Shown piece by piece: positions 1-64,000 of a DNA stretch of 64,000 nucleotides (the first letter of the stretch is position 1; each line of letters opens with the position of its first letter). A program made the position numbers and the translations under genes. Under the pieces are notes generated by a model. The model was not told the origin of the DNA, made no database searches, and saw only the letters and a list, made by a program, of their open reading frames with translations. This stretch comes from Synechococcus sp. PCC 7335 (GTDB taxonomy: Bacteria > Cyanobacteriota > Cyanobacteriia > Phormidesmidales > Phormidesmidaceae), in assembly GCF_000155595.1 (NCBI RefSeq), contig NZ_DS989904.1, forward strand, positions 4,581,987 through 4,645,986, written 5' to 3'.

Positions 1-1
1 A

Positions 2-1288
2 CGAAGTATCAAGAAGTTAGGTGTTTACGCGCCGGCATCCATTCTTGCTTCTAAGTCGGGAGACGATGAAGAGAACTATTTAAACCGATTAATCGTGGAA
101 TTTGAGCAGACATGGAAAGGTGGAACAATACAGACGAATACGGCAGATTTGCCGTCAGTTGACGAATTCAAAGAGACTATAGAAGATATCTGTGAAGAAG
201 CCGGAATTGACTTCGTAAACTTTTTCGTTGATGAAGCCGCTCATATTTTAAGACCAGCACAACAGCGCCAATTCTTCAGTTTGTATCGGGACGTTAACAG
301 TCCATACATAAATTGCAATGCTGCAATCTATCCAGGCGTCACTTCATTTGGGAGTAATTTCCAACCAATTCATGACGCTACCTTTGTAAACCTTGAAAGA
401 GATGTTTCTAGTTCTGGCTATGTCAATTACATGCAAAACATTGTTGAAAAGCAGGCAGCTGCAAAAATACTGGCGAAGATTACTAAGAACAAATCGAACT
501 TTGCAATTCTGGCTTACGCGGCTAACGGGAACCCAAGAATCCTCCTAAGGACACTAAGCCTAGCCCCAAACGTATCATCTAGAGAACTTAATACGGTTGT
601 TAAAGAATTCTACAAAAGCAGTATTTGGGAAGAGCATACATTACTCGCTGAAAAATATTCAGGGTTTAAAGAATATATTGATTGGGGACGAGACTTTGTC
701 GAAGATATGGTTTTGCCGGAACTAAAAAGTAAAAATGACGACTACCTGAACCGTGACAAGAAAACAACCCGCTATTTCTGGACTCACAAAGATGCCCCTG
801 AGCGAGTAAAAAAGGCCTTAAACCTTCTCTGCTACACAGGCATAATTTCCACGCACACAGATGCGGTAAAAGCCACTCGAAGTGAAGTTGGTACAAGATA
901 TAGCGTTAACATGGGATGCCTACTCTCTTTAGAGAATGTGCCTGCCAGAACGGGCCTTGACATTGTTCGAAACATAACAATAAAGAGAATGTCTGAGTAT
1001 GGAGCTAATCACGCTGCATACGATAGTCTAAACCCTAACATGACCGAATTTGATAATTCTGTAATTAACCAAGCTCTAAAACAACAGTTAGCAAAATCCG
1101 TTGAATTTTTGGCATTGCCTGAGTGGTTGATTGAAAGATTGAAAACGCTAGGCTTGGATCAAATCGGGAAGGTTTTAGACGCAACTGAAGAAAAAATTCA
1201 AGAAGCCTCCTATTATGTAGGAAAAGTTCGGTCTCGATACATCAAGAATGAAGCATTGTCAGCAGTATTTGAATATTTATCTGGATAG
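2..1288 (+). CDS. ORC/CDC6-like AAA+ ATPase, 5' end cut by window edge
   Basis: The frame is open from base 2, so the true start lies outside the window; the GTG at 95 is only the first in-frame start candidate seen. The visible part is about 429 residues. A hydrophobic strand ending in DEAAH (around base 225) looks like a Walker B motif, followed by a conserved-looking stretch about residues 'LRPAQQRQFF' and 'SPYINCNAAIYPG'. This fits bacterial P-loop ATPases of the ORC/CDC6-like group; the Walker A motif would be upstream and is not visible. The C-terminal third has the helical, charged character of a helix-hairpin-helix segment (around residues LKTLGLDQIGKVLDATEEKI), a DNA-contacting element, but this is inference. 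Family members often sit in accessory or defence-type loci. The function is unknown. Confidence 0.6.
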   Translation, partial: RSIKKLGVYAPASILASKSGDDEENYLNRLIVEFEQTWKGGTIQTNTADLPSVDEFKETIEDICEEAGIDFVNFFVDEAAHILRPAQQRQFFSLYRDVNSPYINCNAAIYPGVTSFGSNFQPIHDATFVNLERDVSSSGYVNYMQNIVEKQAAAKILAKITKNKSNFAILAYAANGNPRILLRTLSLAPNVSSRELNTVVKEFYKSSIWEEHTLLAEKYSGFKEYIDWGRDFVEDMVLPELKSKNDDYLNRDKKTTRYFWTHKDAPERVKKALNLLCYTGIISTHTDAVKATRSEVGTRYSVNMGCLLSLENVPARTGLDIVRNITIKRMSEYGANHAAYDSLNPNMTEFDNSVINQALKQQLAKSVEFLALPEWLIERLKTLGLDQIGKVLDATEEKIQEASYYVGKVRSRYIKNEALSAVFEYLSG

Positions 1289-1302
1289 ACGCACCTTGCC
1301 TC

Positions 1303-1352
1303 CTAACACAGCCGCTGCACCCGACCTACTACAGGTGCAGCGGCTGTGTTAG
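1303..1352. repeat. 19-bp perfect inverted repeat, 12-nt loop
   Basis: Bases 1303-1321 are the exact reverse complement of 1334-1352. The stem is GC-rich (core gccgctgcacc) and lies 15 bases after the ATPase stop codon. No T-run follows on either strand, so it is not a classical intrinsic terminator, although it may still end transcription or protect the 3' end of the mRNA. Confidence 0.8.
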
Positions 1353-1400
1353 CACGGTCGGCAAACAAAACGTTGGATAGGTTGAGACGTCATTCGAGAC

Positions 1401-1664
1401 TTAAGGTCTGGTAGCGAATCCAGCTAGTTGAGCAGCGCTATCCCTTGTTCGACTACGCAGCCAAGTCCAATCGAAGTAACTGATAGCCAATTGAGCAGTC
1501 ACTTTAGTCTGTGCCCAAAGCTTGCCAAACCGGTTTCGTTGTCTATGCCAACGCCCTGCTTGCTGATAAACAATACCGTTCGCCGGCAACCAACATAAAT
1601 CTTCAATCGGTAAAACCTCTGCTATATCTATATATAGAGCTATGGAGAAGGATGCGTTCCTACC
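1401..1664 (-). pseudogene. Possible transposase C-terminal remnant
   Basis: On the minus strand a frame is open from just after a TAA (1665-1667) to a TAA at 1401. It has no ATG, and the only start-like codon noted is a TTG at 1587-1589. The last 30 residues (YFDWTWLRSRTRDSAAQLAG, then FATRP) have the look of C-termini of cyanobacterial transposases, which often end in a Trp-rich segment and 'TAAQxAGL..RP'. I cannot name the IS family. No terminal inverted repeats or target-site duplication were found. The rest of the 553-base gap between the ATPase and the methyltransferase holds only the hairpin at 1303-1352. Confidence 0.3.
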
Positions 1665-1841
1665 TTACCAATCACGTTGGCTGCTATGTGTATAGGTTTC
1701 AGTCCATGTACTATACCTTGGCGTGGAAAACCAAAGCTCTAGGCTTGTCATGTACGATTTGAGGGCTACTTCCGGCTGTTGCTAAAATCATATTCAATCA
1801 TTTGAGCGACACAGACAACACTTGGAACAATAAAACCAACA

Positions 1842-2597
1842 ATGAATGTTTCTAGCCTATTCACGCGCTTTCTTTTTCTCTGTTTGATACTGACGTTCAC
1901 ACTAGGTTGCACAGCAACAGCAGCTATTCCCATAGATAGCAGTGATAGCATCTACAGCTACAAGAAGCCTAGCTCTGACGGTATTGGCAAGGTTTATTAC
2001 GGTCGTGAGATTGCTAGTGTAATGGGCTATCGAGGCGCAAACTGGCTATCTAGGCCAAGTCGCCTAAGCGAAGAGCGTTCGGATATGGCGGTTGATGCGT
2101 TAATGCTAGAGCGTGATGATGTCGTCGCTGATATCGGAGCGGGTTTAGGTTACATCAGCTTTCAGCTAGCTAAGTGGGTAGATCAAGGTAAGGTCATTGC
2201 AGTCGATGTGCAACCTGAGATGCTAGCGTTGCTAGAAGCTGAACGAGATCAGTATGACGTTAAGAATATTGAAACGGTGCTTAGTACTGAATCTGATCCG
2301 AATCTTCCGGCTGAGAGTATTGATATGGCAGTGATGTTTGATGCATATCACGAATTTGCCTATCCAAAAGAAATGATGACAGGTATCGCAAAGGCCCTGA
2401 AGCCGAAGGGCCAAGTTGTGCTTGCAGAATATCGAGCCGAAAACCCTTTGGTCTTGATCAAAAAGCACCACAAGATGACTCAAAAGCAGGTGAAGAAAGA
2501 GATGAGGGCAGTCGGACTGAAATGGGTGAACACAGACAATCGACTGCCACAACAGCATTTAATGTTTTTTGAAAAGGCGGTTGACGAGTTACGCTAA
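1842..2597 (+). CDS. Class I SAM-dependent methyltransferase with exported/lipoprotein-like N-terminus
   Basis: The protein has 251 residues. It begins with a hydrophobic signal segment (residues 6-22) ending in TLGC, an imperfect lipobox with Cys23, so it is probably exported and possibly lipid-anchored. The SAM-binding motif I is clear: VADIGAGLGYISF, with the acidic strand-2 end VIAVDVQPEM after it. A later D-x-Y-H-E-F segment fits the motif IV region of class I methyltransferases. The substrate is not evident. An exported methyltransferase is unusual because SAM is cytosolic; related exported-looking methyltransferases are known as predictions. The stop overlaps the convergent gene at 2594 by four bases. 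The ATG at 1842 is the only start that keeps the signal segment. Confidence 0.8.
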   Translation: MNVSSLFTRFLFLCLILTFTLGCTATAAIPIDSSDSIYSYKKPSSDGIGKVYYGREIASVMGYRGANWLSRPSRLSEERSDMAVDALMLERDDVVADIGAGLGYISFQLAKWVDQGKVIAVDVQPEMLALLEAERDQYDVKNIETVLSTESDPNLPAESIDMAVMFDAYHEFAYPKEMMTGIAKALKPKGQVVLAEYRAENPLVLIKKHHKMTQKQVKKEMRAVGLKWVNTDNRLPQQHLMFFEKAVDELR

Positions 2598-2848
2598 TAC
2601 CTTTCGACGCTGGAGCTAAAGATAGGCTCTACGCGAATAGCCGCAACTCGCGATGGTCGAATGACCATATATTCGCCCGGATGAATCTTGGGGATAGGAA
2701 CGCTGATGAATTCCTCGCTAGTCGCTTTGGGCATCAGTTCGGAGCTGTACCACTTTTGAAAATCTTGAATCGTGGTAAAACGCACCTGCTCGGTGTGCCC
2801 ACCATCAAAAGTCATGTGGACAGCATATTCGCTAGGAGTTCTTGGCAT
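2594..2848 (-). CDS. Small conserved cyanobacterial protein
   Basis: The preferred start is the ATG at 2848, giving 84 residues (MPRTPSEYAVHMTFDGGHTE...). A longer frame runs up to 2998, but its first 50 residues look like translated intergenic sequence and do not resemble the compact domain that follows. The protein ends FSSSVERY. It has alternating hydrophobic strands and no membrane segment, signal or recognisable catalytic motif. From memory, similar short proteins occur across cyanobacteria as hypothetical proteins. It runs convergently into the methyltransferase gene, sharing four bases (2594-2597). Function unknown. Confidence 0.6.
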   Translation of the reverse strand: MPRTPSEYAVHMTFDGGHTEQVRFTTIQDFQKWYSSELMPKATSEEFISVPIPKIHPGEYMVIRPSRVAAIRVEPIFSSSVERY

Positions 2849-3262
2849 GATTTCAAACGATTTTCGAATGACCAGAGTTAGTATGGGCCAATCGAGGATA
2901 AAACTCTCAACTAAGCAAAGATTAGTCGAAGATATAGCGTTCACCAGATGCATTTGGCGTGCGAATCTGTGTATAGCGATTGTTCTATCAATCTGCACTC
3001 AGCTTACACCATCACCAAGATCTCCATCACCAGGATCTATAGGCTCTGTCAAACAAAGCTGACTGCTCTGCTAGAGTATGGCACAGACTTCTTGCCAAAC
3101 ATTTTGCTGAATCTTTTTTGCTAAACGGGCTAGATACAAAGGTGTCTTCTCTGTCTATTGTTCTCCTAATTTCCTTCTAAGAAGCTGCTCTATTCTCTCG
3201 TTATCTAGAAACTAGAAGATATAAAACTAGAAGATAAATATCTCACCAACGTATGTTTAGCA
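2849..3262. other. Intergenic, no gene recognised
   Basis: This 414-base stretch lies between two minus-strand genes. It is AT-rich towards 3180-3260, with the short repeat 'actagaagata' appearing twice near 3210-3235. No RNA gene, terminator or convincing coding frame was seen. Confidence 0.5.
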
Positions 3263-3916
3263 TCATGCCTCTGGAGTTTCTGAAAGCCGGCTACCACATT
3301 GAGCGCAGAAGCGATCGCGTGCGCCTACCGATGCCCCACACTGCGAACAAAACTTCTTCTGTTCTACCGTGCTTGAGCGATCTTCTAGTGACTGACCTCT
3401 GGCGGGCTGATCTACTGCTGAACGACTGACCATATCGCCTGAGTGCGAACTGGTCTGCGACGAACTAGTCTGAGTGCCCATACTCATATTCCCCATCCGC
3501 ATCTCACCCATACTCATGCTCATGTCCCCCATCGTCATGGTCATCGGCTGCATTGGCATCATCGGCTTCATCGCCGGGACTGACGGCGGCTCCGCTGGCT
3601 CCATTGGCAGCGGCTCTAGCTGGCTAACTTGCTGCGCAATGCCCGCACCACTCGCCCCGGCACTCACCTGCATCTGACTCCCTTGAATCGACAGATAGAA
3701 AGGCTGATCTGCAAAGATGGTTGCCACATAACCACCCCCCAACCGATAAAGCTGTGGCAAAGCTTTCCACAGTCCAGTCGCAACCCCCTGACTGCTCTGC
3801 TGCTGCTGGCCCTCGCTGCCAATATAAATCGTCACGCTTGTCAGCAAGCCTTGGTTACTCAAATAGAGTCTTTGAGAATCGCCCAGATCGTAGCAATAGG
3901 ATGCAGCAGTAGCCAT
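3263..3916 (-). CDS. Zinc-ribbon protein with Met-rich linker
   Basis: The protein has 217 residues in three parts. Residues 1-90 form a compact domain rich in beta-strand patterns with Tyr and Gly. Residues about 105-150 are low complexity, with many Met-Pro, Met-Thr and Met-Ser units (for example MGDMSMSMGEMRMGNMSMG). The C-terminus is a double-CxxC zinc ribbon: FCSQCG, then FCAQCG about 15 residues later. The zinc ribbon is clear; the N-terminal domain is not recognised. Similar N-domain plus ribbon proteins exist in cyanobacteria as hypothetical proteins. The Met-rich linker could bind soft metals such as copper, but this is inference from composition only. Confidence 0.7.
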   Translation of the reverse strand: MATAASYCYDLGDSQRLYLSNQGLLTSVTIYIGSEGQQQQSSQGVATGLWKALPQLYRLGGGYVATIFADQPFYLSIQGSQMQVSAGASGAGIAQQVSQLEPLPMEPAEPPSVPAMKPMMPMQPMTMTMGDMSMSMGEMRMGNMSMGTQTSSSQTSSHSGDMVSRSAVDQPARGQSLEDRSSTVEQKKFCSQCGASVGARDRFCAQCGSRLSETPEA

Positions 3917-4125
3917 GGGATATTCGATAGTGGGTAGTTGGGTGAAAGCTTTCTTTGGTCTATAAAGATTGTTTTCTATTTATCAAAAGCAAGAGAATTA
4001 GAACGGTACAGCAGAATAAACAATAAGAAATTTCAGCCATAGTGACAGCCGCGTGTCTAAGCTAAAGCATGAGCAAGCTAGAGGCTGAACTTTTCTATCT
4101 TCGTACTAAAAGGCACTGGCGATCA

Positions 4126-5856
4126 TTAAATACCATGACTTTTACCAATCATCCAGCCGCGCCGGAAGTACTTGGCCAGGCTAGATTCTTTGAGGGTAAG
4201 GCAGATGGGACGACCGTGAGGACAGGTGCGGGGTTTTTGAGTGCGCTGCCACTGGTTAAGGAGGGTTTGCATTTCAGCAATTGTCAGTGAGGTGCCATTA
4301 CGGATGGCTGTGCGACAAGCAGTGGCCACTAGTGCAGCTTCTAAATTTGCGCCTAGACTTAGCTCTATTAAAGCCTCAGTGCGATCGCCTCGGTCATACA
4401 GCGGTTCAGGAATCGTGCGGATAGCCCATAGATTTTCACCGAAAGGCGCGATCACAATCCCCAACTCATCTAGCTGTTCGACCTGTCTTTCACTTAGGTC
4501 GCTAAGTACAATCGGTGAGGCTAATGGCACTAGCTGCCACCGCTGCTGCAACTGCTCAAACAGTACCCGCTCGTGAGCGATATGCTGCTCAATTAAGCAG
4601 ACACCGCCTGCGTGCTCAGCGAGAATGTAGGTGTCTTTGACCTGAGCGATCGCAATGAGATCTCCCGGCAAACTCCCTGGCAGGGTATCTGAAAGCGACT
4701 GGGGGGGTACGTGTTGATTAGCAACTAACCCTTCAGTATCTGAGCTATCTGACTGTATTTGTCTAGAAACGGCATACTCCCCTTCAGCCTCAGCCGCCTT
4801 AATTAGAGCAGCTCCCCGATACGTTTGTGCGCTCTCGCTTAGATCATCTATCCTTAAGAGTTTTTCAAGGGCGCCAGTAACCTGCTCACATAGCTTGCTT
4901 AATCCCTGTACATAGATCTCTGATTTAGCGGGGTGCCGATTCCAATCTAGCTGAGCAGGCGGCAGCGTGAGATGCAGAAAACAAATCGGATAGCGATCGC
5001 GAGGAATGGTGCGTCGAAACCCAGCAATCAGCGTCTGCATGAGTTCATCGACGGCCACGGAGCGACCGTTGATAGCAACTCGAACCCAGTCGGGCCTGCG
5101 TCGGTGGCAGCGGTCTGGCAATCCAATTGCCAAGTACAGCCCATCTGCCTGGTATTCGTTTATATCGGTATCGTAAACGTTGCGCAATAGCTGAGGAATG
5201 ATCGACTTTGCCGTTCGGCTAGGCCACAGAGAAAACCAAGGGGTCCCGTCTTTCTCTAGCTGCCAGATTACCTGCGGATGACAGAGCATGAACTGATGGA
5301 TGAGTGCGACGACAGCCTTGAGCTGGCTATCGGCAGTCGGCATCTGTCTTCTTGCTGGCCAGTTCTCAAATAAATGACGGACGGTGACCACTGTTCCCGG
5401 TGCGATCGCCGCGTCACTAATTTCGTCAGGTAAGCCCGAATTGTCATAGTTCACCTGATATCCCGACGCCTCCGGCCCGTGGCTCCGGCTACAAATTTCC
5501 AACTGGGATAGCTGCGCAATACTGTGCAGCGCCTCTCCTCTAAAGCCCAGGCTTTGAGTAGTGAATAGATCAGGGTATGTCGAAATCTTGCTAGTAGCAT
5601 GGGCAATAGCCGCTCGCGATAGATTAGCTAAATCCATACCGCATCCGTTATCTGCGACTCGTACCTGCCAGCGACTAGGCCAAACACTAATCGTGATTCG
5701 CGTTGCACCTGCATCTAGTGCATTCTCTACAAGCTCGCGGACAACGGCAGAAAGTGAGTCAATCACCTCTCCAGCCGCCATCAGATAGACAACCTCTTGC
5801 GCCAGAGACTGAATTTGTCCGCTCGGCAACGTCCCCATCACATCTGCTCTCATCAT
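4126..5856 (-). CDS. mutL: DNA mismatch repair protein MutL
   Basis: The 576-residue protein couples mismatch recognition by MutS to strand incision. The N-terminal GHKL ATPase motifs are intact: ELVENALDAGAT (41-52), DNGCGM (69-74) and TSKI...SLGFRGEAL (88-110). The C-terminal dimerisation and endonuclease region has EQHIAHERVLFE (about 420-432) at the place of the usual DQHAxxExxxxE metal motif, and CPHGRP near 547, the conserved Cys/His site. The first Asp is replaced by Glu. The ending FRRGWMIGKSHGI is typical of cyanobacterial MutL. Three ATGs (5856, 5853, 5838) are possible; the one at 5838 gives the N-terminus closest to what I know of the family. Nothing nearby suggests an operon partner. 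Confidence 0.95.
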   Translation of the reverse strand: MMRADVMGTLPSGQIQSLAQEVVYLMAAGEVIDSLSAVVRELVENALDAGATRITISVWPSRWQVRVADNGCGMDLANLSRAAIAHATSKISTYPDLFTTQSLGFRGEALHSIAQLSQLEICSRSHGPEASGYQVNYDNSGLPDEISDAAIAPGTVVTVRHLFENWPARRQMPTADSQLKAVVALIHQFMLCHPQVIWQLEKDGTPWFSLWPSRTAKSIIPQLLRNVYDTDINEYQADGLYLAIGLPDRCHRRRPDWVRVAINGRSVAVDELMQTLIAGFRRTIPRDRYPICFLHLTLPPAQLDWNRHPAKSEIYVQGLSKLCEQVTGALEKLLRIDDLSESAQTYRGAALIKAAEAEGEYAVSRQIQSDSSDTEGLVANQHVPPQSLSDTLPGSLPGDLIAIAQVKDTYILAEHAGGVCLIEQHIAHERVLFEQLQQRWQLVPLASPIVLSDLSERQVEQLDELGIVIAPFGENLWAIRTIPEPLYDRGDRTEALIELSLGANLEAALVATACRTAIRNGTSLTIAEMQTLLNQWQRTQKPRTCPHGRPICLTLKESSLAKYFRRGWMIGKSHGI

Positions 5857-6099
5857 CTACCCTAGTCTAACGAGACTAGCGAAGGGTAAAGCTATGAACA
5901 GTCGAAGTATAAGCCTTCTAAAGACTCCAAAAGCATGGAGAAGGCTTAGTAGGAAGGACTTGGGGGAGTAAATATACGGAAAACTTGATGTGCTTCTAAG
6001 TAGACAGACAGTCCTCATACTTCGGTGGTTACCTCGAAGTAATACCGCAAGCATTAGGCGAAGATAGTTTCAACTTTGTAAGGGCACACACAAGAAGCG

Positions 6100-6139
6100 T
6101 CTTGTTGACTCTCAAGGGGCATTTTGAGAGTCAACAAGA
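6100..6139. repeat. 16-bp perfect inverted repeat
   Basis: Bases 6100-6115 (tcttgttgactctcaa) pair exactly with 6124-6139, leaving the 8-base loop ggggcatt. It lies between mutL and dapB, 35 bases from the terminator at 6174. It has no T-run. It could be a second terminator, a processing site or a repeat-family element. The 398-base gap 5857-6254 holds this, the terminator and presumably the mutL promoter. Confidence 0.75.
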
Positions 6140-6173
6140 TCTTCATCAACTGTGTACGCTCTAGCAAATAAAA

Positions 6174-6210
6174 GCTCGACCCTGGGGGCTTAAAGGGGTC
6201 GAGCCTTTTT
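6174..6210. terminator. Intrinsic terminator downstream of dapB
   Basis: The stem gctcgaccc (6174-6182) pairs with gggtcgagc (6196-6204). On the minus strand, which carries dapB, the hairpin is followed by tttta; on the plus strand by cttttt. It can therefore work in both directions, but only dapB, which ends at 6255, needs it here. Confidence 0.8.
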
Positions 6211-6254
6211 CTTTTCAAAGTATATTTCTTTTTTCTTGGTCTGCGTGCTGCGAT

Positions 6255-7103
6255 CTACAAAATTTTATCTAATCCGTATACCAGCGACTTCAGGGGTAGC
6301 ACTCGGCGAATAGAAAGCAGCACACCCGGCATGTAGCACACGCGATCGCTCGTATCGTGCCGCAGCGTATAGGACTGACCTGCCGCTCCAAAAATCACTT
6401 CCTGGTGGGCAATGAGACCTGGCAAACGAACGCTGTGGATTCTAACGCCATCTTCTGTCTGCGACCCCCTAGCGCCCGTCATCTTTTCAGTTTCCTCAAC
6501 CTGTGATGGGTTGTAGGACTTATTCAGCTCTGAGAGCATTTGAGCCGTCTTTACCGCCGTACCACTCGGGGCATCTGCTTTTTGGTTGTGGTGCAGCTCG
6601 ATAATTTCTACATGGTCAAAGTAGGCCGCTGCCTGCAGAGCCGCCTGCTGCAATAGCACCATTCCAATCGAAAAGTTAGGGATCAACAAACAGCCCGTAC
6701 TCGCCTTATCAGCAAACTCCGCTAAATCTTTAATCTGCTGATTGCTCATGCCTGTCGTCCCTACTACAGGCCGTACGCCATAGGCCAAAGCCGCCCTGAC
6801 AGAGCCATACACACTGTCAGGATGCGTTACATCAACCATCACCGCGCTGCCGCCGCTAGGGGCTTCACTTTGTGCTGAGACTAGCGTCGCCTCTAGATCG
6901 TTGAGGACTGGAATTTCTAATGGACCAATACCTATCACTTCACCAATATCTTGACCAATCAGCTTCGGGTTTCGATCGATCGCGCCAACTAGGCTCATAT
7001 CCTCCGCTTCGGCAACTGCCTTAACAATCGCGCGACCCATCTTGCCCAGGGCTCCATTAACAACGACAGGGATTTTAGCAGCAGTCTGGGTTGAATCACT
7101 CAT
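6255..7103 (-). CDS. dapB: 4-hydroxy-tetrahydrodipicolinate reductase DapB
   Basis: The enzyme reduces hydroxy-tetrahydrodipicolinate with NAD(P)H in the diaminopimelate/lysine pathway, in the cytosol. Its 282 residues match the family length. The Rossmann motif NGALGKMGR is at 16-24, the conserved strand VVGTTG follows in the middle, and the signature [15 protein letters not shown] lies at about 167-181 with the catalytic His pair and Lys. The ATG at 7103 gives a normal N-terminus. It appears to be a single transcription unit ended by the hairpin at 6174. Confidence 0.96.
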
Positions 7104-7190
7104 AGTCTTTGGCTATACTTTTTGGCTTTCCTTTAATGGTTCTAGTTGCTAATGGTTGTAGTTACAGGTACTGAAGAATTGAAGAAACCA

Positions 7191-7216
7191 AAAAGGGAGC
7201 ATAACAGCTCCCTTTT
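7191..7216 (-). terminator. Intrinsic terminator downstream of the BON-domain gene
   Basis: The stem aaaagggagc (7191-7200) pairs with gctccctttt (7207-7216) around the loop ataaca. On the minus strand the downstream arm ends in a run of five T. It lies 107 bases past the stop at 7323, beyond the larger inverted repeat at 7228-7281. Confidence 0.75.
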
Positions 7217-7227
7217 GAATCTTTAGT

Positions 7228-7281
7228 CTATAGCTTTATAGCGATGTGCGGATGCATTCGCACATCGCTATAAAGCTATAG
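7228..7281. repeat. 23-bp perfect inverted repeat
   Basis: Bases 7228-7250 are the exact reverse complement of 7259-7281, with the 8-base loop gatgcatt. The arms contain ctatagctttatagcgatg. There is no T-run. It sits between the BON gene stop and its likely terminator, so it would form a very stable hairpin in that mRNA's 3' untranslated region. Confidence 0.85.
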
Positions 7282-7322
7282 TAGGCTTCTGTTAAAGCTA
7301 AGCTGACAGAATCAAACTGAGC

Positions 7323-7676
7323 CTAACCTACTTCAACTTGATCCGTGTCTACATCATCAGTACCGTCTACATCTTTAGCAACTGAAACCATCTTGTCTAA
7401 AATATCTTGGCTAGGAACCTTACCTTTTAGAACAACAGTGCCACTAAGCTGAGCAACCCAAAGCGTATCAATATCATCGAGCTGGCTGTCTTCATCGAAA
7501 GCTAGAGCAACCCGCTTAGCTAGTCCACTTTCGTCGAAGTCCCCATCTACGCCGATCTTATAATCTGGAATGTCTTCTTCAGCAGATGTTGATGTAGCCT
7601 TGGCAATGCCGCGCTTAATTTTTGAGGAAGCATTATTTGGTTTGTCTTTACCAAAAATCCGTGAGAAAAAACCCAT
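7323..7676 (-). CDS. BON-domain protein
   Basis: The protein has 117 residues. After a basic, low-complexity N-terminus (MGFFSRIFGKDKPNN), residues about 52-117 follow the BON pattern: a helix, then the strand-turn-strand GTVVLKGKVPSQ, then a helix with VAKDVDGTDDV. BON domains bind phospholipid or other macromolecules in many bacteria and are often periplasmic or associated with stress. No signal peptide is visible, so this copy is probably cytosolic or membrane-peripheral. A LysM domain, common in BON partners, is absent. It is monocistronic, with a terminator at 7191. Confidence 0.75.
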   Translation of the reverse strand: MGFFSRIFGKDKPNNASSKIKRGIAKATSTSAEEDIPDYKIGVDGDFDESGLAKRVALAFDEDSQLDDIDTLWVAQLSGTVVLKGKVPSQDILDKMVSVAKDVDGTDDVDTDQVEVG

Positions 7677-8188
7677 TTACTAGTTTCCAGTTTGTTTGCT
7701 TTCGCAGGAAATACCCCTGCTCGAGTATAAAGATATCGAGATAGCTATCGGAAGATTATGTACCTTTAGGAACAAATTGTTCATGCGGTCACAGTCAGGC
7801 ACATGGCACATTTAGATACCAAGCTATAGGTAATACACACAAGAAGACGATCCAGTCGAGCCCTTCCATTGGACAGGTATTAGACTATTGGATGGGTATT
7901 GGACGGGAAGCCTGATAGTGACGAACTAAACAGTGAGGAACTAAGGAATCGACCTTTGCATCTTGTAAGGGCAGTTAGCCGTACTAATCAACTAGGAATA
8001 AGCGTTTTATAGACAGTTCAAGGATAGATAGCTGTAGATGACTATCGCAGACAATCAAGAATCTGGCTGTAGTAAACTATCATGGGTGCCCTGCAGCCTG
8101 TCTTTCACAGTTCTGTATTTTAGCTGCGAGGTCTCTCCCGATGTGGTTGATTCTGTAGCTCACGATTGCAAAAGCTTAGCGTAAATAG
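7677..8188. other. Intergenic region upstream of the pix operon
   Basis: This 512-base gap separates the divergent BON gene and pixG and must carry both promoters. The short repeat 'attgga' variants near 7868-7900 (ccattggacaggtattagactattggatgggtattggacggg) are the only visible pattern. No coding frame or RNA gene was recognised. Confidence 0.5.
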
Positions 8189-9298
8189 ATGATAAATACC
8201 CGATCGAGTACAGGTCATAGCGCCACGCACAAGCTGCATCCCTTGAGTTTGCTAGCTCAACTGATCAGCCGTCAGGTCAGTGGCTGCTTGAAGCTAACTG
8301 CCCAGTCTGTAGAAAGACAACCTGCACAATGGCAACTTCTGCTTGAGAAAGGACAGCTCAACTTTGCGACTAGCTCGATCAATAGCTTCGATCGGTTGAT
8401 TAGACAGCTAGAGACAACAGCAGCTGGAGTCCCGATGTCTGTATGCGAACAAATGCGGCAGCTATTCGAGGAGGCTGACCAGATAGATGGTGTCGTCAGC
8501 TCTGACTATCGCGCTTTATGTTGGCTAGTTGAGCAGAAATACATCAGCCATGAACAGGCAGCGCAGGTTATAGGCGCGATCGCTATCGAAGTGATTGAGC
8601 CTTTCTTGAGTATCCGTGAAGGAAATTACACGCTCATCTCAAGTGCACAAACCCAGACCATTCCAACTTACTGCCGCTTAGACTTGCGGCCAATTGTTGA
8701 GGCCTGTCAGCGCAATAGTAGGCAAAAAGAGACCGGACAAGTCGCTGCTAGTCGCCCGCCTAATGCGCCCACAGTCCCTAATGCGACTAGCAGGCTTAGC
8801 TCTAGCCAAGTATCTACCCGGTTAGATAACTCGCTAAATAGTCAACAAAGCAAGCAGTACCCTGGGGGTATGGCCACTGGTCGAGATAGCGGCTATAGAA
8901 CTCATTCAAACAGCTTAAGACAAACCACCTACACGGTAGCTTGTATCGATGACAGCCCTACCGTGCTCAACGCCATCCAAAAATTTCTAGAAGATCAGAG
9001 CCTTTCAGTAGTTGCTATTAACGATCCAGTCAAGGCGCTGATGCAAATCGTTCGTAGCAAGCCTGACTTGGTCCTCTTAGATATTACGATGCCCAACCTC
9101 GACGGGTATGATCTGTGCGCCCTACTGCGTCGTCATCCTCGTTATAAGCACACACCGATCGTGATGGTCACTGGCAATACAGGACTAATCGATCGAGCTA
9201 GAGCTAAGCTAGTGCGGGCTTCTGGCTATCTTACTAAGCCATTCACCCAGGACGACCTTTTGAAGATGGTATTCAAGCATCTACCAACAACACGGTAA
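8189..9298 (+). CDS. pixG: PatA/PixG-type response regulator (PATAN + REC)
   Basis: The protein has 369 residues. Residues about 15-165 fit the PATAN domain of cyanobacterial PatA-family regulators (LSLLAQLISRQVSGCLKL, later FDRLIRQLE and LCWLVEQKYIS). A Ser/Gln-rich linker covers about 175-245. A receiver domain covers 248-369, with the acidic pair IDDSP, the phosphoacceptor Asp298 in LLDITMP, the Thr in VTGNTG and the Lys in LTKPF. PixG-type proteins act downstream of the histidine kinase in control of type IV pili during phototaxis. It is first of five genes in the order typical of the pix/tax1 locus, which supports the assignment over PilG, its pil paralogue. Confidence 0.85.
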   Translation: MINTRSSTGHSATHKLHPLSLLAQLISRQVSGCLKLTAQSVERQPAQWQLLLEKGQLNFATSSINSFDRLIRQLETTAAGVPMSVCEQMRQLFEEADQIDGVVSSDYRALCWLVEQKYISHEQAAQVIGAIAIEVIEPFLSIREGNYTLISSAQTQTIPTYCRLDLRPIVEACQRNSRQKETGQVAASRPPNAPTVPNATSRLSSSQVSTRLDNSLNSQQSKQYPGGMATGRDSGYRTHSNSLRQTTYTVACIDDSPTVLNAIQKFLEDQSLSVVAINDPVKALMQIVRSKPDLVLLDITMPNLDGYDLCALLRRHPRYKHTPIVMVTGNTGLIDRARAKLVRASGYLTKPFTQDDLLKMVFKHLPTTR

Positions 9299-9417
9299 CA
9301 TCAGGAAATCAGAGTAATCCTTTCTACGCATGCTTTCTATGCATGTTTTCTACTCTGAGTAGATTGTTTCTGTCATAGAAACTTAGCGTCGTAAAATCCT
9401 AGTCCTCCCGTTTCCCT

Positions 9418-9795
9418 ATGCCTACTATTCACACCACAACGGTGCTTATTGTTGAGGACGCCGCATCAGAGCTAGAACTCATGAGTCACTATCTTCAGCA
9501 GGCGGGCTATAGCGTCATTAGAGCTGCTAGTGGAATAGAAGGCTTGGATAAGGCGATCGCTCAAAAACCAGACGCGATCGTGACTGACATTGTCATGCCA
9601 GGTATCAGTGGCTTCGAGCTGTGCCGTCAGCTAAAGAACACACCGGCAACTAAAACAGTACCCGTAGTCATGTGCTCTTCTAAAGGACAGAAGATCGATC
9701 GAATATGGGGAAAGAAACAGGGTGCGGATGTCTATTTAACAAAACCATACACCCAAGAGCAGCTAATAGAAGCAGTAAGAACTGTATTGAGGTGA
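9418..9795 (+). CDS. pixH: CheY-like response regulator PixH
   Basis: The 125-residue protein is a stand-alone receiver domain. It has the acidic pocket VEDAAS, the phosphoacceptor Asp57 in VTDIVMPG, the Ser in MCSSKGQ and the Lys in LTKPYTQ. PilH/PixH-type proteins share this form and are thought to work as a second output or phosphate sink of the CheA-like kinase. It lies 119 bases after pixG and 178 bases before pixI on the same strand. Confidence 0.88.
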   Translation: MPTIHTTTVLIVEDAASELELMSHYLQQAGYSVIRAASGIEGLDKAIAQKPDAIVTDIVMPGISGFELCRQLKNTPATKTVPVVMCSSKGQKIDRIWGKKQGADVYLTKPYTQEQLIEAVRTVLR

Positions 9796-9973
9796 AGTCG
9801 AGGATTTTACTTAGATTCTTCCCGAATTCTTTACGAACGATTGAGTATATCTGAATTTATCTATATTGCTTTAGGCAAGGTTAGACAAGTTCGGCTAAAA
9901 AGTGTGATAAAGATAACAGCAGCAGGGATGTCATCAGAGAGAATACTTAAACACACCCGAATAATAATTACCT

Positions 9974-10492
9974 GTGAAGAGTGAGCTTACCGTTCCCGAT
10001 CGTTCCCTTATTGACGAAGCCTATCTTAAGTTTCAGCTAGCTCCTAGCATCCCTGCTGTGCTAGCTGCTAGCGCAGTAGAGGAGGCCACTGTGCTCTCAA
10101 CTACACAGGTAACTCCTATGCCCAACATGCCTGCTTGCTTGCTGGGTCTGGTCAATCGTCGTAGCCGAGTCATTTGGATCGCCAACCTCATGCAGCTGTT
10201 GGGTGTGGCTATCCCAGACAGACCCAGGCAACAGTACAGCACTATCATTGTCAAATCAGAGACCTCTCAAGACTCATCGGTGGGCCTCCCTCCAAGTCTT
10301 TCTTTGGGACTGATGGTCGATGAAATTAATGGAATCATTCATCTACCGACCGAGGCTTTACAACCTGTTCCTACACAAGTCAATCCAACTCTAGAGCCTT
10401 ACCTTCGAGGTTGCGCCGTACAAGACGAGCAGATACTGCTGGTGCTAGATGCTGAGGCTGTTTTACAATCGTCCATTTTTCAAGGGTCATAA
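9974..10492 (+). CDS. pixI: CheW-like coupling protein PixI
   Basis: The 172-residue protein starts with GTG at 9974; I see no nearer ATG that keeps the N-terminal strand. It follows the CheW pattern: LKFQLAPSIPAVL, the central ACLLGLVNRRSRVIWIANLMQLLG motif with conserved Gly-x-x-Asn-Arg, and a C-terminal CAVQDEQILLVLDAEAV. CheW-like proteins couple the chemoreceptor to the CheA kinase. It ends four bases before pixJ, so the two are probably translated together. Confidence 0.87.
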   Translation: MKSELTVPDRSLIDEAYLKFQLAPSIPAVLAASAVEEATVLSTTQVTPMPNMPACLLGLVNRRSRVIWIANLMQLLGVAIPDRPRQQYSTIIVKSETSQDSSVGLPPSLSLGLMVDEINGIIHLPTEALQPVPTQVNPTLEPYLRGCAVQDEQILLVLDAEAVLQSSIFQGS

Positions 10493-10495
10493 ACG

Positions 10496-13400
10496 ATGGC
10501 AACAGACATGAATGGGAATGAAGCAAATAGCTCAGCAATCCCACAGCCGCTGACTGACAGACAGATAGCGGCTGCCCAGACGGCGGCTCAAAGAGAAAGA
10601 GAGCCCTTGGTCTATCGTGGTGCTCAGTATGGCGATAAGTATCAAGAGAGTAAAGAACGTGAGCTGGCTCAAAAAATTATTGATGCCCGCTCGCTCGCCG
10701 GGAACCAAATAGAAGATGATCTAATCTACCGGGGAGTGCAGTATCGCGGAGAGCGCTACGCGCCCGATAAGATTCGAGTCACGAAGGAGAGCAAATCTGC
10801 CTTCTTGCAGTGGTTCAACGACTTGCCAGTTGCTGATAAACAGCTAGCTGGACTCCTAAGTTCCAAAATCCTTTCTATATTGGGTGTGATTGGAGTTAGT
10901 CTACTGTTGCTATCAGCAACTGGTCGTCGTCTGCTTTTGAACCAAGCAACCTCTGAGCTCTCTGCCACTGCCAGCGCCCTCACCCAAGCGCCGACCGAAG
11001 CTGAGTTGATAAGCGAAGACGTAGTACTAGAAGCTGTGGAGGCTAAAGTAGCACTCACACCTGGAGACGAGATCGAAGCGAGTCTAGCCCAAGCTGTGCG
11101 TAGCAACCTACGGGGTCGGTTGGAAGCCAACCAGCTGGAGTACATTGCCCTAGTAGATACAAACTTTCAGGTGATTGCAAGCGGAAATACCGCACGTAAT
11201 AGTGACTTTTTTAATCCGGACAATCTAGTGTCTGATGCGTTGCGTCAGCGGCAATCTAAAGTAGCACTCAGTCTACAACCAGTTGGGACACTCGAACAAC
11301 AGGGGCTTTCTGTACCGAGTTCGGTCGACGAAGCAGCGCTGGTACAGTACGTTGCGACACCTATTTTTGCGTCGGGTAGTCCGCTAGATAATGCAGGCGT
11401 GCCCACGCAGCCAATTGGTGCTTTGATAACAGGTGATATCGTCAATCAAGATACGCTGGCTGTTGCGAATGTACTCACTGCATTTCCAGACGGCTATACC
11501 GAGATCTACTTGCGAGAACCCAGTGGCTCGTTCGAGTCAGTCATCTTGGCTAATTCAGGCGAAATCCTGACCGGGCAACAGTTTGATAGCGCTGATAGCT
11601 TCGATTTCTTAAACGAAACTATTCAAGCAGCAGGCGATGGACAATCGCCTGCTGCGGTCACTGACGATACCAGGCGACTCAACGGTGATCGTTATACAGT
11701 GGCGGCAACCGCAATCGTCGATGGCAACGGACGAGCCATTGGTGTTATTCAGCGAGGGCTATCAGAACGCGCTTTGCGAACTTGGCAAAGAAATGCAGCT
11801 GGACTCTTAATTGGTGCAGCGTTGATAGCAATCTTGATAGATGTGCTCATTGCCAAACTACTAGGACGCTCTATCGCGAAGCCGCTGCGAGAATTGCAAG
11901 TAGCCACGGAAGAGTTTGCATCGGGCGATCGCACTACCCGTGCCAGCGTTTTCGCCCGCGACGAAGTCGGACGAGTTGCTAGCGCCTTCAACGAATTAGC
12001 CGCTTCCGTCGCGATCTCCGAATCTTCTCTACGATTTCAAAATGAAACCCAAACAGAATCTGCTAGGCGAGCGCGAGGGCTAGCAGAATTTACTAGTCAG
12101 ATCCGCCAGGCATTAGAACCTCAGGCTATCCTTGCCATTGGCGTCAATCAAGCCAGAGAAGCTCTAGAAGTCGATCGGGTCATCATCTACAAGTTTGACG
12201 CTGACTATAAAGGTGGAGAAGTGACTGCGGAATCAGTAGGGAAAGGCTGGATTAGAGCAGAAGGTCAGCACTTAGAAGATCCGATGCTGCCAGATTCTGT
12301 TGATCGCTTCATGACAGGTCAGATATCTGCAGTCATCGACATCGAAGCCGCAGACCTCACTGAATGTCACTGCCAGCTGCTGCGAGAGCTAGAAGTCAAA
12401 GCAAATATGGTTGCGCCAATCATCATTGGCGATCGACTAGTTGGGCTGATTTGCGCTCATCAGTGTAGCGGCCCGCGTCAGTGGCAGCCTGAAGAGCTAA
12501 ATATGATGCAGCAGATTACAGCCCAGATCGGCTACGCCCTATCGCAAGCTCAGCTACTAGAAACTCAACGGCAGGCTGTGAAACAAGAACAGCAGCTAGC
12601 TAGCTTAGTTACCGATATTAGAACAACTAGCACTAGTGAAACCTCTCCAACTGAGACTCGCGATAGAATATTTCGTACGGTTACGCGCCAGGTTAAATTG
12701 GCGCTCAATACCAGTCGGGTGCTTATCTATCTCTTCGACGAGAGTTGGAAAGGGACTATTGTTGAAGAAGCTGTCGATCCCCAGTGGACACCCGCTAAAG
12801 GCGCCAATATCGCTGACCCTTGCTTTGCTCAGAACTATGTAGACAAGTACCGTGCTGGCCGGGTGAAAGCTACAACAGATATCTATAGCGCTGGGCTAAC
12901 TGCCTGTCATCTTCAGCAGCTAGAGCCCTATCAGGTCAGAGGCAACATAGTTGCCCCGATTGTGGTTGAAGGTAGGTTGTTGGGATTACTCGTAGCCCAT
13001 GAATGCACCGGACCTAGAGAATGGTCAGAGATATCTATCAACTTCATCAAGCGAGCGGCAACCCAGCTAGGCTATGCGTTAGAGCAGGCCGAAGCAACTT
13101 GGCAAAAGGAACTGGCGCTCACCCGAGCAAACACCCTCTCGGAAGAACGCTTGCGTCGCCAAGAAGAGATAGAAATCCAGCTTGTAAACCTGCTTAGCGA
13201 CGTAGAAGCTGTCGCCGATGGCAATTTGACGGTACGTGCTGACGTGTCAGCTGGTGAGATTGGAACTGTTGCCGACTTTTTTAATGCGATTGTAGAAAGC
13301 TTGCGGCAGGTGGTCACTCAAGTAAAACGCTCGACTGACCAAGTCAACAACGCCCTATGGCAAAACGAAGCTGCTATTCGTCTGCTCGCAGAAGACGCAC

Positions 13401-14206
13401 TTCAGCAGGCTGAGCAAACCACTTTGACGCTAGAGTCTGTAGAAACTATGACTGACTCGATTCAGCAGGTGGCTCAGCAGGCAGAAGAAGCTGCTGCCGT
13501 TGCTAAAAGTGCTTCTAAGACCGCAAATCAGGGCGAAGAAGCAATGGATCTTACGGTCAACAACATTATGAGGCTGCGTCAAACCGTTGGCCTTACTGCT
13601 AAGAAAGTGAAGCGTCTAGGCGAATCTTCTCAACAGATCACCAAGGCAGTTTCACTGATCAATCAAATTTCTCAGCAGACTAATCTGCTGGCAATTAACG
13701 CTGGGATTGAGGCTGCTAGAGCTGGGGAAGGTGGTCAGGGCTTTGCAGCAGTAGCCGAGGAAGTTAGCGAACTGGCGGCTCGCTCGGCGGAGGCAACAGA
13801 GGAGATTGAACGGATTGTAGATACGATTCAGAGAGAGACTGGCGATGTGGTCGCTGCGATTGAGCAAAGTACGACGCAGGTTGTAGAAGGGACTCAACGG
13901 GTAGAAGACGCACGGGAAAGCTTGGGGCAGATCCTAACGGGCTCACAAAAGATGGATGAGTTTGCTAGATCAATCTCACGGGCGACTAGCTCGCAGGTAC
14001 AAATATCTACATCGGTGTACGCTCTGATGGAAAAGATTGCACAGCTAGCCGAGCGAACTTCGGCCTCCTCTAAGCAAGTATCTGAAGCACTAAACCAGAC
14101 CGTAGGGGTAGCACAAAATCTGCAGGCACAGGTAGCGACCTTTGTCGTAGACCCACAGGCATCTGGTGAAAATAGATCTATCCCCCAGGAGGCCAGACGT
14201 GGATAG
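10496..14206 (+). CDS. pixJ: Methyl-accepting phototaxis receptor PixJ with cyanobacteriochrome GAF
   Basis: The 1236-residue membrane photoreceptor has this order: a cytosolic N-terminus (1-120) with two YRG-x-QY motifs (40-45 and 78-83), TM1 at about 122-142, a periplasmic sensor region, TM2 at about 432-456, HAMP to about 510, GAF1 (about 530-685), GAF2 (about 710-860), and an MCP signalling hairpin (core near 1045-1100, [20 protein letters not shown]). GAF2 has both bilin-linking signatures: Cys804-His805 and the second Cys776 in the DXCF motif (D774-P-C-F777). The 28-residue spacing matches Synechocystis PixJ and predicts a blue/green phycoviolobilin-type photosensor. GAF1 has Cys624-His625 but Met at the DXCF site. 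It is flanked by pixI and pixL. Stop overlaps pixL by eight bases. Confidence 0.93.
14187..14192 (+). promoter_or_regulatory. Shine-Dalgarno site setting the pixL start
   Basis: The sequence aggagg lies six bases before the GTG at 14199. It favours that codon over an ATG at 14166, which lies inside the pixJ reading region and has no comparable site. Confidence 0.75.
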
Positions 14207-17200
14207 AGAAGCAGAGATTCGCCTACAGTTTCTAGATGAAGCTGATGAATATTTGAATGCACTAGAAACCACGTTGCTAGGCATCGCTCAGCGGGGAATC
14301 GAAATCCATCAGATGAATACAGCGCTGCGGGCTGCCCATTCAATCAAAGGCGGCGCGGCGCTGATGGGCTATATCCTGACCAGTGACCTAGCCCATCGGC
14401 TAGAAGATGCACTCAAGGTGCTGAAGCTGCAGCGGAGCGAAGAAGTCACTGGTGATATAGAAGGCCAGATGCTGAGCGCAGTAGATGCGATCCGACAAAT
14501 TGTGGAACGCGATCGCCGCACCGCGCTGCTAGCATCAGACCCTCTAGCATCAGACCCGCCAGTATCAGACCAGCTTGAGCGCCAGATTATGCCTATCTTC
14601 GAGGCGTTGTACGATACGCTGGGCGAGCCGTCCGCAGAAGATGCGGCCTCTATATTAGACGCCGACGAAAGCCAAGACGTAACGCCTTTGATCTTTCAGG
14701 CAGAAATAAACGGGCTCTTAGAGCGGTTAGACTCGCTTTTGGCAGATCACTCTCCCCAGTTGCAAGCGGAAGTTGTGGTAATGGCCCAAGAGCTATCTGC
14801 ACTAGGTAAGATGCTCGATCTGCCGCTATTTGTACAGTTCTGTCAGTCAGTAAAAACCTACGCGGTAGCAGCTAAAGACACCCAGCAGATAGAAGAAGTG
14901 TCTCAAGCGGCGCTGACTAGTTGGAAAAGGGCACAGGCGCTAGTGCTTACGGGTAACGCTGAGTCTATGCCTCGTCAGCTAACCGGTATTAGCTTTAGGA
15001 TAACTGATAGCGACTCTGAGAGGGAGTCTGCTGAAGCGCCCACATCCATAGAAACAAAAAGCCTTAGCTTGACAGGCTATGATGCCGGCTTGGGCACAGG
15101 CTTTGGTGCAGATTTAGGTGCAGAGAACGATGCGCTAGTTAGTAATATCTTTGCCAACCTAAGCATAGAAAATGAGGCCTCAGCTGGGGATGTTTTCGCA
15201 GATCTAGGGACAGAAAGCAACGTCCCAACTGGTGATGACCTGGCTGAGCAAGCCGTTTTAGGAACGGACTTAGAGACTAACTTGGGTGCTGGCTTGGGAT
15301 CTAGTTTGGATATTGGACTAGGAGCCGACTACGGAGCCGACTACGCAGGCAATGGTGAGCTAGAAGTGGATGCTTTTGCAGGCGTCTTTGAACAGATTGA
15401 GCAGCCGCTAGATGAGCTAGGAGGTGAGCAACCAGGTCAGTCAGAGGCGGCCTTTCGTCTACCAGCTAGCGTGTCAAAATCGCAGGGTGATGAGTCTGAG
15501 CTAACTGACAATACTGTACGAGTATCTGTACGTAAGCTCAACGAACTCAACGATGATCTCGGAGAGCTGACAATTGAGCACAATCGCCTAGAAGCTGAGG
15601 TAAAGCGACTGCGATCGCTCGTCAAAAACCTCAGCCAAAGACTGCGATCGCTCGATGAAATCAACGAAGATGTCAAAGACCTCTATGAGCAGGCCGAGTC
15701 AGAGCGTTTGTCAACCAGACCTCAGCGAACCCTGCCTCAAGCGGCAGGTAGTCAGGCTTTGGCCAACACGACCAATGGGCTCACTCGCACATCTGCCTTT
15801 GAAGTATCTGATACCCAAGCATCAAATAGCGCTGCTGATGATACTGACGCCATTGACTCAGGCTTTCGCCAAAACTTCGACCTTTTAGAACTTGATCGCT
15901 ATAGCGATACCCACTTAACTTTTCGCCAGATTGCCGAATCTGTTGTCAGGCTTCAAGAAGTCGCTGACGATCTAGAGCTGAGTACCGACCAAACAGAGCA
16001 AACCACTCGGGCTATGCGTCGCACTAATGGCCGTTTACAGCGCAATTTAAACCAGCTGCGAATGCGCCCACTAGCCGATATCACTAACCGCTTTCCTCGG
16101 GCGCTGCGAGAATTAGAAATAGAGCATGGCAAGTTAGTACAGCTCCAGCTAGAGGGTGAGCACACCTTAATTGATCGCAATATCTTAGAAGCGCTAAGCG
16201 ATCCACTAATGCATATTGTGCGTAATGCCTTCGACCACGGCATTGAATCGCCGGAAAGTAGAGAACGTCAGGGTAAAAGCAGTACTGGGACGATTGCCAT
16301 TCGAGCTGCCAACAAAAACAATCGCACGCTCATCACAGTCAGCGATGATGGTCAAGGAATTGCTATAGAAAAGATTCGCGATCGCGCTCAATCGATGGGT
16401 TTAGACGCTGAACTACTTAGCGCCGCTAGCAAAAACGAACTACTCTCACTTATTTTTGAGCCGGGCTTTAGCACCTCCAATCAGGTTACTGCGCTTTCTG
16501 GTCGCGGCGTCGGCATGGACATCGTTCGCAGCAACCTTACTCAGATTCGTGGTGATATCAGCGTCGACACTAAAGCTGGTGAGGGCACCACCTTTACCCT
16601 CTCTGTGCCATACACCCTTTCGATCACCCGCGTCATCCTAGTCGAGGGCAACCGCATGCCTATTGCCGTACCGACCGATCGGATTGAAGCAGTCACTGCG
16701 CTTGATCCGAGCGATATTCGCCGCGCCGACGGCAAAGAATTGCTTGCCTTCAAAGGCAGCTCTGTCCGTCTAATCCGTCTCTCTAACTGGTTAGCCTTCA
16801 ACTGTCCTAGACAGGTTGATAGCCTGGAAACCAAGCCCCGGATCAATACGCCCAGCGTGTTGATATTTCGCATGGGCGAACAGCGCCTAGGTCTGCAGAT
16901 AGATCGCTACTGGAACGAGCAAGAAGTGGTTATCCGCCGAGTAGAAGGCCCTGTTACTCTTCCGACTGGCTTTAGCAACTGCACCATTCTTGAAAACGGC
17001 AAAGTGGTTCCTATCATCAGTCTGACTAATTTCGCTCGGTGGATCATTGGCTGCGAAACGTCCGGTATTCATTCGGCAAAGGCGCTATATTCTAACCCAA
17101 TTCTGACTGGTGCAATTGCTTCTGCCAGATTACAAGCCGCTTCTAATAAGGAAGCCCATCGTCGCGCTAGGTTTCTAGTGATCGACGATTCTGTCAACGT

Positions 17201-17549
17201 ACGTAGGCTGCTAGCGCTTACCTTAGAGAAAGCAGGATACGAGGTAGTACAGGCCCGCGACGGTCAAGACGCGTTCGAGAAGCTAGAAACTGACTTAGTC
17301 ATAGATAGCATTGTTTGCGATATAGAAATGCCTAAGATGGACGGCTATAGTTTTCTCTCTAAGTTGAGAGCAAAGACAGAATATGCGCAGATTCCAGTGA
17401 CTATGCTAACCTCCCGCAGCAGCGATAAGCACCGCGACTTAGCGATGAACCTTGGCGCAACCGCTTATTTTTCTAAACCTTATCAGGAAAGAACCCTATT
17501 GAGAAGTTTGGCGGCATCTTTAGAAGAAACCAAAAGCAGCAGACTGTAA
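14199..17549 (+). CDS. pixL: Hybrid CheA-type histidine kinase PixL
   Basis: With the GTG start at 14199 the protein has 1116 residues. It has an N-terminal Hpt domain with phosphorylated His47 in [11 protein letters not shown], a long Gly/Asp/Glu-rich linker (about 270-420), a coiled-coil/dimerisation part, a HATPase domain (N-box VRNAFDHGI near 675, then SDDGQGI and GRGVGMD), a CheW-like domain and a C-terminal receiver with phosphoacceptor Asp1041 in [10 protein letters not shown] and Lys in FSKPYQ. It autophosphorylates under PixJ control and would pass phosphate to PixG and PixH. It overlaps the pixJ stop by eight bases, which suggests translational coupling. Confidence 0.93.
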
Positions 17550-17558
17550 AAACAGATT

Positions 17559-17816
17559 ATGAGCGAGACAATAACAATCACGCTGAAGCTATTCGCGGTG
17601 TATCAAGAGACTTTAGGTCGTTCAGAAAAAGAGATGGTATTGCCGATAGGAACGACTGCTGGAGAAGTACGCGATCGCCTCATTACTGACTACCCAACTC
17701 TCTCTTATTGGAAAGATCTCACCCGCTTTGGCATCAACTTGCAATTCGCCACGGCTTCCACATGTCTTAAGGACGGCGACGAACTTGTTCTAATTCCACC
17801 TGTTAGTGGGGGGTAG
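17559..17816 (+). CDS. moaD: Molybdopterin synthase small subunit MoaD
   Basis: The 85-residue ubiquitin-like protein ends in VSGG, with the terminal Gly-Gly that is adenylated and thiocarboxylated. Its N-terminus (ITITLKLFAVYQE) and LKDGDELVLIPP follow MoaD. The partner MoaE would use its thiocarboxylate sulfur to make molybdopterin. ThiS is shorter and lacks this N-terminus, so MoaD is preferred. It starts nine bases after pixL on the same strand. A functional link with phototaxis is not implied; it may just share the transcript. Confidence 0.85.
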   Translation: MSETITITLKLFAVYQETLGRSEKEMVLPIGTTAGEVRDRLITDYPTLSYWKDLTRFGINLQFATASTCLKDGDELVLIPPVSGG

Positions 17817-17896
17817 GTAAAAGCTCTGCTATATGTTCTTAGTTCCTTTCAATCATCTAACTTCAATGGTTCAAAAGCTAGGATATACATAAACTA

Positions 17897-18799
17897 CTAA
17901 CAGGCGTTTTCGATTAGATTTATGACAGCTCCAAAGTAGTACGCCTCATACTTTGTGTCTACAAACCAAACTTGGTTTTTTTGTTCAAACACCCAATTAT
18001 AAACCGACTCACCAAAAGTACTTTCCATCTTAAGATCTGGCCCTTCACCTTCACCACCACTCTCTAGATCGCTAAGCCATGCTTGCAAAGCAGCGTCAGT
18101 TTTACTGTAGCCCGTACGCTGAATAATGTTTCCTGCTTTGATTTGAGGCTCACCATTCACATCTTCAACAATCACGCCGACGATGCTTTCAATAGATGCT
18201 GTATCTTCAAAGCACTCATTTCCTAAATAGTCTAGCTCGTATGTATCCTTCACTACGAATTCAGGGACTAAGCTACTATCTACCTGTGCAACCGTAGCAA
18301 AGAAGCCATCGTATGAAGCCTGGGTGCTCTCTAGATCAAGCTGCTGAGGTCCAAATGAATCTGACTTTGGCGGTTTGTCTGATTCTAAAGCTTCTATAGC
18401 CGTAGGCTTTTCTAGATCAGTTAAAGAGTCTGGATTATCGTCTAAGGGAGGTGCGGGTGCTGCAGAGACCATTGGAACAGGATCTGGCTCTAGCTGAGGA
18501 ATTTCTACTGGTACTGGCTCTGGTGGTGTAGCTATTGGCGCTGGTGCCGCTTCAGATATTACTTCAGAAGATAAAGGGATGTCTACCGGCACATCGGCCA
18601 TTGGCTCGGCCGGCAGCACCGAAACTTGAATAGAGTCTAGCGTCAGTTCTTCTACCTCTTCTTTCACTTCAGCTTTTCTAGGCAGAGGTACTAATAAGCT
18701 TAGCCCATGCAAGCCTAGCGATACTAGAAGCAACGGGCTAAGCCAGCGCATTATTTTTGGACGTTGAGGACTAACTGAAGTCATTCCTTGAATTGACAT
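17897..18799 (-). CDS. TonB-like membrane-anchored protein
   Basis: The protein has 300 residues. A single N-terminal membrane segment (about 19-37) carries S27-L-G-L-H31, which matches the S-x3-H motif through which TonB engages ExbB/ExbD. A Pro/Glu-rich spacer follows (about 70-130), as in TonB. The C-terminal half (about 165-300) is a Cys-containing folded domain that I do not recognise as the TonB C-terminal domain; it lacks an evident YP motif. It might be an energy-transducing TonB variant or a periplasmic protein with a similar anchor. No exbBD or TonB receptor gene is nearby. It is divergent from the phosphoesterase gene. Confidence 0.6.
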   Translation of the reverse strand: MSIQGMTSVSPQRPKIMRWLSPLLLVSLGLHGLSLLVPLPRKAEVKEEVEELTLDSIQVSVLPAEPMADVPVDIPLSSEVISEAAPAPIATPPEPVPVEIPQLEPDPVPMVSAAPAPPLDDNPDSLTDLEKPTAIEALESDKPPKSDSFGPQQLDLESTQASYDGFFATVAQVDSSLVPEFVVKDTYELDYLGNECFEDTASIESIVGVIVEDVNGEPQIKAGNIIQRTGYSKTDAALQAWLSDLESGGEGEGPDLKMESTFGESVYNWVFEQKNQVWFVDTKYEAYYFGAVINLIENAC

Positions 18800-18889
18800 A
18801 TTCTGTAAGCAGCAGCGATCGCCAAATAGTCAATTGCTCAATTGAGCTATCACTTCTAGCTCAATAACCTAAGGGTCCAATAGTCTATG

Positions 18890-18929
18890 GAGCATAAGTT
18901 TTTATGAACGAGCATAAGTTCCTATGAAC
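18890..18929. repeat. Tandem 20-bp direct repeat in a divergent promoter region
   Basis: Bases 18890-18909 (gagcataagtttttatgaac) are followed at once by 18910-18929, identical except tt to cc in the middle. It lies 96 bases before the phosphoesterase start and 90 bases upstream of the TonB-like gene. A 20-bp spacing puts the copies about two helical turns apart, which would suit a regulator binding as a tandem dimer. It does not match the 8-bp units of the cyanobacterial Pho box. Confidence 0.6.
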
Positions 18930-19025
18930 ATAGATTGGTGATCATCTATACATTATCAAACGCACTATCGATATTGCAGAAGACTTCTCTTTTATGATGG
19001 CGTTGGTCGTATGTAGTGATGAGCG

Positions 19026-20897
19026 ATGAAAAAACCACGCGCATTCTTATGTTTTATCCTAGGGTTGTGTTGCCTGTTTGGATCAATAGCTGTACAGCCG
19101 CTCGGTCAGTCTATACATGCTATGGATGTTGCTACTGCGAAGCAAGTTGCCCAGCTACCGATTGACTCTACACAACTACCGCAGCAGATGCCGACTCCAC
19201 CCGAGCTATTAAGCGATCCGTTTTTGCAGATGCCGACTGCATCTTCTGTACAAGTTGTCTGGTTTACTGAGTTTGAAGGTACGCAGCACTTCGTAGAATA
19301 TGACCGTAGCAATAGGACTGATGCGGTGACAACACTGCTCAGCCGAGCCTATGAAGATAGCGCCTCTCAGGTGGGTCAGACGTATGCTGAACTTACTCAC
19401 CGTGATATTTGGCGACATGAGGCCACTGTCAAAGACTTGGCGCAGAATAAAAGGACTCGCTACCGAGTGACCAGCATACCTACTGACGGACAGGCTGTAC
19501 GGAGCGACTTTTTTACGCTCTCACCAGCGCCTACTGTGGGGCAGCCGAGCAAAATTCTACTGACTTCTGACCATCAGCTTAAGCCGCTAGTTCCTGCCAA
19601 CTTACAGAAGGTCAAAGAGACAGTTGGTCAAGTAGATGGCGTGTTCTTTGCAGGAGATTTGGTGAATGTGCCAGATCGCGCGTCTGAATGGTTTGATGGC
19701 GCGAAGGGACTATCGTTTTTTCCGAATCTACAGGGACGAACTCGGTATGAGCTAACTCAAGGAGATAGAGCGACAGTATACGAAGGTGGCGAGATTATCC
19801 AGCATGCGCCGCTTTTTCCGGTGATTGGCAACCATGAGGTGATGGGTAGAGTGTCTACAGACCCGCTCAATCAACAGTTCTCAAACACGTTGCCTCGTGA
19901 ATTGGTCAGTCAGTTTTATCCGACACCTAAAGATGTAGAAGAGCTAGATTGGGTAAAAGATCATAGCTACAACACTCGAACATATGAGGAGATATTTTCT
20001 CTGCCGACAACGCAGCTACCAACTGGAGAAAAGACGCAAAAGTACTATGCAGTGTCTTTTGGAGATGTGCGGTTGGTGAGCCTGTATGTCACACAGATAT
20101 GGCGATCGCCCTCACTTGAACAAAACACTAAAGGCCGCTATCGCGAGCGGGTCGCAGATTTAGATTCACCAGAGAAATGGGGCTATGGGCAACATATCTT
20201 TGAGGATATTCGCCAGGGCAGCGTTCAATACCAGTGGCTGCAGCAAGAGCTTGCGAGCGATGCCTTTCAAACAGCCAAGTATAAGATTGTGATGATGCAC
20301 CATCCACCTCATACGTTAGGCGGCAATATTGTCCCCGCATTCACCGATCCGGTGATGGTAAAGAATGTGACAGAAGAGGGGCGTTTGCGCTCGGTGCAGT
20401 ATGAGTATCCGATCGAGAAAGACTATATTGTTCATGATTTGCTGCCGCTGCTAGAGGAAGCTGGTGTGCAGCTTGTCTTCTATGGTCATTCCCACCTGTG
20501 GAATCGGTTTGTGAGTCCAACAGGAATGCATTTTCTGGAAACGTCTAATGTTGGGAACAGCTACGGAGCGCATTTGACTGGAAATTCTCGCGCTGTGCCA
20601 ACTGATGAAGCCGTTGACGTAGCAGGCGATCTGACGCCCTTTCAGTCGGTCTATAAAGCGACAGGTAATCCTAACGGGTTAACGCCAGTTGTGCCGACGC
20701 TTGCGCCTCTAAGGAACGAGGCGGGGAACCCGCTGCCGTATATTGCGAGCAATGACATCACTTGTTTTACTATCTTCGAGACAGAGAGTGGCCTGCTGAG
20801 TAGCTATTACTTCGATACCCGTCAGCCTGGAGCTGAGGTCGTGAAATTTGATGAGTTTAGGCTAACGCCACGAAACGAACAAGGATTATTAGAATAG
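19026..20897 (+). CDS. Secreted purple-acid-phosphatase-like metallophosphoesterase
   Basis: The 623-residue protein begins with a signal peptide (basic MKKPR, then a hydrophobic core to about residue 30). An N-terminal fibronectin-like domain (around 65-170) precedes a calcineurin-type phosphoesterase domain. Metal-ligand motifs occur in order: TSDHQ at the first metal site (usually D-x-H), GDLVN, GNHEVMG, MMHHPPH and FYGHSHLW. The second His of the first motif is in the form D-H, which fits family variation. It would hydrolyse phosphate esters outside the cytoplasmic membrane. The 3' neighbour, a small exported protein, starts 25 bases after the stop and may be cotranscribed. Confidence 0.85.
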   Translation: MKKPRAFLCFILGLCCLFGSIAVQPLGQSIHAMDVATAKQVAQLPIDSTQLPQQMPTPPELLSDPFLQMPTASSVQVVWFTEFEGTQHFVEYDRSNRTDAVTTLLSRAYEDSASQVGQTYAELTHRDIWRHEATVKDLAQNKRTRYRVTSIPTDGQAVRSDFFTLSPAPTVGQPSKILLTSDHQLKPLVPANLQKVKETVGQVDGVFFAGDLVNVPDRASEWFDGAKGLSFFPNLQGRTRYELTQGDRATVYEGGEIIQHAPLFPVIGNHEVMGRVSTDPLNQQFSNTLPRELVSQFYPTPKDVEELDWVKDHSYNTRTYEEIFSLPTTQLPTGEKTQKYYAVSFGDVRLVSLYVTQIWRSPSLEQNTKGRYRERVADLDSPEKWGYGQHIFEDIRQGSVQYQWLQQELASDAFQTAKYKIVMMHHPPHTLGGNIVPAFTDPVMVKNVTEEGRLRSVQYEYPIEKDYIVHDLLPLLEEAGVQLVFYGHSHLWNRFVSPTGMHFLETSNVGNSYGAHLTGNSRAVPTDEAVDVAGDLTPFQSVYKATGNPNGLTPVVPTLAPLRNEAGNPLPYIASNDITCFTIFETESGLLSSYYFDTRQPGAEVVKFDEFRLTPRNEQGLLE

Positions 20898-20922
20898 AAA
20901 TACTCTATGTTTGGAATAGAAG

Positions 20923-21261
20923 ATGAAGTCCTTCTACAGACTAGCGATAGGTGTCTGTATAGCGTTGGTAATCACGGCAGGACTGTGGTCACCAGTTAGG
21001 GCATCGTCTTCGCTCAAGTCGTCTTCGCTGAATGACTCTAGAATTCGGCAGTTGGAGTTTCAGGTACGAGCGCTCCAAACTCAGATTAGGCAGATCCAAC
21101 CGCGCTCGGCAGGCGGCTCAACGAGCGCCCCACCTGCCGCTGCACCACCTGCTGAGATTTTTGATGGGCCTACGCCTCAAGAACAGTTCGACAATTTAGC
21201 AACGCTAGTCATCGAAATCAATCAGCGATTGAAGGCAGTAGAACAACAGCTATCTGATTAG
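20923..21261 (+). CDS. Small exported coiled-coil protein
   Basis: The protein has 112 residues. Residues 1-27 form a signal peptide ending in VRASS. A short helix (about 40-62, IRQLEFQVRALQTQIRQIQ) with heptad-like Leu/Val/Ile and a C-terminal helix (LATLVIEINQRLKAVEQQL) flank a Ser/Ala/Pro-rich linker. This gives a helix-linker-helix that could oligomerise. Similar short exported proteins exist in cyanobacteria but I cannot name the family. It is close behind the phosphoesterase on the same strand. Confidence 0.7.
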   Translation: MKSFYRLAIGVCIALVITAGLWSPVRASSSLKSSSLNDSRIRQLEFQVRALQTQIRQIQPRSAGGSTSAPPAAAPPAEIFDGPTPQEQFDNLATLVIEINQRLKAVEQQLSD

Positions 21262-21313
21262 GTTAGAGCGATTTAGGTTAAGGCGATCAAAGCGGACCAA
21301 CCACACCACACCA

Positions 21314-22582
21314 TTACAGCCTGCTAATAGTCTTTTCACTTGCTGACTTTCTCTTTTCACCTATCAAAAAGAGCTTAAAGTAAACCGCCTGAAATATCTC
21401 TTTGATCGGAAAAAGAAGATAGGTCAGTGGATTGATAGTGACAATGATATTACGAATATCTCGTTTGGCTAGAAAAAGGATGATGCGCGCGATCGCGTCT
21501 GCACTCATCACACCATAGGGATTCAAATTACTCTTAAAAGGGCCTAGCACCAGCTTGCGAATCACACAGGGCGCATCAGTCCTGCGTAGGTTAATCAGAT
21601 CTCCCATCAGCCGCTTAGAAATCTCATAAAGTGGGCTAAAAGCAGGATTGACTTCTGCTTCTGACGTGTTCACCCACACTTCTTTCGTGGCTCTACCCGT
21701 ACGATTATCAACCGTTTCCAAAAAAGTCTCCATCAGTCGCCACGCAGAAAGCGCATTGACTTCTAAAGATTGTTCAATCGCCTGCGAAGAGTTTGCTCCC
21801 ATAACGTTGATACCGTGATTGATAATCAGAATATCTATCTTCTGTAGGGATTCTTTCAGTTCGCTTTCTTTGCCTGTTTGCCAAGAGAGAACTTTAACAG
21901 CACCTGGAATCTCTTGGTTCGAGGTCGTTAGCGCAATCGGTTTGGCCCCGGCTTGAGCTAGCGATCTAATTAAGGCTCGGCCCAAAGTTCCCGATGCGCC
22001 AGTAACTGCAACAGATTTTCCCTTCAAAGAAAGCGCAGTGCCTAGAATTTTGTCGCTGATCGGAAAGAGGCCCGCATAGTAAGCGCTAGTATCGTCGAAG
22101 TGGTGTCGCCAGTGGTAGGTGCGATTGACGCGCCAGTAGCCGGGAATGCCTGTGAGCGGGCCAGGCTCGTGGGTAAGGTCGGTAGCGCTAAACAGACCGC
22201 GCGATCGCATCACCGCCGATACCAAAAATCCGGCAGCATATACTACCCCTGCCCACAGTCCGGGCTTATGTGTGACCAGCGCTGCGATCGCCATCACGCC
22301 CATCATAAAGATCGATTCTGGCGCATCGTTATAGAGCTGCGCTTTACGATAGATCTCGGTATTGATTGGCGAAAAGTCTTTCTTGTACGCCCGGTGATGC
22401 CAGCCGTGTAGACGCTGAAGCGGTGCCCACTGATGACTAAGCACGTGATAAAAGTCTCGAACCATCTCAACCAGAAAGACAGCCGCGATCGCCCAGACAA
22501 GCTGAACGCCATACTCTACTAGCGAGCCTGAAGCCAACCCTAGAAAACTAGGTTCGAACGGACTTAATAACCTTGTCACCAT
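21314..22582 (-). CDS. Fatty-acid-hydroxylase-like / short-chain dehydrogenase fusion
   Basis: The 422-residue protein has an N-terminal membrane region with His clusters that resemble the sterol-desaturase/fatty-acid-hydroxylase superfamily: HVLSHQW, RLHGWHHRAYKK and YHWRHHFDD. From about residue 187 a Rossmann dehydrogenase follows, with VTGASGTLGRA as nucleotide-binding motif, NHGIN as the strand-4 Asn motif and YEISK as the catalytic Tyr-x-x-x-Lys. The two-domain arrangement is known in cyanobacteria and plants as a predicted bifunctional enzyme. A hydroxylation followed by oxidation or reduction of a lipid is plausible; the substrate is unknown. The C-terminus has a short hydrophobic stretch (LLFPIKEIFQAVYFKLFLIG). 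Confidence 0.8.
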   Translation of the reverse strand: MVTRLLSPFEPSFLGLASGSLVEYGVQLVWAIAAVFLVEMVRDFYHVLSHQWAPLQRLHGWHHRAYKKDFSPINTEIYRKAQLYNDAPESIFMMGVMAIAALVTHKPGLWAGVVYAAGFLVSAVMRSRGLFSATDLTHEPGPLTGIPGYWRVNRTYHWRHHFDDTSAYYAGLFPISDKILGTALSLKGKSVAVTGASGTLGRALIRSLAQAGAKPIALTTSNQEIPGAVKVLSWQTGKESELKESLQKIDILIINHGINVMGANSSQAIEQSLEVNALSAWRLMETFLETVDNRTGRATKEVWVNTSEAEVNPAFSPLYEISKRLMGDLINLRRTDAPCVIRKLVLGPFKSNLNPYGVMSADAIARIILFLAKRDIRNIIVTINPLTYLLFPIKEIFQAVYFKLFLIGEKRKSASEKTISRL

Positions 22583-22785
22583 AAAACTGCTGCCTTGGAG
22601 ATGACGACCTTAACGTTACTTCAAAAACAATGGTAAACTGCCGTCGGTAAAAAGTGCTTCATATCCTTAATATACGGATGTCTGGAACCCGGATACTCTC
22701 TCTATCAAGTAATATTGCTGAACCTGCGCCCGTTTTGGGGTACTTCTAGCTATCAACAGCCGCGATTCAAGGGAGATTACAGGGT

Positions 22786-24708
22786 ATGACAGCCGCACTA
22801 CATGAACAGGAAAAGATCAACCGTGCTAAAGCCATCAACTACGGTGAAGTCTCGGGCATTCCTGACGTTTGGCCAATTGTCGCTGCCAGGTATGGTAATC
22901 ATCTGGCTTTATACGATCCGCATACTAACCCAGAGACGAAATATACCTACGGCGAGTTAGCGACATCGATCTCTCAGTTTGCGGCTGGGTTGCAGCGTCT
23001 AGGCGTAGTGCCAGGTGAGGCGATCGCCCTCTTTTCGGAAAATCGCCCTCGTTGGATGGTAGCAGATCAAGGCATTATGACGGCTGGTGCCATTGACGCG
23101 GTGCGCGGTGCCAACTCCGATAAGGCCGAGCTGCTGTTTATTTTGAATAATAGTGACAGCATTGGCTTGGTCATTCAAGATCTGAGCGTACTCGACAAGA
23201 TAGCGGGCGATTTAGGTGAGCTAGGACTACGCTTTATCATCTTGCTTACCGATGAAGTGGCGGCAAGCGAGACAGACTTGGGCGGTGCCAAGCTATTAAA
23301 CTTTTCTGAGCTAATGGCGCTAGGAGCAGAGCAGGGGGCGCCAACGCCTGTGAAATTAGAGCGCGATCGCACCGCCACGTTGATGTATACCTCCGGCACC
23401 TCGGGTATGCCTAAAGGCGTCATGCTGACTCAAAGTAACCTGCTGTCGCAAATTGCCGGGGCTAGCAGCGTAGTCAATGTCGGCCCTGAGCAAAAAGTGC
23501 TGAGTATCCTACCGATTTGGCACTGCTACGAGCGCTCTTTTGAGTACTTTGTGCTCTCTCAAGGCTGCACGCAGATCTATACCAACATCCGCACGGTCAA
23601 AAGAGACTTTAAAGAACACAGCCCGCAATATATGGTGGCCGTTCCTAGACTATGGGAATCAATTTACGACGGTGTTCAAAGGCAGTTTCAAAGTCAGCCA
23701 GAGGGAAAGCAAAAGCTAATTCGCTTCTTTTTAGAAAAAGGCCATGAGTACATCACAGCTAGGCGAACGTTATCTGGACTGCGATTAGATCACCTGACTA
23801 GCTCTACAGGCGAAAAGCTAGCGGCTGCGTTGAAACTGGCCTATCTATGGCCGATTTATCAGATTGGCGATCGCATCGTTTTTTCTAAGATACGTGAGGC
23901 TATGGGCGGCAAAGTTGACTTCTTAGTCAGCGGCGGTGGCTCAATTGCCGACTATCTAGAAGACTTTTACGAGGTTGTAGGCATCCCCATTTTAGGTGGC
24001 TACGGTCTGACCGAAACCTCGCCAATCACCCACGTTCGTAGACCCTGGCGCAATTTGCGCGGCGCAGACGGGCAGGCACTACCCGGCACCGAAACCGCTA
24101 TTGTCGATCCTGAGACCCGTCAGCCTATTCCGATTGGGAAACCTGGACTGGTGCTTTTGCGCGGGCCCCAAGTGATGAAGGGCTACTACAAAAACGCTGA
24201 AGCCACTGCCAAGGCGATTGATTCAGAAGGCTGGTTTGACACGGGTGATCTGGGTCGGCTAACAGACTGGGGCGATCTGATTATCACCGGACGCGCCAAG
24301 GACACCATCGTATTAACCAACGGCGAAAATATCGAACCAACGCCAGTTGAAAATGCCTGTCTGCGTAGCCCCTACGTCGATCAAATCATGCTGGTTGGTC
24401 AGGATCAAAAGTCTGTTGGGGCGCTGATTGTACCAAATAAAGAGGTGCTAGAGAAGTGGGCTGCTTCTAAGGGGGTATCTATGGAAGATCTCAACAGCAA
24501 ACCTATTCAGGATCTGTATAAACAAGAGCTGAAACGAGAGATATCAGCTCGTCCTGGCTATCGCCCTGATGAGCGTGTCGGTCCATTTGTCTTGCTAGAA
24601 GAACCGTTCACCATAGAAAACGGATTGCTGACACAAACGATGAAAGTAAAACGGCCTAAAGTGCGCGATCGCTATCAAGAAACTATCGATGCTCTTTACG
24701 CTCAGTAG
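22786..24708 (+). CDS. aas: Long-chain acyl-ACP/acyl-CoA synthetase
   Basis: The 640-residue AMP-forming ligase has the P-loop motif MYTSGTSGMPKGV at about 199-211, the GYGLTETSP A5 motif near 405, the GWFDTGDLG motif, and the A8/A10 region GRAKDTIVLTNGENIEP with a Lys-containing C-terminus. Cyanobacterial genes of this form encode Aas, which activates free fatty acids with ATP and loads them onto acyl carrier protein for recycling. The 640-residue length and long N-terminus fit. A start with GGGAG upstream (around 22770) supports the ATG at 22786. The convergent HNH gene ends 31 bases after. Confidence 0.9.
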   Translation: MTAALHEQEKINRAKAINYGEVSGIPDVWPIVAARYGNHLALYDPHTNPETKYTYGELATSISQFAAGLQRLGVVPGEAIALFSENRPRWMVADQGIMTAGAIDAVRGANSDKAELLFILNNSDSIGLVIQDLSVLDKIAGDLGELGLRFIILLTDEVAASETDLGGAKLLNFSELMALGAEQGAPTPVKLERDRTATLMYTSGTSGMPKGVMLTQSNLLSQIAGASSVVNVGPEQKVLSILPIWHCYERSFEYFVLSQGCTQIYTNIRTVKRDFKEHSPQYMVAVPRLWESIYDGVQRQFQSQPEGKQKLIRFFLEKGHEYITARRTLSGLRLDHLTSSTGEKLAAALKLAYLWPIYQIGDRIVFSKIREAMGGKVDFLVSGGGSIADYLEDFYEVVGIPILGGYGLTETSPITHVRRPWRNLRGADGQALPGTETAIVDPETRQPIPIGKPGLVLLRGPQVMKGYYKNAEATAKAIDSEGWFDTGDLGRLTDWGDLIITGRAKDTIVLTNGENIEPTPVENACLRSPYVDQIMLVGQDQKSVGALIVPNKEVLEKWAASKGVSMEDLNSKPIQDLYKQELKREISARPGYRPDERVGPFVLLEEPFTIENGLLTQTMKVKRPKVRDRYQETIDALYAQ

Positions 24709-24738
24709 CTTTTAGATAGAGTACGTTGATCACCAAAT

Positions 24739-25764
24739 TCAGGCCGCCTGTTGTCCAGACTGTTGTTCTGGCAACAGGCGCTGAGCGCTAGCTCGACGCT
24801 GACTGGGAGGTTGCACGTGGGCAAATATCCTCTGGATTTTAGCCAGTTTGGCGATGACAACGTTGTTCTCTGGGTAGCGCTCGCAAACAAACTGAACCAA
24901 ATCATCTACCGTACATGGGTTAGTACTACCACCGTTCCAGCTATGAAACTCCTTGTGAACAGAGCTTTCTAGAGTGATGATGTTATCTACCAGCGTCGCT
25001 AGATGAGGATAGTACTGCGAAGAAAAGATATGGTGTCCGGATAGAGCAAAGTTGTGATTGTGCCTTGTCTGTCTAACTAGTGTGATCTGACAGGTGTTTC
25101 TGTCTCTCCTCTTAGCAGCCTTTTTTGCTTTCTCAATCTGGTTTTTACGGCTTTCTTGTTCTGAGATAATGGCCCTAAAGGCTTTCCTACCTACTACATC
25201 TACAGCTTTACACCATTCTCGCCGGTCTTTGCGGGTCAGCGTCTGCGACAGGTTTTCGCTGAGTCGGTAGAATCCACTGAGGGAGTAGTAGCGCACACCC
25301 TCGATATCATCAAAGTCAACGCCTATCTGAAGCGGTAAATCGGAACGTCGCAGCACTTCAAATGCTTTGTTTAATCTGGCATAGCTAGTACTTAAAATGG
25401 CAACAGTGTCTTTCTTCGACAGAAAATGTCTGCCGTTGCGCGGCATCAACGACGAGCTGTTTTCATGGACGGTTCTTTGAACAAATGCGTTCCGAATCTT
25501 TTCTTTGTGATGAGTGATAAATTCGCGAATCCTGTCTAAAATAGACTTTCTCCGATGGGTATCGAGATATTTTGCGATCGCGAACGCACCCTGCGCCGAA
25601 AATATCCGATTCCTCCACTCCTGATTACTATAAACAAAATGATCGTGCTCTTTTAGCTCCCACTCGTCGTCAGGATCAGAATCAAAAAAGTCAATTACTT
25701 CATATAGCTTCTCAACTGAAATCTCAAGCGCTGCGGCTAGTTCTTCCTCTTTAATCGTGAACAT
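24739..25764 (-). CDS. HNH-nuclease-like protein with helix-turn-helix-like N-terminus
   Basis: The ATG at 25764 gives 341 residues; a TTG at 25800 would add 12. The region 223-278 has the HNH pattern: Cys225 in NTCQIT, the His244-His245 pair in SGHHIF, Asn261 in DNIITL and His270/His274 in VHKEFHSW. HNH enzymes use the His pair and Asn/His to cut DNA with one metal ion. Upstream lie two helix-rich segments, one near the start (EELAAALEISVEKLYEVIDF) and one near 116-145 (KKDTVAILSTSYARL), that look like winged-helix or HTH units. The substrate is unknown. Just upstream on the same strand is a J-domain gene (19-base gap), which suggests co-expression. Confidence 0.6.
   Translation of the reverse strand: MFTIKEEELAAALEISVEKLYEVIDFFDSDPDDEWELKEHDHFVYSNQEWRNRIFSAQGAFAIAKYLDTHRRKSILDRIREFITHHKEKIRNAFVQRTVHENSSSLMPRNGRHFLSKKDTVAILSTSYARLNKAFEVLRRSDLPLQIGVDFDDIEGVRYYSLSGFYRLSENLSQTLTRKDRREWCKAVDVVGRKAFRAIISEQESRKNQIEKAKKAAKRRDRNTCQITLVRQTRHNHNFALSGHHIFSSQYYPHLATLVDNIITLESSVHKEFHSWNGGSTNPCTVDDLVQFVCERYPENNVVIAKLAKIQRIFAHVQPPSQRRASAQRLLPEQQSGQQAA
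24745..24780. terminator. Hairpin at the convergent end of aas and the HNH gene
   Basis: The arm cgcctgttg (24745-24753) plus ccaga pairs with tctgg plus caacaggcg (24772-24780), with one unpaired T at 24754 and a 7-base loop. It lies inside the last codons of the HNH gene. There is no T-run, so its termination role is inferred from position only. Confidence 0.4.
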
Positions 25765-25783
25765 TGAACTTCTTGGTGCCACG

Positions 25784-26326
25784 CTACGCCTCCGCCGCAA
25801 TGCTGCGATACATCAAATTGATCCGCTCGAACATGCGATCATTGCCCGACTCTGGATTATCGGGATGAAAGTGCTTACTGAGCTGCCGATAGGCTTGCTT
25901 GATATCTTCATCACTGGCAGTGTTAGCGTCTAACCTAAACACTTGCCAAGGTCGAAAGTATTTGAAAATATCAATGCCATTAATACAGCCGTCACCAACT
26001 TGAGTATCTTCACCAGGCAGTACGCCTACAAACTGACGATAGAGCTGTTCCCAAGATTTCTTGAGCCGTAGGTTAAGCTTATCCATGCCGTCTGTTGCCA
26101 TCTTGAATGCGCCAGACTTGCGCAATGTGGCCGTATCTTTTACCTCAAAATGTTCTAGAACAGCTTTTTTAAGCTTTGTCATAGACAACGGTTTTGACTT
26201 CTTCGTTCTCTGATTTTCAAGAACAAAGATCGCAAACTCTTCTAAAATCTGAGCACTAATCCCTTCTGATCGTGCAAGGCTATTAATTTTATTAAAGATT
26301 TTTGGACTAATTGTTTTTTTGGCCAT
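25784..26326 (-). CDS. Protein with C-terminal J-domain
   Basis: The protein has 180 residues. The C-terminus (about 128-178) reads as a J-domain: WQVFRLDANTASDEDIKQAYRQLSKH-type helix I/II, the essential HPD (154-156) and helix III (MFERINLMYRSI). J-domains stimulate DnaK ATPase. It lacks the Gly/Phe and zinc-finger regions of DnaJ, so it is a specialised co-chaperone. The N-terminal 100 residues are helical, basic and unrecognised; they could be a DNA- or client-binding part. It is first of a two-gene unit with the HNH-like gene 19 bases downstream. Confidence 0.7.
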   Translation of the reverse strand: MAKKTISPKIFNKINSLARSEGISAQILEEFAIFVLENQRTKKSKPLSMTKLKKAVLEHFEVKDTATLRKSGAFKMATDGMDKLNLRLKKSWEQLYRQFVGVLPGEDTQVGDGCINGIDIFKYFRPWQVFRLDANTASDEDIKQAYRQLSKHFHPDNPESGNDRMFERINLMYRSIAAEA

Positions 26327-26771
26327 ACCGAGTTGCTCTTTAGCAGAGACGTCAAGTACACCCTAATTTGTGTGCGCAGCAGTAGGGCTACGTCTAGTCT
26401 GCCCACTCGGTATCAATAGTAGAAAGCGGAGTTGTCCGACTTTAATCAAGCTTTCTAATTGCCCGCCAATCCTAAAAGATTGAATGAACTTGATACGTTT
26501 GGGGTTATTTCTAGAAGAACTTGTCCTGACAATAGAATATGAGATACGACCTAATGTATCTTCAACTCTGCTATATTGACTTCCCCTTTGCTTAATAGCC
26601 CCAAAATGAGATAACTAATGTTGATGAGTGGGCATGTTTTCTAAGCAAGCTTATTACTCACCCCTTGATTAGTCATTTCTGGATTAGTTATTTCTGAACT
26701 ACTAGTCGAATTTGATCAAACTTGATTGAACGGTTTGAAGTCCCTTTATTAAATTACTTACCTAGCTCGTC
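26327..26771. other. Intergenic with a 15-bp tandem repeat
   Basis: This 445-base AT-rich gap separates the divergent J-domain and YlqD-like genes. Bases 26667-26681 (gattagtcatttctg) are repeated at once at 26682-26696 with one change. No RNA gene or coding frame was recognised. Confidence 0.55.
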
Positions 26772-27224
26772 ATGGATGTCTCACAGTCTCAGCTACTGCT
26801 TAAACGCGTCATCAATATCAAGGCAGTGGTCACACCACTGTGGAAAGAAGAAGCCCAAAAGCAGTTGCAAAACCAGCTTAATCAGATTGATGGTCGCCTA
26901 CAGCAGCTAGAAATGCAAAGCCAGCGGATCTTGGCTGAAATGCAAAAGCAGGCAGATAATCCACCACCCGATGCTGCTGTTTCTCAGCAGATTAGCAGCG
27001 TTCAGGCCAAGCTCAATCAAGACAAAAGCCAGCTACTTCAGCAGAAGAATCAGCTACTTCAGCAGCTTCAGCAGGTGCAAACCCTAGAAATAGATAAAGA
27101 AGTCAGTCAGGGTCAAATCGATAGCTTCTTCCAAGTCGGCGTTGGCGATCATCTGATTAAGAAAATGCAGGTTGAAATTTTGCTTAAAGATGGTGTGGTA
27201 CAAGATATTCGCGGTGAACTGTAA
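26772..27224 (+). CDS. YlqD-like coiled-coil protein
   Basis: The protein has 150 residues. A short N-terminal strand region (LLLKRVINIKAVVTPLWKEEA) precedes a long Gln/Leu-rich coiled coil (about 30-107). The C-terminal IDSFFQVGVGDHLIKKMQVEILLKDG region gives a compact beta/alpha end. The pattern matches the YlqD family seen in firmicutes and cyanobacteria, whose function is not known. The gene ends 88 bases before the E2 start and may be read with it. Confidence 0.7.
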   Translation: MDVSQSQLLLKRVINIKAVVTPLWKEEAQKQLQNQLNQIDGRLQQLEMQSQRILAEMQKQADNPPPDAAVSQQISSVQAKLNQDKSQLLQQKNQLLQQLQQVQTLEIDKEVSQGQIDSFFQVGVGDHLIKKMQVEILLKDGVVQDIRGEL

Positions 27225-27312
27225 GGGCGAACTATAAGACTGGCCCACAACGGGATACAATTAGGCGCTAGCAATTGCTAGCCCTTTGCTGTTGTCCACC
27301 GAAACTCCATCC

Positions 27313-28674
27313 ATGATTCGCGAAGTCTTCATGCCTGCGCTTAGCTCCACTATGACTGAGGGAAAGATTGTCTCTTGGGCTAAGTCAGCTGGCGACAAGG
27401 TCGAAAAAGGTGAAACCGTCGTTGTCGTCGAGTCTGATAAGGCCGACATGGATGTTGAGTCTTTCTATGAAGGCTATTTAGCAGCCATCATCACAGAAGC
27501 AGGTGAAATGGCTCAGGTAAACGATGCGATCGCCTTCCTAGCCGAAACCGAAGAAGAAATCGAAGCTGCCAAACAAAAAGCCGCTAGCTTAGCTAGCGAT
27601 TCCACGGCTAGCCCAGCATCAAGTTCTGCGGCTAGCCCAGTTACATCTGACCAGCCAGCATCAAGCTCTGCGGCTAGCGCCCCAGCCTCGGTCGCCGCCA
27701 CTCAGAACGGCAGCTCGGCTCAGGCTCCGTCTGGTGGTCGAGTCATCGTTTCTCCCCGCGCTCGCAAGCTGGCCAAACAGCTAAAAGTCGATATTGGCAC
27801 CATCAAAGGCACTGGCCCTCACGGTCGCATTGTTGCTCAAGATATTGAACTAGCGGCAGGAAAAACGCCTACGCCTACCACCACTACCACTACCGCTCCT
27901 CAGCCAGCTACTCAGTCGCCAGAAGCTACACCCGCTGTTGTGCCCGGTGCTTCTAATGCATCAGCTCCGGCAGTTTCTCCAGCCACGCCCCCAGCGGCTC
28001 CTGGTGAACTGGTCGCTTTCAATACCCTTCAGCAGGCTGTCGTTCGCAATATGGACGCTAGCCTAACGGTGCCTGTCTTCCGCGTAGGCTATACCATCAC
28101 CACCAACGAACTAGACAAGCTATACAAGCAGATCAAGCCAAAGGGTGTCACCATGACGGCGCTCTTGGCCAAAGCCGTAGCGGTTACCTTGAAGAAGCAT
28201 CCAGTCGTGAATGCGAGCTTTGCGCCTAATGGCATTCAGTACAGCAGCAGTATTAACATCGCGGTTGCCGTTGCGATGCCGGATGGCGGGTTGATTACGC
28301 CTGTACTGCGTGGCGCAGACCAGATGGATATCTACTCACTTTCTCGTACCTGGAAAGATTTAGTCGCCAGATCTAGATCCAAACAGCTCGCACCTGAAGA
28401 GTATAATTCTGGCACTTTCACGCTTTCTAACTTGGGTATGTTTGGCGTTGATAGCTTTGACGCTATCTTGCCACCAGGTCAAGGCTCTATCCTAGCTATC
28501 GGCGGCTCCCAGCCCAAAGTAGTCGCTACCCCTGATGGGATGATGGGTATCCGCAACCAAATGCGCGTGAATATGACCAGCGATCATCGGATTATTTACG
28601 GCGCAGATGGTGCAGCTTTCCTCAAAGACCTGTGTGACTTGATTGAAAATAACGTACAGTCTTTGACGCTATAA
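27313..28674 (+). CDS. pdhC: Pyruvate dehydrogenase E2, dihydrolipoyl acetyltransferase
   Basis: The ATG at 27313 gives 453 residues (MIREVFMPALSS...); a longer frame from a TTG at 27286 is unlikely. One lipoyl domain carries Lys43 in ESDKADMD. After an Ala/Ser/Pro-rich linker comes the subunit-binding domain (VSPRARKLAKQL...GTGPHGRI). The acyltransferase domain ends with SDHRIIYGADGAAFL, the plastid and cyanobacterial variant of the DHRxxDG motif. E2 accepts the acetyl group from E1 through the lipoyl arm. The E1 genes lie separately at 44652-46715, which is normal for cyanobacteria. Confidence 0.92.
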   Translation: MIREVFMPALSSTMTEGKIVSWAKSAGDKVEKGETVVVVESDKADMDVESFYEGYLAAIITEAGEMAQVNDAIAFLAETEEEIEAAKQKAASLASDSTASPASSSAASPVTSDQPASSSAASAPASVAATQNGSSAQAPSGGRVIVSPRARKLAKQLKVDIGTIKGTGPHGRIVAQDIELAAGKTPTPTTTTTTAPQPATQSPEATPAVVPGASNASAPAVSPATPPAAPGELVAFNTLQQAVVRNMDASLTVPVFRVGYTITTNELDKLYKQIKPKGVTMTALLAKAVAVTLKKHPVVNASFAPNGIQYSSSINIAVAVAMPDGGLITPVLRGADQMDIYSLSRTWKDLVARSRSKQLAPEEYNSGTFTLSNLGMFGVDSFDAILPPGQGSILAIGGSQPKVVATPDGMMGIRNQMRVNMTSDHRIIYGADGAAFLKDLCDLIENNVQSLTL

Positions 28675-28696
28675 GTGATTCATGTGAAGGGGTTAT

Positions 28697-28742
28697 ATAA
28701 GTGGCTCAAGCTGCGCGAAATAAGTGACTCAAGCTGCGCGAA
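28697..28742. repeat. 23-bp tandem direct repeat
   Basis: Two adjacent copies of ataagtg(g/a)ctcaagctgcgcgaa lie at 28697-28719 and 28720-28742, differing at one base, and a third begins (ataa). The repeat sits between the convergent E2 and rsmH genes. It looks like a recent local duplication. Confidence 0.75.
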
Positions 28743-28822
28743 ATAATTGCTGCTCGTGAGCTGACTATCTTGTCTGCTTTCCAGAACGATTGCCAGGCTC
28801 CTTGCTGCGACCCTATAAAATC

Positions 28823-29716
28823 TCACACAGCCCTGCGTTCAGCGATTCTAAGCTTTGCAGAGCGCGATCGCGCATTCTCTTTCACCTCTTGATCGGTTGC
28901 CACCAAAGGCTTTTTGGTAATGATCTCTAGCCGCTCATCGCCTCTGTAGGCGTACTTCACGATTCGATCTTCCAAGCTGTGGAAGCTAATAATTGCCAGT
29001 CGCCCACCTGGGTTTAGCCAGTCAGGCGCCTTTGCCAGCAGCGTTTTGAGCACGTCTAGCTCACCATTTACCGCAATCCGCAACGCCTGAAACGTCCGTG
29101 TAGCCGGGTGAATGCGTCCGTGGCGTGCCTTGGCTGGATATGCACCAGCAACTTCCCAGGCTAGTTCTGTGGTCGTGCTGAACGGCCTTTTCTCAACGAT
29201 TCGCCGAGCAATTCGCCGAGATAGCCGCTCTTCGCCGTATTCGTAAATAGTGTCTGCGATCGCCTTCTCATCCCAGTGGTTGACAATCTCTTTAGCCATC
29301 AGTTCTTGCGTACTATCCATCCGCATATCTAGCGGTGCCTCTTGTCGAAAGCTAAACCCTCGCTGGGCCTGATCTAGCTGGGTAGAGCTAACACCGATAT
29401 CAGCGAGGATGCCATCGAACTTGCGACCCCCCGGTTCGTAGCGTGAGAAGTTGGTGTGAATGAATGTTGTGCGATCGCGCCACACTTCTAGCCGCTTCTT
29501 CGCTGCCGATAGCGCCTGTAAATCTTGATCAAGCGCAACTAATTCAACGTTGCGTGCGGCCTTCAAGATCAGCTCGCTATGGCCACCGCCACCTACCGTA
29601 GCGTCTAGGTATCGTCCTCCATCTTCAATCTGCAGACCTGCTAGCACCTGCTCGCTCAAGACAGGAACATGAAAGAAAGGCTGAGCTGTAACATCTTCAG
29701 GCATATCAAGTGACAC
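28823..29716 (-). CDS. rsmH: 16S rRNA (cytosine-1402 N4) methyltransferase RsmH
   Basis: The protein has 297 residues. The N-terminal HVPVLSEQVLAGL and SAM-binding ATVGGGGHSELIL are RsmH/MraW hallmarks, with LVALDQD and DGILADIGVSSTQLD after them. The C-terminal part has GGRLAIISFHSLEDRIVK, the family signature. It methylates N4 of C1402 in the ribosomal decoding centre. The first start is GTG at 29716; the ATG at 29704 (MPEDVTAQ) is an alternative. It is not in an mra/dcw cluster here; ndhH is divergent. Confidence 0.94.
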   Translation of the reverse strand: MSLDMPEDVTAQPFFHVPVLSEQVLAGLQIEDGGRYLDATVGGGGHSELILKAARNVELVALDQDLQALSAAKKRLEVWRDRTTFIHTNFSRYEPGGRKFDGILADIGVSSTQLDQAQRGFSFRQEAPLDMRMDSTQELMAKEIVNHWDEKAIADTIYEYGEERLSRRIARRIVEKRPFSTTTELAWEVAGAYPAKARHGRIHPATRTFQALRIAVNGELDVLKTLLAKAPDWLNPGGRLAIISFHSLEDRIVKYAYRGDERLEIITKKPLVATDQEVKENARSRSAKLRIAERRAV

Positions 29717-29836
29717 GTAGAATAGACACTGCCTGTATAATCAGGGCAGACTAGTGCTTTTGGACGTTGAATCTTTAAAGTAAAGGTACGACAATAAGGC
29801 CACTGACGAAATACGCATAAGGACGCCTGCTAAGCA

Positions 29837-31024
29837 ATGGCTACGACACTGCAAACCAAGACCGAACCCATGGTTATCAACATGGGTCCTCACCATCCCT
29901 CTATGCACGGGGTGCTCCGGCTAATCGTTACGCTTGATGGCGAAAACGTTATTGACGTTGAACCTGTGATCGGCTACTTGCACCGTGGTATGGAGAAGAT
30001 TGCTGAGAACCGGACAAACGTCATGTTCGTCCCCTATGTCAGCCGCTGGGACTATGCAGCAGGCATGTTCAACGAAGCTATCACCGTTAACGCGCCTGAA
30101 AAACTAGCCGATATCGAAGTACCCAAGCGCGCTAGCTACATCCGCATGATCATGCTAGAGCTAAACCGCATTGCTAACCATCTGCTTTGGCTTGGCCCCT
30201 TCATGGCCGATTGCGGCGCCACAACGCCCTTCTTCTATATCTTCCGTGAACGCGAGCTAATCTATGATCTATGGGAAGCCGCTTCTGGCGCGCGTCTAAT
30301 CAACAACAACTACTTTCGCATTGGTGGCGTCGCGGCTGACTTGCCCTACGGCTGGACAGAAAAGTGCGAAGACTTTTGCGACTACTTTGATCCCAAAGTT
30401 GATGAGTACGAAAAGCTGATCACCGACAACCCTATCTTCCGTCGCCGCGTAGAAGGCGTTGGCACTATGTCACGAGAGGATGCCATCAACTGGGGCTGCT
30501 CAGGACCGATGCTGCGAGCCTCCGGAGTGAAGTGGGATTTGCGTAAGGTCGACCACTACGAGTGCTACGATGAACTCGATTGGGATGTGCAGTGGGCTAC
30601 TGAGGGCGATTGCTTTGCTCGCTACATCGTGCGGATCAACGAGATGCGCGAGTCAGTAAAAATCATTCGTCAGGCCATTAAAGGCTTGCCTGGTGGTCCA
30701 TTCGAAAATTTAGAAGCCAAGCGGATGGCAGGCGGTCCAAAGTCTGAATGGAACGACTTTGACTACCAGTTTGCAGGCAAGAAGATCGCTCCGACGTTCA
30801 AGATTCCTGAAGGTGAGCACTACGTCAGAGTAGAAACAGGTAAGGGCGAAGTCGGTGTCTACATCATCGGTGAAAACAATGTCTTCCCGTGGAGATGGAA
30901 GATTCGCGCTGCGGACTTCAACAACCTGCAAATTCTGCCTAACTTACTCAAAGGGGTGAAGTTAGCAGATATCATGCCAATCCTAGGCAGCATTGATATC
31001 ATCATGGGTTCCGTAGATAGATAG
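29837..31024 (+). CDS. ndhH: NAD(P)H-quinone oxidoreductase subunit H
   Basis: The 395-residue protein is the 49-kDa-type subunit of NDH-1, in the thylakoid membrane arm's peripheral module, near the quinone site. The N-terminal [20 protein letters not shown] and [16 protein letters not shown] are diagnostic. The C-terminus IMGSVDR is typical. NdhH takes part in cyclic electron flow and respiration. Start ATG at 29837 is 120 bases from the divergent rsmH start. Confidence 0.97.
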
Positions 31025-31097
31025 ACAGACAAATCCTACACATAGCAATGGCCGGATGCATACTCTGCGAGAAGGCAAAGCCTACGGCTGTTGCTGA

Positions 31098-31156
31098 CCA
31101 CTTAGCTCTTCATGCATTAAGGGTCTTAGCCCTAGAAAATGTGTAGAGCTAAGTGG
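31098..31156. repeat. 12-bp inverted repeat downstream of ndhH
   Basis: The arm ccacttagctct (31098-31109) is the reverse complement of 31145-31156, with a 35-base loop. It lies upstream of the terminator at 31194. It may be an mRNA 3' structure. Confidence 0.5.
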
Positions 31157-31193
31157 CGAAAGCTATAGAACATCTGAAAATAAAGTAAAGAAA

Positions 31194-31228
31194 AAGGAGA
31201 TGACACTTCAAATTTGCGTCATCTCCTT
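31194..31228. terminator. Bidirectional intrinsic terminator between ndhH and a convergent gene
   Basis: The stem aaggagatgac (31194-31204) pairs with gtcatctcctt (31218-31228). A T-rich stretch follows on the plus strand (attttct) and on the minus strand (ttttctttact-like). Confidence 0.8.
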
Positions 31229-31261
31229 ATTTTCTATGTCATCTCTATATACAGCTATCAA

Positions 31262-31564
31262 CTACACATCATCAAATTTTGCTTTCGCCTTATCAAATGC
31301 AATCTGAAGCTCACTCCAGGCCGACTCTACGCCTACCTTTATTTCTTCCCAAGCATTTTCCGCCGAGCCTTTCATAGACTCTAGCTTAGCGGCCAACTCA
31401 GTTTGCTTGACTTGTAACTCGTCGAGCTGCGCTTGATACTTAACTTTTGCGTCGGCCTTTGCGATCTCTGCTTTAGCTTTTAGCGTTTCGACTTGAGCAT
31501 CTAATGCCTTAACCCTAGCTTCAACGGCTTCTTGATAGGCCGCTTTCTCCGATTTAGCAGACAT
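31262..31564 (-). CDS. Small soluble coiled-coil protein
   Basis: The 100-residue protein is nearly all helix. It has Ala/Lys/Glu-rich heptads (VKALDAQVETLKAKAEIAKADAK) over residues 15-65, then AWEEIKVGVESAWSELQIAFDKAKAKF. The two Trp residues, each in an A-W-x-E context, suggest a repeated helical unit. It resembles short coiled-coil proteins seen in many bacteria and cyanobacteria; a phasin- or stress-related role has been suggested for some, but I cannot assign one. No signal or membrane segment. Confidence 0.65.
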   Translation of the reverse strand: MSAKSEKAAYQEAVEARVKALDAQVETLKAKAEIAKADAKVKYQAQLDELQVKQTELAAKLESMKGSAENAWEEIKVGVESAWSELQIAFDKAKAKFDDV

Positions 31565-31877
31565 AAAAGATTACCTCTAGTAAGAATCAGATCTTAACCG
31601 TATTGTCTTTATAGAAAAAGACAAATTGCATTTGTCTTGCGCAAATTGTATTACAGAGCTATACAGATATCTGTCCAAAAAGGATTGTATTGTTCGAGCT
31701 TTATAGCTTCTATTGACATACTCAGGTTTCATCTTAGATATTCTCTATCTAAATCATTGAGAGATTTTAGATGGCAGCAGTACTCAGAGAAAGTAGAAGT
31801 ATTTTAAGACACAGTAAGAACAAGACACCATTTATAAACTTTGGGCAAAAGCACAGTTGCCACTGCTAGGAACCACC
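31565..31877. other. Divergent promoter region upstream of the phosphoketolase gene
   Basis: This 313-base AT-rich gap must hold promoters for the small coiled-coil gene and the phosphoketolase gene. The short repeat 'caaattg' appears in 31622-31649 (acaaattgcatttgtcttgcgcaaattgta). No further feature was recognised. Confidence 0.5.
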
Positions 31878-34304
31878 ATGACTGCTATTGTCTCCTCTCA
31901 ATCTTCTGAGTCGATTGCTTCACTAGATATCACGCCACCATCCGAAGATGAACTGAACAAGATAGATGCTTATTGGCGGGCTTGCCACTATTTGGCAGTT
32001 GGCATGATCTATTTGCGTGATAATCCACTACTTAAGGAATCTCTCACCAAAAAGCACGTCAAGCACAGGTTATTAGGCCACTGGGGTGCTTCTCCTGCTT
32101 TGAGCTTTACCTATGTTCACTGCAATCGCCTGATTAAGAAGTACGATCTAGATATGATCTTTGTCGCCGGGCCAGGTCACGGTGCGCCAGGGGTACTAGG
32201 TCCGGTATATCTAGAAGGGACTTACTCAGAGACCTATCCAGATAAAAGTGAAGATGAAGAGGGCATGCAGCGCTTCTTTAAGCAGTTCTCTTTCCCGGGC
32301 GATATTGGTAGCCACGTGACCCCAGAGACGCCTGGATCAATCCACGAAGGTGGCGAGCTAGGCTATAGCCTCTCTCACGCCTATGGTTCAGTTTTAGATA
32401 ATCCTGATTTAATCACTTGCTGTGTGGTCGGTGATGGGGAATCTGAAACAGGTCCGCTCGCAACCGCTTGGCACTCTAACAAGTTCATTAATCCAGCTCG
32501 TGACGGCGCTGTTCTACCGGTTCTGAATTTGAACGGGTACAAGATTGCGAACCCTACCATCTTCGCTAGAATCTCCCACGAGGAGCTGGAGTATATGTTC
32601 AGGGGCTATGGCTATACGCCCTATTTCGTAGAAGGCAGCGACCCAGCCCAGATGCACAGGAAGATGGCTGAAACCATGGAAGCGTGCATCATCAAGATTA
32701 AGGAAGTCCAGCGAGAAGCAAGAGTTAATGGCAATGTCAAGCGTCCGCGCTGGCCGATGATTGTATTGCGATCGCCCAAAGGATGGACAGGACCCGATCA
32801 AGTCGATGGCAAAAAGGTAGAAGATTTCTGGCGATCGCACCAAGTGCCCATGGGCGGTATGCACAGCAACGAAGACCACCTGCGAAGGCTAGAAGCCTGG
32901 ATGCGTAGCTACAAGCCCGAAGAACTCTTTGACGAAAACGGCACACTTGTCCCTGAGCTAAAAGAGCTTGCGCCTAAAGGAAGCCGCCGGATGAGCGCAA
33001 ATCCCCATGCCAACGGTGGCCTGCTCCGCAGAGCGCTAAAGATGCCGCGTTTCCAAGACTATGCCATCCAAATGGAACGGCACGGCGTAGAGGAATACGA
33101 GAATACGAAAGTGTTGGGCCAGCTCATGCGCGATATCTTTCGCGATAATCCTAACAACTTCCGGCTAATGGGGCCTGATGAGACAGCCTCCAATCGATTG
33201 CAAGACGTCTACGATACCACTAAGAAAGTGTGGATGGCAGAGCTATACCCAGAGGACGAAGACGGTGGCAACCTCGCCCGAGATGGCCGGGTGATGGAGA
33301 TGCTGAGCGAACACACCTTACAAGGCTGGCTAGAAGGCTATCTGCTAACCGGACGGCACGGACTCTTTCATACCTACGAAGCCTTTGCCCACGTAGTCGA
33401 TTCTATGTTCAACCAGCATGCCAAATGGTTGGATATCTGCAAAAATCACGTCCCCTGGCGGCAGTCGGTCTCATCGCTAAATATCTTGCTCTCTTCTCTA
33501 GTATGGCGGCAAGACCACAATGGATTTAGCCACCAAGATCCAGGCTATGTAGATCTCATTACGAACAAAAGCCCAGAGGTTGTTCGTGCCTATTTCCCAC
33601 CAGATGCGAACTGCCTACTTTCAGTCGCTGATCACTGCTTTCGCAGCGTTGACTATATCAACGTCATCATCTCTGACAAGCAAAAGCATCTACAGTATCT
33701 ACCGATGGATGAGGCGATTCGGCACTGTACCAAAGGTATTGGGATCTGGGACTGGGCTAGTAATGATGACTGTGGTACCGAGCCAGATGTTCCTGATGTA
33801 GTGATGGCTTGCTGTGGCGATATCCCTACCCAGGAGGCTTTAGCAGCAACTGCTATCTTACGAGAAGAGTTTCCCTCCTTGAAAGTGCGTTTTATCAACG
33901 TGGTTGATTTGTTTAAGCTGATGTCAGAGGGCGAACATCCTCATGGGCTATCAAACAGAGACTTTGACTCTCTGTTTACCCCAGACAAGCCAGTCATCTT
34001 CAACTTTCACGGTTATCCCTGGCTGATTCACAAACTGGTGTATCGTCGCTCTAATCAAGATCGCATTCATGTACGGGGCTACAAGGAAGAAGGCAATATT
34101 AATACGCCTTTGGAGCTAGCCATTAATAACCAAATTGATAGGTTTGGCCTCGTGATTGATGTAATTGACAGAGTACCGTCTCTAGGATCGGCAGCGGGCC
34201 ATGTAAAAGAGCGCATGAAGAACAAAATCATTGAATGTTTAAGCTACGCGCATGAGCATGGTACAGACCCAGAAGAGCTGGTGAACTGGAAGTGGCCCTA
34301 TTAG
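31878..34304 (+). CDS. xfp: Phosphoketolase (xylulose-5-phosphate/fructose-6-phosphate)
   Basis: The ATG at 31878 gives 808 residues; a TTG at 31857 would add seven. The N-terminal [13 protein letters not shown] and [18 protein letters not shown] are phosphoketolase signatures. The thiamine diphosphate motif is [22 protein letters not shown]-like (starting near 182), and [12 protein letters not shown]-like sequence appears as [13 protein letters not shown]. The enzyme cleaves xylulose-5-phosphate or fructose-6-phosphate with phosphate to acetyl phosphate. A histidine phosphatase and acetate kinase follow on the same strand. Confidence 0.95.
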
Positions 34305-34403
34305 GTGTAGGTCCGCTTTGTTTAGGGAATTTCTCATCTAGCGAGGCCAACACCTAACTATGCTGAGAAAGACCTATTCACCAGTAGCAGGATTTTCTTC
34401 TCA

Positions 34404-35042
34404 ATGAGCCTACATCTCTATTTTCTGCGCCATGGAGAAACCACTCATAGTCAAACGGGTGGTTTCTGCGGCTTCTTAGACCCGGAGCTAACAGCGCCTG
34501 GAAAGCAGATGGCACAGGCATTTGCAGATGCATACAAGCAGCAGCCTTGGGAGGCAATTTTCTGCAGCCCCATGAAGCGCACGATAGCGACCGCCAAACC
34601 GCTGTGTGACGCCCTAGGGATAGAGCCGAAATTAAGGGAGGGTCTTAAAGAGATCAACTATGGCAAGTGGGAAGATAGTACGCAAGCAGAAGTTTGTAAA
34701 CAATACGCTGAAGACTACATACGCTGGCAAAGAGAACCTGCATGGAATCCACCAACGGAGGGCGAGACTACAATTCAAATTGCCAGTAGAGCTTCTTTAG
34801 TCATTGCTGAGATAGAGGAGAAGTACACAAATGGAAATGTCTTAGTGGTTTCTCATAAGGCAACTATTCGAATCATCCTATGCAATCTGCTAGGAATCGA
34901 CCTAGGGCGGTATCGAGATCGCATTGATATGCCAGTTGCTACCGTCAGCGTTGTCAAATTTGGCACTCACGGTCCGATGTTGCAAAGGCTCGGCGATCGC
35001 AATCATTTGCCCAAGCAGTTGCGCGATCGCGAAGGCACTTGA
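34404..35042 (+). CDS. Histidine phosphatase (phosphoglycerate mutase-like)
   Basis: The 212-residue protein has the catalytic FLRHGETTHS motif at residues 7-16, the paired CSPMKRTIATA, the acid-base Glu region KEINYGKWE, and the second catalytic His in VVSHKATIRI. The family includes cofactor-dependent phosphoglycerate mutases and broad-specificity sugar phosphatases; the substrate cannot be read from sequence. Its position between phosphoketolase and acetate kinase (100 and 21 base gaps) suggests a role with sugar phosphates of that pathway. Confidence 0.82.
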   Translation: MSLHLYFLRHGETTHSQTGGFCGFLDPELTAPGKQMAQAFADAYKQQPWEAIFCSPMKRTIATAKPLCDALGIEPKLREGLKEINYGKWEDSTQAEVCKQYAEDYIRWQREPAWNPPTEGETTIQIASRASLVIAEIEEKYTNGNVLVVSHKATIRIILCNLLGIDLGRYRDRIDMPVATVSVVKFGTHGPMLQRLGDRNHLPKQLRDREGT

Positions 35043-35063
35043 TCTTATTTACTAGGCGCTGCT

Positions 35064-36293
35064 ATGAAGATATTTGTTCTAAATGCCGGTTCTAGTAGTC
35101 AAAAGAGCGCCCTTTATGAGATTCCAAACGAGACGCTGCCTGGCCACCCGTCTGAACCACTATGGGAAGGCCAACTAGACTGGACAAAAGAGAACTCAGC
35201 GCAGCTGGTTGTCAAATCTCATACTGGAGAAAAGCACTCAGAAACGATAGAAAGATCATCTCGAAAAGAAAGCATTCTACATCTGCTAGGTCTGCTTCAT
35301 CACGGACCAACCAAAGTAATTTCAGAACTTTTGGATATTGACGTAGTTGGACACCGCGTTGTACACGGCGGAGCCGACTATCAGTCTAGCGTCACAGTTA
35401 CTCCTACTGTTAAACAAACTATCCACCGGCTAATTTCCCTCGCGCCTAACCATAATCCGGCAAATCTAGAGGGTATTGAGCTGATGGAACAGCTACTGCC
35501 AGATATTCCTCAAGTTGCGGTTTTCGATACGGCTTTTCATAGCCAAATGCCCTCAGTGGCTAGTATCTATCCTGGTCCATACGACTGGGTAGAACAAGGC
35601 ATTCGTCGCTATGGATTTCACGGCATTAGCCATCAATACTGTACTCAAAAAGCTAGCCAAATTCTAGAACAAGCGTTGAGCAGCCTAAGACTGATTACCT
35701 GCCATCTTGGTAATGGTGGCTCACTTGCAGCGGTTAAAAATGGAAAGAGTATTGATACGACTATGGGATTCACACCCCTAGATGGCCTGATGATGGGTAC
35801 CCGATCAGGCGCTGTTGATCCAGGTATTCTAATTCACTTGATGCGTCAGGGCATGAGTGTCGATGAGCTTGATCAGCTGTTGAACAAAGCGTCAGGCTTG
35901 CTAGGCGTTTCGGGTGTATCGCATGATCTACGGGCAGTGCAGGCAGAAATCCAACAGAACAATAAAAGAGCCCAGCTAGCAAAAGATCTTTACTTGTATC
36001 GGCTAAAAGCTTGTATAGGATCAATGATTATGGCCTTGGGCGGCGTGGACGTGATCGCATTTACCGGCGGAATCGGAGAGAATGCAGCCTGGTTGAGGCT
36101 ATCAGTGTGCGAGTCAATGGAATTCTTGGGCTTGCAGATAGATAATGAAAAGAACAACAGTTTACCCACTGATATAGATATCGCAACCTGTGAGTCTAAA
36201 GTCAGGGTGCTCGTAATTCATACTCAAGAAGATTGGGCAATTGCTCAAGAATGCTGGCAGCTTGTCAAAGGCGAAAGGCCAAAAGGCAGATAG
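35064..36293 (+). CDS. ackA: Acetate kinase
   Basis: The 409-residue protein starts MKIFVLNAGSSSQKSALYE, the ASKHA kinase N-terminus. The later signatures VGHRVVHGG, RYGFHGISH, TCHLGNGGS and AFTGGIGENA are all present. It converts acetyl phosphate and ADP to acetate and ATP. The cluster with phosphoketolase would yield ATP from sugar phosphate without glycolysis to pyruvate. No phosphotransacetylase gene is in the window. Confidence 0.95.
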   Translation: MKIFVLNAGSSSQKSALYEIPNETLPGHPSEPLWEGQLDWTKENSAQLVVKSHTGEKHSETIERSSRKESILHLLGLLHHGPTKVISELLDIDVVGHRVVHGGADYQSSVTVTPTVKQTIHRLISLAPNHNPANLEGIELMEQLLPDIPQVAVFDTAFHSQMPSVASIYPGPYDWVEQGIRRYGFHGISHQYCTQKASQILEQALSSLRLITCHLGNGGSLAAVKNGKSIDTTMGFTPLDGLMMGTRSGAVDPGILIHLMRQGMSVDELDQLLNKASGLLGVSGVSHDLRAVQAEIQQNNKRAQLAKDLYLYRLKACIGSMIMALGGVDVIAFTGGIGENAAWLRLSVCESMEFLGLQIDNEKNNSLPTDIDIATCESKVRVLVIHTQEDWAIAQECWQLVKGERPKGR

Positions 36294-36702
36294 GACCGGA
36301 TAAAAACAAAGTTGAGGATTTTGATTCGCTCATCTTCATCCAAACCGTTGATGCCAACCTGTAGCCATAGTGACGGAGCAGTCCTTCGTCGTGTCTAAAG
36401 GCTTTACTAGACGAATTCTGTGAGCTGGTAGCAACGGTTGTAGTCGGCCATGAGAAGCCGTCACACTTCGATTCGGCTAACCGTTCAGAGATCCGGCTCG
36501 TGTAGCGTCTTTGCCTTGTTACGAGAGCGGAAACTCAGCTCGTGACTAGAGTCTCTAGAACATTGATATCAACCCAGTTTGAGCTTGCAATCTGCTTCAG
36601 CTCATTGGTAGAGGATATGATGGGTGAGTACTTAATTCTCTGTCTTTGCATCAAAGGGCAACTTACCGATGTAGCGTTTTGGGCTGATAGACAGCTATAG
36701 CT
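36294..36702. other. Intergenic, no gene recognised
   Basis: This 409-base gap lies between two plus-strand genes. It contains short inverted segments near 36450-36485 (cggccatgagaagccg, cgattcggctaacc). A tRNA-like T-loop string (ttcgattc) at 36468 does not have a matching stem. No coding frame or RNA gene is supported. Confidence 0.5.
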
Positions 36703-37170
36703 ATGACAGACAAACAGAAACCACTTAATGGAGAAAAGGCATCCGTAGCCAACAGGGTGTCTTCATCTGAAGCGTTCTCCGACTCTGATAAAGGTACTAC
36801 GCAAAAGCAGCGTCCGTGGGGGTCCGCTAGTGTTTTAGAAGAAGGAACACGCTACAAAATAAAGCGCGTTGAAGTAAAGCCTGGTCACCGGCTTAGCCTA
36901 CAAACCCATCAGCACCGCAATGAACACTGGATTGTCGTATCAGGGACAGCCAAAGTCATTTGTGGTAGTCACGAATCTTTCCTAGCCACAAACCAGTCGA
37001 CTTACATTCCTGCCTGCACAACGCATCGGCTTGAGAATCCCGGCACTATTCCCCTGGTTCTCATAGAAGTTCAAAGTGGAGAGTATCTTGGCGAAGACGA
37101 TATTGTGCGGCTTCAGAGCGATTATGACGAGGATGACTTTTCTAAGAAAGGAATGGCTGCGTCGATGTAG
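36703..37170 (+). CDS. Mannose-6-phosphate isomerase type II-like cupin
   Basis: The protein has 155 residues. After a low-complexity N-terminus, residues 42-140 match the cupin domain of type II phosphomannose isomerases: RPWGSASVLEEG, the metal-binding QTHQHRNEHWIVVSGTAKV and IPACTTHRLENPG, and VLIEVQSGEYLGEDDIVRLQSDY. It interconverts mannose-6-phosphate and fructose-6-phosphate, feeding GDP-mannose for polysaccharides. The usual fused GMP domain is absent, as in stand-alone copies. Confidence 0.88.
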   Translation: MTDKQKPLNGEKASVANRVSSSEAFSDSDKGTTQKQRPWGSASVLEEGTRYKIKRVEVKPGHRLSLQTHQHRNEHWIVVSGTAKVICGSHESFLATNQSTYIPACTTHRLENPGTIPLVLIEVQSGEYLGEDDIVRLQSDYDEDDFSKKGMAASM

Positions 37171-37513
37171 TTTAGTAGGTGAATTACACTTTTCTCTACG
37201 AGGCACCACCGACAGGGTCCTACTACACGGACCAACATGCCCAACTTAGGTGTATTGCATCGCTCGCACAACTCCTACAGTAAAAAGCCTAGACTAGCCG
37301 TACCCTTCATTAGGGCAATTAGCAACCTCTAGGCTTCCGTGTTGTGAGGAGAAAAGGATGCCCAGCGAATGAAGCTTGGAACCCTCAGTAGAGTATGAAA
37401 GCAGGCATCCAAGCCGAATAAGCTGAAGCACTGAACCTAGGATGGACAGTTCAGTGCTTCAACGAAGGACGCTCGCTAGCGGAGATTGTTTCACCGAGCG
37501 CGAGCGTTGGATG
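37171..37513. other. Intergenic with hairpins downstream of the repeat-protein gene
   Basis: This 343-base gap lies at the convergent end of the cupin and repeat-protein genes. A 13-bp inverted repeat (37424-37436 with 37449-37461, 12-base loop) lies 53 bases past the minus-strand stop and may terminate it. A second, 9-bp inverted repeat pairs 37285-37293 with 37328-37336. Neither has a T-run. Confidence 0.55.
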
Positions 37514-37990
37514 CTATCGAAGTGTGCTCTTGGTACGGGCATCTAGACTGGCTAGTCTAGATGCCTGAACGTTGTCTACCGCTTTAGTTTGGTTGTCGAG
37601 GTGGTCCAAACGGCTTGCTTGGATGTTGCTGATAGCTTTGGTTTGGTTGTTCAAGAACTCAAGCCGGCTAGCCTGCACGTTCTCTACTGCCTTAGTTTGG
37701 TTCTCTAGGAACTCAAGGCGAGTGGCTTGAACGTTCTCTACCGCTTTGGTCTGGTTATTAAGGTGCTCCAACCGAACTTTCTGTATATCGTTAACAGTTT
37801 TAGTTTGGTTATTGAGGTGCTCTAACCGGACCTTTTGTATATCGTCAACGGACTTAGTTTGTGTATCAAGAAATTCTAAGCGACGTTGTTGGATAGAGGA
37901 AGAAGGGAAGGTCTCAGCGGCGTTAGCAACAGGCGTAAACGTCAGTGTAGTAGCAGCGAGAGCGAGAGCGGAAAAGAGAATGTTTTTCAT
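37514..37990 (-). CDS. Exported protein of seven 18-residue repeats
   Basis: The 158-residue protein has a signal peptide (MKNILFSALALAATTLTFTP... cleaved near VANA-AE at 24). From residue 37 it is only tandem repeats of 18 residues: consensus RLEFLxNQTKAVxNxQAS. Six copies are full (37-54, 55-72, 73-90, 91-108, 109-126, 127-144) and the seventh is partial (145-158). Eighteen residues equal five turns of alpha helix, so one face would repeat exactly. It should form a long amphipathic helix outside the cytoplasmic membrane. No family is recognised, and function is unknown. Confidence 0.8.
   Translation of the reverse strand: MKNILFSALALAATTLTFTPVANAAETFPSSSIQQRRLEFLDTQTKSVDDIQKVRLEHLNNQTKTVNDIQKVRLEHLNNQTKAVENVQATRLEFLENQTKAVENVQASRLEFLNNQTKAISNIQASRLDHLDNQTKAVDNVQASRLASLDARTKSTLR
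37517..37882 (-). repeat. 54-bp coding tandem repeat array
   Basis: The repeats of the exported protein are visible in the DNA as about 6.8 copies of a 54-base unit, with the recurring minus-strand core acccaaactaaa-type segment (plus strand: tttggttgttc/ttggttctct/ttggttattg). Copies differ at many third positions, so expansion is not very recent, apart from the closest pairs. Confidence 0.75.
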
Positions 37991-38400
37991 GAGTTGGCTC
38001 CTGGGGAATCAATGTGTTTGCTTCATTGATTTAAGAATGCCACGGGTGCAAAGCCGTCAGCTGAGGACGCCTTAAGGGATAACTGAGCGTTGGTGAAAAG
38101 GATACGATGAGAGGACCCAGCGAATCCTCAGGGTCCTCTCATATGCATTTCGTGAGTATGAGCCACGGCATTTGGTACGCTTGCTCAATTGCTTGACTAG
38201 CCCACCGAGGCCAAACCCCGATCCTGTTCCTCGTGCGGACTGCAAAACAAATAAGGCGATTACTGAAGCTCAGACAACTGCACCAGACTGGGTTGGCCAG
38301 TTCGTATGCGATCGCGCCAGGAAGTCATAGCTAGTTAACGTCAGTCTCCAATGGTAGAGCACCAGGAAAGTAGTAAGCAATGAGCTCTTATGGAATCTTC
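37991..38400. other. Intergenic with a 12-bp hairpin
   Basis: This 410-base gap lies between fmt and the repeat-protein gene, both on the minus strand. Bases 38107-38118 (atgagaggaccc) pair exactly with 38131-38142 around a 12-base loop. The motif cccagcgaat of this loop edge also occurs at 37361-37370. No T-run and no gene were seen. Confidence 0.55.
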
Positions 38401-39402
38401 TCATGCACCCAGAACTTCTCCTATCTCTATGCGGCTACCGTTAGCAAAATCCCGGCCAGCTAGGGCCTTTTTCCCAACAGGCTTCACTTCCAATAGCAAC
38501 AGAGGACCTGAGCCAGTTTGTACGACTGGGCCATAGTTTTTGAGGATAGAAATAACCGTTCCAGGCGCCGCATTCTCCTTAATCGCATTAGATTCATATA
38601 AAGAATGAATCCTCGATAGCTCAGCCGGAAATTGGCTCTGATAGGCAGACCCAAGAGGAAGTGTTGTCATCACTTTGAGATCATTCTCTCGAAACTGGGT
38701 AGTGCAGTTGGGATAGAAACCTCGCACTTTATCGTGGATTGCTTTGGCGCTAGCTGACCAGTCTAGAAGATAATCTTCTTTCTTAATCAAGGGTGCATAG
38801 GTAGCGCGGCCACCGTCTTGCGCCGTTGGGCGAATGAGCTGCTGATTGAGCTTTTGCAGTGTAGACACTAGTAAATCAGCGCTGAGCTCGGACAGCTTTT
38901 GTGCAAGCTGCCAAGCATTGTCAGTCAATTCGATGGGAAGCGTTTCTTTAAGCAGCATTGGCCCTGTGTCCATACCTGCGTCCATGAGCATCGTAGTGAC
39001 GCCCGTTTCTATCTCGCCGTTGTGCAAACACCACTGAATCGGCGCAGCTCCCCGGTATGCCGGCAGGATCGAACCATGTGCATTGATACAGCCTAGACTC
39101 GGCATATCCAAAATCTCTTGAGACAGGATTTGACCGTAGGCAATCACTACAAAAGCGTCTGCGTTCAAGGCATTAAGCCGCGCTAACGTCTCAGTATCCT
39201 TCTTGATCCGACCAGGTTGCCAGATAGGACACTCTGCTCTTAGCGCCGCCGCTTTGACTGGAGAAGGCGAGACCTTTCCACCTCGGCCTCTGCGTTTGTC
39301 GGGCTGAGTGACGATAGCCACCACTTCAAAATCCGAATGATTCAACAGGCGAGTCAAACTAGGTACGGCAAACTGAGGGGTACCGAAAAAGACAATTCTC
39401 AT
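38401..39402 (-). CDS. fmt: Methionyl-tRNA formyltransferase
   Basis: The 333-residue protein formylates initiator Met-tRNA. The N-terminal MRIVFFGTPQFAVPSL, the folate-region CINAHGSILPAYRGAAPIQW with catalytic Asn-His, and TMLMDAGMDTGPML are all intact. The C-terminal tRNA-binding domain ends with IEIGEVLG. The ATG at 39402 is the standard start. No def (deformylase) gene is adjacent. Confidence 0.96.
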   Translation of the reverse strand: MRIVFFGTPQFAVPSLTRLLNHSDFEVVAIVTQPDKRRGRGGKVSPSPVKAAALRAECPIWQPGRIKKDTETLARLNALNADAFVVIAYGQILSQEILDMPSLGCINAHGSILPAYRGAAPIQWCLHNGEIETGVTTMLMDAGMDTGPMLLKETLPIELTDNAWQLAQKLSELSADLLVSTLQKLNQQLIRPTAQDGGRATYAPLIKKEDYLLDWSASAKAIHDKVRGFYPNCTTQFRENDLKVMTTLPLGSAYQSQFPAELSRIHSLYESNAIKENAAPGTVISILKNYGPVVQTGSGPLLLLEVKPVGKKALAGRDFANGSRIEIGEVLGA

Positions 39403-39694
39403 GCGGGATTTTCCTTGATCGGATCTCTATCGCTTTTGAAGTGTTACTTTGAACACTTATTCTAGACACTATTATTCTTCAATCTGACCGCTCGTGCTAG
39501 CACTCAACCGATGTATCGTTCATAGCAAGTAGGTCCAGCCTTAACCACTGCCGATAATCAACCGGCATATACAGCAATCGCTAACGACGGATAGTTGAAA
39601 GAGCCTATATCTATCTACAGGCTAGCCTCTCCTAGAGGCGCTTCAAAAGAGGCTGCTTCAAAGAAGACTACCTTAATTACCGTTGCATAGGCGC

Positions 39695-40900
39695 TCAATT
39701 GTAATAGTTCCATCCCCACCATGGACTAACTTCTACAACGCCCCGCTCAGTAAAAACAACTCGGTAGTCGACAGACTGGGTATCTTCTAGCCCAGATTCT
39801 ACCAGTGCTGGTAATGGCGTTTCGTCTACAGACGCTCTAGACTCTGAGTCTCCCGGCTGATAGCCCAAGATCTTCCCATCATTGGCCACTCGAACTCGGT
39901 AGCTGATGGCTTCACCAAACCTAGGCTGCTGGCGATTCTCAACTATGGTATCTTTCAATCGAGCATTCATAGCCCTGACTTCGGCAAAGGACTGAGTCGC
40001 TGAAGGCGGCGTATTATCAAAGGTTGTGGGTTCGGCAACTAAGGCCCCATCAGCAGCTGGCTCTGTTTCAGGGGTGAGCTCAGATTCGACAGCAAGCTCA
40101 GGCTCAGAAGAAGTGTCGTTTGAAATATCAGGTTCGCTAGCATTAGGTTCGCTAGTCTCTGGTACCGTTTCGACGCTAGAAACTGCTTGAGAGTCATCTG
40201 GCGTCTCGCCTGGAGGTTGGGCTAAGGTCTCCTCTGGGGTTGCTGCACCTTCGCTATCTATGCCGTCGACAGTAGCGACTTCCGCTGCTTGCTCCTCACG
40301 GCGAGCATCAAGAGCAGGATCCCTTACCTCAGGAACTGATAGCAATCCTATAGCCATCGTTGCTGCGGCCAAACCGCCAATACCTAAAATGGCCGGAAGC
40401 GCGCGATCGCTCAACGGTTCCTCAGTGCGGACGAACCGACGATCCAAAGGAAGTAGGGCAGGCTCTAGCTCAGGCAGTGTTTGCGTATCACTAAAAAATT
40501 GATCTACAGCTTCAGTTAAATCAAACAGCTGCACAGACGACAGCTTGATATCAATTGCTCTACCATCGCCGCTATCGCCTAAGTCAGCAACTTCGGGCTG
40601 TACCACTAAATGATGATAGGGCCCGTCACCAGGATTAATGTGTACTAGCAAAGGCTCACCCTCTGTCACCTGCGGATGAGCATAGCCACTAAGCACCTCT
40701 TGTCCATACTGGCTAACCGCACGTACTAGCGCCGCAAAAAAGCTATATCCGCCATTGAGCGGACGGCTGAGGCCACTAATCCGACATTCCGCATTCACAA
40801 GTAAAGACATCACCTCTTCATTACCTGGCGTTGGGTCGATACTCAAGCCATCTAGAATAAGGCTACAGTTAGGCAGTTGATACTGACGCTGGATCGTCAT
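39695..40900 (-). CDS. DUF4335 protein with membrane segment
   Basis: The protein has 401 residues. The N-terminal 155 residues (MTIQRQYQLPNCSLILDGL...) match the cyanobacterial DUF4335. A membrane segment follows (about 173-195, ALPAILGIGGLAAATMAIGLL), then an acidic Pro/Glu/Thr/Ser linker (about 215-300) and a C-terminal folded region of about 90 residues ending SPWWGWNYYN. It overlaps the DUF3038 gene by four bases (ATGA at 40897-40900), so translation is coupled. Both families are typical of cyanobacteria, and the pair is usually together. Function unknown. Confidence 0.82.
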   Translation of the reverse strand: MTIQRQYQLPNCSLILDGLSIDPTPGNEEVMSLLVNAECRISGLSRPLNGGYSFFAALVRAVSQYGQEVLSGYAHPQVTEGEPLLVHINPGDGPYHHLVVQPEVADLGDSGDGRAIDIKLSSVQLFDLTEAVDQFFSDTQTLPELEPALLPLDRRFVRTEEPLSDRALPAILGIGGLAAATMAIGLLSVPEVRDPALDARREEQAAEVATVDGIDSEGAATPEETLAQPPGETPDDSQAVSSVETVPETSEPNASEPDISNDTSSEPELAVESELTPETEPAADGALVAEPTTFDNTPPSATQSFAEVRAMNARLKDTIVENRQQPRFGEAISYRVRVANDGKILGYQPGDSESRASVDETPLPALVESGLEDTQSVDYRVVFTERGVVEVSPWWGWNYYN

Positions 40901-41526
40901 GATATTTCTCCATCAAACAAACTAAGCCAGAGTCGGTTGGCACCGTCTGTTCCCGTACAGAACAACAGCTTAGTTAGCAGTTCAATCGCTAGTTCATTAA
41001 GACTTTCATCCGTACTATAAGCAATTACGCTAGCGCGGTTCTCATTCATCCGTGCCCTAAAATGTGACCGAAAGCGGGCTAGATAGTTAGCCAATCGAAA
41101 ATGATGCTCGAATGATAAGTCTTGGTCGGTTAGCTGCTGATAGCCTAATAGCAGCTGACGAATCAGCACAGTTAGACGTTTCGCCAGAAAGCAGATGATC
41201 AGCACTAATGCCTTCCCTTCTTCTAAGGACATCGGCTGTCGCTGACTAAACCGGCGCAGCGGATTACTACTACGTAGCAGCCAAAGATGCACTCGCCCTC
41301 GAATAACCTCTTCTAGTCCTAACTCCTTGGATGAGGCCAGCATCGCCTCAGAACCACCAAGGTCTAAAGCTTCTATTGCTAGCAATAGAAAGTCAATCTG
41401 GGTTTTAGCACGCCTAGCACATTCGCTAGGAATGCCAGGGGGAAGACTTAGCTGATCAATTAGCTTAGGACGCTGTTCTGGGGTGGCGGTAGGACTCTGC
41501 ACTTGCATACGATGACGACTATTCAC
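40897..41526 (-). CDS. DUF3038 protein
   Basis: The 209-residue protein is mostly helical and soluble (IDFLLLAIEALDLGGSEAMLA, RGRVHLWLLRSSNPLRR, ALVLIICFLAKRLTVLIRQLL). It matches DUF3038 of cyanobacteria. The first start is GTG at 41526; the ATG at 41508 is an alternative. It is upstream of the DUF4335 gene with a four-base overlap, so the two products may form a complex; this is inference from the conserved pairing. Confidence 0.8.
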   Translation of the reverse strand: MNSRHRMQVQSPTATPEQRPKLIDQLSLPPGIPSECARRAKTQIDFLLLAIEALDLGGSEAMLASSKELGLEEVIRGRVHLWLLRSSNPLRRFSQRQPMSLEEGKALVLIICFLAKRLTVLIRQLLLGYQQLTDQDLSFEHHFRLANYLARFRSHFRARMNENRASVIAYSTDESLNELAIELLTKLLFCTGTDGANRLWLSLFDGEIS

Positions 41527-41929
41527 TCAGAGGTTTTATCAAAGCACATCTACGAAAACTTAAGACACTAATCTAGTAAAGACTGCGTGTTCTAGTAAGA
41601 GAAATCTATTAGGATCTGGTGAGTTGAAGATATATTTGAGATCAAAAGAATAATGGGCTAGCTACAGAACATGACAGCAAAAGATTAGCCCTCACTAAAA
41701 AACTTCTCGCTGAAGGCCACAAACTACTCTACTACCCACTCAATATTTTGCTAACTACTCTAGCGCTAAGGCTTCTAAAGAAGTTGCCCTAAATGGGACA
41801 GCTATACAACAATTATTCTTGGTTCGACCATAGCTGTGATCGCCAGTCATTGATTGCCAGTCATTAGATTGCCAGTCACTGATAGATACGTTCCGATTCG
41901 AGTAGCAGCGCTTCAGGCGGTAGCAGGTA
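41527..41929. other. Intergenic with a triple 14-15-bp repeat
   Basis: This 403-base gap lies between ftn2 and the DUF3038 gene (both minus strand). Bases 41838-41851, 41852-41866 and 41867-41880 are three near-identical units of gat(c/t)gccagtca(t/c)t. No gene was recognised. Confidence 0.6.
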
Positions 41930-44095
41930 TTACTCTACCCTAGCCGATTCAATCAGCCAGCGATCGCCCTCCCGAACCAAGTCATAGTTGACTGTCACTA
42001 GTTCATCTGTGTAAGAGAAGCGATCGCTTATTGTCCCGTCACTATAGACGGTAGCTGATTCGACCACCCTAGCAGTCACATTCAGGGGCTCTGCCTCTGA
42101 AGGATTTTCTGGTTCTACAGACAAAATCTCAAGATCATCGTGGTCGTAATCTATATACCAGTTTTCTGATGTTGAAGCTTCCACATCCCCTTGCGTACCC
42201 CTTAACGCCTCTCCTGTTAGGACATCCTCTAGATCACTAGTATCTTTATTCTCGGCATAGGCTGCTCGTTTGGCATCTAGCCAGGCTGAAATGGTGGCTT
42301 CAGCGATACTAGCGGCATCACCGGAAGCATTAGGCAGCGCACCTGACTCATCTACTTCAATCACCGGTTCATTGATGCCGATATCTAAAGGCTGACTCGT
42401 CAGCGCTGGCTCACTATCTCTACCAGTAAAGAAACTCACAACCCGGGACAAAATAAATAGGAAAGTGCCCAAGCACAGCGCCCCTGCCAAGACAAGCAGA
42501 GCAACTCGATCCCACTTTGGAGTAGCACGACGACTACGGCGATCACGCAAGGTAGTCAGATCATTAGGTTCACCACCTCTAGAACCGTCTGAACCTAGTT
42601 GAGCAGGTGAGTGCTTCGAAATTTTATCCGTGATGCTAGCCGTGCCTGCAAACCCAGTTGAGCCCAACTGACCTGCCAGCATAGACTGATCTTGGTTGGT
42701 CTGTGTGTATGGTGATGACGGCGTGCCAGATAGTGTTTGATCAGTCATGGCAGACTTTCTAGGGCTTAGCGTGGATGCTTCACTAGTTCCTATCGGCTTG
42801 GCCTGAGCGCTAAGTGCTGCCTGTTGATTACTCCGCTCGTTGTCTAAAGGTAGACTTTCTAAGTACGACTGCACAGCATTGTCAGAAAAGTAGTTCTTTA
42901 GCGTTGCACTCTCTTGATCCAAATCGCGAAAGAACGGAAATACCTCCTGCTGCAGCCAATTCTCGGCATATAGACAAAGCCCCGGTAGTAAATCTGGTGC
43001 CCCCTGAGAATGCTCGCGGATGAAAGCTAGCGGCTCATACTCTTGAGAAAGTTCAAGCGCATGACTAGCTTCTTCCGTTTGACCTAGGAGTAGCGCACAA
43101 ACCGCTTGTTCTAGATGGACATCCTGACGACCGCTTAGTCGTAGCAACATTTGCTTCGCTCGTCGGATTAGCGCCGGTTGGTGCTGAGCAAAGCCTCTAG
43201 CTAAAAGCGCGTATACAGCTAAATACGTACCAACTGCCGACGGTCTTTGGGCTTCTGCTTCGAAGATCTCCTGCTGTTCAAATGCTGTTAGGTAGCCGCG
43301 CAACTGCTGTATGAATCGAAGGAAATCGTCGACACCTAAGCCCGAAAGGTCGTCATCCGTACCATCAATACCACCACGGTCTTGCAGCATGCTACGCAGC
43401 AAGGTAATCCCCGATCTTCTAGGCTGCTTCTGTTCTAGCGGTCGGGCGATCAGCTCCAGCGTCCGATAGGGCCTAAGTTTATATAGATCTGATTGAATCT
43501 CAGCGCGCAAGACTGGGAACAGCTCTTCTTTCAAAAGCAATTCACGGCCTGTTCCTAGCGACTCATCGGCATATTCGTAGTTGTTTTGCTGCCATTCCTC
43601 ACGGCCCAGCTCTAGACAGGCAACTGCCAGTGTTAAAACAATATCTGGAAACTCTGGCTGATTTTTTAACTGCTGCCCTTCTAGAGTACTAGGATCACGC
43701 TTCAGATATGGACGTCCTAGTAGCAGTACCAGTTCATATTCGCCAAGCTCTAGCAAAATTAACAGCGCACCGACGAGCAAATGTTCGTCAATCTCGATGG
43801 TCGGAACACTGACGTCAGGATCTAACGCGCCCTTGATCGGATCACTCACCCCCTTAGAAACGGCTAGAAATTCTCGATCATATTCAGCGCGCCGCATGTT
43901 GTCACCTAACACATCGTAGGCAATATCAATTAGCTGACGGCGAGCGTTAATAGCTAGATCCGAATATTCACGTCTGGGTTCTTGAAGTATGCGATCACGG
44001 TGCGACTGATTGAGCTGCTCAGCCGTGGCCTGAATGGGCAGTCCCAAAATTCGATAGTAATCTAGCGGAATTCGCACTTTTGTATCCCTAGCCAT
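41930..44095 (-). CDS. ftn2: Cell division protein Ftn2/ZipN (ARC6 homologue)
   Basis: The ATG at 44095 gives 721 residues (MARDTKVRIPLDYYRILGLP...); a TTG at 44116 would add seven. The N-terminal J-like domain (about 8-70) lacks the HPD motif, having HRD instead, as in ARC6 family members. A long helical region follows, a membrane segment lies at about 527-552 (VALLVLAGALCLGTFLFIL), and the last 120 residues form the periplasmic IMS-like domain (EATISAWLDAKRAAYA...). It anchors FtsZ to the membrane at the division site in cyanobacteria, as ARC6 does in chloroplasts. Confidence 0.9.
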   Translation of the reverse strand: MARDTKVRIPLDYYRILGLPIQATAEQLNQSHRDRILQEPRREYSDLAINARRQLIDIAYDVLGDNMRRAEYDREFLAVSKGVSDPIKGALDPDVSVPTIEIDEHLLVGALLILLELGEYELVLLLGRPYLKRDPSTLEGQQLKNQPEFPDIVLTLAVACLELGREEWQQNNYEYADESLGTGRELLLKEELFPVLRAEIQSDLYKLRPYRTLELIARPLEQKQPRRSGITLLRSMLQDRGGIDGTDDDLSGLGVDDFLRFIQQLRGYLTAFEQQEIFEAEAQRPSAVGTYLAVYALLARGFAQHQPALIRRAKQMLLRLSGRQDVHLEQAVCALLLGQTEEASHALELSQEYEPLAFIREHSQGAPDLLPGLCLYAENWLQQEVFPFFRDLDQESATLKNYFSDNAVQSYLESLPLDNERSNQQAALSAQAKPIGTSEASTLSPRKSAMTDQTLSGTPSSPYTQTNQDQSMLAGQLGSTGFAGTASITDKISKHSPAQLGSDGSRGGEPNDLTTLRDRRSRRATPKWDRVALLVLAGALCLGTFLFILSRVVSFFTGRDSEPALTSQPLDIGINEPVIEVDESGALPNASGDAASIAEATISAWLDAKRAAYAENKDTSDLEDVLTGEALRGTQGDVEASTSENWYIDYDHDDLEILSVEPENPSEAEPLNVTARVVESATVYSDGTISDRFSYTDELVTVNYDLVREGDRWLIESARVE

Positions 44096-44651
44096 GGCGT
44101 CAATCTTGTCACTCAAATCAATCCGTCATCAATTGCCTTAGAAGCCGCTGCCTTAGAAACTATTGCGGTGAAACAACTAAGCCTATCTACCTCAAGCAAT
44201 TTGAAGATAGAATGCTATGCATACACTACCGCTACATCAGTCATTCTATTGTTTGCTGCTACCCTTCCGTTTGCAACTGAGTAGGCGTCTTTGAGCGTCA
44301 CAGTACATTTTCCCCCAGAAACTAGATGGAAAGCGGAATCTCTGAAGTTCGAAGCGGCTAGATACCCTTAGTACGCTTAAACTTGGTAGTACGCCTAAAC
44401 TGCTAGTGCACTCAAACTGCTAGTTAGATGCATAGTATTTGTTAGCCTACGTTCAGACCGACTAACTTAGGCTATCACTTAGATTGATTTCTGTATTTGC
44501 GTAAGAAGCAAGTATGATAAAACCCATAATTGTAACAAGACTGTTAAGTACCTAGCACAGTCCACGGATATTCACATGCAGGTATCCGCAAACTGACGAT
44601 TTTGTCAGGGCTGGTTGCTAGGTCCTACCGTTCAGACTACGGACATAACCT
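44096..44651. other. Divergent promoter region of ftn2 and pdhA
   Basis: This 556-base gap contains repeated short units around 44360-44430 (aaactggtagt / aaactgctagt, three times), and a small dyad at 44566-44590 (cggata...tatccg). No gene was seen. Confidence 0.5.
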
Positions 44652-45680
44652 ATGGTTCAGGAAAGACCACTGCCAACATTTACAGCGACAACTCCTCAGA
44701 TCACGCGGGAGCAAGGGCTACTTGTCTATGAAGACATGCTGTTAGGTCGCTATTTTGAAGACAAGTGCGCTGAGCTGTATCAGCGAGGCAAAGTCAAAGG
44801 CTTTGTCCATCTCTACAACGGGCAAGAGGCAGTGGCCTCCGGCGTCATTAAGGTCATGCGTTCTGATGACTATGTATGCAGTACCTACCGAGACCATGTT
44901 CACTCACTGAGCGCAGGAGTCCCGGCTAGAGAGGTTATGGCCGAGCTGTTTGGAAAAGAAACAGGCTGTAGTAAGGGCCGAGGCGGTTCTATGCATATGT
45001 TTTCCAAAGAGCACAACGTACTCGGTGGTTTTGCTTTTATCGGTGAAGGCATTCCGGTGGCGCTAGGTGCAGCGTTTCAGAGCCGCTATCGTAAAGAGGC
45101 AATGGGTGATGCTAGCGCCGACCAGGTGACAGCCGCGTTCTTTGGTGATGGCACAACTAACAATGGTCAATTCTTTGAGTGTTTGAACATGGCAGCATTA
45201 TGGAAGCTGCCAATTATCTTTGTCGTAGAGAATAATAAGTGGGCAATTGGCATGGCTCACGAAAGAGCTTCTAGCCAGACTGAAATTTACAAAAAGGCTA
45301 GCGTATTTGGCATGCCTGGGTATGAGGTCGATGGTATGGATGTGCTAGCGGTTCGGGCCGCGGCCAAAACTGCGATCGATCGAGCTAGAGCAGGGGAAGG
45401 ACCTACGCTGCTAGAGTGCTTAACCTATCGCTATCGTGGCCATTCAGTTGCCGATCCAGATGAGCTACGAGATCCCGATGAGAAAAAGTTTTGGCGCGAT
45501 CGCGATCCAATTAAGCGCTTCGAGGCCTATCTGCTAGAGCAATCCCTCGTTAGCGAAGCCGAACTCAAAGCCGTGCGCGACAAAATCACCGATGTCGTTG
45601 AAGATAGCTTGACTTTCGCCGAAGAGAGCCCCAATCCTAGCCCCGACGATCTATACAAATACATTTTCGCCGAAGACTAG
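44652..45680 (+). CDS. pdhA: Pyruvate dehydrogenase E1 alpha
   Basis: The 342-residue protein has the thiamine diphosphate motif [19 protein letters not shown] and the phosphorylation-loop-like region [20 protein letters not shown]. The N-terminal [34 protein letters not shown] is diagnostic of the E1 alpha of PDH. With E1 beta it decarboxylates pyruvate and acetylates the E2 lipoyl arm. The pdhB gene starts 51 bases after. Confidence 0.94.
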
Positions 45681-45731
45681 CGTCTAGAGCTTCATTATTC
45701 ATCGTTTCATATCGTTCATCATTTCAATTTA

Positions 45732-46715
45732 ATGGCCCAAACCTTTCTATTCGATGCCCTTCGCGAAGCTATCGACGAAGAAATGTCCCGCGACCAGACC
45801 GTCATGGTTATGGGTGAAGACGTCGGTCAATACGGCGGCTCTTACAAAGTCACCAAAGATCTCTACGAGAAGTATGGTGAGCTGCGTGTGCTTGATACCC
45901 CCATCGCTGAAAATAGTTTTACAGGAATGGGGATTGGCGCGGCGATGACTGGCCTTAGGCCGATTATTGAAGGCATGAACATGGGCTTTTTACTCCTAGC
46001 CTTCAACCAAATCTCTAATAACGCAGGCATGCTGCGCTACACCTCTGGCGGCAACTTCAAAATCCCTGTCGTCATCCGGGGTCCTGGTGGTGTCGGCTCC
46101 CAGCTCGGCGCAGAACACTCCCAGCGCCTAGAAGCCTATTTTCAGGCTGTTCCTGGACTCAAGATTGTGGCCTGTTCCACCCCCCGCAATGCCAAAGGGC
46201 TACTCAAAGCAGCAATTCGCGATGATAACCCGGTGCTGTTCTTCGAGCACGTGCTGCTGTACTTCAACAAAGAAGATCTGCCGGACGATGAGTACATCTT
46301 GCCCTTAGACAAGGCAGAGACTGTGCGAACCGGCAAAGACGTCACTATCTTGACCTACTCGCGGATGCGCTATCAGGTCATGCAAGCGGTAGAAGCATTA
46401 GAGAAGAAGGGCTATGACCCAGAAGTGATCGATCTAATCTCGCTTAAGCCAATTGACTACACTACGATTGGCGCTTCGATTAGAAAAACGCATCGCGTTG
46501 TCATTGTCGAAGAATGTATGCGCACAGGTGGCATCGGCGCAGAGATTATCGCCTCAATTAATGATCGGTTCTTTGATGAGCTAGACGGACCCGTTATCCG
46601 GCTGTCTTCGCAAGATATTCCAACCCCTTATAACAAAGGATTAGAAGATCTGACTATTGTCCAGCCCGCTCAAATTGAAGAAGCCGTCGAAAAGATTATG
46701 CTAGGACGCCTGTAG
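45732..46715 (+). CDS. pdhB: Pyruvate dehydrogenase E1 beta
   Basis: The 327-residue protein has the E1 beta signatures [39 protein letters not shown] and the C-terminal [14 protein letters not shown]. It pairs with PdhA in the 2-oxoacid dehydrogenase E1 heterotetramer. It stands 150 bases before secD; pdhB next to secDF is an arrangement I recall from other cyanobacteria. Confidence 0.94.
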
Positions 46716-46865
46716 TTATAAACATGGTTGGCCGTATGTAGGCTCGCTCAGATCAGGCCCTATCACGTCAAAAATCTTCAACCTTTCTGCCTCGATCGCC
46801 ACGATTGAGGCATTTTGGTATTAGGATACTTAACTGCACCAGGCCATGATGGCTTTATTAAACCG

Positions 46866-48290
46866 ATGGATTCTATGGGTAAGCAACGCTTAATTTTAGC
46901 TTCGCTATTGGGGCTGGTGATTGCGGCCATTGTACTCATTGTGCAAGTGCCTACTCAGCTAGGCTTAGACTTGCGCGGTGGCACCCAGCTAACGATGCAG
47001 GTCAGCCCAACAGAAGAGATACCCAGTGTCGGTGAGTCCGAGCTAGCCGCGGTACAAAGAGTGATTGAAAATCGGGTCAATGGCTTAGGGGTATCAGAGG
47101 CGGTTGTGCAAAGTGTAGGGCAAGATCAGCTCTCGATTCAGCTGCCAGGAGTGAGTGACCCTGAACAAGCGGAGCGGGTGCTAGGCGGAACCGCACAGCT
47201 AGAATTTCGCAACCAAAAGCCAGGGACAGAAGGCGCCTTGGCTGAGTTACAAAGGATTGCTCAGCAGCAGTTGGCTCAGCAGCAGCTATTGCTAGATGGG
47301 GATGGGGATGAAGCAGCGATCGCTGCCAACCAAGCTGCTATCACCGAGACGCAAGCAGATATCTTGAATCTATTTGAAGAATCTCAGCTCACAGGCGACA
47401 AGTTAAGTGATGCGATCGCTGGTACCAACGGTGCAGGTGCTTGGCAAGTAGACATCACCTTCGACTCAGAAGGAGCCGATCTCTTTGCTGAGCTGACTCG
47501 TAATATTGCTGGAACGGGCCGCGGCCTCGGTATTTTTCTAGACAACCAGCTAATCAGCGCCCCTAGAGTTGATGTGCAATACGCACAAACCGGCATTGCC
47601 GGTGGCAGAGCCACTATTTCTGGCAACTTTGATGTAGAGGCCGCCCGCGATTTGGAAATTCAGCTACGCGGCGGCTCTTTGCCATTGCCTGTTGAGATCG
47701 TTGAAAACCGTACGGTTGGCGCAACGCTAGGTAGAGATAGTGTGGAGCGCAGTTTGTATGCCGCCTTATTGGGACTAGCGCTAGTCCTCGTCTTTATGGC
47801 TGTGTACTATCGCTTACCCGGCATTCTAGCCGATATAGCTTTGGTTGTTTACGCCATTTTGACCTTCGCAGCCTACAACCTGCTAGGCGTGACGCTGACG
47901 CTACCAGGCATCGCTGGCTTTATTCTCAGTATTGGCATGGCGGTTGATGCTAACGTGCTGATTTTTGAGCGTACCCGCGAAGAAATGCGCGCTGGCAAGA
48001 CACTTTATCGATCAGTTGAATCCGGTTTCTACAGAGCCTTTTCCAGCATTCTAGATAGTAATGTGACTACCCTGATTGCTTGCGGAGCGCTGTTTTTCTT
48101 AGGCACTGGCTTAGTCAGGGGCTTTGCACTCACCTTAGCTATCGGTGTACTCGTCAGTATGTTTACGGCTGTTAGCTGTAGCCGCACACTGCTCTTTTTC
48201 GCAATTGGCTTTCCTCAGTTTCGTAAGCCTGGTCTGTTTTGTCCTGGTATCGAAACGCTGCCTAAAGTTACCTCTTCAGCGACTCAATAG
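46866..48290 (+). CDS. secD: Protein translocase subunit SecD
   Basis: The ATG at 46866 gives 474 residues; a TTG at 46815 and an ATG at 46875 are alternatives. A first membrane segment (LILASLLGLVIAAIVLIVQVP) precedes the signature LGLDLRGGTQL. A large periplasmic/lumenal domain follows, with five C-terminal membrane segments containing IAGFILSIGMAVDANVLIFERTREE. SecDF uses the proton gradient to pull proteins through the Sec channel. secF begins 92 bases later. Confidence 0.93.
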   Translation: MDSMGKQRLILASLLGLVIAAIVLIVQVPTQLGLDLRGGTQLTMQVSPTEEIPSVGESELAAVQRVIENRVNGLGVSEAVVQSVGQDQLSIQLPGVSDPEQAERVLGGTAQLEFRNQKPGTEGALAELQRIAQQQLAQQQLLLDGDGDEAAIAANQAAITETQADILNLFEESQLTGDKLSDAIAGTNGAGAWQVDITFDSEGADLFAELTRNIAGTGRGLGIFLDNQLISAPRVDVQYAQTGIAGGRATISGNFDVEAARDLEIQLRGGSLPLPVEIVENRTVGATLGRDSVERSLYAALLGLALVLVFMAVYYRLPGILADIALVVYAILTFAAYNLLGVTLTLPGIAGFILSIGMAVDANVLIFERTREEMRAGKTLYRSVESGFYRAFSSILDSNVTTLIACGALFFLGTGLVRGFALTLAIGVLVSMFTAVSCSRTLLFFAIGFPQFRKPGLFCPGIETLPKVTSSATQ

Positions 48291-48382
48291 ATTGCTAGAG
48301 ACAGATTGCTAGAGACGAACAAATCGCCAAACAAATCGTCAGAGATGAACTATTCCTTCTAACGCAACGCTGCTTTGAATCT

Positions 48383-49360
48383 ATGAAACTAAACGTCATC
48401 AAGCAAAAGACCCTTTGGTGGTCTATCTCTAGCATTCTGATTTTAGTTGGCATCGCATCGATGGCTTTCTCGTGGCAGCAATACGGCGCACCCATTAAGC
48501 CTAGTCTGGATTTTGTCGGTGGCACTCGTCTACAGCTATCTCGCGACTGCACAGTGGCCAATAACTGCACAGATCCCATTGATATCTCCGAGGTTCGCCA
48601 AGTCTTAAATAGTCAAGACTTGACCGGTAGCAGCATTCAGCTATCAGGCGAAGATCAGCAATCAATTGTGGTGCGAACTCGCAACTTAGATGTCGATCAG
48701 CGTGATCGCTTGCAATCTGCCCTCAGTGATACGATTGGGACTATCGATCCTGCCTTGACTAAGAATGACACCGTGGGTCCGGTTCTAGGCAAGCAGCTAC
48801 TGACATCAGGGTTACTATCACTGCTGGTAGCGTTTGCGTTGATTGCAGCCTACTTAAGTCTACGGTTCAAGTTTGACTACGCCATCCTAGCGATTGTGGC
48901 GCTACTGCACGATATCCTCATTACCCTAGGACTCTTTTCGATTCTCAGCCTAGTGACGGGCTACGAGGCTGACAGCCTATTTATTGTAGCCCTGCTAACA
49001 ATCGTAGGCTTCTCAGTGAACGATACCGTCGTTATCTATGATCGCATCCGCGAAACCCTTCAGCGAACACCTGAGCGCTCGATTAATCAAATCGTCGAAG
49101 AGGCGGTCAACAGTACGCTAGGCCGATCGATCAACACAACTCTAACAACGGTCTTGACACTGCTGAGTATCGTCATATTTGGTGGCGATACGCTTAAGTT
49201 CTTTGCTTTGGCGCTCATTACAGGATTCTTAGCGGGTGCATATTCCAGCATTTTCGTTGCCAGTACGCTGCTAGCCTGGTGGCGCAGTCGCTCTGAAGCG
49301 GATAGCGTTGATGATGACGGGTTCGAAGAACCGGTTGATACAGCCCCAACCTCGCCATAG
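48383..49360 (+). CDS. secF: Protein translocase subunit SecF
   Basis: The 325-residue protein has the first membrane segment, the signature [12 protein letters not shown], and the C-terminal [20 protein letters not shown]. It has six expected membrane segments. It follows secD as a separate gene, as in most bacteria. A run of acidic residues ends the protein ([11 protein letters not shown]). Confidence 0.93.
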
Positions 49361-49518
49361 CTAAGCCATATCGCTTTAGTATGCTTTAGTGCGTGGCCTT
49401 AGGCAGGTTAGAACATGAAGCTGTAGACACTATCAATATGAACACTTCTAGAACCATCGCTGATGAAATCCTTTGAAGACCGTTAATTTCTAGTGAACTT
49501 CTCATGTAAGTATCTGCC

Positions 49519-49956
49519 ATGGAAGAGGCGCCCAAAGATCGCGGGGTGAGCAATAGCAGTCAGTTGAATCGGACAAAAGAACTAGAAGCCTTGCGCCGGG
49601 CGATGATGCGAACCTGGTGGCGAATCTGTCTATTTCTATGGCTGACGGTGGGTCTGGGCTGTCTATGGTGGGTGCGAGATGACCTAATCGAAATTAGTGA
49701 GTATTTTACCTGGGCAGCCGTTCGTTCGATTTTTCTATACAGCCGCCTGGCAGGAATAGGGATTGCCCTGTGCGTTGGGGTGACGTTTGCGCTGCTTGTC
49801 AGTGAGAGTCGTCAGATTTTGTGGGGACTTTCAGCAGATGAGCGATCGCGTCTTGGCGCCCAGCTAGATAGAATCCACGAACAGGGCAAGTCCCATCCGC
49901 AATGGCAATTAATTCACCCAGCAAAAGATTCACCCAGTAAAAGAACGAGAGATTAG
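49519..49956 (+). CDS. Two-helix membrane protein
   Basis: The 145-residue protein has two membrane segments: about 32-52 (ICLFLWLTVGLGCLWW) and about 73-93 (LAGIGIALCVGVTFALLVSE). Between them lies a short loop with DDLIEISEYFTW. The N- and C-termini are polar. No family is recognised, although similar small membrane proteins occur in cyanobacteria. It follows secF on the same strand by 158 bases. Confidence 0.65.
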   Translation: MEEAPKDRGVSNSSQLNRTKELEALRRAMMRTWWRICLFLWLTVGLGCLWWVRDDLIEISEYFTWAAVRSIFLYSRLAGIGIALCVGVTFALLVSESRQILWGLSADERSRLGAQLDRIHEQGKSHPQWQLIHPAKDSPSKRTRD

Positions 49957-50250
49957 GGAGTAGACGTGACACTGCTTATGCGGTTGTCAGCAGCTTTTGT
50001 GACAGCAGCAGCGATGCCGCCTCGATACCTATCAAAGTACATCCGAAGTACACCATCCGAAGTGGTCTGTATATCCCAAGCAGCCATTCCCTAAGTGCAA
50101 ACTCATGATCTCAAACTCATGATTTTTGAGTCCACATAAGGTTAAAGAAACGTTAACCAGTCCGTATTTGTCACTAGTGGCAATATATACAGGTCTAATA
50201 GCGTTGATGTCACAAACGCGCAATCATACGGATGACAAAGGGGAGCACAG

Positions 50251-51885
50251 ATGGTCTTGACGAGCAAACGCTTGCAGAGTTTTTATCAACGAGTGGGGAA
50301 ATGCTGTACCTGGTTGCTGTTGCCACTGCTAATAACGGCCTGTGGTGGAGAGAGTGAATCCGATCTAGCCACCTCTGCTGAGGATGGCACGCCTCAAGAA
50401 GGCGGCAGCCTGGTATGGGCCAGATACGGTGATGCCGATTCTCTCGATCCGCAGCGCACCACAACAACGTTATCTTGGCAAGTCTTCGACCAGATCTACG
50501 ATACATTGTTAGCTTTTGATGACAATGGAGAAGTGGTTCCTAACTTAGCTAAAGAGTGGACAGTGAGTGAAGACGGCTTAGAGGCCACATTTGTTTTAAA
50601 TGAAGGCATCACCTGCCACGACGGGACGCCCTTTGATGCCAACGACGTAAAATACACTGCCGAAAGAGCCATCAGTGAAGACAATCCTAGTGTGACAAAA
50701 GGCGCTTGGGGACCCATTTCCTCAGTAAAAGCGGTGGACTCTCAAACCGTTAGATTCAGCTTCTCAGAACCCTTTGGCGCGTTTGTCTCTTTTATGGCTG
50801 ACCCTTTCTCTAGCCAAATTTGTGACAGTGCCGAGGAGCTAGGCGACGACTTTGGCGTCAGCGCTGCTGTGGGGACGGGTCCTTGGAAGCTAGTAAATTG
50901 GACAAAAGGCGATGAGATTGTTCTAGAGAAAAACGCCGACTATCAAAACTTTGGTCGCCCGATTGAGAATGAGGGTGCCCCTTACCTCGATCAGCTCATT
51001 GTCAAACAAATTCCCGAGCCGCAGACTCGTTTAGCGGGCTTACAAACCGGTGAGATACAGGTGATCGCAGAGCCCCCCTTAGAAGAGCTAGAGGCGATTG
51101 AAGCCGACGACAACCTGAATAACTACATTGCCGAAAAAACCGGACAAAACGTATTTTTTGAATTCACCACCTCGCGTCCACCTTTTGACGATATTCGCGC
51201 TCGCCAAGCCGTTGCCTATGCCATCGATCCTGATGGGGCTATCGACATTGTATTTGGCGATGTGGTGAAGCGAGAGAAATGTACTGTCGCTAGGGGCGTG
51301 CTAGGTAACGATCAAGATTTTTGCGCCGAGCATGGCTACAGTCACGATCCCGAAAGAGCAAAAGAACTCTTGGCAGAGCTGGGCTATGGGCCCGATAATC
51401 CGCTAACGGTCACGATGATGACCTGGGTGGGTGGCAACCGCGAAAGGATGGTGCAAGTCTTTCAGAACCAGCTCAAGCAAGTGGGCATAGAAACCGAAAT
51501 TGAGACAATGGACATCGGCACGCTTAATGCTCGTGTTAAGCAAGAAAATGAAACTGACAGCGGCCAAGGTACCTTTGACATGATGGGCTGGGCCTGGTAC
51601 GACCCAGACATTTTGCATCAGCTATGGCACTCGCCCGGTGCCTACAGCGGCTATCAAAGTGCAGAGCTAGATACACTGCTAAACGAAACTCGAACAACAG
51701 TGGATTCAGACGCGCGGCTAGCAGCGGTGCAGGAAGCTCAACAGTATCTGCTAGAAAACGCGGTGCATGTGCCGCTATACACCCCCGGTTGGCTGTGGAT
51801 CTATACGACTCGTTCAGAGGTAGATGGCTTCAAGATTGGACCGTTTGACCGACCTTTATTTAACGATGTGAAGCTGACCTCCTAA
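50251..51885 (+). CDS. Peptide/oligopeptide ABC transporter substrate-binding lipoprotein
   Basis: The 544-residue family-5 binding protein has a signal peptide with lipobox ITAC (Cys31). The SBP family-5 signature region LAKEWTVSEDGLEATFVLNEGITCHDGTPFDANDV is present. The ggggag at 50240-50245 is five bases before the start. It captures peptides or similar solutes in the periplasm for the permeases encoded by the next two genes. It is the first gene of the operon. Dipeptide, oligopeptide, nickel or opine binding cannot be told apart by eye. Confidence 0.88.
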   Translation: MVLTSKRLQSFYQRVGKCCTWLLLPLLITACGGESESDLATSAEDGTPQEGGSLVWARYGDADSLDPQRTTTTLSWQVFDQIYDTLLAFDDNGEVVPNLAKEWTVSEDGLEATFVLNEGITCHDGTPFDANDVKYTAERAISEDNPSVTKGAWGPISSVKAVDSQTVRFSFSEPFGAFVSFMADPFSSQICDSAEELGDDFGVSAAVGTGPWKLVNWTKGDEIVLEKNADYQNFGRPIENEGAPYLDQLIVKQIPEPQTRLAGLQTGEIQVIAEPPLEELEAIEADDNLNNYIAEKTGQNVFFEFTTSRPPFDDIRARQAVAYAIDPDGAIDIVFGDVVKREKCTVARGVLGNDQDFCAEHGYSHDPERAKELLAELGYGPDNPLTVTMMTWVGGNRERMVQVFQNQLKQVGIETEIETMDIGTLNARVKQENETDSGQGTFDMMGWAWYDPDILHQLWHSPGAYSGYQSAELDTLLNETRTTVDSDARLAAVQEAQQYLLENAVHVPLYTPGWLWIYTTRSEVDGFKIGPFDRPLFNDVKLTS

Positions 51886-51898
51886 TGTCTCCATCTCG

Positions 51899-52822
51899 AT
51901 GACTCAATACATCTTCAAGCGAATCTTAGGCGGCCTGTTCACTATTTGGGTAACCACGGTGGCAGTCACCCTATTGATTCATCTAGTGCCAGGCGACCCG
52001 GTGCAAATTATGTTTGCTCAGTCGCAGTCGACAACGCCTGAGCAGCTAGAGCAAATTCGTCAGCAGCTTGGGTTAGATCGGCCCATTTATGAACAGTATT
52101 TTCTTTATCTGGGTCGAATTCTACGGGGGGATTTTGGCACGACGATTCGAGGCAATCAGCCGGTTCTAGAGCTGCTGCTGGTGCGATTGCCAAATACGCT
52201 ACTGCTGGCAGCGAGCAGTTTGCTAGTGACGATGATAGTGGGGGTGAGCGCTGGCTTTTTTGCCGCTTACAAGCGAGATACCTGGATTGATACAGGGCTG
52301 ATGACTGGCGCTATTTTAGGGATTTCGATCCCAAGCTTTTGGCTAGGGCTAATGCTGATGTATGTGTTTTCTATCCGGTTGGGCTGGCTGCCAGTATCGG
52401 GTACGGATCTAAAGAATTTAATTTTGCCTGCCCTGACGCTAGGACTGGCCAATGCGGCGGCAGTCTCTCGGCTCACCCGTTCGTCGATGATAGATGTGTT
52501 TTCTCAAGATTTTATGCGGACGGCGCGGGCCAAGGGACTAGCTGAAACCGTGGTGCTATCACGTCATGCCTTTCGCAATGGCATGATCAACGTGGTCAAT
52601 ATGCTGGGATTGCAGTTTACCTACATGATGGGCGGGGCGATTGTGGTCGAAAATGTTTTTGCCTGGAACGGCATTGGGCGTTTGGCAATTCAGTCAATTT
52701 TCCAGCGGGACTACCCTACAATTCAAGGGTTTATCTTGATCTTTGCGACTGTTGTGGTGACTGTTTCAATTTTGTTGGATATTCTCTATGCCTGGATCGA
52801 TCCAAGAATTAAATACTCCTAG
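51899..52822 (+). CDS. ABC transporter permease, DppB/OppB type
   Basis: The 307-residue protein has an N-terminal membrane segment (ILGGLFTIWVTTVAVTLLIHLVPGDP) and about six segments. The EAA-like loop RTARAKGLAETVVLSRHAFRNGM lies near 210-232. It pairs with the next permease. The gene starts 13 bases after the binding-protein gene. Confidence 0.9.
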   Translation: MTQYIFKRILGGLFTIWVTTVAVTLLIHLVPGDPVQIMFAQSQSTTPEQLEQIRQQLGLDRPIYEQYFLYLGRILRGDFGTTIRGNQPVLELLLVRLPNTLLLAASSLLVTMIVGVSAGFFAAYKRDTWIDTGLMTGAILGISIPSFWLGLMLMYVFSIRLGWLPVSGTDLKNLILPALTLGLANAAAVSRLTRSSMIDVFSQDFMRTARAKGLAETVVLSRHAFRNGMINVVNMLGLQFTYMMGGAIVVENVFAWNGIGRLAIQSIFQRDYPTIQGFILIFATVVVTVSILLDILYAWIDPRIKYS

Positions 52823-52865
52823 AAGTCAATACTTCTGAAATTAAACACCGCTAGCTTGTGCAAAC

Positions 52866-53756
52866 ATGACCCAAAACCTGGCCCAAGCAGAAAGTACAGA
52901 TATTTTGGAGCCGCGATCGCGCAGAACTCGCCGTTTCTTTAAAGATCTTCTTCGCACGCCAAGTGCAAAGCTAGGGGCAGCTATCTGCTCATTACTAGTG
53001 CTAACGGCTTTATTTGCACCCCTGATTGCCCCATACGATCCGATTAATATGGGCGCGGGTCAGGCGTTGACACCGCCTAACTCGACTCACTGGTTTGGCA
53101 CAGATGAGCTAGGCCGAGATTTGTTTAGCCGCATTGTCTACGGTTCGCGACTGACGCTACAGGTAGGGGCGATCGCGGTGGGTATCTCGATGACCGCAGG
53201 TGTCCTGATTGGCCTGGTGGCCGGCTATGCAGGAGGATGGATTGAGGCAATTTTAATGCGGACGGTCGATGTGCTGTTCTCTTTTACTGAGACGCTAATT
53301 GCCCTAGCTGCCGTTGCTGTACTCGGCCCTAGCCTCACCAACGCCATGATCGCAGTTGGCATTAGCTCAATCCCTTTTTACGCTCGCATCACCTATGGAG
53401 CCGTACTAGTTGAGAAAAACAAAGAGTATTTCAAAGCGGCTCAGGCAGTCGGCGCGAGACACCAGCGGCTAATTTTTAGGCATATTTTGCCGAACATCTT
53501 GTCGCCAATTATTGTGGTGGCGACGCTGGGCGTTTCGATTGCGGTACTCTCTGCCTCGGCGCTGTCTTTCTTAGGATTAGGCGCACAGCCACCTTCGCCA
53601 GAGTGGGGCGCAACCCTAGCGGCAGGCCGCGACTACTTTAAACGAGCCCCCTGGATTACGACCTTTCCAGGACTGGCGATCGCGATTACCGTCCTTGGAT
53701 TCAATCTCTTAGGCGATGGCCTTCGCGAAGCGCTAGACCCTCAGCAGCGCCGATGA
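52866..53756 (+). CDS. ABC transporter permease, DppC/OppC type
   Basis: The 296-residue protein has an N-terminal soluble part with DLLRTPSAKLGA, the family motif PPNSTHWFGTDELGRDLFSR, and five to six membrane segments. The EAA-like loop is FKAAQAVGARHQRLIFRHILPN. The C-terminus has LLGDGLREALDPQ, which is diagnostic of the family. Confidence 0.92.
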   Translation: MTQNLAQAESTDILEPRSRRTRRFFKDLLRTPSAKLGAAICSLLVLTALFAPLIAPYDPINMGAGQALTPPNSTHWFGTDELGRDLFSRIVYGSRLTLQVGAIAVGISMTAGVLIGLVAGYAGGWIEAILMRTVDVLFSFTETLIALAAVAVLGPSLTNAMIAVGISSIPFYARITYGAVLVEKNKEYFKAAQAVGARHQRLIFRHILPNILSPIIVVATLGVSIAVLSASALSFLGLGAQPPSPEWGATLAAGRDYFKRAPWITTFPGLAIAITVLGFNLLGDGLREALDPQQRR

Positions 53757-53786
53757 TTCTAAAGGTCGATACTCTAAACTACTGCC

Positions 53787-54803
53787 ATGGCCCTACTCAC
53801 CGTTCGTAACCTTAGCACTCAGTTTCATACGGCGGCGGGTAGCGTTAGCGCCGTCAATGGCGTCAGCTTTCAAGTAGAGTCAGGCGAGACTGTCGGTATT
53901 GTCGGCGAATCCGGCTCTGGCAAAAGCGTCACGGTTCTTTCCTTAACCCAGCTACTGCCTAATCCGCCAGGCAAAGTGAGCGCGGGTGAAGCTATATTCG
54001 ATCAGCGAGATTTGCTAAAGCTTTCTGACGATGAGATGCGAAAGATTCGGGGCAATCGTATCGCCATGATCTTTCAAGATCCGATGACTTCATTGAATCC
54101 TGTTTTGACCATAGAGCGTCAGATGACGGAGGCTTTGCAGCTTCATTTAAAGATGAGAGCAGGGGAAGCTCGCGATCGCGCCATCCATTTGCTAGAGCGC
54201 GTTGGCATTCCCAGTGCGGCTCAGCGGATTAAGAACCATCCTCATCAGTTCTCAGGCGGAATGCGTCAGCGCGTCATGATTGCCATGGGGCTAGCGTGCG
54301 ATCCTCAGCTATTGATTGCCGACGAGCCGACCACCGCGCTTGATGTCACTATTCAGGCGCAGATCGTTGAGCTAGTTAAAGAGCTGCGCCAAAAGAACAA
54401 TATGGCAATTATTTGGATCACGCACGATCTATCGCTGCTAGCAGGCATCGCCGATCGAATTCTCGTGATGTATGCCGGACAAATAGTTGAATCTGCGCCG
54501 CTACACCCGCTCTATGAAAATCCTCGCCATCCCTACACGTTGGGACTATTGCAAAGTTTGCCACGCTTAGATGAAGCTCGTCGCACTCGTCTAAACCCTG
54601 TCAAGGGTCTACCGCCTGATCTGTTGAACTATCCGACAGGCTGTCCATTTGCACCTCGCTGTCCGTTTGTCGTAGAGCAGTGCTACGAAGAAGATCCGCC
54701 CTTAACAGCAGTGGGAGAAGCACACGAGGCAGCTTGCTGGGTGCAGCCTCGCGGAGATGAAGTTCTAGCAGCGTTTCGGCAGGCTGAAAATTCTGATCGG
54801 TGA
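53787..54803 (+). CDS. ABC transporter ATPase, DppD/OppD type
   Basis: The 338-residue ATPase has Walker A GESGSGKSVT, the signature FSGGMRQRVMIAMGLA, Walker B LLIADEPTTALDVT and the switch His in WITHDLS. The C-terminal oligopeptide/dipeptide extension has the Cys cluster CPFAPRCPFVVEQC. The expected partner ATPase gene does not follow at once; a toxin-antitoxin pair intervenes. Confidence 0.92.
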   Translation: MALLTVRNLSTQFHTAAGSVSAVNGVSFQVESGETVGIVGESGSGKSVTVLSLTQLLPNPPGKVSAGEAIFDQRDLLKLSDDEMRKIRGNRIAMIFQDPMTSLNPVLTIERQMTEALQLHLKMRAGEARDRAIHLLERVGIPSAAQRIKNHPHQFSGGMRQRVMIAMGLACDPQLLIADEPTTALDVTIQAQIVELVKELRQKNNMAIIWITHDLSLLAGIADRILVMYAGQIVESAPLHPLYENPRHPYTLGLLQSLPRLDEARRTRLNPVKGLPPDLLNYPTGCPFAPRCPFVVEQCYEEDPPLTAVGEAHEAACWVQPRGDEVLAAFRQAENSDR

Positions 54804-54862
54804 GCGCACAGCCTTTCGGTTAAGTAGCTACTAATAATCTTGAATTCGTCTGAAGTCTAGGA

Positions 54863-55102
54863 TTAGTCCGCTTCAATTGTTTTTCTAGGCTGATAACGCT
54901 GAGCGATTTGGAGCAACGACCGTAAAGCTTCATTGACAGATTCATCAGTTGGAAAAGCATGGGCAACATCAGGGGCTAATCGAACTAAATTCGTCCCTGC
55001 TTGATATCTTTCGACATACTTTCCTCTGACACCTGTCTCCATTTTAGAGAAGTCATATTCAGGACGCAGTTCGTCTTCTAGCTCATTAGTTACTTTCTTC
55101 AT
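54863..55102 (-). CDS. Antitoxin of a BrnT-type pair
   Basis: The 79-residue protein reads MKKVTNELEDELRPEYDFSKM..., with the typical ELRPEYDF...GVRGKYVERYQAGTNLVRLAPDVA segment and a C-terminal helix (DESVNEALRSLLQIAQR). Small proteins with this pattern are paired with BrnT-like toxins in cyanobacteria. It starts inside the toxin gene (17-base overlap at 55086-55102). The toxin gene is upstream, the order usual for BrnTA. Confidence 0.78.
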   Translation of the reverse strand: MKKVTNELEDELRPEYDFSKMETGVRGKYVERYQAGTNLVRLAPDVAHAFPTDESVNEALRSLLQIAQRYQPRKTIEAD

Positions 55103-55361
55103 AAAATTTCCTTTCCTGGCGAGTAGCTTCTCGGGCGCTGATGATACGAGTGTAGTTTCCTCGGTCAGTATGTGAGACGACCAGTAACTGGTTCAGCTCA
55201 GACATTCCAATAATAATGTATCGGCTCTCACCTATGGAATGGTCAGGATCAGGAAACGTCATTGACAAAGCGTCATTAAATACAGTCGTTGCTGATTGGA
55301 AAGAAACACCGTGCTTTCTTTGATTAATAACAGCTTTCTCTGGATTCCATTCGAATTCCAT
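55086..55361 (-). CDS. brnT: BrnT-family toxin (DUF497)
   Basis: The ATG at 55361 gives 91 residues (MEFEWNPEKAVINQRKHGVSF...). A longer frame from 55415 adds 18 residues that do not fit the family. The signature EWNPEKA...KHGVSFQSATTVFNDALSMTFPDPDHSIGESRYIIIG, then VVSHTDRGNYTRIISAREATRQERKFYEE, is typical of the BrnT RNase-like toxins. It is thought to cleave RNA and be held by the antitoxin. It lies antisense between two genes of the peptide importer. Confidence 0.85.
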   Translation of the reverse strand: MEFEWNPEKAVINQRKHGVSFQSATTVFNDALSMTFPDPDHSIGESRYIIIGMSELNQLLVVSHTDRGNYTRIISAREATRQERKFYEESN

Positions 55362-55495
55362 GCAGCAGATCTCATTATCTACAATTTCAGCAGTGTAGAG
55401 GATAAAATTCCTCAATCGATAGGCTATTGTGTCCTGAGTGCTCTAGCTTGCGGGACTAGATCGCCGTAGATATGCTGAAATCTGTACAGTGAGTT

Positions 55496-56476
55496 ATGTC
55501 TCAGGCCCTTATTCTCGTTAAAGATCTCAAGGTTCATTTTCCGGTAAGAAAAGGGCTACCTTGGCAGCGTCGGACCGAATGGGTCAAGGCGGTAGATGGG
55601 CTTAGCTTTAGCATTCAATCGGGTGAGACGTTGGGTTTGGTGGGCGAGTCGGGCTGTGGCAAAAGTACGACCGGACGAGCCATTTTGCAGTTGGAGCAGC
55701 CTACCGCTGGCAAAGTTTATTTTGAAGATACTGAGCTAACAACTTTAAAGAGCGAGTCTCTTCGACAACAGCGACAGAAAATGCAGATGATCTTCCAAGA
55801 TCCTTATGCGTCGCTAAATCCTCGGATGACGGTGGGATCTATTGTCAAAGAGCCGATGACAGTACATGCGCTAGCACGGGGGCAGGAGAAACGCGATCGC
55901 GTGCATCACATCCTAGAGACTGTTGGCCTTAGCCCCCAGCACTACCACCGCTATCCACACGAATTTTCCGGCGGCCAGCGGCAGCGGGTTGTCATTGCCA
56001 GAGCCCTAGCCGCCGACCCTGACTTCATCGTCGGGGACGAGCCGATTGCTGCGCTCGACGTCTCTATTCAGGCTCAGGTAGTCAATCTGCTGCAGTCTCT
56101 TCAACAAGAGTTGGGATTAACCTACCTATTTATTGCCCACGATCTTAGCGTGGTGCGCCACATTGCCGATCGGGTTGCGGTCATGTACTTAGGCAAGCTG
56201 ATGGAGCTAGCTGACCGTGTTAGCATTTATGAAGAGCCGCTCCATCCCTACACGCAGGCGCTGCTTTCAGCTGTACCGATTCCCGATCCGAGGCTAGAGG
56301 CTAAAAGAGAGAGAATCATTTTGCAAGGAGATGTTCCTAGTCCCATGCACCCGCCCAAGGGATGCTGCTTTCACACTCGCTGCCCTTTTGTGATGCCGGA
56401 GTGTCGCCAAGACCCGGAGCCTCCCTTTAGAGAAGTTGAAGCAGGGCATTACGTCGCCTGTCATCTAGTTGAATAG
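55496..56476 (+). CDS. ABC transporter ATPase, DppF/OppF type
   Basis: The 326-residue ATPase has Walker [12 protein letters not shown], the signature [16 protein letters not shown], Walker [15 protein letters not shown] and the switch His in FIAHDLSV. The C-terminal peptide-importer extension has [15 protein letters not shown]. It is the fifth gene of the importer, separated from the other ATPase by 692 bases. The stop is five bases from the convergent asnB stop. Confidence 0.92.
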
Positions 56477-56481
56477 ACCGA

Positions 56482-58503
56482 CTAAGCCGCGGATTCAACG
56501 CGCCATCCTAGAGCGTGTGCTCGCTCTTTGGCAATTTTAGGAATGTCAGCCGCGATCAAGCGATCATGAAGAATCTGAACGCTAAGCAGATGATTGATGA
56601 TGGCATCGAGCTGTACCTGTTCGGCAATCGGTGTCTCAGGCTGGTGATAGCGCTCAAATAGGGAAGACACAGCAGCATTATTGAGTAAGCCTGTGGCGGC
56701 AACTGCCCTTTTAGAAAGGTATTGCTCACTTAGCCCTAGCATCGCTTTTTGTTTAGCCGGATCGGTGTGAGCAGGCGGGGCCATGAAGGCAAATTTCTGC
56801 CGGTTGTACAGCGTTTCGGGCAGCAGCGCTTTCATAGTTTCGCGCAGAATATATTTATCTTTTTGATCGCGAAACCTAAGCGTAGGGGAAACGGTGACGG
56901 CAAATTCTACCAGCGGATGATCGAGAAAGGCCGGTCTAGCTTCCAATGAGTTGGCCATATCGACGCGATCGCCAGCCCAACCTAGTACCTGTGACTCGAA
57001 CTGAGTCTTGATCCATACGTACTGCGCTTTGTCTAGAGGATGACGACCCGCAAGCTGCCGTGGATCTAGCGTCTGGGCGATCGCTGCGCCAGGAGAATAG
57101 TCGCCTAACGCCTGCTGCCGCTCCGGTGATAACAAAGACATTGCTCGGGGTGCTGACGATAGCCAGGACTGCAAACAGCTTGGAGTAAAGCCAACACGCT
57201 CGGTCAGGGCCGGATCGTCCAATCGCTTTTGCGCTAGCAGATTGCCTTTGAATAGGCGATTACTCTCTTGTAGCCACGTCTCTAATTCGGCCCGCTCGGC
57301 TGGCGTCGCCGCTTCCATGCCGTGCAAAATCATATCTAACCGAAGCTGAGGATAGCCCGCGAACAGTTCGTCCGAGCCTTCCCCAGTCACCACAACTTTG
57401 TAGCCCGCCTGCTGCACGTGCTCACTCATCAACAGCTTAGCGACGGTAAAGGTGTTGTAGATGCTGCGCTCGGTATGCCAGATTGTTCTCGCAAAATGGT
57501 CGTACAGGTCGCTGCCTTGCACCCTGAGGATGTCTTGATCCGCACCAACCGCTGCAGCCATCTCTTGGGCGATCGCTGTCTCATCGTAATCACCATCGTC
57601 AAATCCGATCGTGAATGCCTTCACCGGAGACTGCTGACAAGCTGCTGCCACGCCCAAAATAGAACAAGAATCAATGCCGCCTGACAGGTAGCAGGCAACC
57701 GGCACATCCGCCTCTAGCCGCAGTTGAATGGCTTCAACAAAGTGATGGCGAAGTTGTTCTATGGTCTCTTGCTCGCTGCGATCAGGACGCTCGCCTCGCT
57801 GTGGAAAGTCCACATCCCAGTAGGTATGGACGCGAACCTGTAGCCGCCCTGCTTGGCGTTCGCATATCACCATTTGCCCAGGCTGCACAGCATAGACACC
57901 CTCAAAGCAGGTGGTTCCGGGCACCATCGTCTGTATGAGCTGGTGATAGAGTCCTTGATCTGAGAAAACTCGGTGGACGCCAGGATGGGCAAAAAGAACT
58001 TTAATTTCTGAGCCAAAAACCAGCCCTTCAGACGTCATCGTCCAGTACAGCGGCTTGACGCCAAAGCGATCGCGTACCAAAGTCAGCCTTTCTGCCTGCT
58101 TTTCATACATTGCAAAGGCAAACTCTCCACGCAAGTGCGGCATTGTCTCGGCAAGGCCGAAGCGTTTGGTTAGGTGCAGCAGCAGCTCAGTATCGCTTTT
58201 GGTGGTGAAGCGATCGCCTCTAGAAGTCAAGTCAGCTCGCAGCCGTTTGTAGTCATAAAACTCACCGTTATGGGCAATCATGTACTGCTCGTCATCCGTC
58301 CAAAAAGGTTGGCGTCCCCGGTTTGGATTGAGATCAATAATCGATAGACGAGCGTGAGAGAAGCCAACACCGCTATCAGGTAAGACTTTTTGGCCAAATC
58401 CATCTGGACCGCGATGATATTGAATAGCCGCCATCGCTACCAGCCAGTCTGGGTTGATAGGTCGGGTGCTCTCGTGATGCATAATGCCAGCGATGCCGCA
58501 CAT
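56482..58503 (-). CDS. asnB: Asparagine synthetase (glutamine-hydrolysing)
   Basis: The 673-residue enzyme starts MCGIAGIMHHE, with Cys2 the nucleophile of the class II glutaminase domain. YHRGPDG and GFSHARLSIIDL follow. The synthetase domain has the PP-loop LSGGIDSCSILG and EGSDELFAGY. It makes asparagine from aspartate, glutamine and ATP. At 673 residues it is longer than the Escherichia coli enzyme (554), which is common for cyanobacterial AsnB-like proteins. A specialised amidotransferase of this family is possible. Confidence 0.88.
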   Translation of the reverse strand: MCGIAGIMHHESTRPINPDWLVAMAAIQYHRGPDGFGQKVLPDSGVGFSHARLSIIDLNPNRGRQPFWTDDEQYMIAHNGEFYDYKRLRADLTSRGDRFTTKSDTELLLHLTKRFGLAETMPHLRGEFAFAMYEKQAERLTLVRDRFGVKPLYWTMTSEGLVFGSEIKVLFAHPGVHRVFSDQGLYHQLIQTMVPGTTCFEGVYAVQPGQMVICERQAGRLQVRVHTYWDVDFPQRGERPDRSEQETIEQLRHHFVEAIQLRLEADVPVACYLSGGIDSCSILGVAAACQQSPVKAFTIGFDDGDYDETAIAQEMAAAVGADQDILRVQGSDLYDHFARTIWHTERSIYNTFTVAKLLMSEHVQQAGYKVVVTGEGSDELFAGYPQLRLDMILHGMEAATPAERAELETWLQESNRLFKGNLLAQKRLDDPALTERVGFTPSCLQSWLSSAPRAMSLLSPERQQALGDYSPGAAIAQTLDPRQLAGRHPLDKAQYVWIKTQFESQVLGWAGDRVDMANSLEARPAFLDHPLVEFAVTVSPTLRFRDQKDKYILRETMKALLPETLYNRQKFAFMAPPAHTDPAKQKAMLGLSEQYLSKRAVAATGLLNNAAVSSLFERYHQPETPIAEQVQLDAIINHLLSVQILHDRLIAADIPKIAKERAHALGWRVESAA

Positions 58504-58817
58504 AAAAAAATCGTTGGAATACCTATATCGACTACCCTATGTGGCCGTCCCTAGGTTAATAAAGGCCCTATGGAATGAATTCAAAGCGGCTTGAAGCTGA
58601 TAAGTCTTTTCCTTTCAGGTGAATATTGAAGGTTGCCAATGCCTAGCAATGCTCTCATGGGCAGATCTGCCCGCAACCGACAAAGCTGGCAATGAGTAGC
58701 TAACACCCATGCTATCGGTGACAAGTGCTCCAAAGCGTGACCTACGCAACAGTTGCACTTAGCAGGTGACTGCTAATCTTTGTTAAGTTTCATCTTCAAA
58801 AAGAATTTAAGAATTCC
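58504..58817. other. Divergent promoter region with a 14-bp palindrome
   Basis: This 314-base gap separates divergent asnB and the DUF1028 gene. Bases 58659-58672 form the perfect palindrome gggcagatctgccc, a possible operator. No gene was recognised. Confidence 0.5.
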
Positions 58818-59519
58818 ATGACTTTTTCGATTGTGGCTTGGGATATAGAGACTGGGATGACAGGCGTGGCCGTGGCCACCAAACATCTAGCGGTAGGGGC
58901 GCTGGTGCCTTATGTAGAAGCCGGGGTCGGCGCGATCGCGACCCAAGCCGAAACCAATCCACTTTTGGGTATTCATGGACTCGAAATGCTCAAGGGTCAT
59001 GGTCACTCGCATGTCGCCTCTCCTGAAGAAACGCTACAGCGCTTGCTTTTTGACGATCCTGGCCGTGAGCAGCGGCAGCTTCATATGGTAGACCGCTACG
59101 GGCAAACGGCGGCTTGGACGGGGAAAGACTGCGTAGGCTGGGCAGGACACTTAACCTTCGCTAATTTTTCTGTGGCCGGTAATATGCTGGTGAATGAAGC
59201 GACCGTCCAAGCGATGGCTGATGCCTATGCGCGGTTTGAGACCAGAGATTTTTGCGATCGCCTACTGCTGGCTCTAGAAGCAGGTGACGCTGCTGGCGGT
59301 GATAAACGAGGGCGGCAGTCAGCAGCGCTGCGGGTCATGCATACCGACAGCTATCCCTACCTAGATCTAAGAGTCGATCATCACGCTCAGCCCATCGAGC
59401 AACTGCGTGAAACCTTTGATGAATCTCGCAAAGACTACTATCAATCTTTTCGTCTGGCCATGCCTTCCAATCGCCACCAGGCACTTTCCCTCCCTCGCAG
59501 CGAACAGCGAGCTGTTTGA
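58818..59519 (+). CDS. DUF1028 family protein
   Basis: The 233-residue protein starts MTFSIVAWDIETGMTGVAVATK, the DUF1028 N-terminus, and has VGAIATQAETNP and TFANFSVAGNMLVNE. DUF1028 resembles Ntn-type hydrolases by fold prediction and is often near peptide transport or amidase genes; its reaction is not established. The neighbouring peptide importer and asnB fit with nitrogen-compound handling. Confidence 0.85.
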   Translation: MTFSIVAWDIETGMTGVAVATKHLAVGALVPYVEAGVGAIATQAETNPLLGIHGLEMLKGHGHSHVASPEETLQRLLFDDPGREQRQLHMVDRYGQTAAWTGKDCVGWAGHLTFANFSVAGNMLVNEATVQAMADAYARFETRDFCDRLLLALEAGDAAGGDKRGRQSAALRVMHTDSYPYLDLRVDHHAQPIEQLRETFDESRKDYYQSFRLAMPSNRHQALSLPRSEQRAV

Positions 59520-59541
59520 GGAAATTACTAGAAGGAAATTA

Positions 59542-60330
59542 CTAAAATTTATCTGAAGCGGCTGCCTGGTCAATCAATAGAGTCGTTTGAGGTAGTTTTC
59601 GCAAGATAGTCGCAGGACATTTAGGGGAAATAGCATCGGTTAATAATCGCTGTACAATCGCTGCTTTCCCTTCACCAAAGGCTAGACAAAGGCGATTTTG
59701 GATCGCACTAATCGCACTTAGCGTTAGCGTAAAGGCATAGGTTGGAACGGCTTCTATCGTTTCGAAGGCCGTAGAGTTTGCCTGCTGGTGTCGGTTCTTT
59801 TCATCCAAACGCACCAATTTGACCCAGCGTGGATCGTTAAAGTTGGCGACCGCAGGATCGTTGAAGGCTAGATGACCGTTGTTGCCAATCCCGAGAAAGC
59901 AAAGATCAATCGAGCGTGATCGCAATTTCTGTTCGTATTCGTCACAGACAGATATCGGCAGCCAACCTTCTCCTGCGATCGCATGAAACGCCTGCATTGC
60001 TACCTGGCTAGTCAAATACGTTTGCAGATAGCACCGAAAGCTGGCAGGGTGCTCTGCGGCAATACCCAGATATTCATCAAGATGAAAGCCCGTAATCTTC
60101 GACCAGTCAAGATCCGCTTGGTGAGTTAAATAGTGCAGACACTGCTTTTGCGATCGCCCTGTGGCAAAAACGGTGATCGCCTGCTGCCTGCTATCAATCG
60201 CCGCCTGAAGGATCTTAGTGGCTTTATCACTAGCAGCTCGTGCGACCGCTTCAGCCGATGAATAGACTTCTACACTTAGCGCATCGACCTGAAACGTGTG
60301 CACAGGTACAGGATTAGAACATTTCGACAT
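59542..60330 (-). CDS. nagB: Glucosamine-6-phosphate deaminase-like protein
   Basis: The ATG at 60330 gives 262 residues; a TTG at 60342 would add four. The family motifs are FATGRSQK, FHLDEYLG with the proton-abstracting Asp, and LGIGNNGHLAFNDP with the catalytic His. The Asp-to-Asn in GIGxNGH and the Asp instead of Glu in AFNDP are common in a branch of the family. It interconverts glucosamine-6-phosphate and fructose-6-phosphate with ammonia. It may instead be a related isomerase or phosphogluconolactonase; the family is certain, the substrate less so. Confidence 0.82.
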   Translation of the reverse strand: MSKCSNPVPVHTFQVDALSVEVYSSAEAVARAASDKATKILQAAIDSRQQAITVFATGRSQKQCLHYLTHQADLDWSKITGFHLDEYLGIAAEHPASFRCYLQTYLTSQVAMQAFHAIAGEGWLPISVCDEYEQKLRSRSIDLCFLGIGNNGHLAFNDPAVANFNDPRWVKLVRLDEKNRHQQANSTAFETIEAVPTYAFTLTLSAISAIQNRLCLAFGEGKAAIVQRLLTDAISPKCPATILRKLPQTTLLIDQAAASDKF

Positions 60331-60494
60331 AGAAATAGTCAATCGAGATCAAACTTGTTGAACATTAAAGTTAAAAATTTGGGCGATTCCGGTTCGTCGG
60401 CTTTATCAGGGTTCATGATCGGTATGTTGAGCGATCTCTTAAAAATCTGATCTCCTAACAGCTCTACTGTAAAGACTCACCGCAAAAATCCCCT

Positions 60495-63332
60495 GTGAAT
60501 TCACCTCGCCCCAACCTTTCTAAAGCACCTAGTCGTTCTTATGCATGGCTATGGTGGCTAATCGGCTTTCTGCTGCTGACTATTGCGAGTGCCGCTACGC
60601 TCATCCATTTACTCACAGAATATTGGTGGTTTAGTGCCATTGGATATGATGATGTGTTTCAGCTGCGCTTAGGTTGGAGCTTACTTTGCGCAGCGATCGC
60701 CTTTGCGGCCTACGTGATCGTGCTAGGTACGAATTTTTGGCTAGCCCTTTGGCTAACCCGCGATCGCCCCTTCTACGCGCCTAAGAACAGCGATTGGACG
60801 CCACTCATTCCTAACCTGATCACCTATGGTGGTATCACCTTTATCATCATTCTTTCTCTAGGCGCAGCGCAGCGGGGCGCTCAAGCTTGGGAGACTCTAC
60901 TCAAATTTTTGAGGCCAACCGCTTTTAATGTTGTCGATCCAATCTATCAGCAGGATGTTGGTTTCTATATTTTTAGAATACCCGTCTATCAAGGACTGCA
61001 GCAGCAGGGGCTAGAGCTATTAGTCTGGACTTTGATTATTGTGCTAGCGGTCTACGCACTGCGAGGAGAGATTCGGCTAGAACGTGGTTGGAAATACCTG
61101 CTAACCGGTCCTGTAAAAACTCACCTGTGTGCGATTTTGAGTGCGATCGCCCTAGCCTTAGCCTTAGGATACTGGCTCGCGCGCTATGACCTACTTTATT
61201 CTGCTAACGGCGTTGTCTTCGGGGCAGGCTACACAGATGTCAATGCTCGTCTTAGCGCCTATACTGTGATGGGATTTGTCACATTGGTAATGGCAGGGCT
61301 TTTTATCGTTTCCCTATGGCGCTCCGGTTTTTCTTTACCGCTAACTAGCGTCGGCATCTACCTTACTGTTCTTATTGTCGTTGGCGGCATCTATCCAACG
61401 CTACAGCAAACTCTCACTGTCGAACCCAACGAGCTTGATAAAGAAAAGCCCTTCATCGCCCACAATCTCGACTTCACTCGCCAAGCCTACGGTCTAACTA
61501 ATGTGCAAAGAGAAGACTTTGCCGTAGAGGATGATCTAGCTGCGCCCGCGCTCGAGCAAAACACCGCTACCTTGGACAATATCAGGCTTTGGGGCTATCA
61601 AACGCTACTGAGCACCTATCAGGAGCTGCAAAGCCTTCGGCTTTATTATCGCTTTCACGATGTGGACATTGATCGCTACACCCTCAACGGTGACTATCGT
61701 CAAGTGATGCTATCTGCTCGCGAGCTAGACTACGAGGCTGTGCCTGAAAAGGCGCAAAACTGGGTAAATAAAAGGCTCAAATACACTCATGGCTATGGCG
61801 TTGCGATGAGCCCAGTCAATCAGGTAACGATCGAAGGCTTACCCGATTTTTTCGTCAAAAATATTCCGCCTGAAACGTCTGTCGATCTCACTATCAACCA
61901 GCCGCGGATCTACTACGGCGAGGAGACCGACCATCATATCTTCACTGGCACCAGCACAGAAGAGTTTGACTATCCGCTGGGTAATGACAACGCCACTAAT
62001 CTCTACGATGGCGCAGGGGGCGTTGGTATGGGCTCGATGTTCAGACGACTCATCTATGCCTTTGAGATCGGTTCACTCAAACCGCTGATTTCTAACTATT
62101 TCACTGCCGATTCTAAAATTCACTATCACCGTAATATCAGGGAACGAGCCCAGCAGATTGTGCCTTTTCTACAGCTAGATAGCGATCCTTATCTAGCCTT
62201 AGTTGACGGTCGGTTTCAGTGGATTCTAGATGGGTATACGACCAGCGATCGCTACCCTTATTCCGAACCGCTCGCGCTATCATCGAACGCTAGCGAGTTC
62301 CTAGCTAACACCGATCAATTGCAAGATGTTGCCCGCAATGGGACAAACTACATTCGCGACGCTGCTAAAGTCGTCATTGATGCCTACGATGGCACGCTTA
62401 CCGTCTACGCTATCGATGAAACCGACCCCATCTTAGCCACTTACCAAAAAATCTTTCCGTCTTTGTTTACCCCACTAGGCGAAGCTTCAGAAGATCTGCG
62501 CACCCACTTTCGCTATCCGCTTAATCTCTTTCAGATCCAGTCGCAGATGTACCGCGCCTATCATATGGAAGATACCGAAGTTTTCTACAACCAGGAAGAT
62601 CTCTGGCAGCTACCTCAACAGATTGGGAACAACAACAATTCTGAGCAGATGCAGCCCTACTACGTGATTATGCGGCTGCCTAACATTGAAGGCGAAGAGT
62701 TCCTTCAAATTCTCCCTTTTACCCCATCTCGTAAGGACAACATGGTTGCCTGGATGGCAGCTCGCTGTGACGGCAATAATTATGGACAACTAGTCCTCTA
62801 CAAATTTCCTAAACAGGTTCTTGTCTATGGTCCCCAGCAAATAGAAGCTCGCATCGATCAAAATCCCGATATCTCAGAGCAGCTTACCCTTTGGAATCAG
62901 CAAGGCTCTAGCGTGATTCGGGGCAATTTACTCGTCATCCCGGTTGATCAATCCTTGCTCTACTTTGAACCTGTCTATCTACAAGCTGATGCAGGTGCAC
63001 TTCCAGAGCTGAAGCGAGTTATCGTTGCATTCAAGAACACCATTATTATGCGCCAGACGCTGCCAGAGGCTCTAGAGGCTATCTTTGGCACACAGTCCGC
63101 TGCGGTAGACTCTGCTGACGATCCTGGTCTAGCCACCTCTACAACGCCAGCACCTGCAACGCTCGAAACGATCCCTGCTTCTCAACGCGAGCAAGTTCAA
63201 GCCGCTATCGAAGCGTATGAACAAGGACAAGTAGCCCTGCAAAACGGCGACTGGGCTACCTATGGTGAAACGCAAAAGCGTTTAGGTGCGCTATTGCAAG
63301 AGCTTGATAGTGAGGCAAGCAGAGAACCGTAG
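60495..63332 (+). CDS. UPF0182 family membrane protein
   Basis: The 945-residue protein starts with GTG at 60495. The N-terminal third has about seven membrane segments, the first WLWWLIGFLLLTIASAATLIHLL. A large exported or cytosolic domain follows with RAYGL, YYRFHDVDIDRY and AYDGTLTVYAIDETDPI, the signatures of UPF0182. The family is widespread in cyanobacteria, actinobacteria and firmicutes, and has no known function. The last 50 residues form an acidic helical tail (QREQVQAAIEAYEQGQ). Confidence 0.9.
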   Translation: MNSPRPNLSKAPSRSYAWLWWLIGFLLLTIASAATLIHLLTEYWWFSAIGYDDVFQLRLGWSLLCAAIAFAAYVIVLGTNFWLALWLTRDRPFYAPKNSDWTPLIPNLITYGGITFIIILSLGAAQRGAQAWETLLKFLRPTAFNVVDPIYQQDVGFYIFRIPVYQGLQQQGLELLVWTLIIVLAVYALRGEIRLERGWKYLLTGPVKTHLCAILSAIALALALGYWLARYDLLYSANGVVFGAGYTDVNARLSAYTVMGFVTLVMAGLFIVSLWRSGFSLPLTSVGIYLTVLIVVGGIYPTLQQTLTVEPNELDKEKPFIAHNLDFTRQAYGLTNVQREDFAVEDDLAAPALEQNTATLDNIRLWGYQTLLSTYQELQSLRLYYRFHDVDIDRYTLNGDYRQVMLSARELDYEAVPEKAQNWVNKRLKYTHGYGVAMSPVNQVTIEGLPDFFVKNIPPETSVDLTINQPRIYYGEETDHHIFTGTSTEEFDYPLGNDNATNLYDGAGGVGMGSMFRRLIYAFEIGSLKPLISNYFTADSKIHYHRNIRERAQQIVPFLQLDSDPYLALVDGRFQWILDGYTTSDRYPYSEPLALSSNASEFLANTDQLQDVARNGTNYIRDAAKVVIDAYDGTLTVYAIDETDPILATYQKIFPSLFTPLGEASEDLRTHFRYPLNLFQIQSQMYRAYHMEDTEVFYNQEDLWQLPQQIGNNNNSEQMQPYYVIMRLPNIEGEEFLQILPFTPSRKDNMVAWMAARCDGNNYGQLVLYKFPKQVLVYGPQQIEARIDQNPDISEQLTLWNQQGSSVIRGNLLVIPVDQSLLYFEPVYLQADAGALPELKRVIVAFKNTIIMRQTLPEALEAIFGTQSAAVDSADDPGLATSTTPAPATLETIPASQREQVQAAIEAYEQGQVALQNGDWATYGETQKRLGALLQELDSEASREP

Positions 63333-63469
63333 ACTTCAAAGAACCCTGTTAACTTGGAGAAATGCGTCCTTGCGTAGGTTGCTATATATTTAGCGTGGTA
63401 TTGCTACTTGTGTATTCCTCCTCTAGTCGAGAGGAATCGTGCCCCAGCGCTCGGTTACCTTGGATAGGT

Positions 63470-63772
63470 TTAGGTGCTTAACAATGGCAAAAGTATTACT
63501 AGTCCCAACCCTAACAGAAAAAATAGAATCAACTTCTGAATTCTATTCCCAGGCTCTTTTTGGACCTGCAACAAGTCGTAGGCCAAGATAGTCATCGGAG
63601 CTGCGATCGCCGGTCCGATGACCAGAGATAGTATCCAGTGCCCAGACACGAACGCAATCAATAAGCCAGGAACCAACAGTAATAGCCAGGCAGCGATTGT
63701 TCTAACGTAGAACTCTTGGGTCTTAGAAGTTTTCTTGTTACTGTCTATCTTCTTAGGTGCATCAGAAGTCAT
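63470..63772 (-). CDS. Small membrane protein
   Basis: The 100-residue protein has a polar N-terminus and three hydrophobic stretches: about 27-44 (IAAWLLLLVPGLLIAFVSG), about 47-66 (ILSLVIGPAIAAPMTILAY) and 82-98 (LILFFLLGLGLVILLPLL). A short charged stretch separates the last two. No family recognised. It starts ten bases downstream of the repeat-protein stop at 63783 on the minus strand, so the two may be cotranscribed. Confidence 0.6.
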   Translation of the reverse strand: MTSDAPKKIDSNKKTSKTQEFYVRTIAAWLLLLVPGLLIAFVSGHWILSLVIGPAIAAPMTILAYDLLQVQKEPGNRIQKLILFFLLGLGLVILLPLLST

Positions 63773-63782
63773 AAGAATACGT

Positions 63783-64000
63783 CTATAGGTTTTGAGAAGA
63801 TAAATCTTCTATGTTGCTGTCTGTCCCCTCGTCAATTTCGTCTAGATAAGTGATTTCTAGAGAAGGTTCCAGATCTGAAGGCGGCTCAATCTCTAAAGAG
63901 GGTTCCATATCCGAAGGCGGCTCAATTTCTAAAGAAGGTTCCGCATCTGAAGGTGGTTCAATCTCCAAAGAAGGTTCCATGTCTGAAGGCGGTTCAATCT
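63783..64000 (-). CDS. Acidic tandem-repeat protein, 5' end cut by window edge
   Basis: The frame is open to the window edge, so the N-terminus is missing. The visible 72 residues contain at least four copies of a 12-residue unit, EPSLEIEPPSDx, where x is Met, Ala, Met or Leu, and end with an acidic tail (LDEIDEGTDSNIEDLSSQNL). The DNA repeat is 36 bases. The protein is strongly acidic and Pro-rich. Function unknown; it resembles extended spacer regions of surface or membrane proteins. Confidence 0.65.
   Translation of the reverse strand, partial: IEPPSDMEPSLEIEPPSDAEPSLEIEPPSDMEPSLEIEPPSDLEPSLEITYLDEIDEGTDSNIEDLSSQNL

Follow-up and report, generated by a model that had tools for sequence, protein, structure and literature searches.

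The window, that is, the whole stretch of 64,000 nucleotides of Synechococcus sp. PCC 7335 DNA that was analysed (contig C1, 4581987-4645986), carries on its minus strand two adjoining genes, the first for a J-domain protein and the second for a protein with an HNH-like nuclease domain. Both open reading frames had been described, at the same place, in an earlier note made from the sequence, and the observation of this gene pair is confirmed here. On one side the pair is flanked by an open reading frame resembling a long-chain AMP-ligase, which ends at 24708, and on the other by a YlqD gene, which starts at 26772 (family match with E 5e-43). The features of the pair are the following.

25784..26326, minus strand: gene for the J-domain protein, 180 aa, the unit's first gene, with full-length relatives found
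25787..25954, minus strand: J-domain, residues 125-180, C-terminal (Pfam DnaJ; AF2 helices 126-129, 139-153 and 163-179)
25859..25867, minus strand: HPD motif (residues 154-156), conserved without exception among the 29 aligned proteins
25789..25793, minus strand: GGAGG within the 3' end of the J gene, 6 nt ahead of the HNH GTG
25784-25786, minus strand: TAG stop codon of the J gene, followed by a C and then by the GTG at 25780-25782
24739..25782, minus strand: gene for the HNH protein, 347 aa from the GTG; the alternative ATG at 25764 gives 341 aa
25549..25761, minus strand: winged HTH 1, residues 8-78, acidic, with a predicted MerR/CbpM-like fold (AF2, VIA-align)
25237..25446, minus strand: winged HTH 2, residues 113-182, near neutral (AF2, VIA-align)
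25099..25230, minus strand: long basic helix, residues 185-228, linking the winged HTH pair to the nuclease (AF2)
24868..25098, minus strand: predicted HNH nuclease domain, residues 229-305 (alignment of 29, AF2, VIA-align)

The HNH gene probably starts at the GTG rather than at the ATG at 25764, since this GTG lies one base past the J stop codon and has the GGAGG six bases ahead of it, inside the J gene. The length of 341 residues that had been reported for the HNH protein is correct if the ATG is used, but the 347-residue product is likelier, and the reported gap of 19 bases probably shrinks to a single one. The 29 homologous junctions are in agreement with this, with a median gap between the J and HNH genes of 2 nt (range -10 to +15, at most 8 in 27 of the 29), although these values depend on the rule by which starts were chosen: the 15-nt value, at L062, becomes 2 with an upstream ATG. 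One of the words AGGA, GGAG or GAGG is present ahead of the HNH start at 17 of the 29 junctions. These close junctions and ribosome-site words make it likely that translation of the HNH gene is coupled to that of the J gene.

The J protein has 180 residues with the HPD at 154-156, as had been noted before, and DnaJ is its sole domain above a Pfam cut-off (33.5 bits versus 27.8, residues 135-174). In the AF2 model, based on 29 homologues and with a mean pLDDT of 89.2, the HPD sits between the helices 139-153 and 163-179, and H154, P155 and D156 are kept in all 29 proteins. The best solved match of the J-domain is Tim14 (2guz_A, Z 8.4 over 65 residues at 2.6 A, VIA-align), while residues 1-105 are without an informative structure match. 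On the basis of the Pfam score and the HPD, the protein can be counted among the J-domain (DnaJ/Hsp40) proteins, and the invariance of the motif suggests that it likely engages the host DnaK. Helix II of the J-domain is only weakly basic (mean +1.1, range -1 to +3). On average, a mild positive charge is also carried by the N-terminal part (+3.1) and the middle part (+3.3) of the protein, with exceptions among the homologues.

For the HNH protein, the AF2 model (29 homologues, mean pLDDT 87.4) predicts two winged HTH domains (about residues 8-76 and 118-181) and, after a helix of 42 residues (185-226), a beta-beta-alpha core with strands 247-251 and 268-272 and a helix 273-282 in the 347-aa numbering (241-276 in the 341-aa numbering). 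The beta-beta-alpha metal fold, which the earlier note had proposed as a check, is therefore predicted. The HNH-like core residues listed there, now C231, H250, H251, N267, H276 and H280 (347-aa numbering), are invariant in 29 homologues, and their H-H-N-H-H pattern is, we presume, reminiscent of colicin DNases. As modelled, the protein combines the beta-beta-alpha fold with the His and Asn residues of an HNH nuclease, and these invariant residues make it likely that it cuts DNA.

Family profiles respond weakly to the HNH domain. The window protein does not reach the cut-off of a curated HNH family, a result that leaves superfamily membership possible: HNH_2 matches it with E 0.13 (12.6 bits versus a cut-off of 21), and the same model matches 12 of the 29 members at E <=0.1 (best E 2.9e-4). 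Other weak HNH-family matches of the window protein are phrog_119 (E 1.2e-4) and the PADLOC model REase_II (E 5.8e-8). Neither the HNH protein nor its HNH domain retrieved convincing sequence relatives among solved structures, and with Foldseek neither the J nor the HNH model attained E <0.001, the best viral-library match being a phage 'regulatory protein' (E 2.6e-3). By VIA-align, the HNH core matches EcoKMcrA (6ghc_B, Z 6.6 over 89 residues at 4.3 A, range 211-320), VcaM4I (Z 5.8) and Cas9 HNH domains (Z 4.8 to 5.9). The first winged domain matches RacA (Z 7.6), the MerR-family protein HiNmlR (5d90_A, Z 7.0) and CbpM (3ucs_A, Z 5.3), and the second one the N-terminal domain of a granulovirus protein (4ye7_A, Z 7.3 over 83 residues, range 104-210). 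These Z values are middling by the tool's own scale, and the fold statements rest on them together with the AF2 secondary structure, so that a family missing from the match lists is still possible. By profile, the first winged domain has a weak DUF2316 match in 17 of the 29 members (best E 3.5e-4) and the second one a Bro-N match in a single member (E 0.002). The domains also differ in net charge, which ranges from -3 to -10 in winged HTH 1 in all 29 proteins, from -2 to +6 in winged HTH 2 and from +1 to +11 in the long helix. In winged HTH 1, acidic residues cluster in a stretch around D39, W41 and E45.

The proposal that the two genes form a unit, to be checked by their adjacency across cyanobacteria, is borne out. 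Full-length HNH genes are present in 31 copies in 29 of 386 cyanobacterial genomes (E <=2.2e-64), and all 31 have a J gene just upstream on the same strand, the profile matches lying 8 to 121 nt apart. Thirty of these pairs were also checked on fetched loci, and the remaining one (G232:C99) is placed from coordinates alone. A copy is also present in Synechocystis salina (L067). In 5 of the 31 HNH copies an in-frame stop was flagged, but the open frames measure 338 to 353 aa, indicating that the flagged stop is the gene end. Among 58 genomes of near relatives, the window genome included, HNH occurs in 13 with J directly upstream in each, and full-length J relatives (E <=5.2e-29) are restricted to the same 13. 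A second collection, which overlaps with the first sample of genomes, yielded 30 loci with J upstream at 29, the exception (L057) starting 79 bases from a contig end; at L073 and L078 the contig ends within the HNH gene. This contig scan used patterns from the N-terminal winged helix, so that J/HNH relatives with other N-termini would escape it, and its loci are by title all cyanobacterial; the profile searches of genomes covered the Cyanobacteria only. Across 30 neighbourhoods, J and HNH genes were each identified in 28, and the next most frequent family reached 4; no third partner, in the sense of another family in more than 4 of the 30, was seen.

Separation of the two genes is rare. J occurs at 33 places in the 386 genomes, 31 of them paired and two, in G077 and G170, without an adjoining HNH gene; these orphans (L156:4275-4823 and L157:3883-4434) have an intact HPD. 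At one of the 33 places (G184), the J protein has 253 aa and is matched by the profile in two pieces. A J fragment is found in G206. HNH without J is represented by remnants or divergent forms: a frame-broken gene in G282 (L194), an N-terminal part with stops in G266 (L195), a short divergent open reading frame elsewhere in the genome of G170, and weak local matches in G384 and G104. A tblastn search of L157 found no HNH remnant near the orphan J. A single HNH match with E 0.003, about 3 kb from J in L156, was dismissed as chance, as were two J matches (E 0.002 and 0.009) on the strand opposite to the HNH remnant in L194. The resulting asymmetry, in which HNH is missing from 2 of the 33 J places and J from none of the 31 full-length HNH copies, rests on two genomes.

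Both genes also appear to have diverged together. Their pairwise distances correlate (r 0.845 over 27 loci, with none of 2000 permutations as high), a correlation that can also arise from shared descent alone. The J and HNH trees agree on several groups, among them the window's group of four, the three from Nodosilinea and the six from Myxacorys. They disagree on L075, which is placed with L077 and L080 by J and with the Crocosphaera group by HNH, and many forks are weak. The pair is under purifying selection, with dN/dS values (Nei-Gojobori) between 0.08 and 0.32 in nine comparisons and no value obtained in a tenth.

The linkage extends to the nuclease domain as such. A profile of the HNH domain only has 34 places in the 386 genomes with E <=2.0e-25, the next one following at 1.8e-7, and a J gene lies beside all of them except the G282 remnant and the G170 orphan; the 32 with J comprise the 31 pairs and one in G131. 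As this profile was built with the domains of G131 and G170 among its rows, their own matches are there by construction. With J beside 32 of the 34 strong places, the HNH group seems nearly confined to J-linked genes. In G131 (L150:560-2285), a gene for a 222-aa protein with an HPD and a weak DnaJ match (E 0.001, below the cut-off) is followed after 10 bases by one for a 348-aa protein with a C-terminal HNH domain. This domain belongs to the same group (E 4e-17), while the N-terminal part does not align to the family, and the pair is possibly a second subtype with N-terminal parts unlike those of the window family. Ten further places match the domain more weakly. Among the eight of these loci that were read, three have methyltransferase-like neighbours (L153, L189 and L190, by eye) and two (L184 and L193) are ThyX-like open reading frames with an intein. 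A restriction-type ancestor of the HNH group is plausible on such grounds. Large ThyX-like open reading frames with inteins that carry an HNH domain were noticed by eye at L167, L180, L184, L186 and L193.

The occurrence of the pair as a whole is patchy, even within the window's genus, where 4 of 7 genomes have it. In the window genome and in G002 it lies between the AMP-ligase and YlqD genes. In the remaining five congeners these two genes adjoin each other without an intervening J or HNH; G003 carries the pair in this block as well, at a distance of two genes, and G004 (L052:5481-9141) near genes of a type III CRISPR system (Cmr2/Cas10 and a RAMP protein). The three arrangements and the empty sites in a single genus show that loss, gain or movement of the pair has taken place. 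Neither the shared-family count nor the neighbour families revealed a repeat or an integrase to account for it. The window HNH protein has no match in viral contigs, phages or plasmids, the window J protein none in phages or plasmids and the J alignment none in viral contigs, the divergent G131 proteins none in viral contigs or plasmids, and one distant HNH homologue none in plasmids; the viral scans use few short peptide patterns and find only sequences that carry them. At L164:2246-3000 (G180), two open reading frames resembling XisH and XisI were seen by eye after the pair.

A role in defence, which the earlier note had put forward, is unsupported so far. At E 1e-10, 9 PADLOC families were matched by 136 neighbours of 20 pairs and 47 by 135 control proteins from the same 20 contigs, many of the 47 being PD-T4-6 models and proteins above 900 aa being dropped from both sets; these figures count families, not proteins, so that an absence of enrichment is all that can be read from them. 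A defence-island location was rejected on this basis, and the neighbourhood test does not help a phage role, though one relative adjoins the Cmr genes. Among known defence systems (PADLOC-DB 2023), the only match was to the HNH part of a REase_II model, and J matched nothing at E 1. The 28 regions upstream of J, taken up to 300 bases, contain no CIRCE, LexA-like site or shared dyad, the first two having been searched with hand-written patterns. Two further assignments were set aside: that of a homing endonuclease, as the gene is free-standing and occupies differing places within one genus, and that of a type II restriction-modification system, as no methyltransferase is common to the neighbourhoods (other families reach at most 4 of 30).

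The genetics provide good support for a joint action of the two gene products, and we infer that they bind each other. The best reading of the pair would be that the J protein, as a co-chaperone dedicated to the HNH DNase, recruits DnaK to it and thereby determines when it acts. The idea that a chaperone acts on the nuclease, already present in the earlier note, is the most natural one in view of the HPD that is invariant in 29 proteins and of the parallel divergence. In a more specific form, for which we would allow somewhat less than an even chance, the pair is a dedicated module in which the Hsp70 cycle holds the HNH DNase inactive until chaperones are drawn away. The J gene would be translated first, with the HNH gene probably coupled to it via the ribosome site in its end. 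The J protein would then bind the nuclease, plausibly via the acidic MerR/CbpM-like winged HTH 1, and recruit the host Hsp70 (DnaK) via its HPD, so that the Hsp70 cycle would keep the HNH DNase folded but inactive, or off the DNA. When chaperones are diverted, for example by a burst of phage proteins or by stress, the nuclease would be freed, and it could be imagined that winged HTH 2 and the basic helix then put it on DNA, which it would cut. Restraint is favoured by the position of J as first gene in the operon, by the occurrence of J without HNH twice and the reverse not at all, and by the risk that a free HNH protein would pose to its host. As acidic winged helices bind DNA poorly, winged HTH 1 may bind protein, and the N-terminal and middle parts of J could equally be its partner. 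The restraint of the nuclease by J, its trigger and a protection against phage are conjecture.

Several known systems share elements with this scheme. In toxin-antitoxin-chaperone systems, a SecB-like chaperone is encoded with a toxic effector and is proposed to gate it; here, there are two genes with no antitoxin seen, and an Hsp70 co-chaperone takes the place of SecB. A parallel in gene order is offered by CbpA and CbpM of E. coli, where a J gene is followed, in one operon, by the gene for a MerR-like HTH partner. According to passages of PMC4063869, CbpM is encoded downstream of cbpA and its acidic patch binds the HPD face of the CbpA J-domain, with seven basic residues of CbpA in the interface. 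Winged HTH 1 aligns with CbpM over 61 residues at 2.8 A. However, CbpM is a small dimeric inhibitor without a nuclease, whereas here the winged HTH is one of two within the nuclease, and the J-domain is N-terminal in CbpA but C-terminal here. The weakly basic helix II, in comparison with the seven basic interface residues of CbpA, counts against docking of the CbpM type, and so does the rank of CbpM, which appears among many MerR-like fold matches and below the best (Z 5.3 versus 7.0 to 7.6). No sequence match to CbpM was found for the HNH protein.

The effector bNACHT25 depends on a J-protein and its DnaK contact, as is proposed here for the nuclease. Passages of PMC12169576 describe that bNACHT25 needs DnaJ and that DnaJ mutants at H33 or D35 fail to restore its function; a J-protein with a working DnaK contact can thus relay phage infection to an effector. 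That case concerns a housekeeping DnaJ and a NACHT effector, whereas the J protein described here is dedicated and genetically tied to its effector. The GAP1-N2 GTPase system is a predicted bacterial conflict system with a DnaJ domain and an HSP70 domain, but its DnaJ is fused to FNIII repeats and the system is GTPase-centred, and the relevant passage of PMC7159879 names no HNH partner.

Instead of restraining the nuclease, the J protein could be a positive helper that folds, assembles or remodels the HNH protein on DNA, the nuclease being restriction-like or modification-dependent and itself telling foreign DNA apart. DnaJ and DnaK are known to remodel replication initiators. Likeness to the type II HNH enzymes, through the type II restriction model REase_II that matches the HNH part in 17 of the 29 members, and to the modification-dependent EcoKMcrA and VcaM4I, through the HNH core (Z 6.6 and 5.8), is in line with this possibility, as are the methyltransferase-like genes that adjoin the next HNH relatives beyond the J-linked group in three genomes (by eye). 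These restriction enzymes are nevertheless unlike the present protein, which has tandem winged HTH domains and a J partner. As the neighbourhoods have no methyltransferase in common, self DNA would need to be spared by other means, and the maintenance of J without HNH in two genomes is odd for a folding helper unless it has other clients. A positive helper seems possible but rather doubtful.

A function in the processing of cellular DNA or in stress (repair, DNA breakdown or competence) rather than against phage, with J providing a link to heat or proteotoxic stress, appears quite unlikely. It would agree with neighbours in the window that resemble metabolic genes, with the mostly general families around the 20 pairs (judged from the first 25 of 143 families), with the lack of defence enrichment and with purifying selection, but less well with a pair that is present in only 29 of 386 genomes, that leaves empty sites in close relatives and that has no CIRCE or LexA-like pattern in the 28 upstream regions. 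The patchiness, with three arrangements in the four carriers of one genus, could also be that of a selfish, mobile HNH gene with a J protein protecting either the element itself or its host; HNH proteins are often homing enzymes, and HNH domains in intein-like open reading frames were among the distant matches. Several points speak against such an element: no other family is common to the surroundings, phage integrase and transposase families each account for 2 of the 136 neighbours among the families listed, the insertion places differ, unlike homing to one site, and the pair was not found in the phage, plasmid and viral contig collections searched. This last explanation is highly improbable.

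A unit in which one gene encodes an Hsp70 co-chaperone and the other a nuclease did not turn up in the family libraries searched, and no description of a J and HNH pair was found in literature titles and abstract starts, a search with subscription journals and preprints mostly outside its scope. The words DnaJ and J-domain are absent from the comparative or jumbo-phage surveys PMC5512222, PMC12839542, PMC10853773 and PMC8195603 and from the first 300,000 characters of a further one, PMC3482391; the passages of PMC3710099, PMC7824862 and PMC7159879 that contain them concern other matters. The tight linkage of J and HNH gives a hint that a DNA cutter is controlled by the machinery of protein folding. 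If Hsp70 indeed gates the nuclease, the pair would be a compact case, open to testing, in which a chaperone directly controls a bacterial effector, and would stand beside the recently described relay from host DnaJ to bNACHT25, and MerR-like folds could then act as J-domain docking modules inside effectors. In its boldest form, which we consider unlikely to hold, the pair would represent a new class, in which a J-domain protein evolved solely for the Hsp70 control of one nuclease, the nuclease docks on this co-chaperone with a CbpM-like acidic winged HTH 1 and chaperone overload by phage releases the cutter, with the G131 pair as a second subtype. Variation is also present among the J proteins themselves: one of 253 aa (L064:7215-7973) has two overlapping profile matches, its N-terminal region being partly repeated, as it seems.
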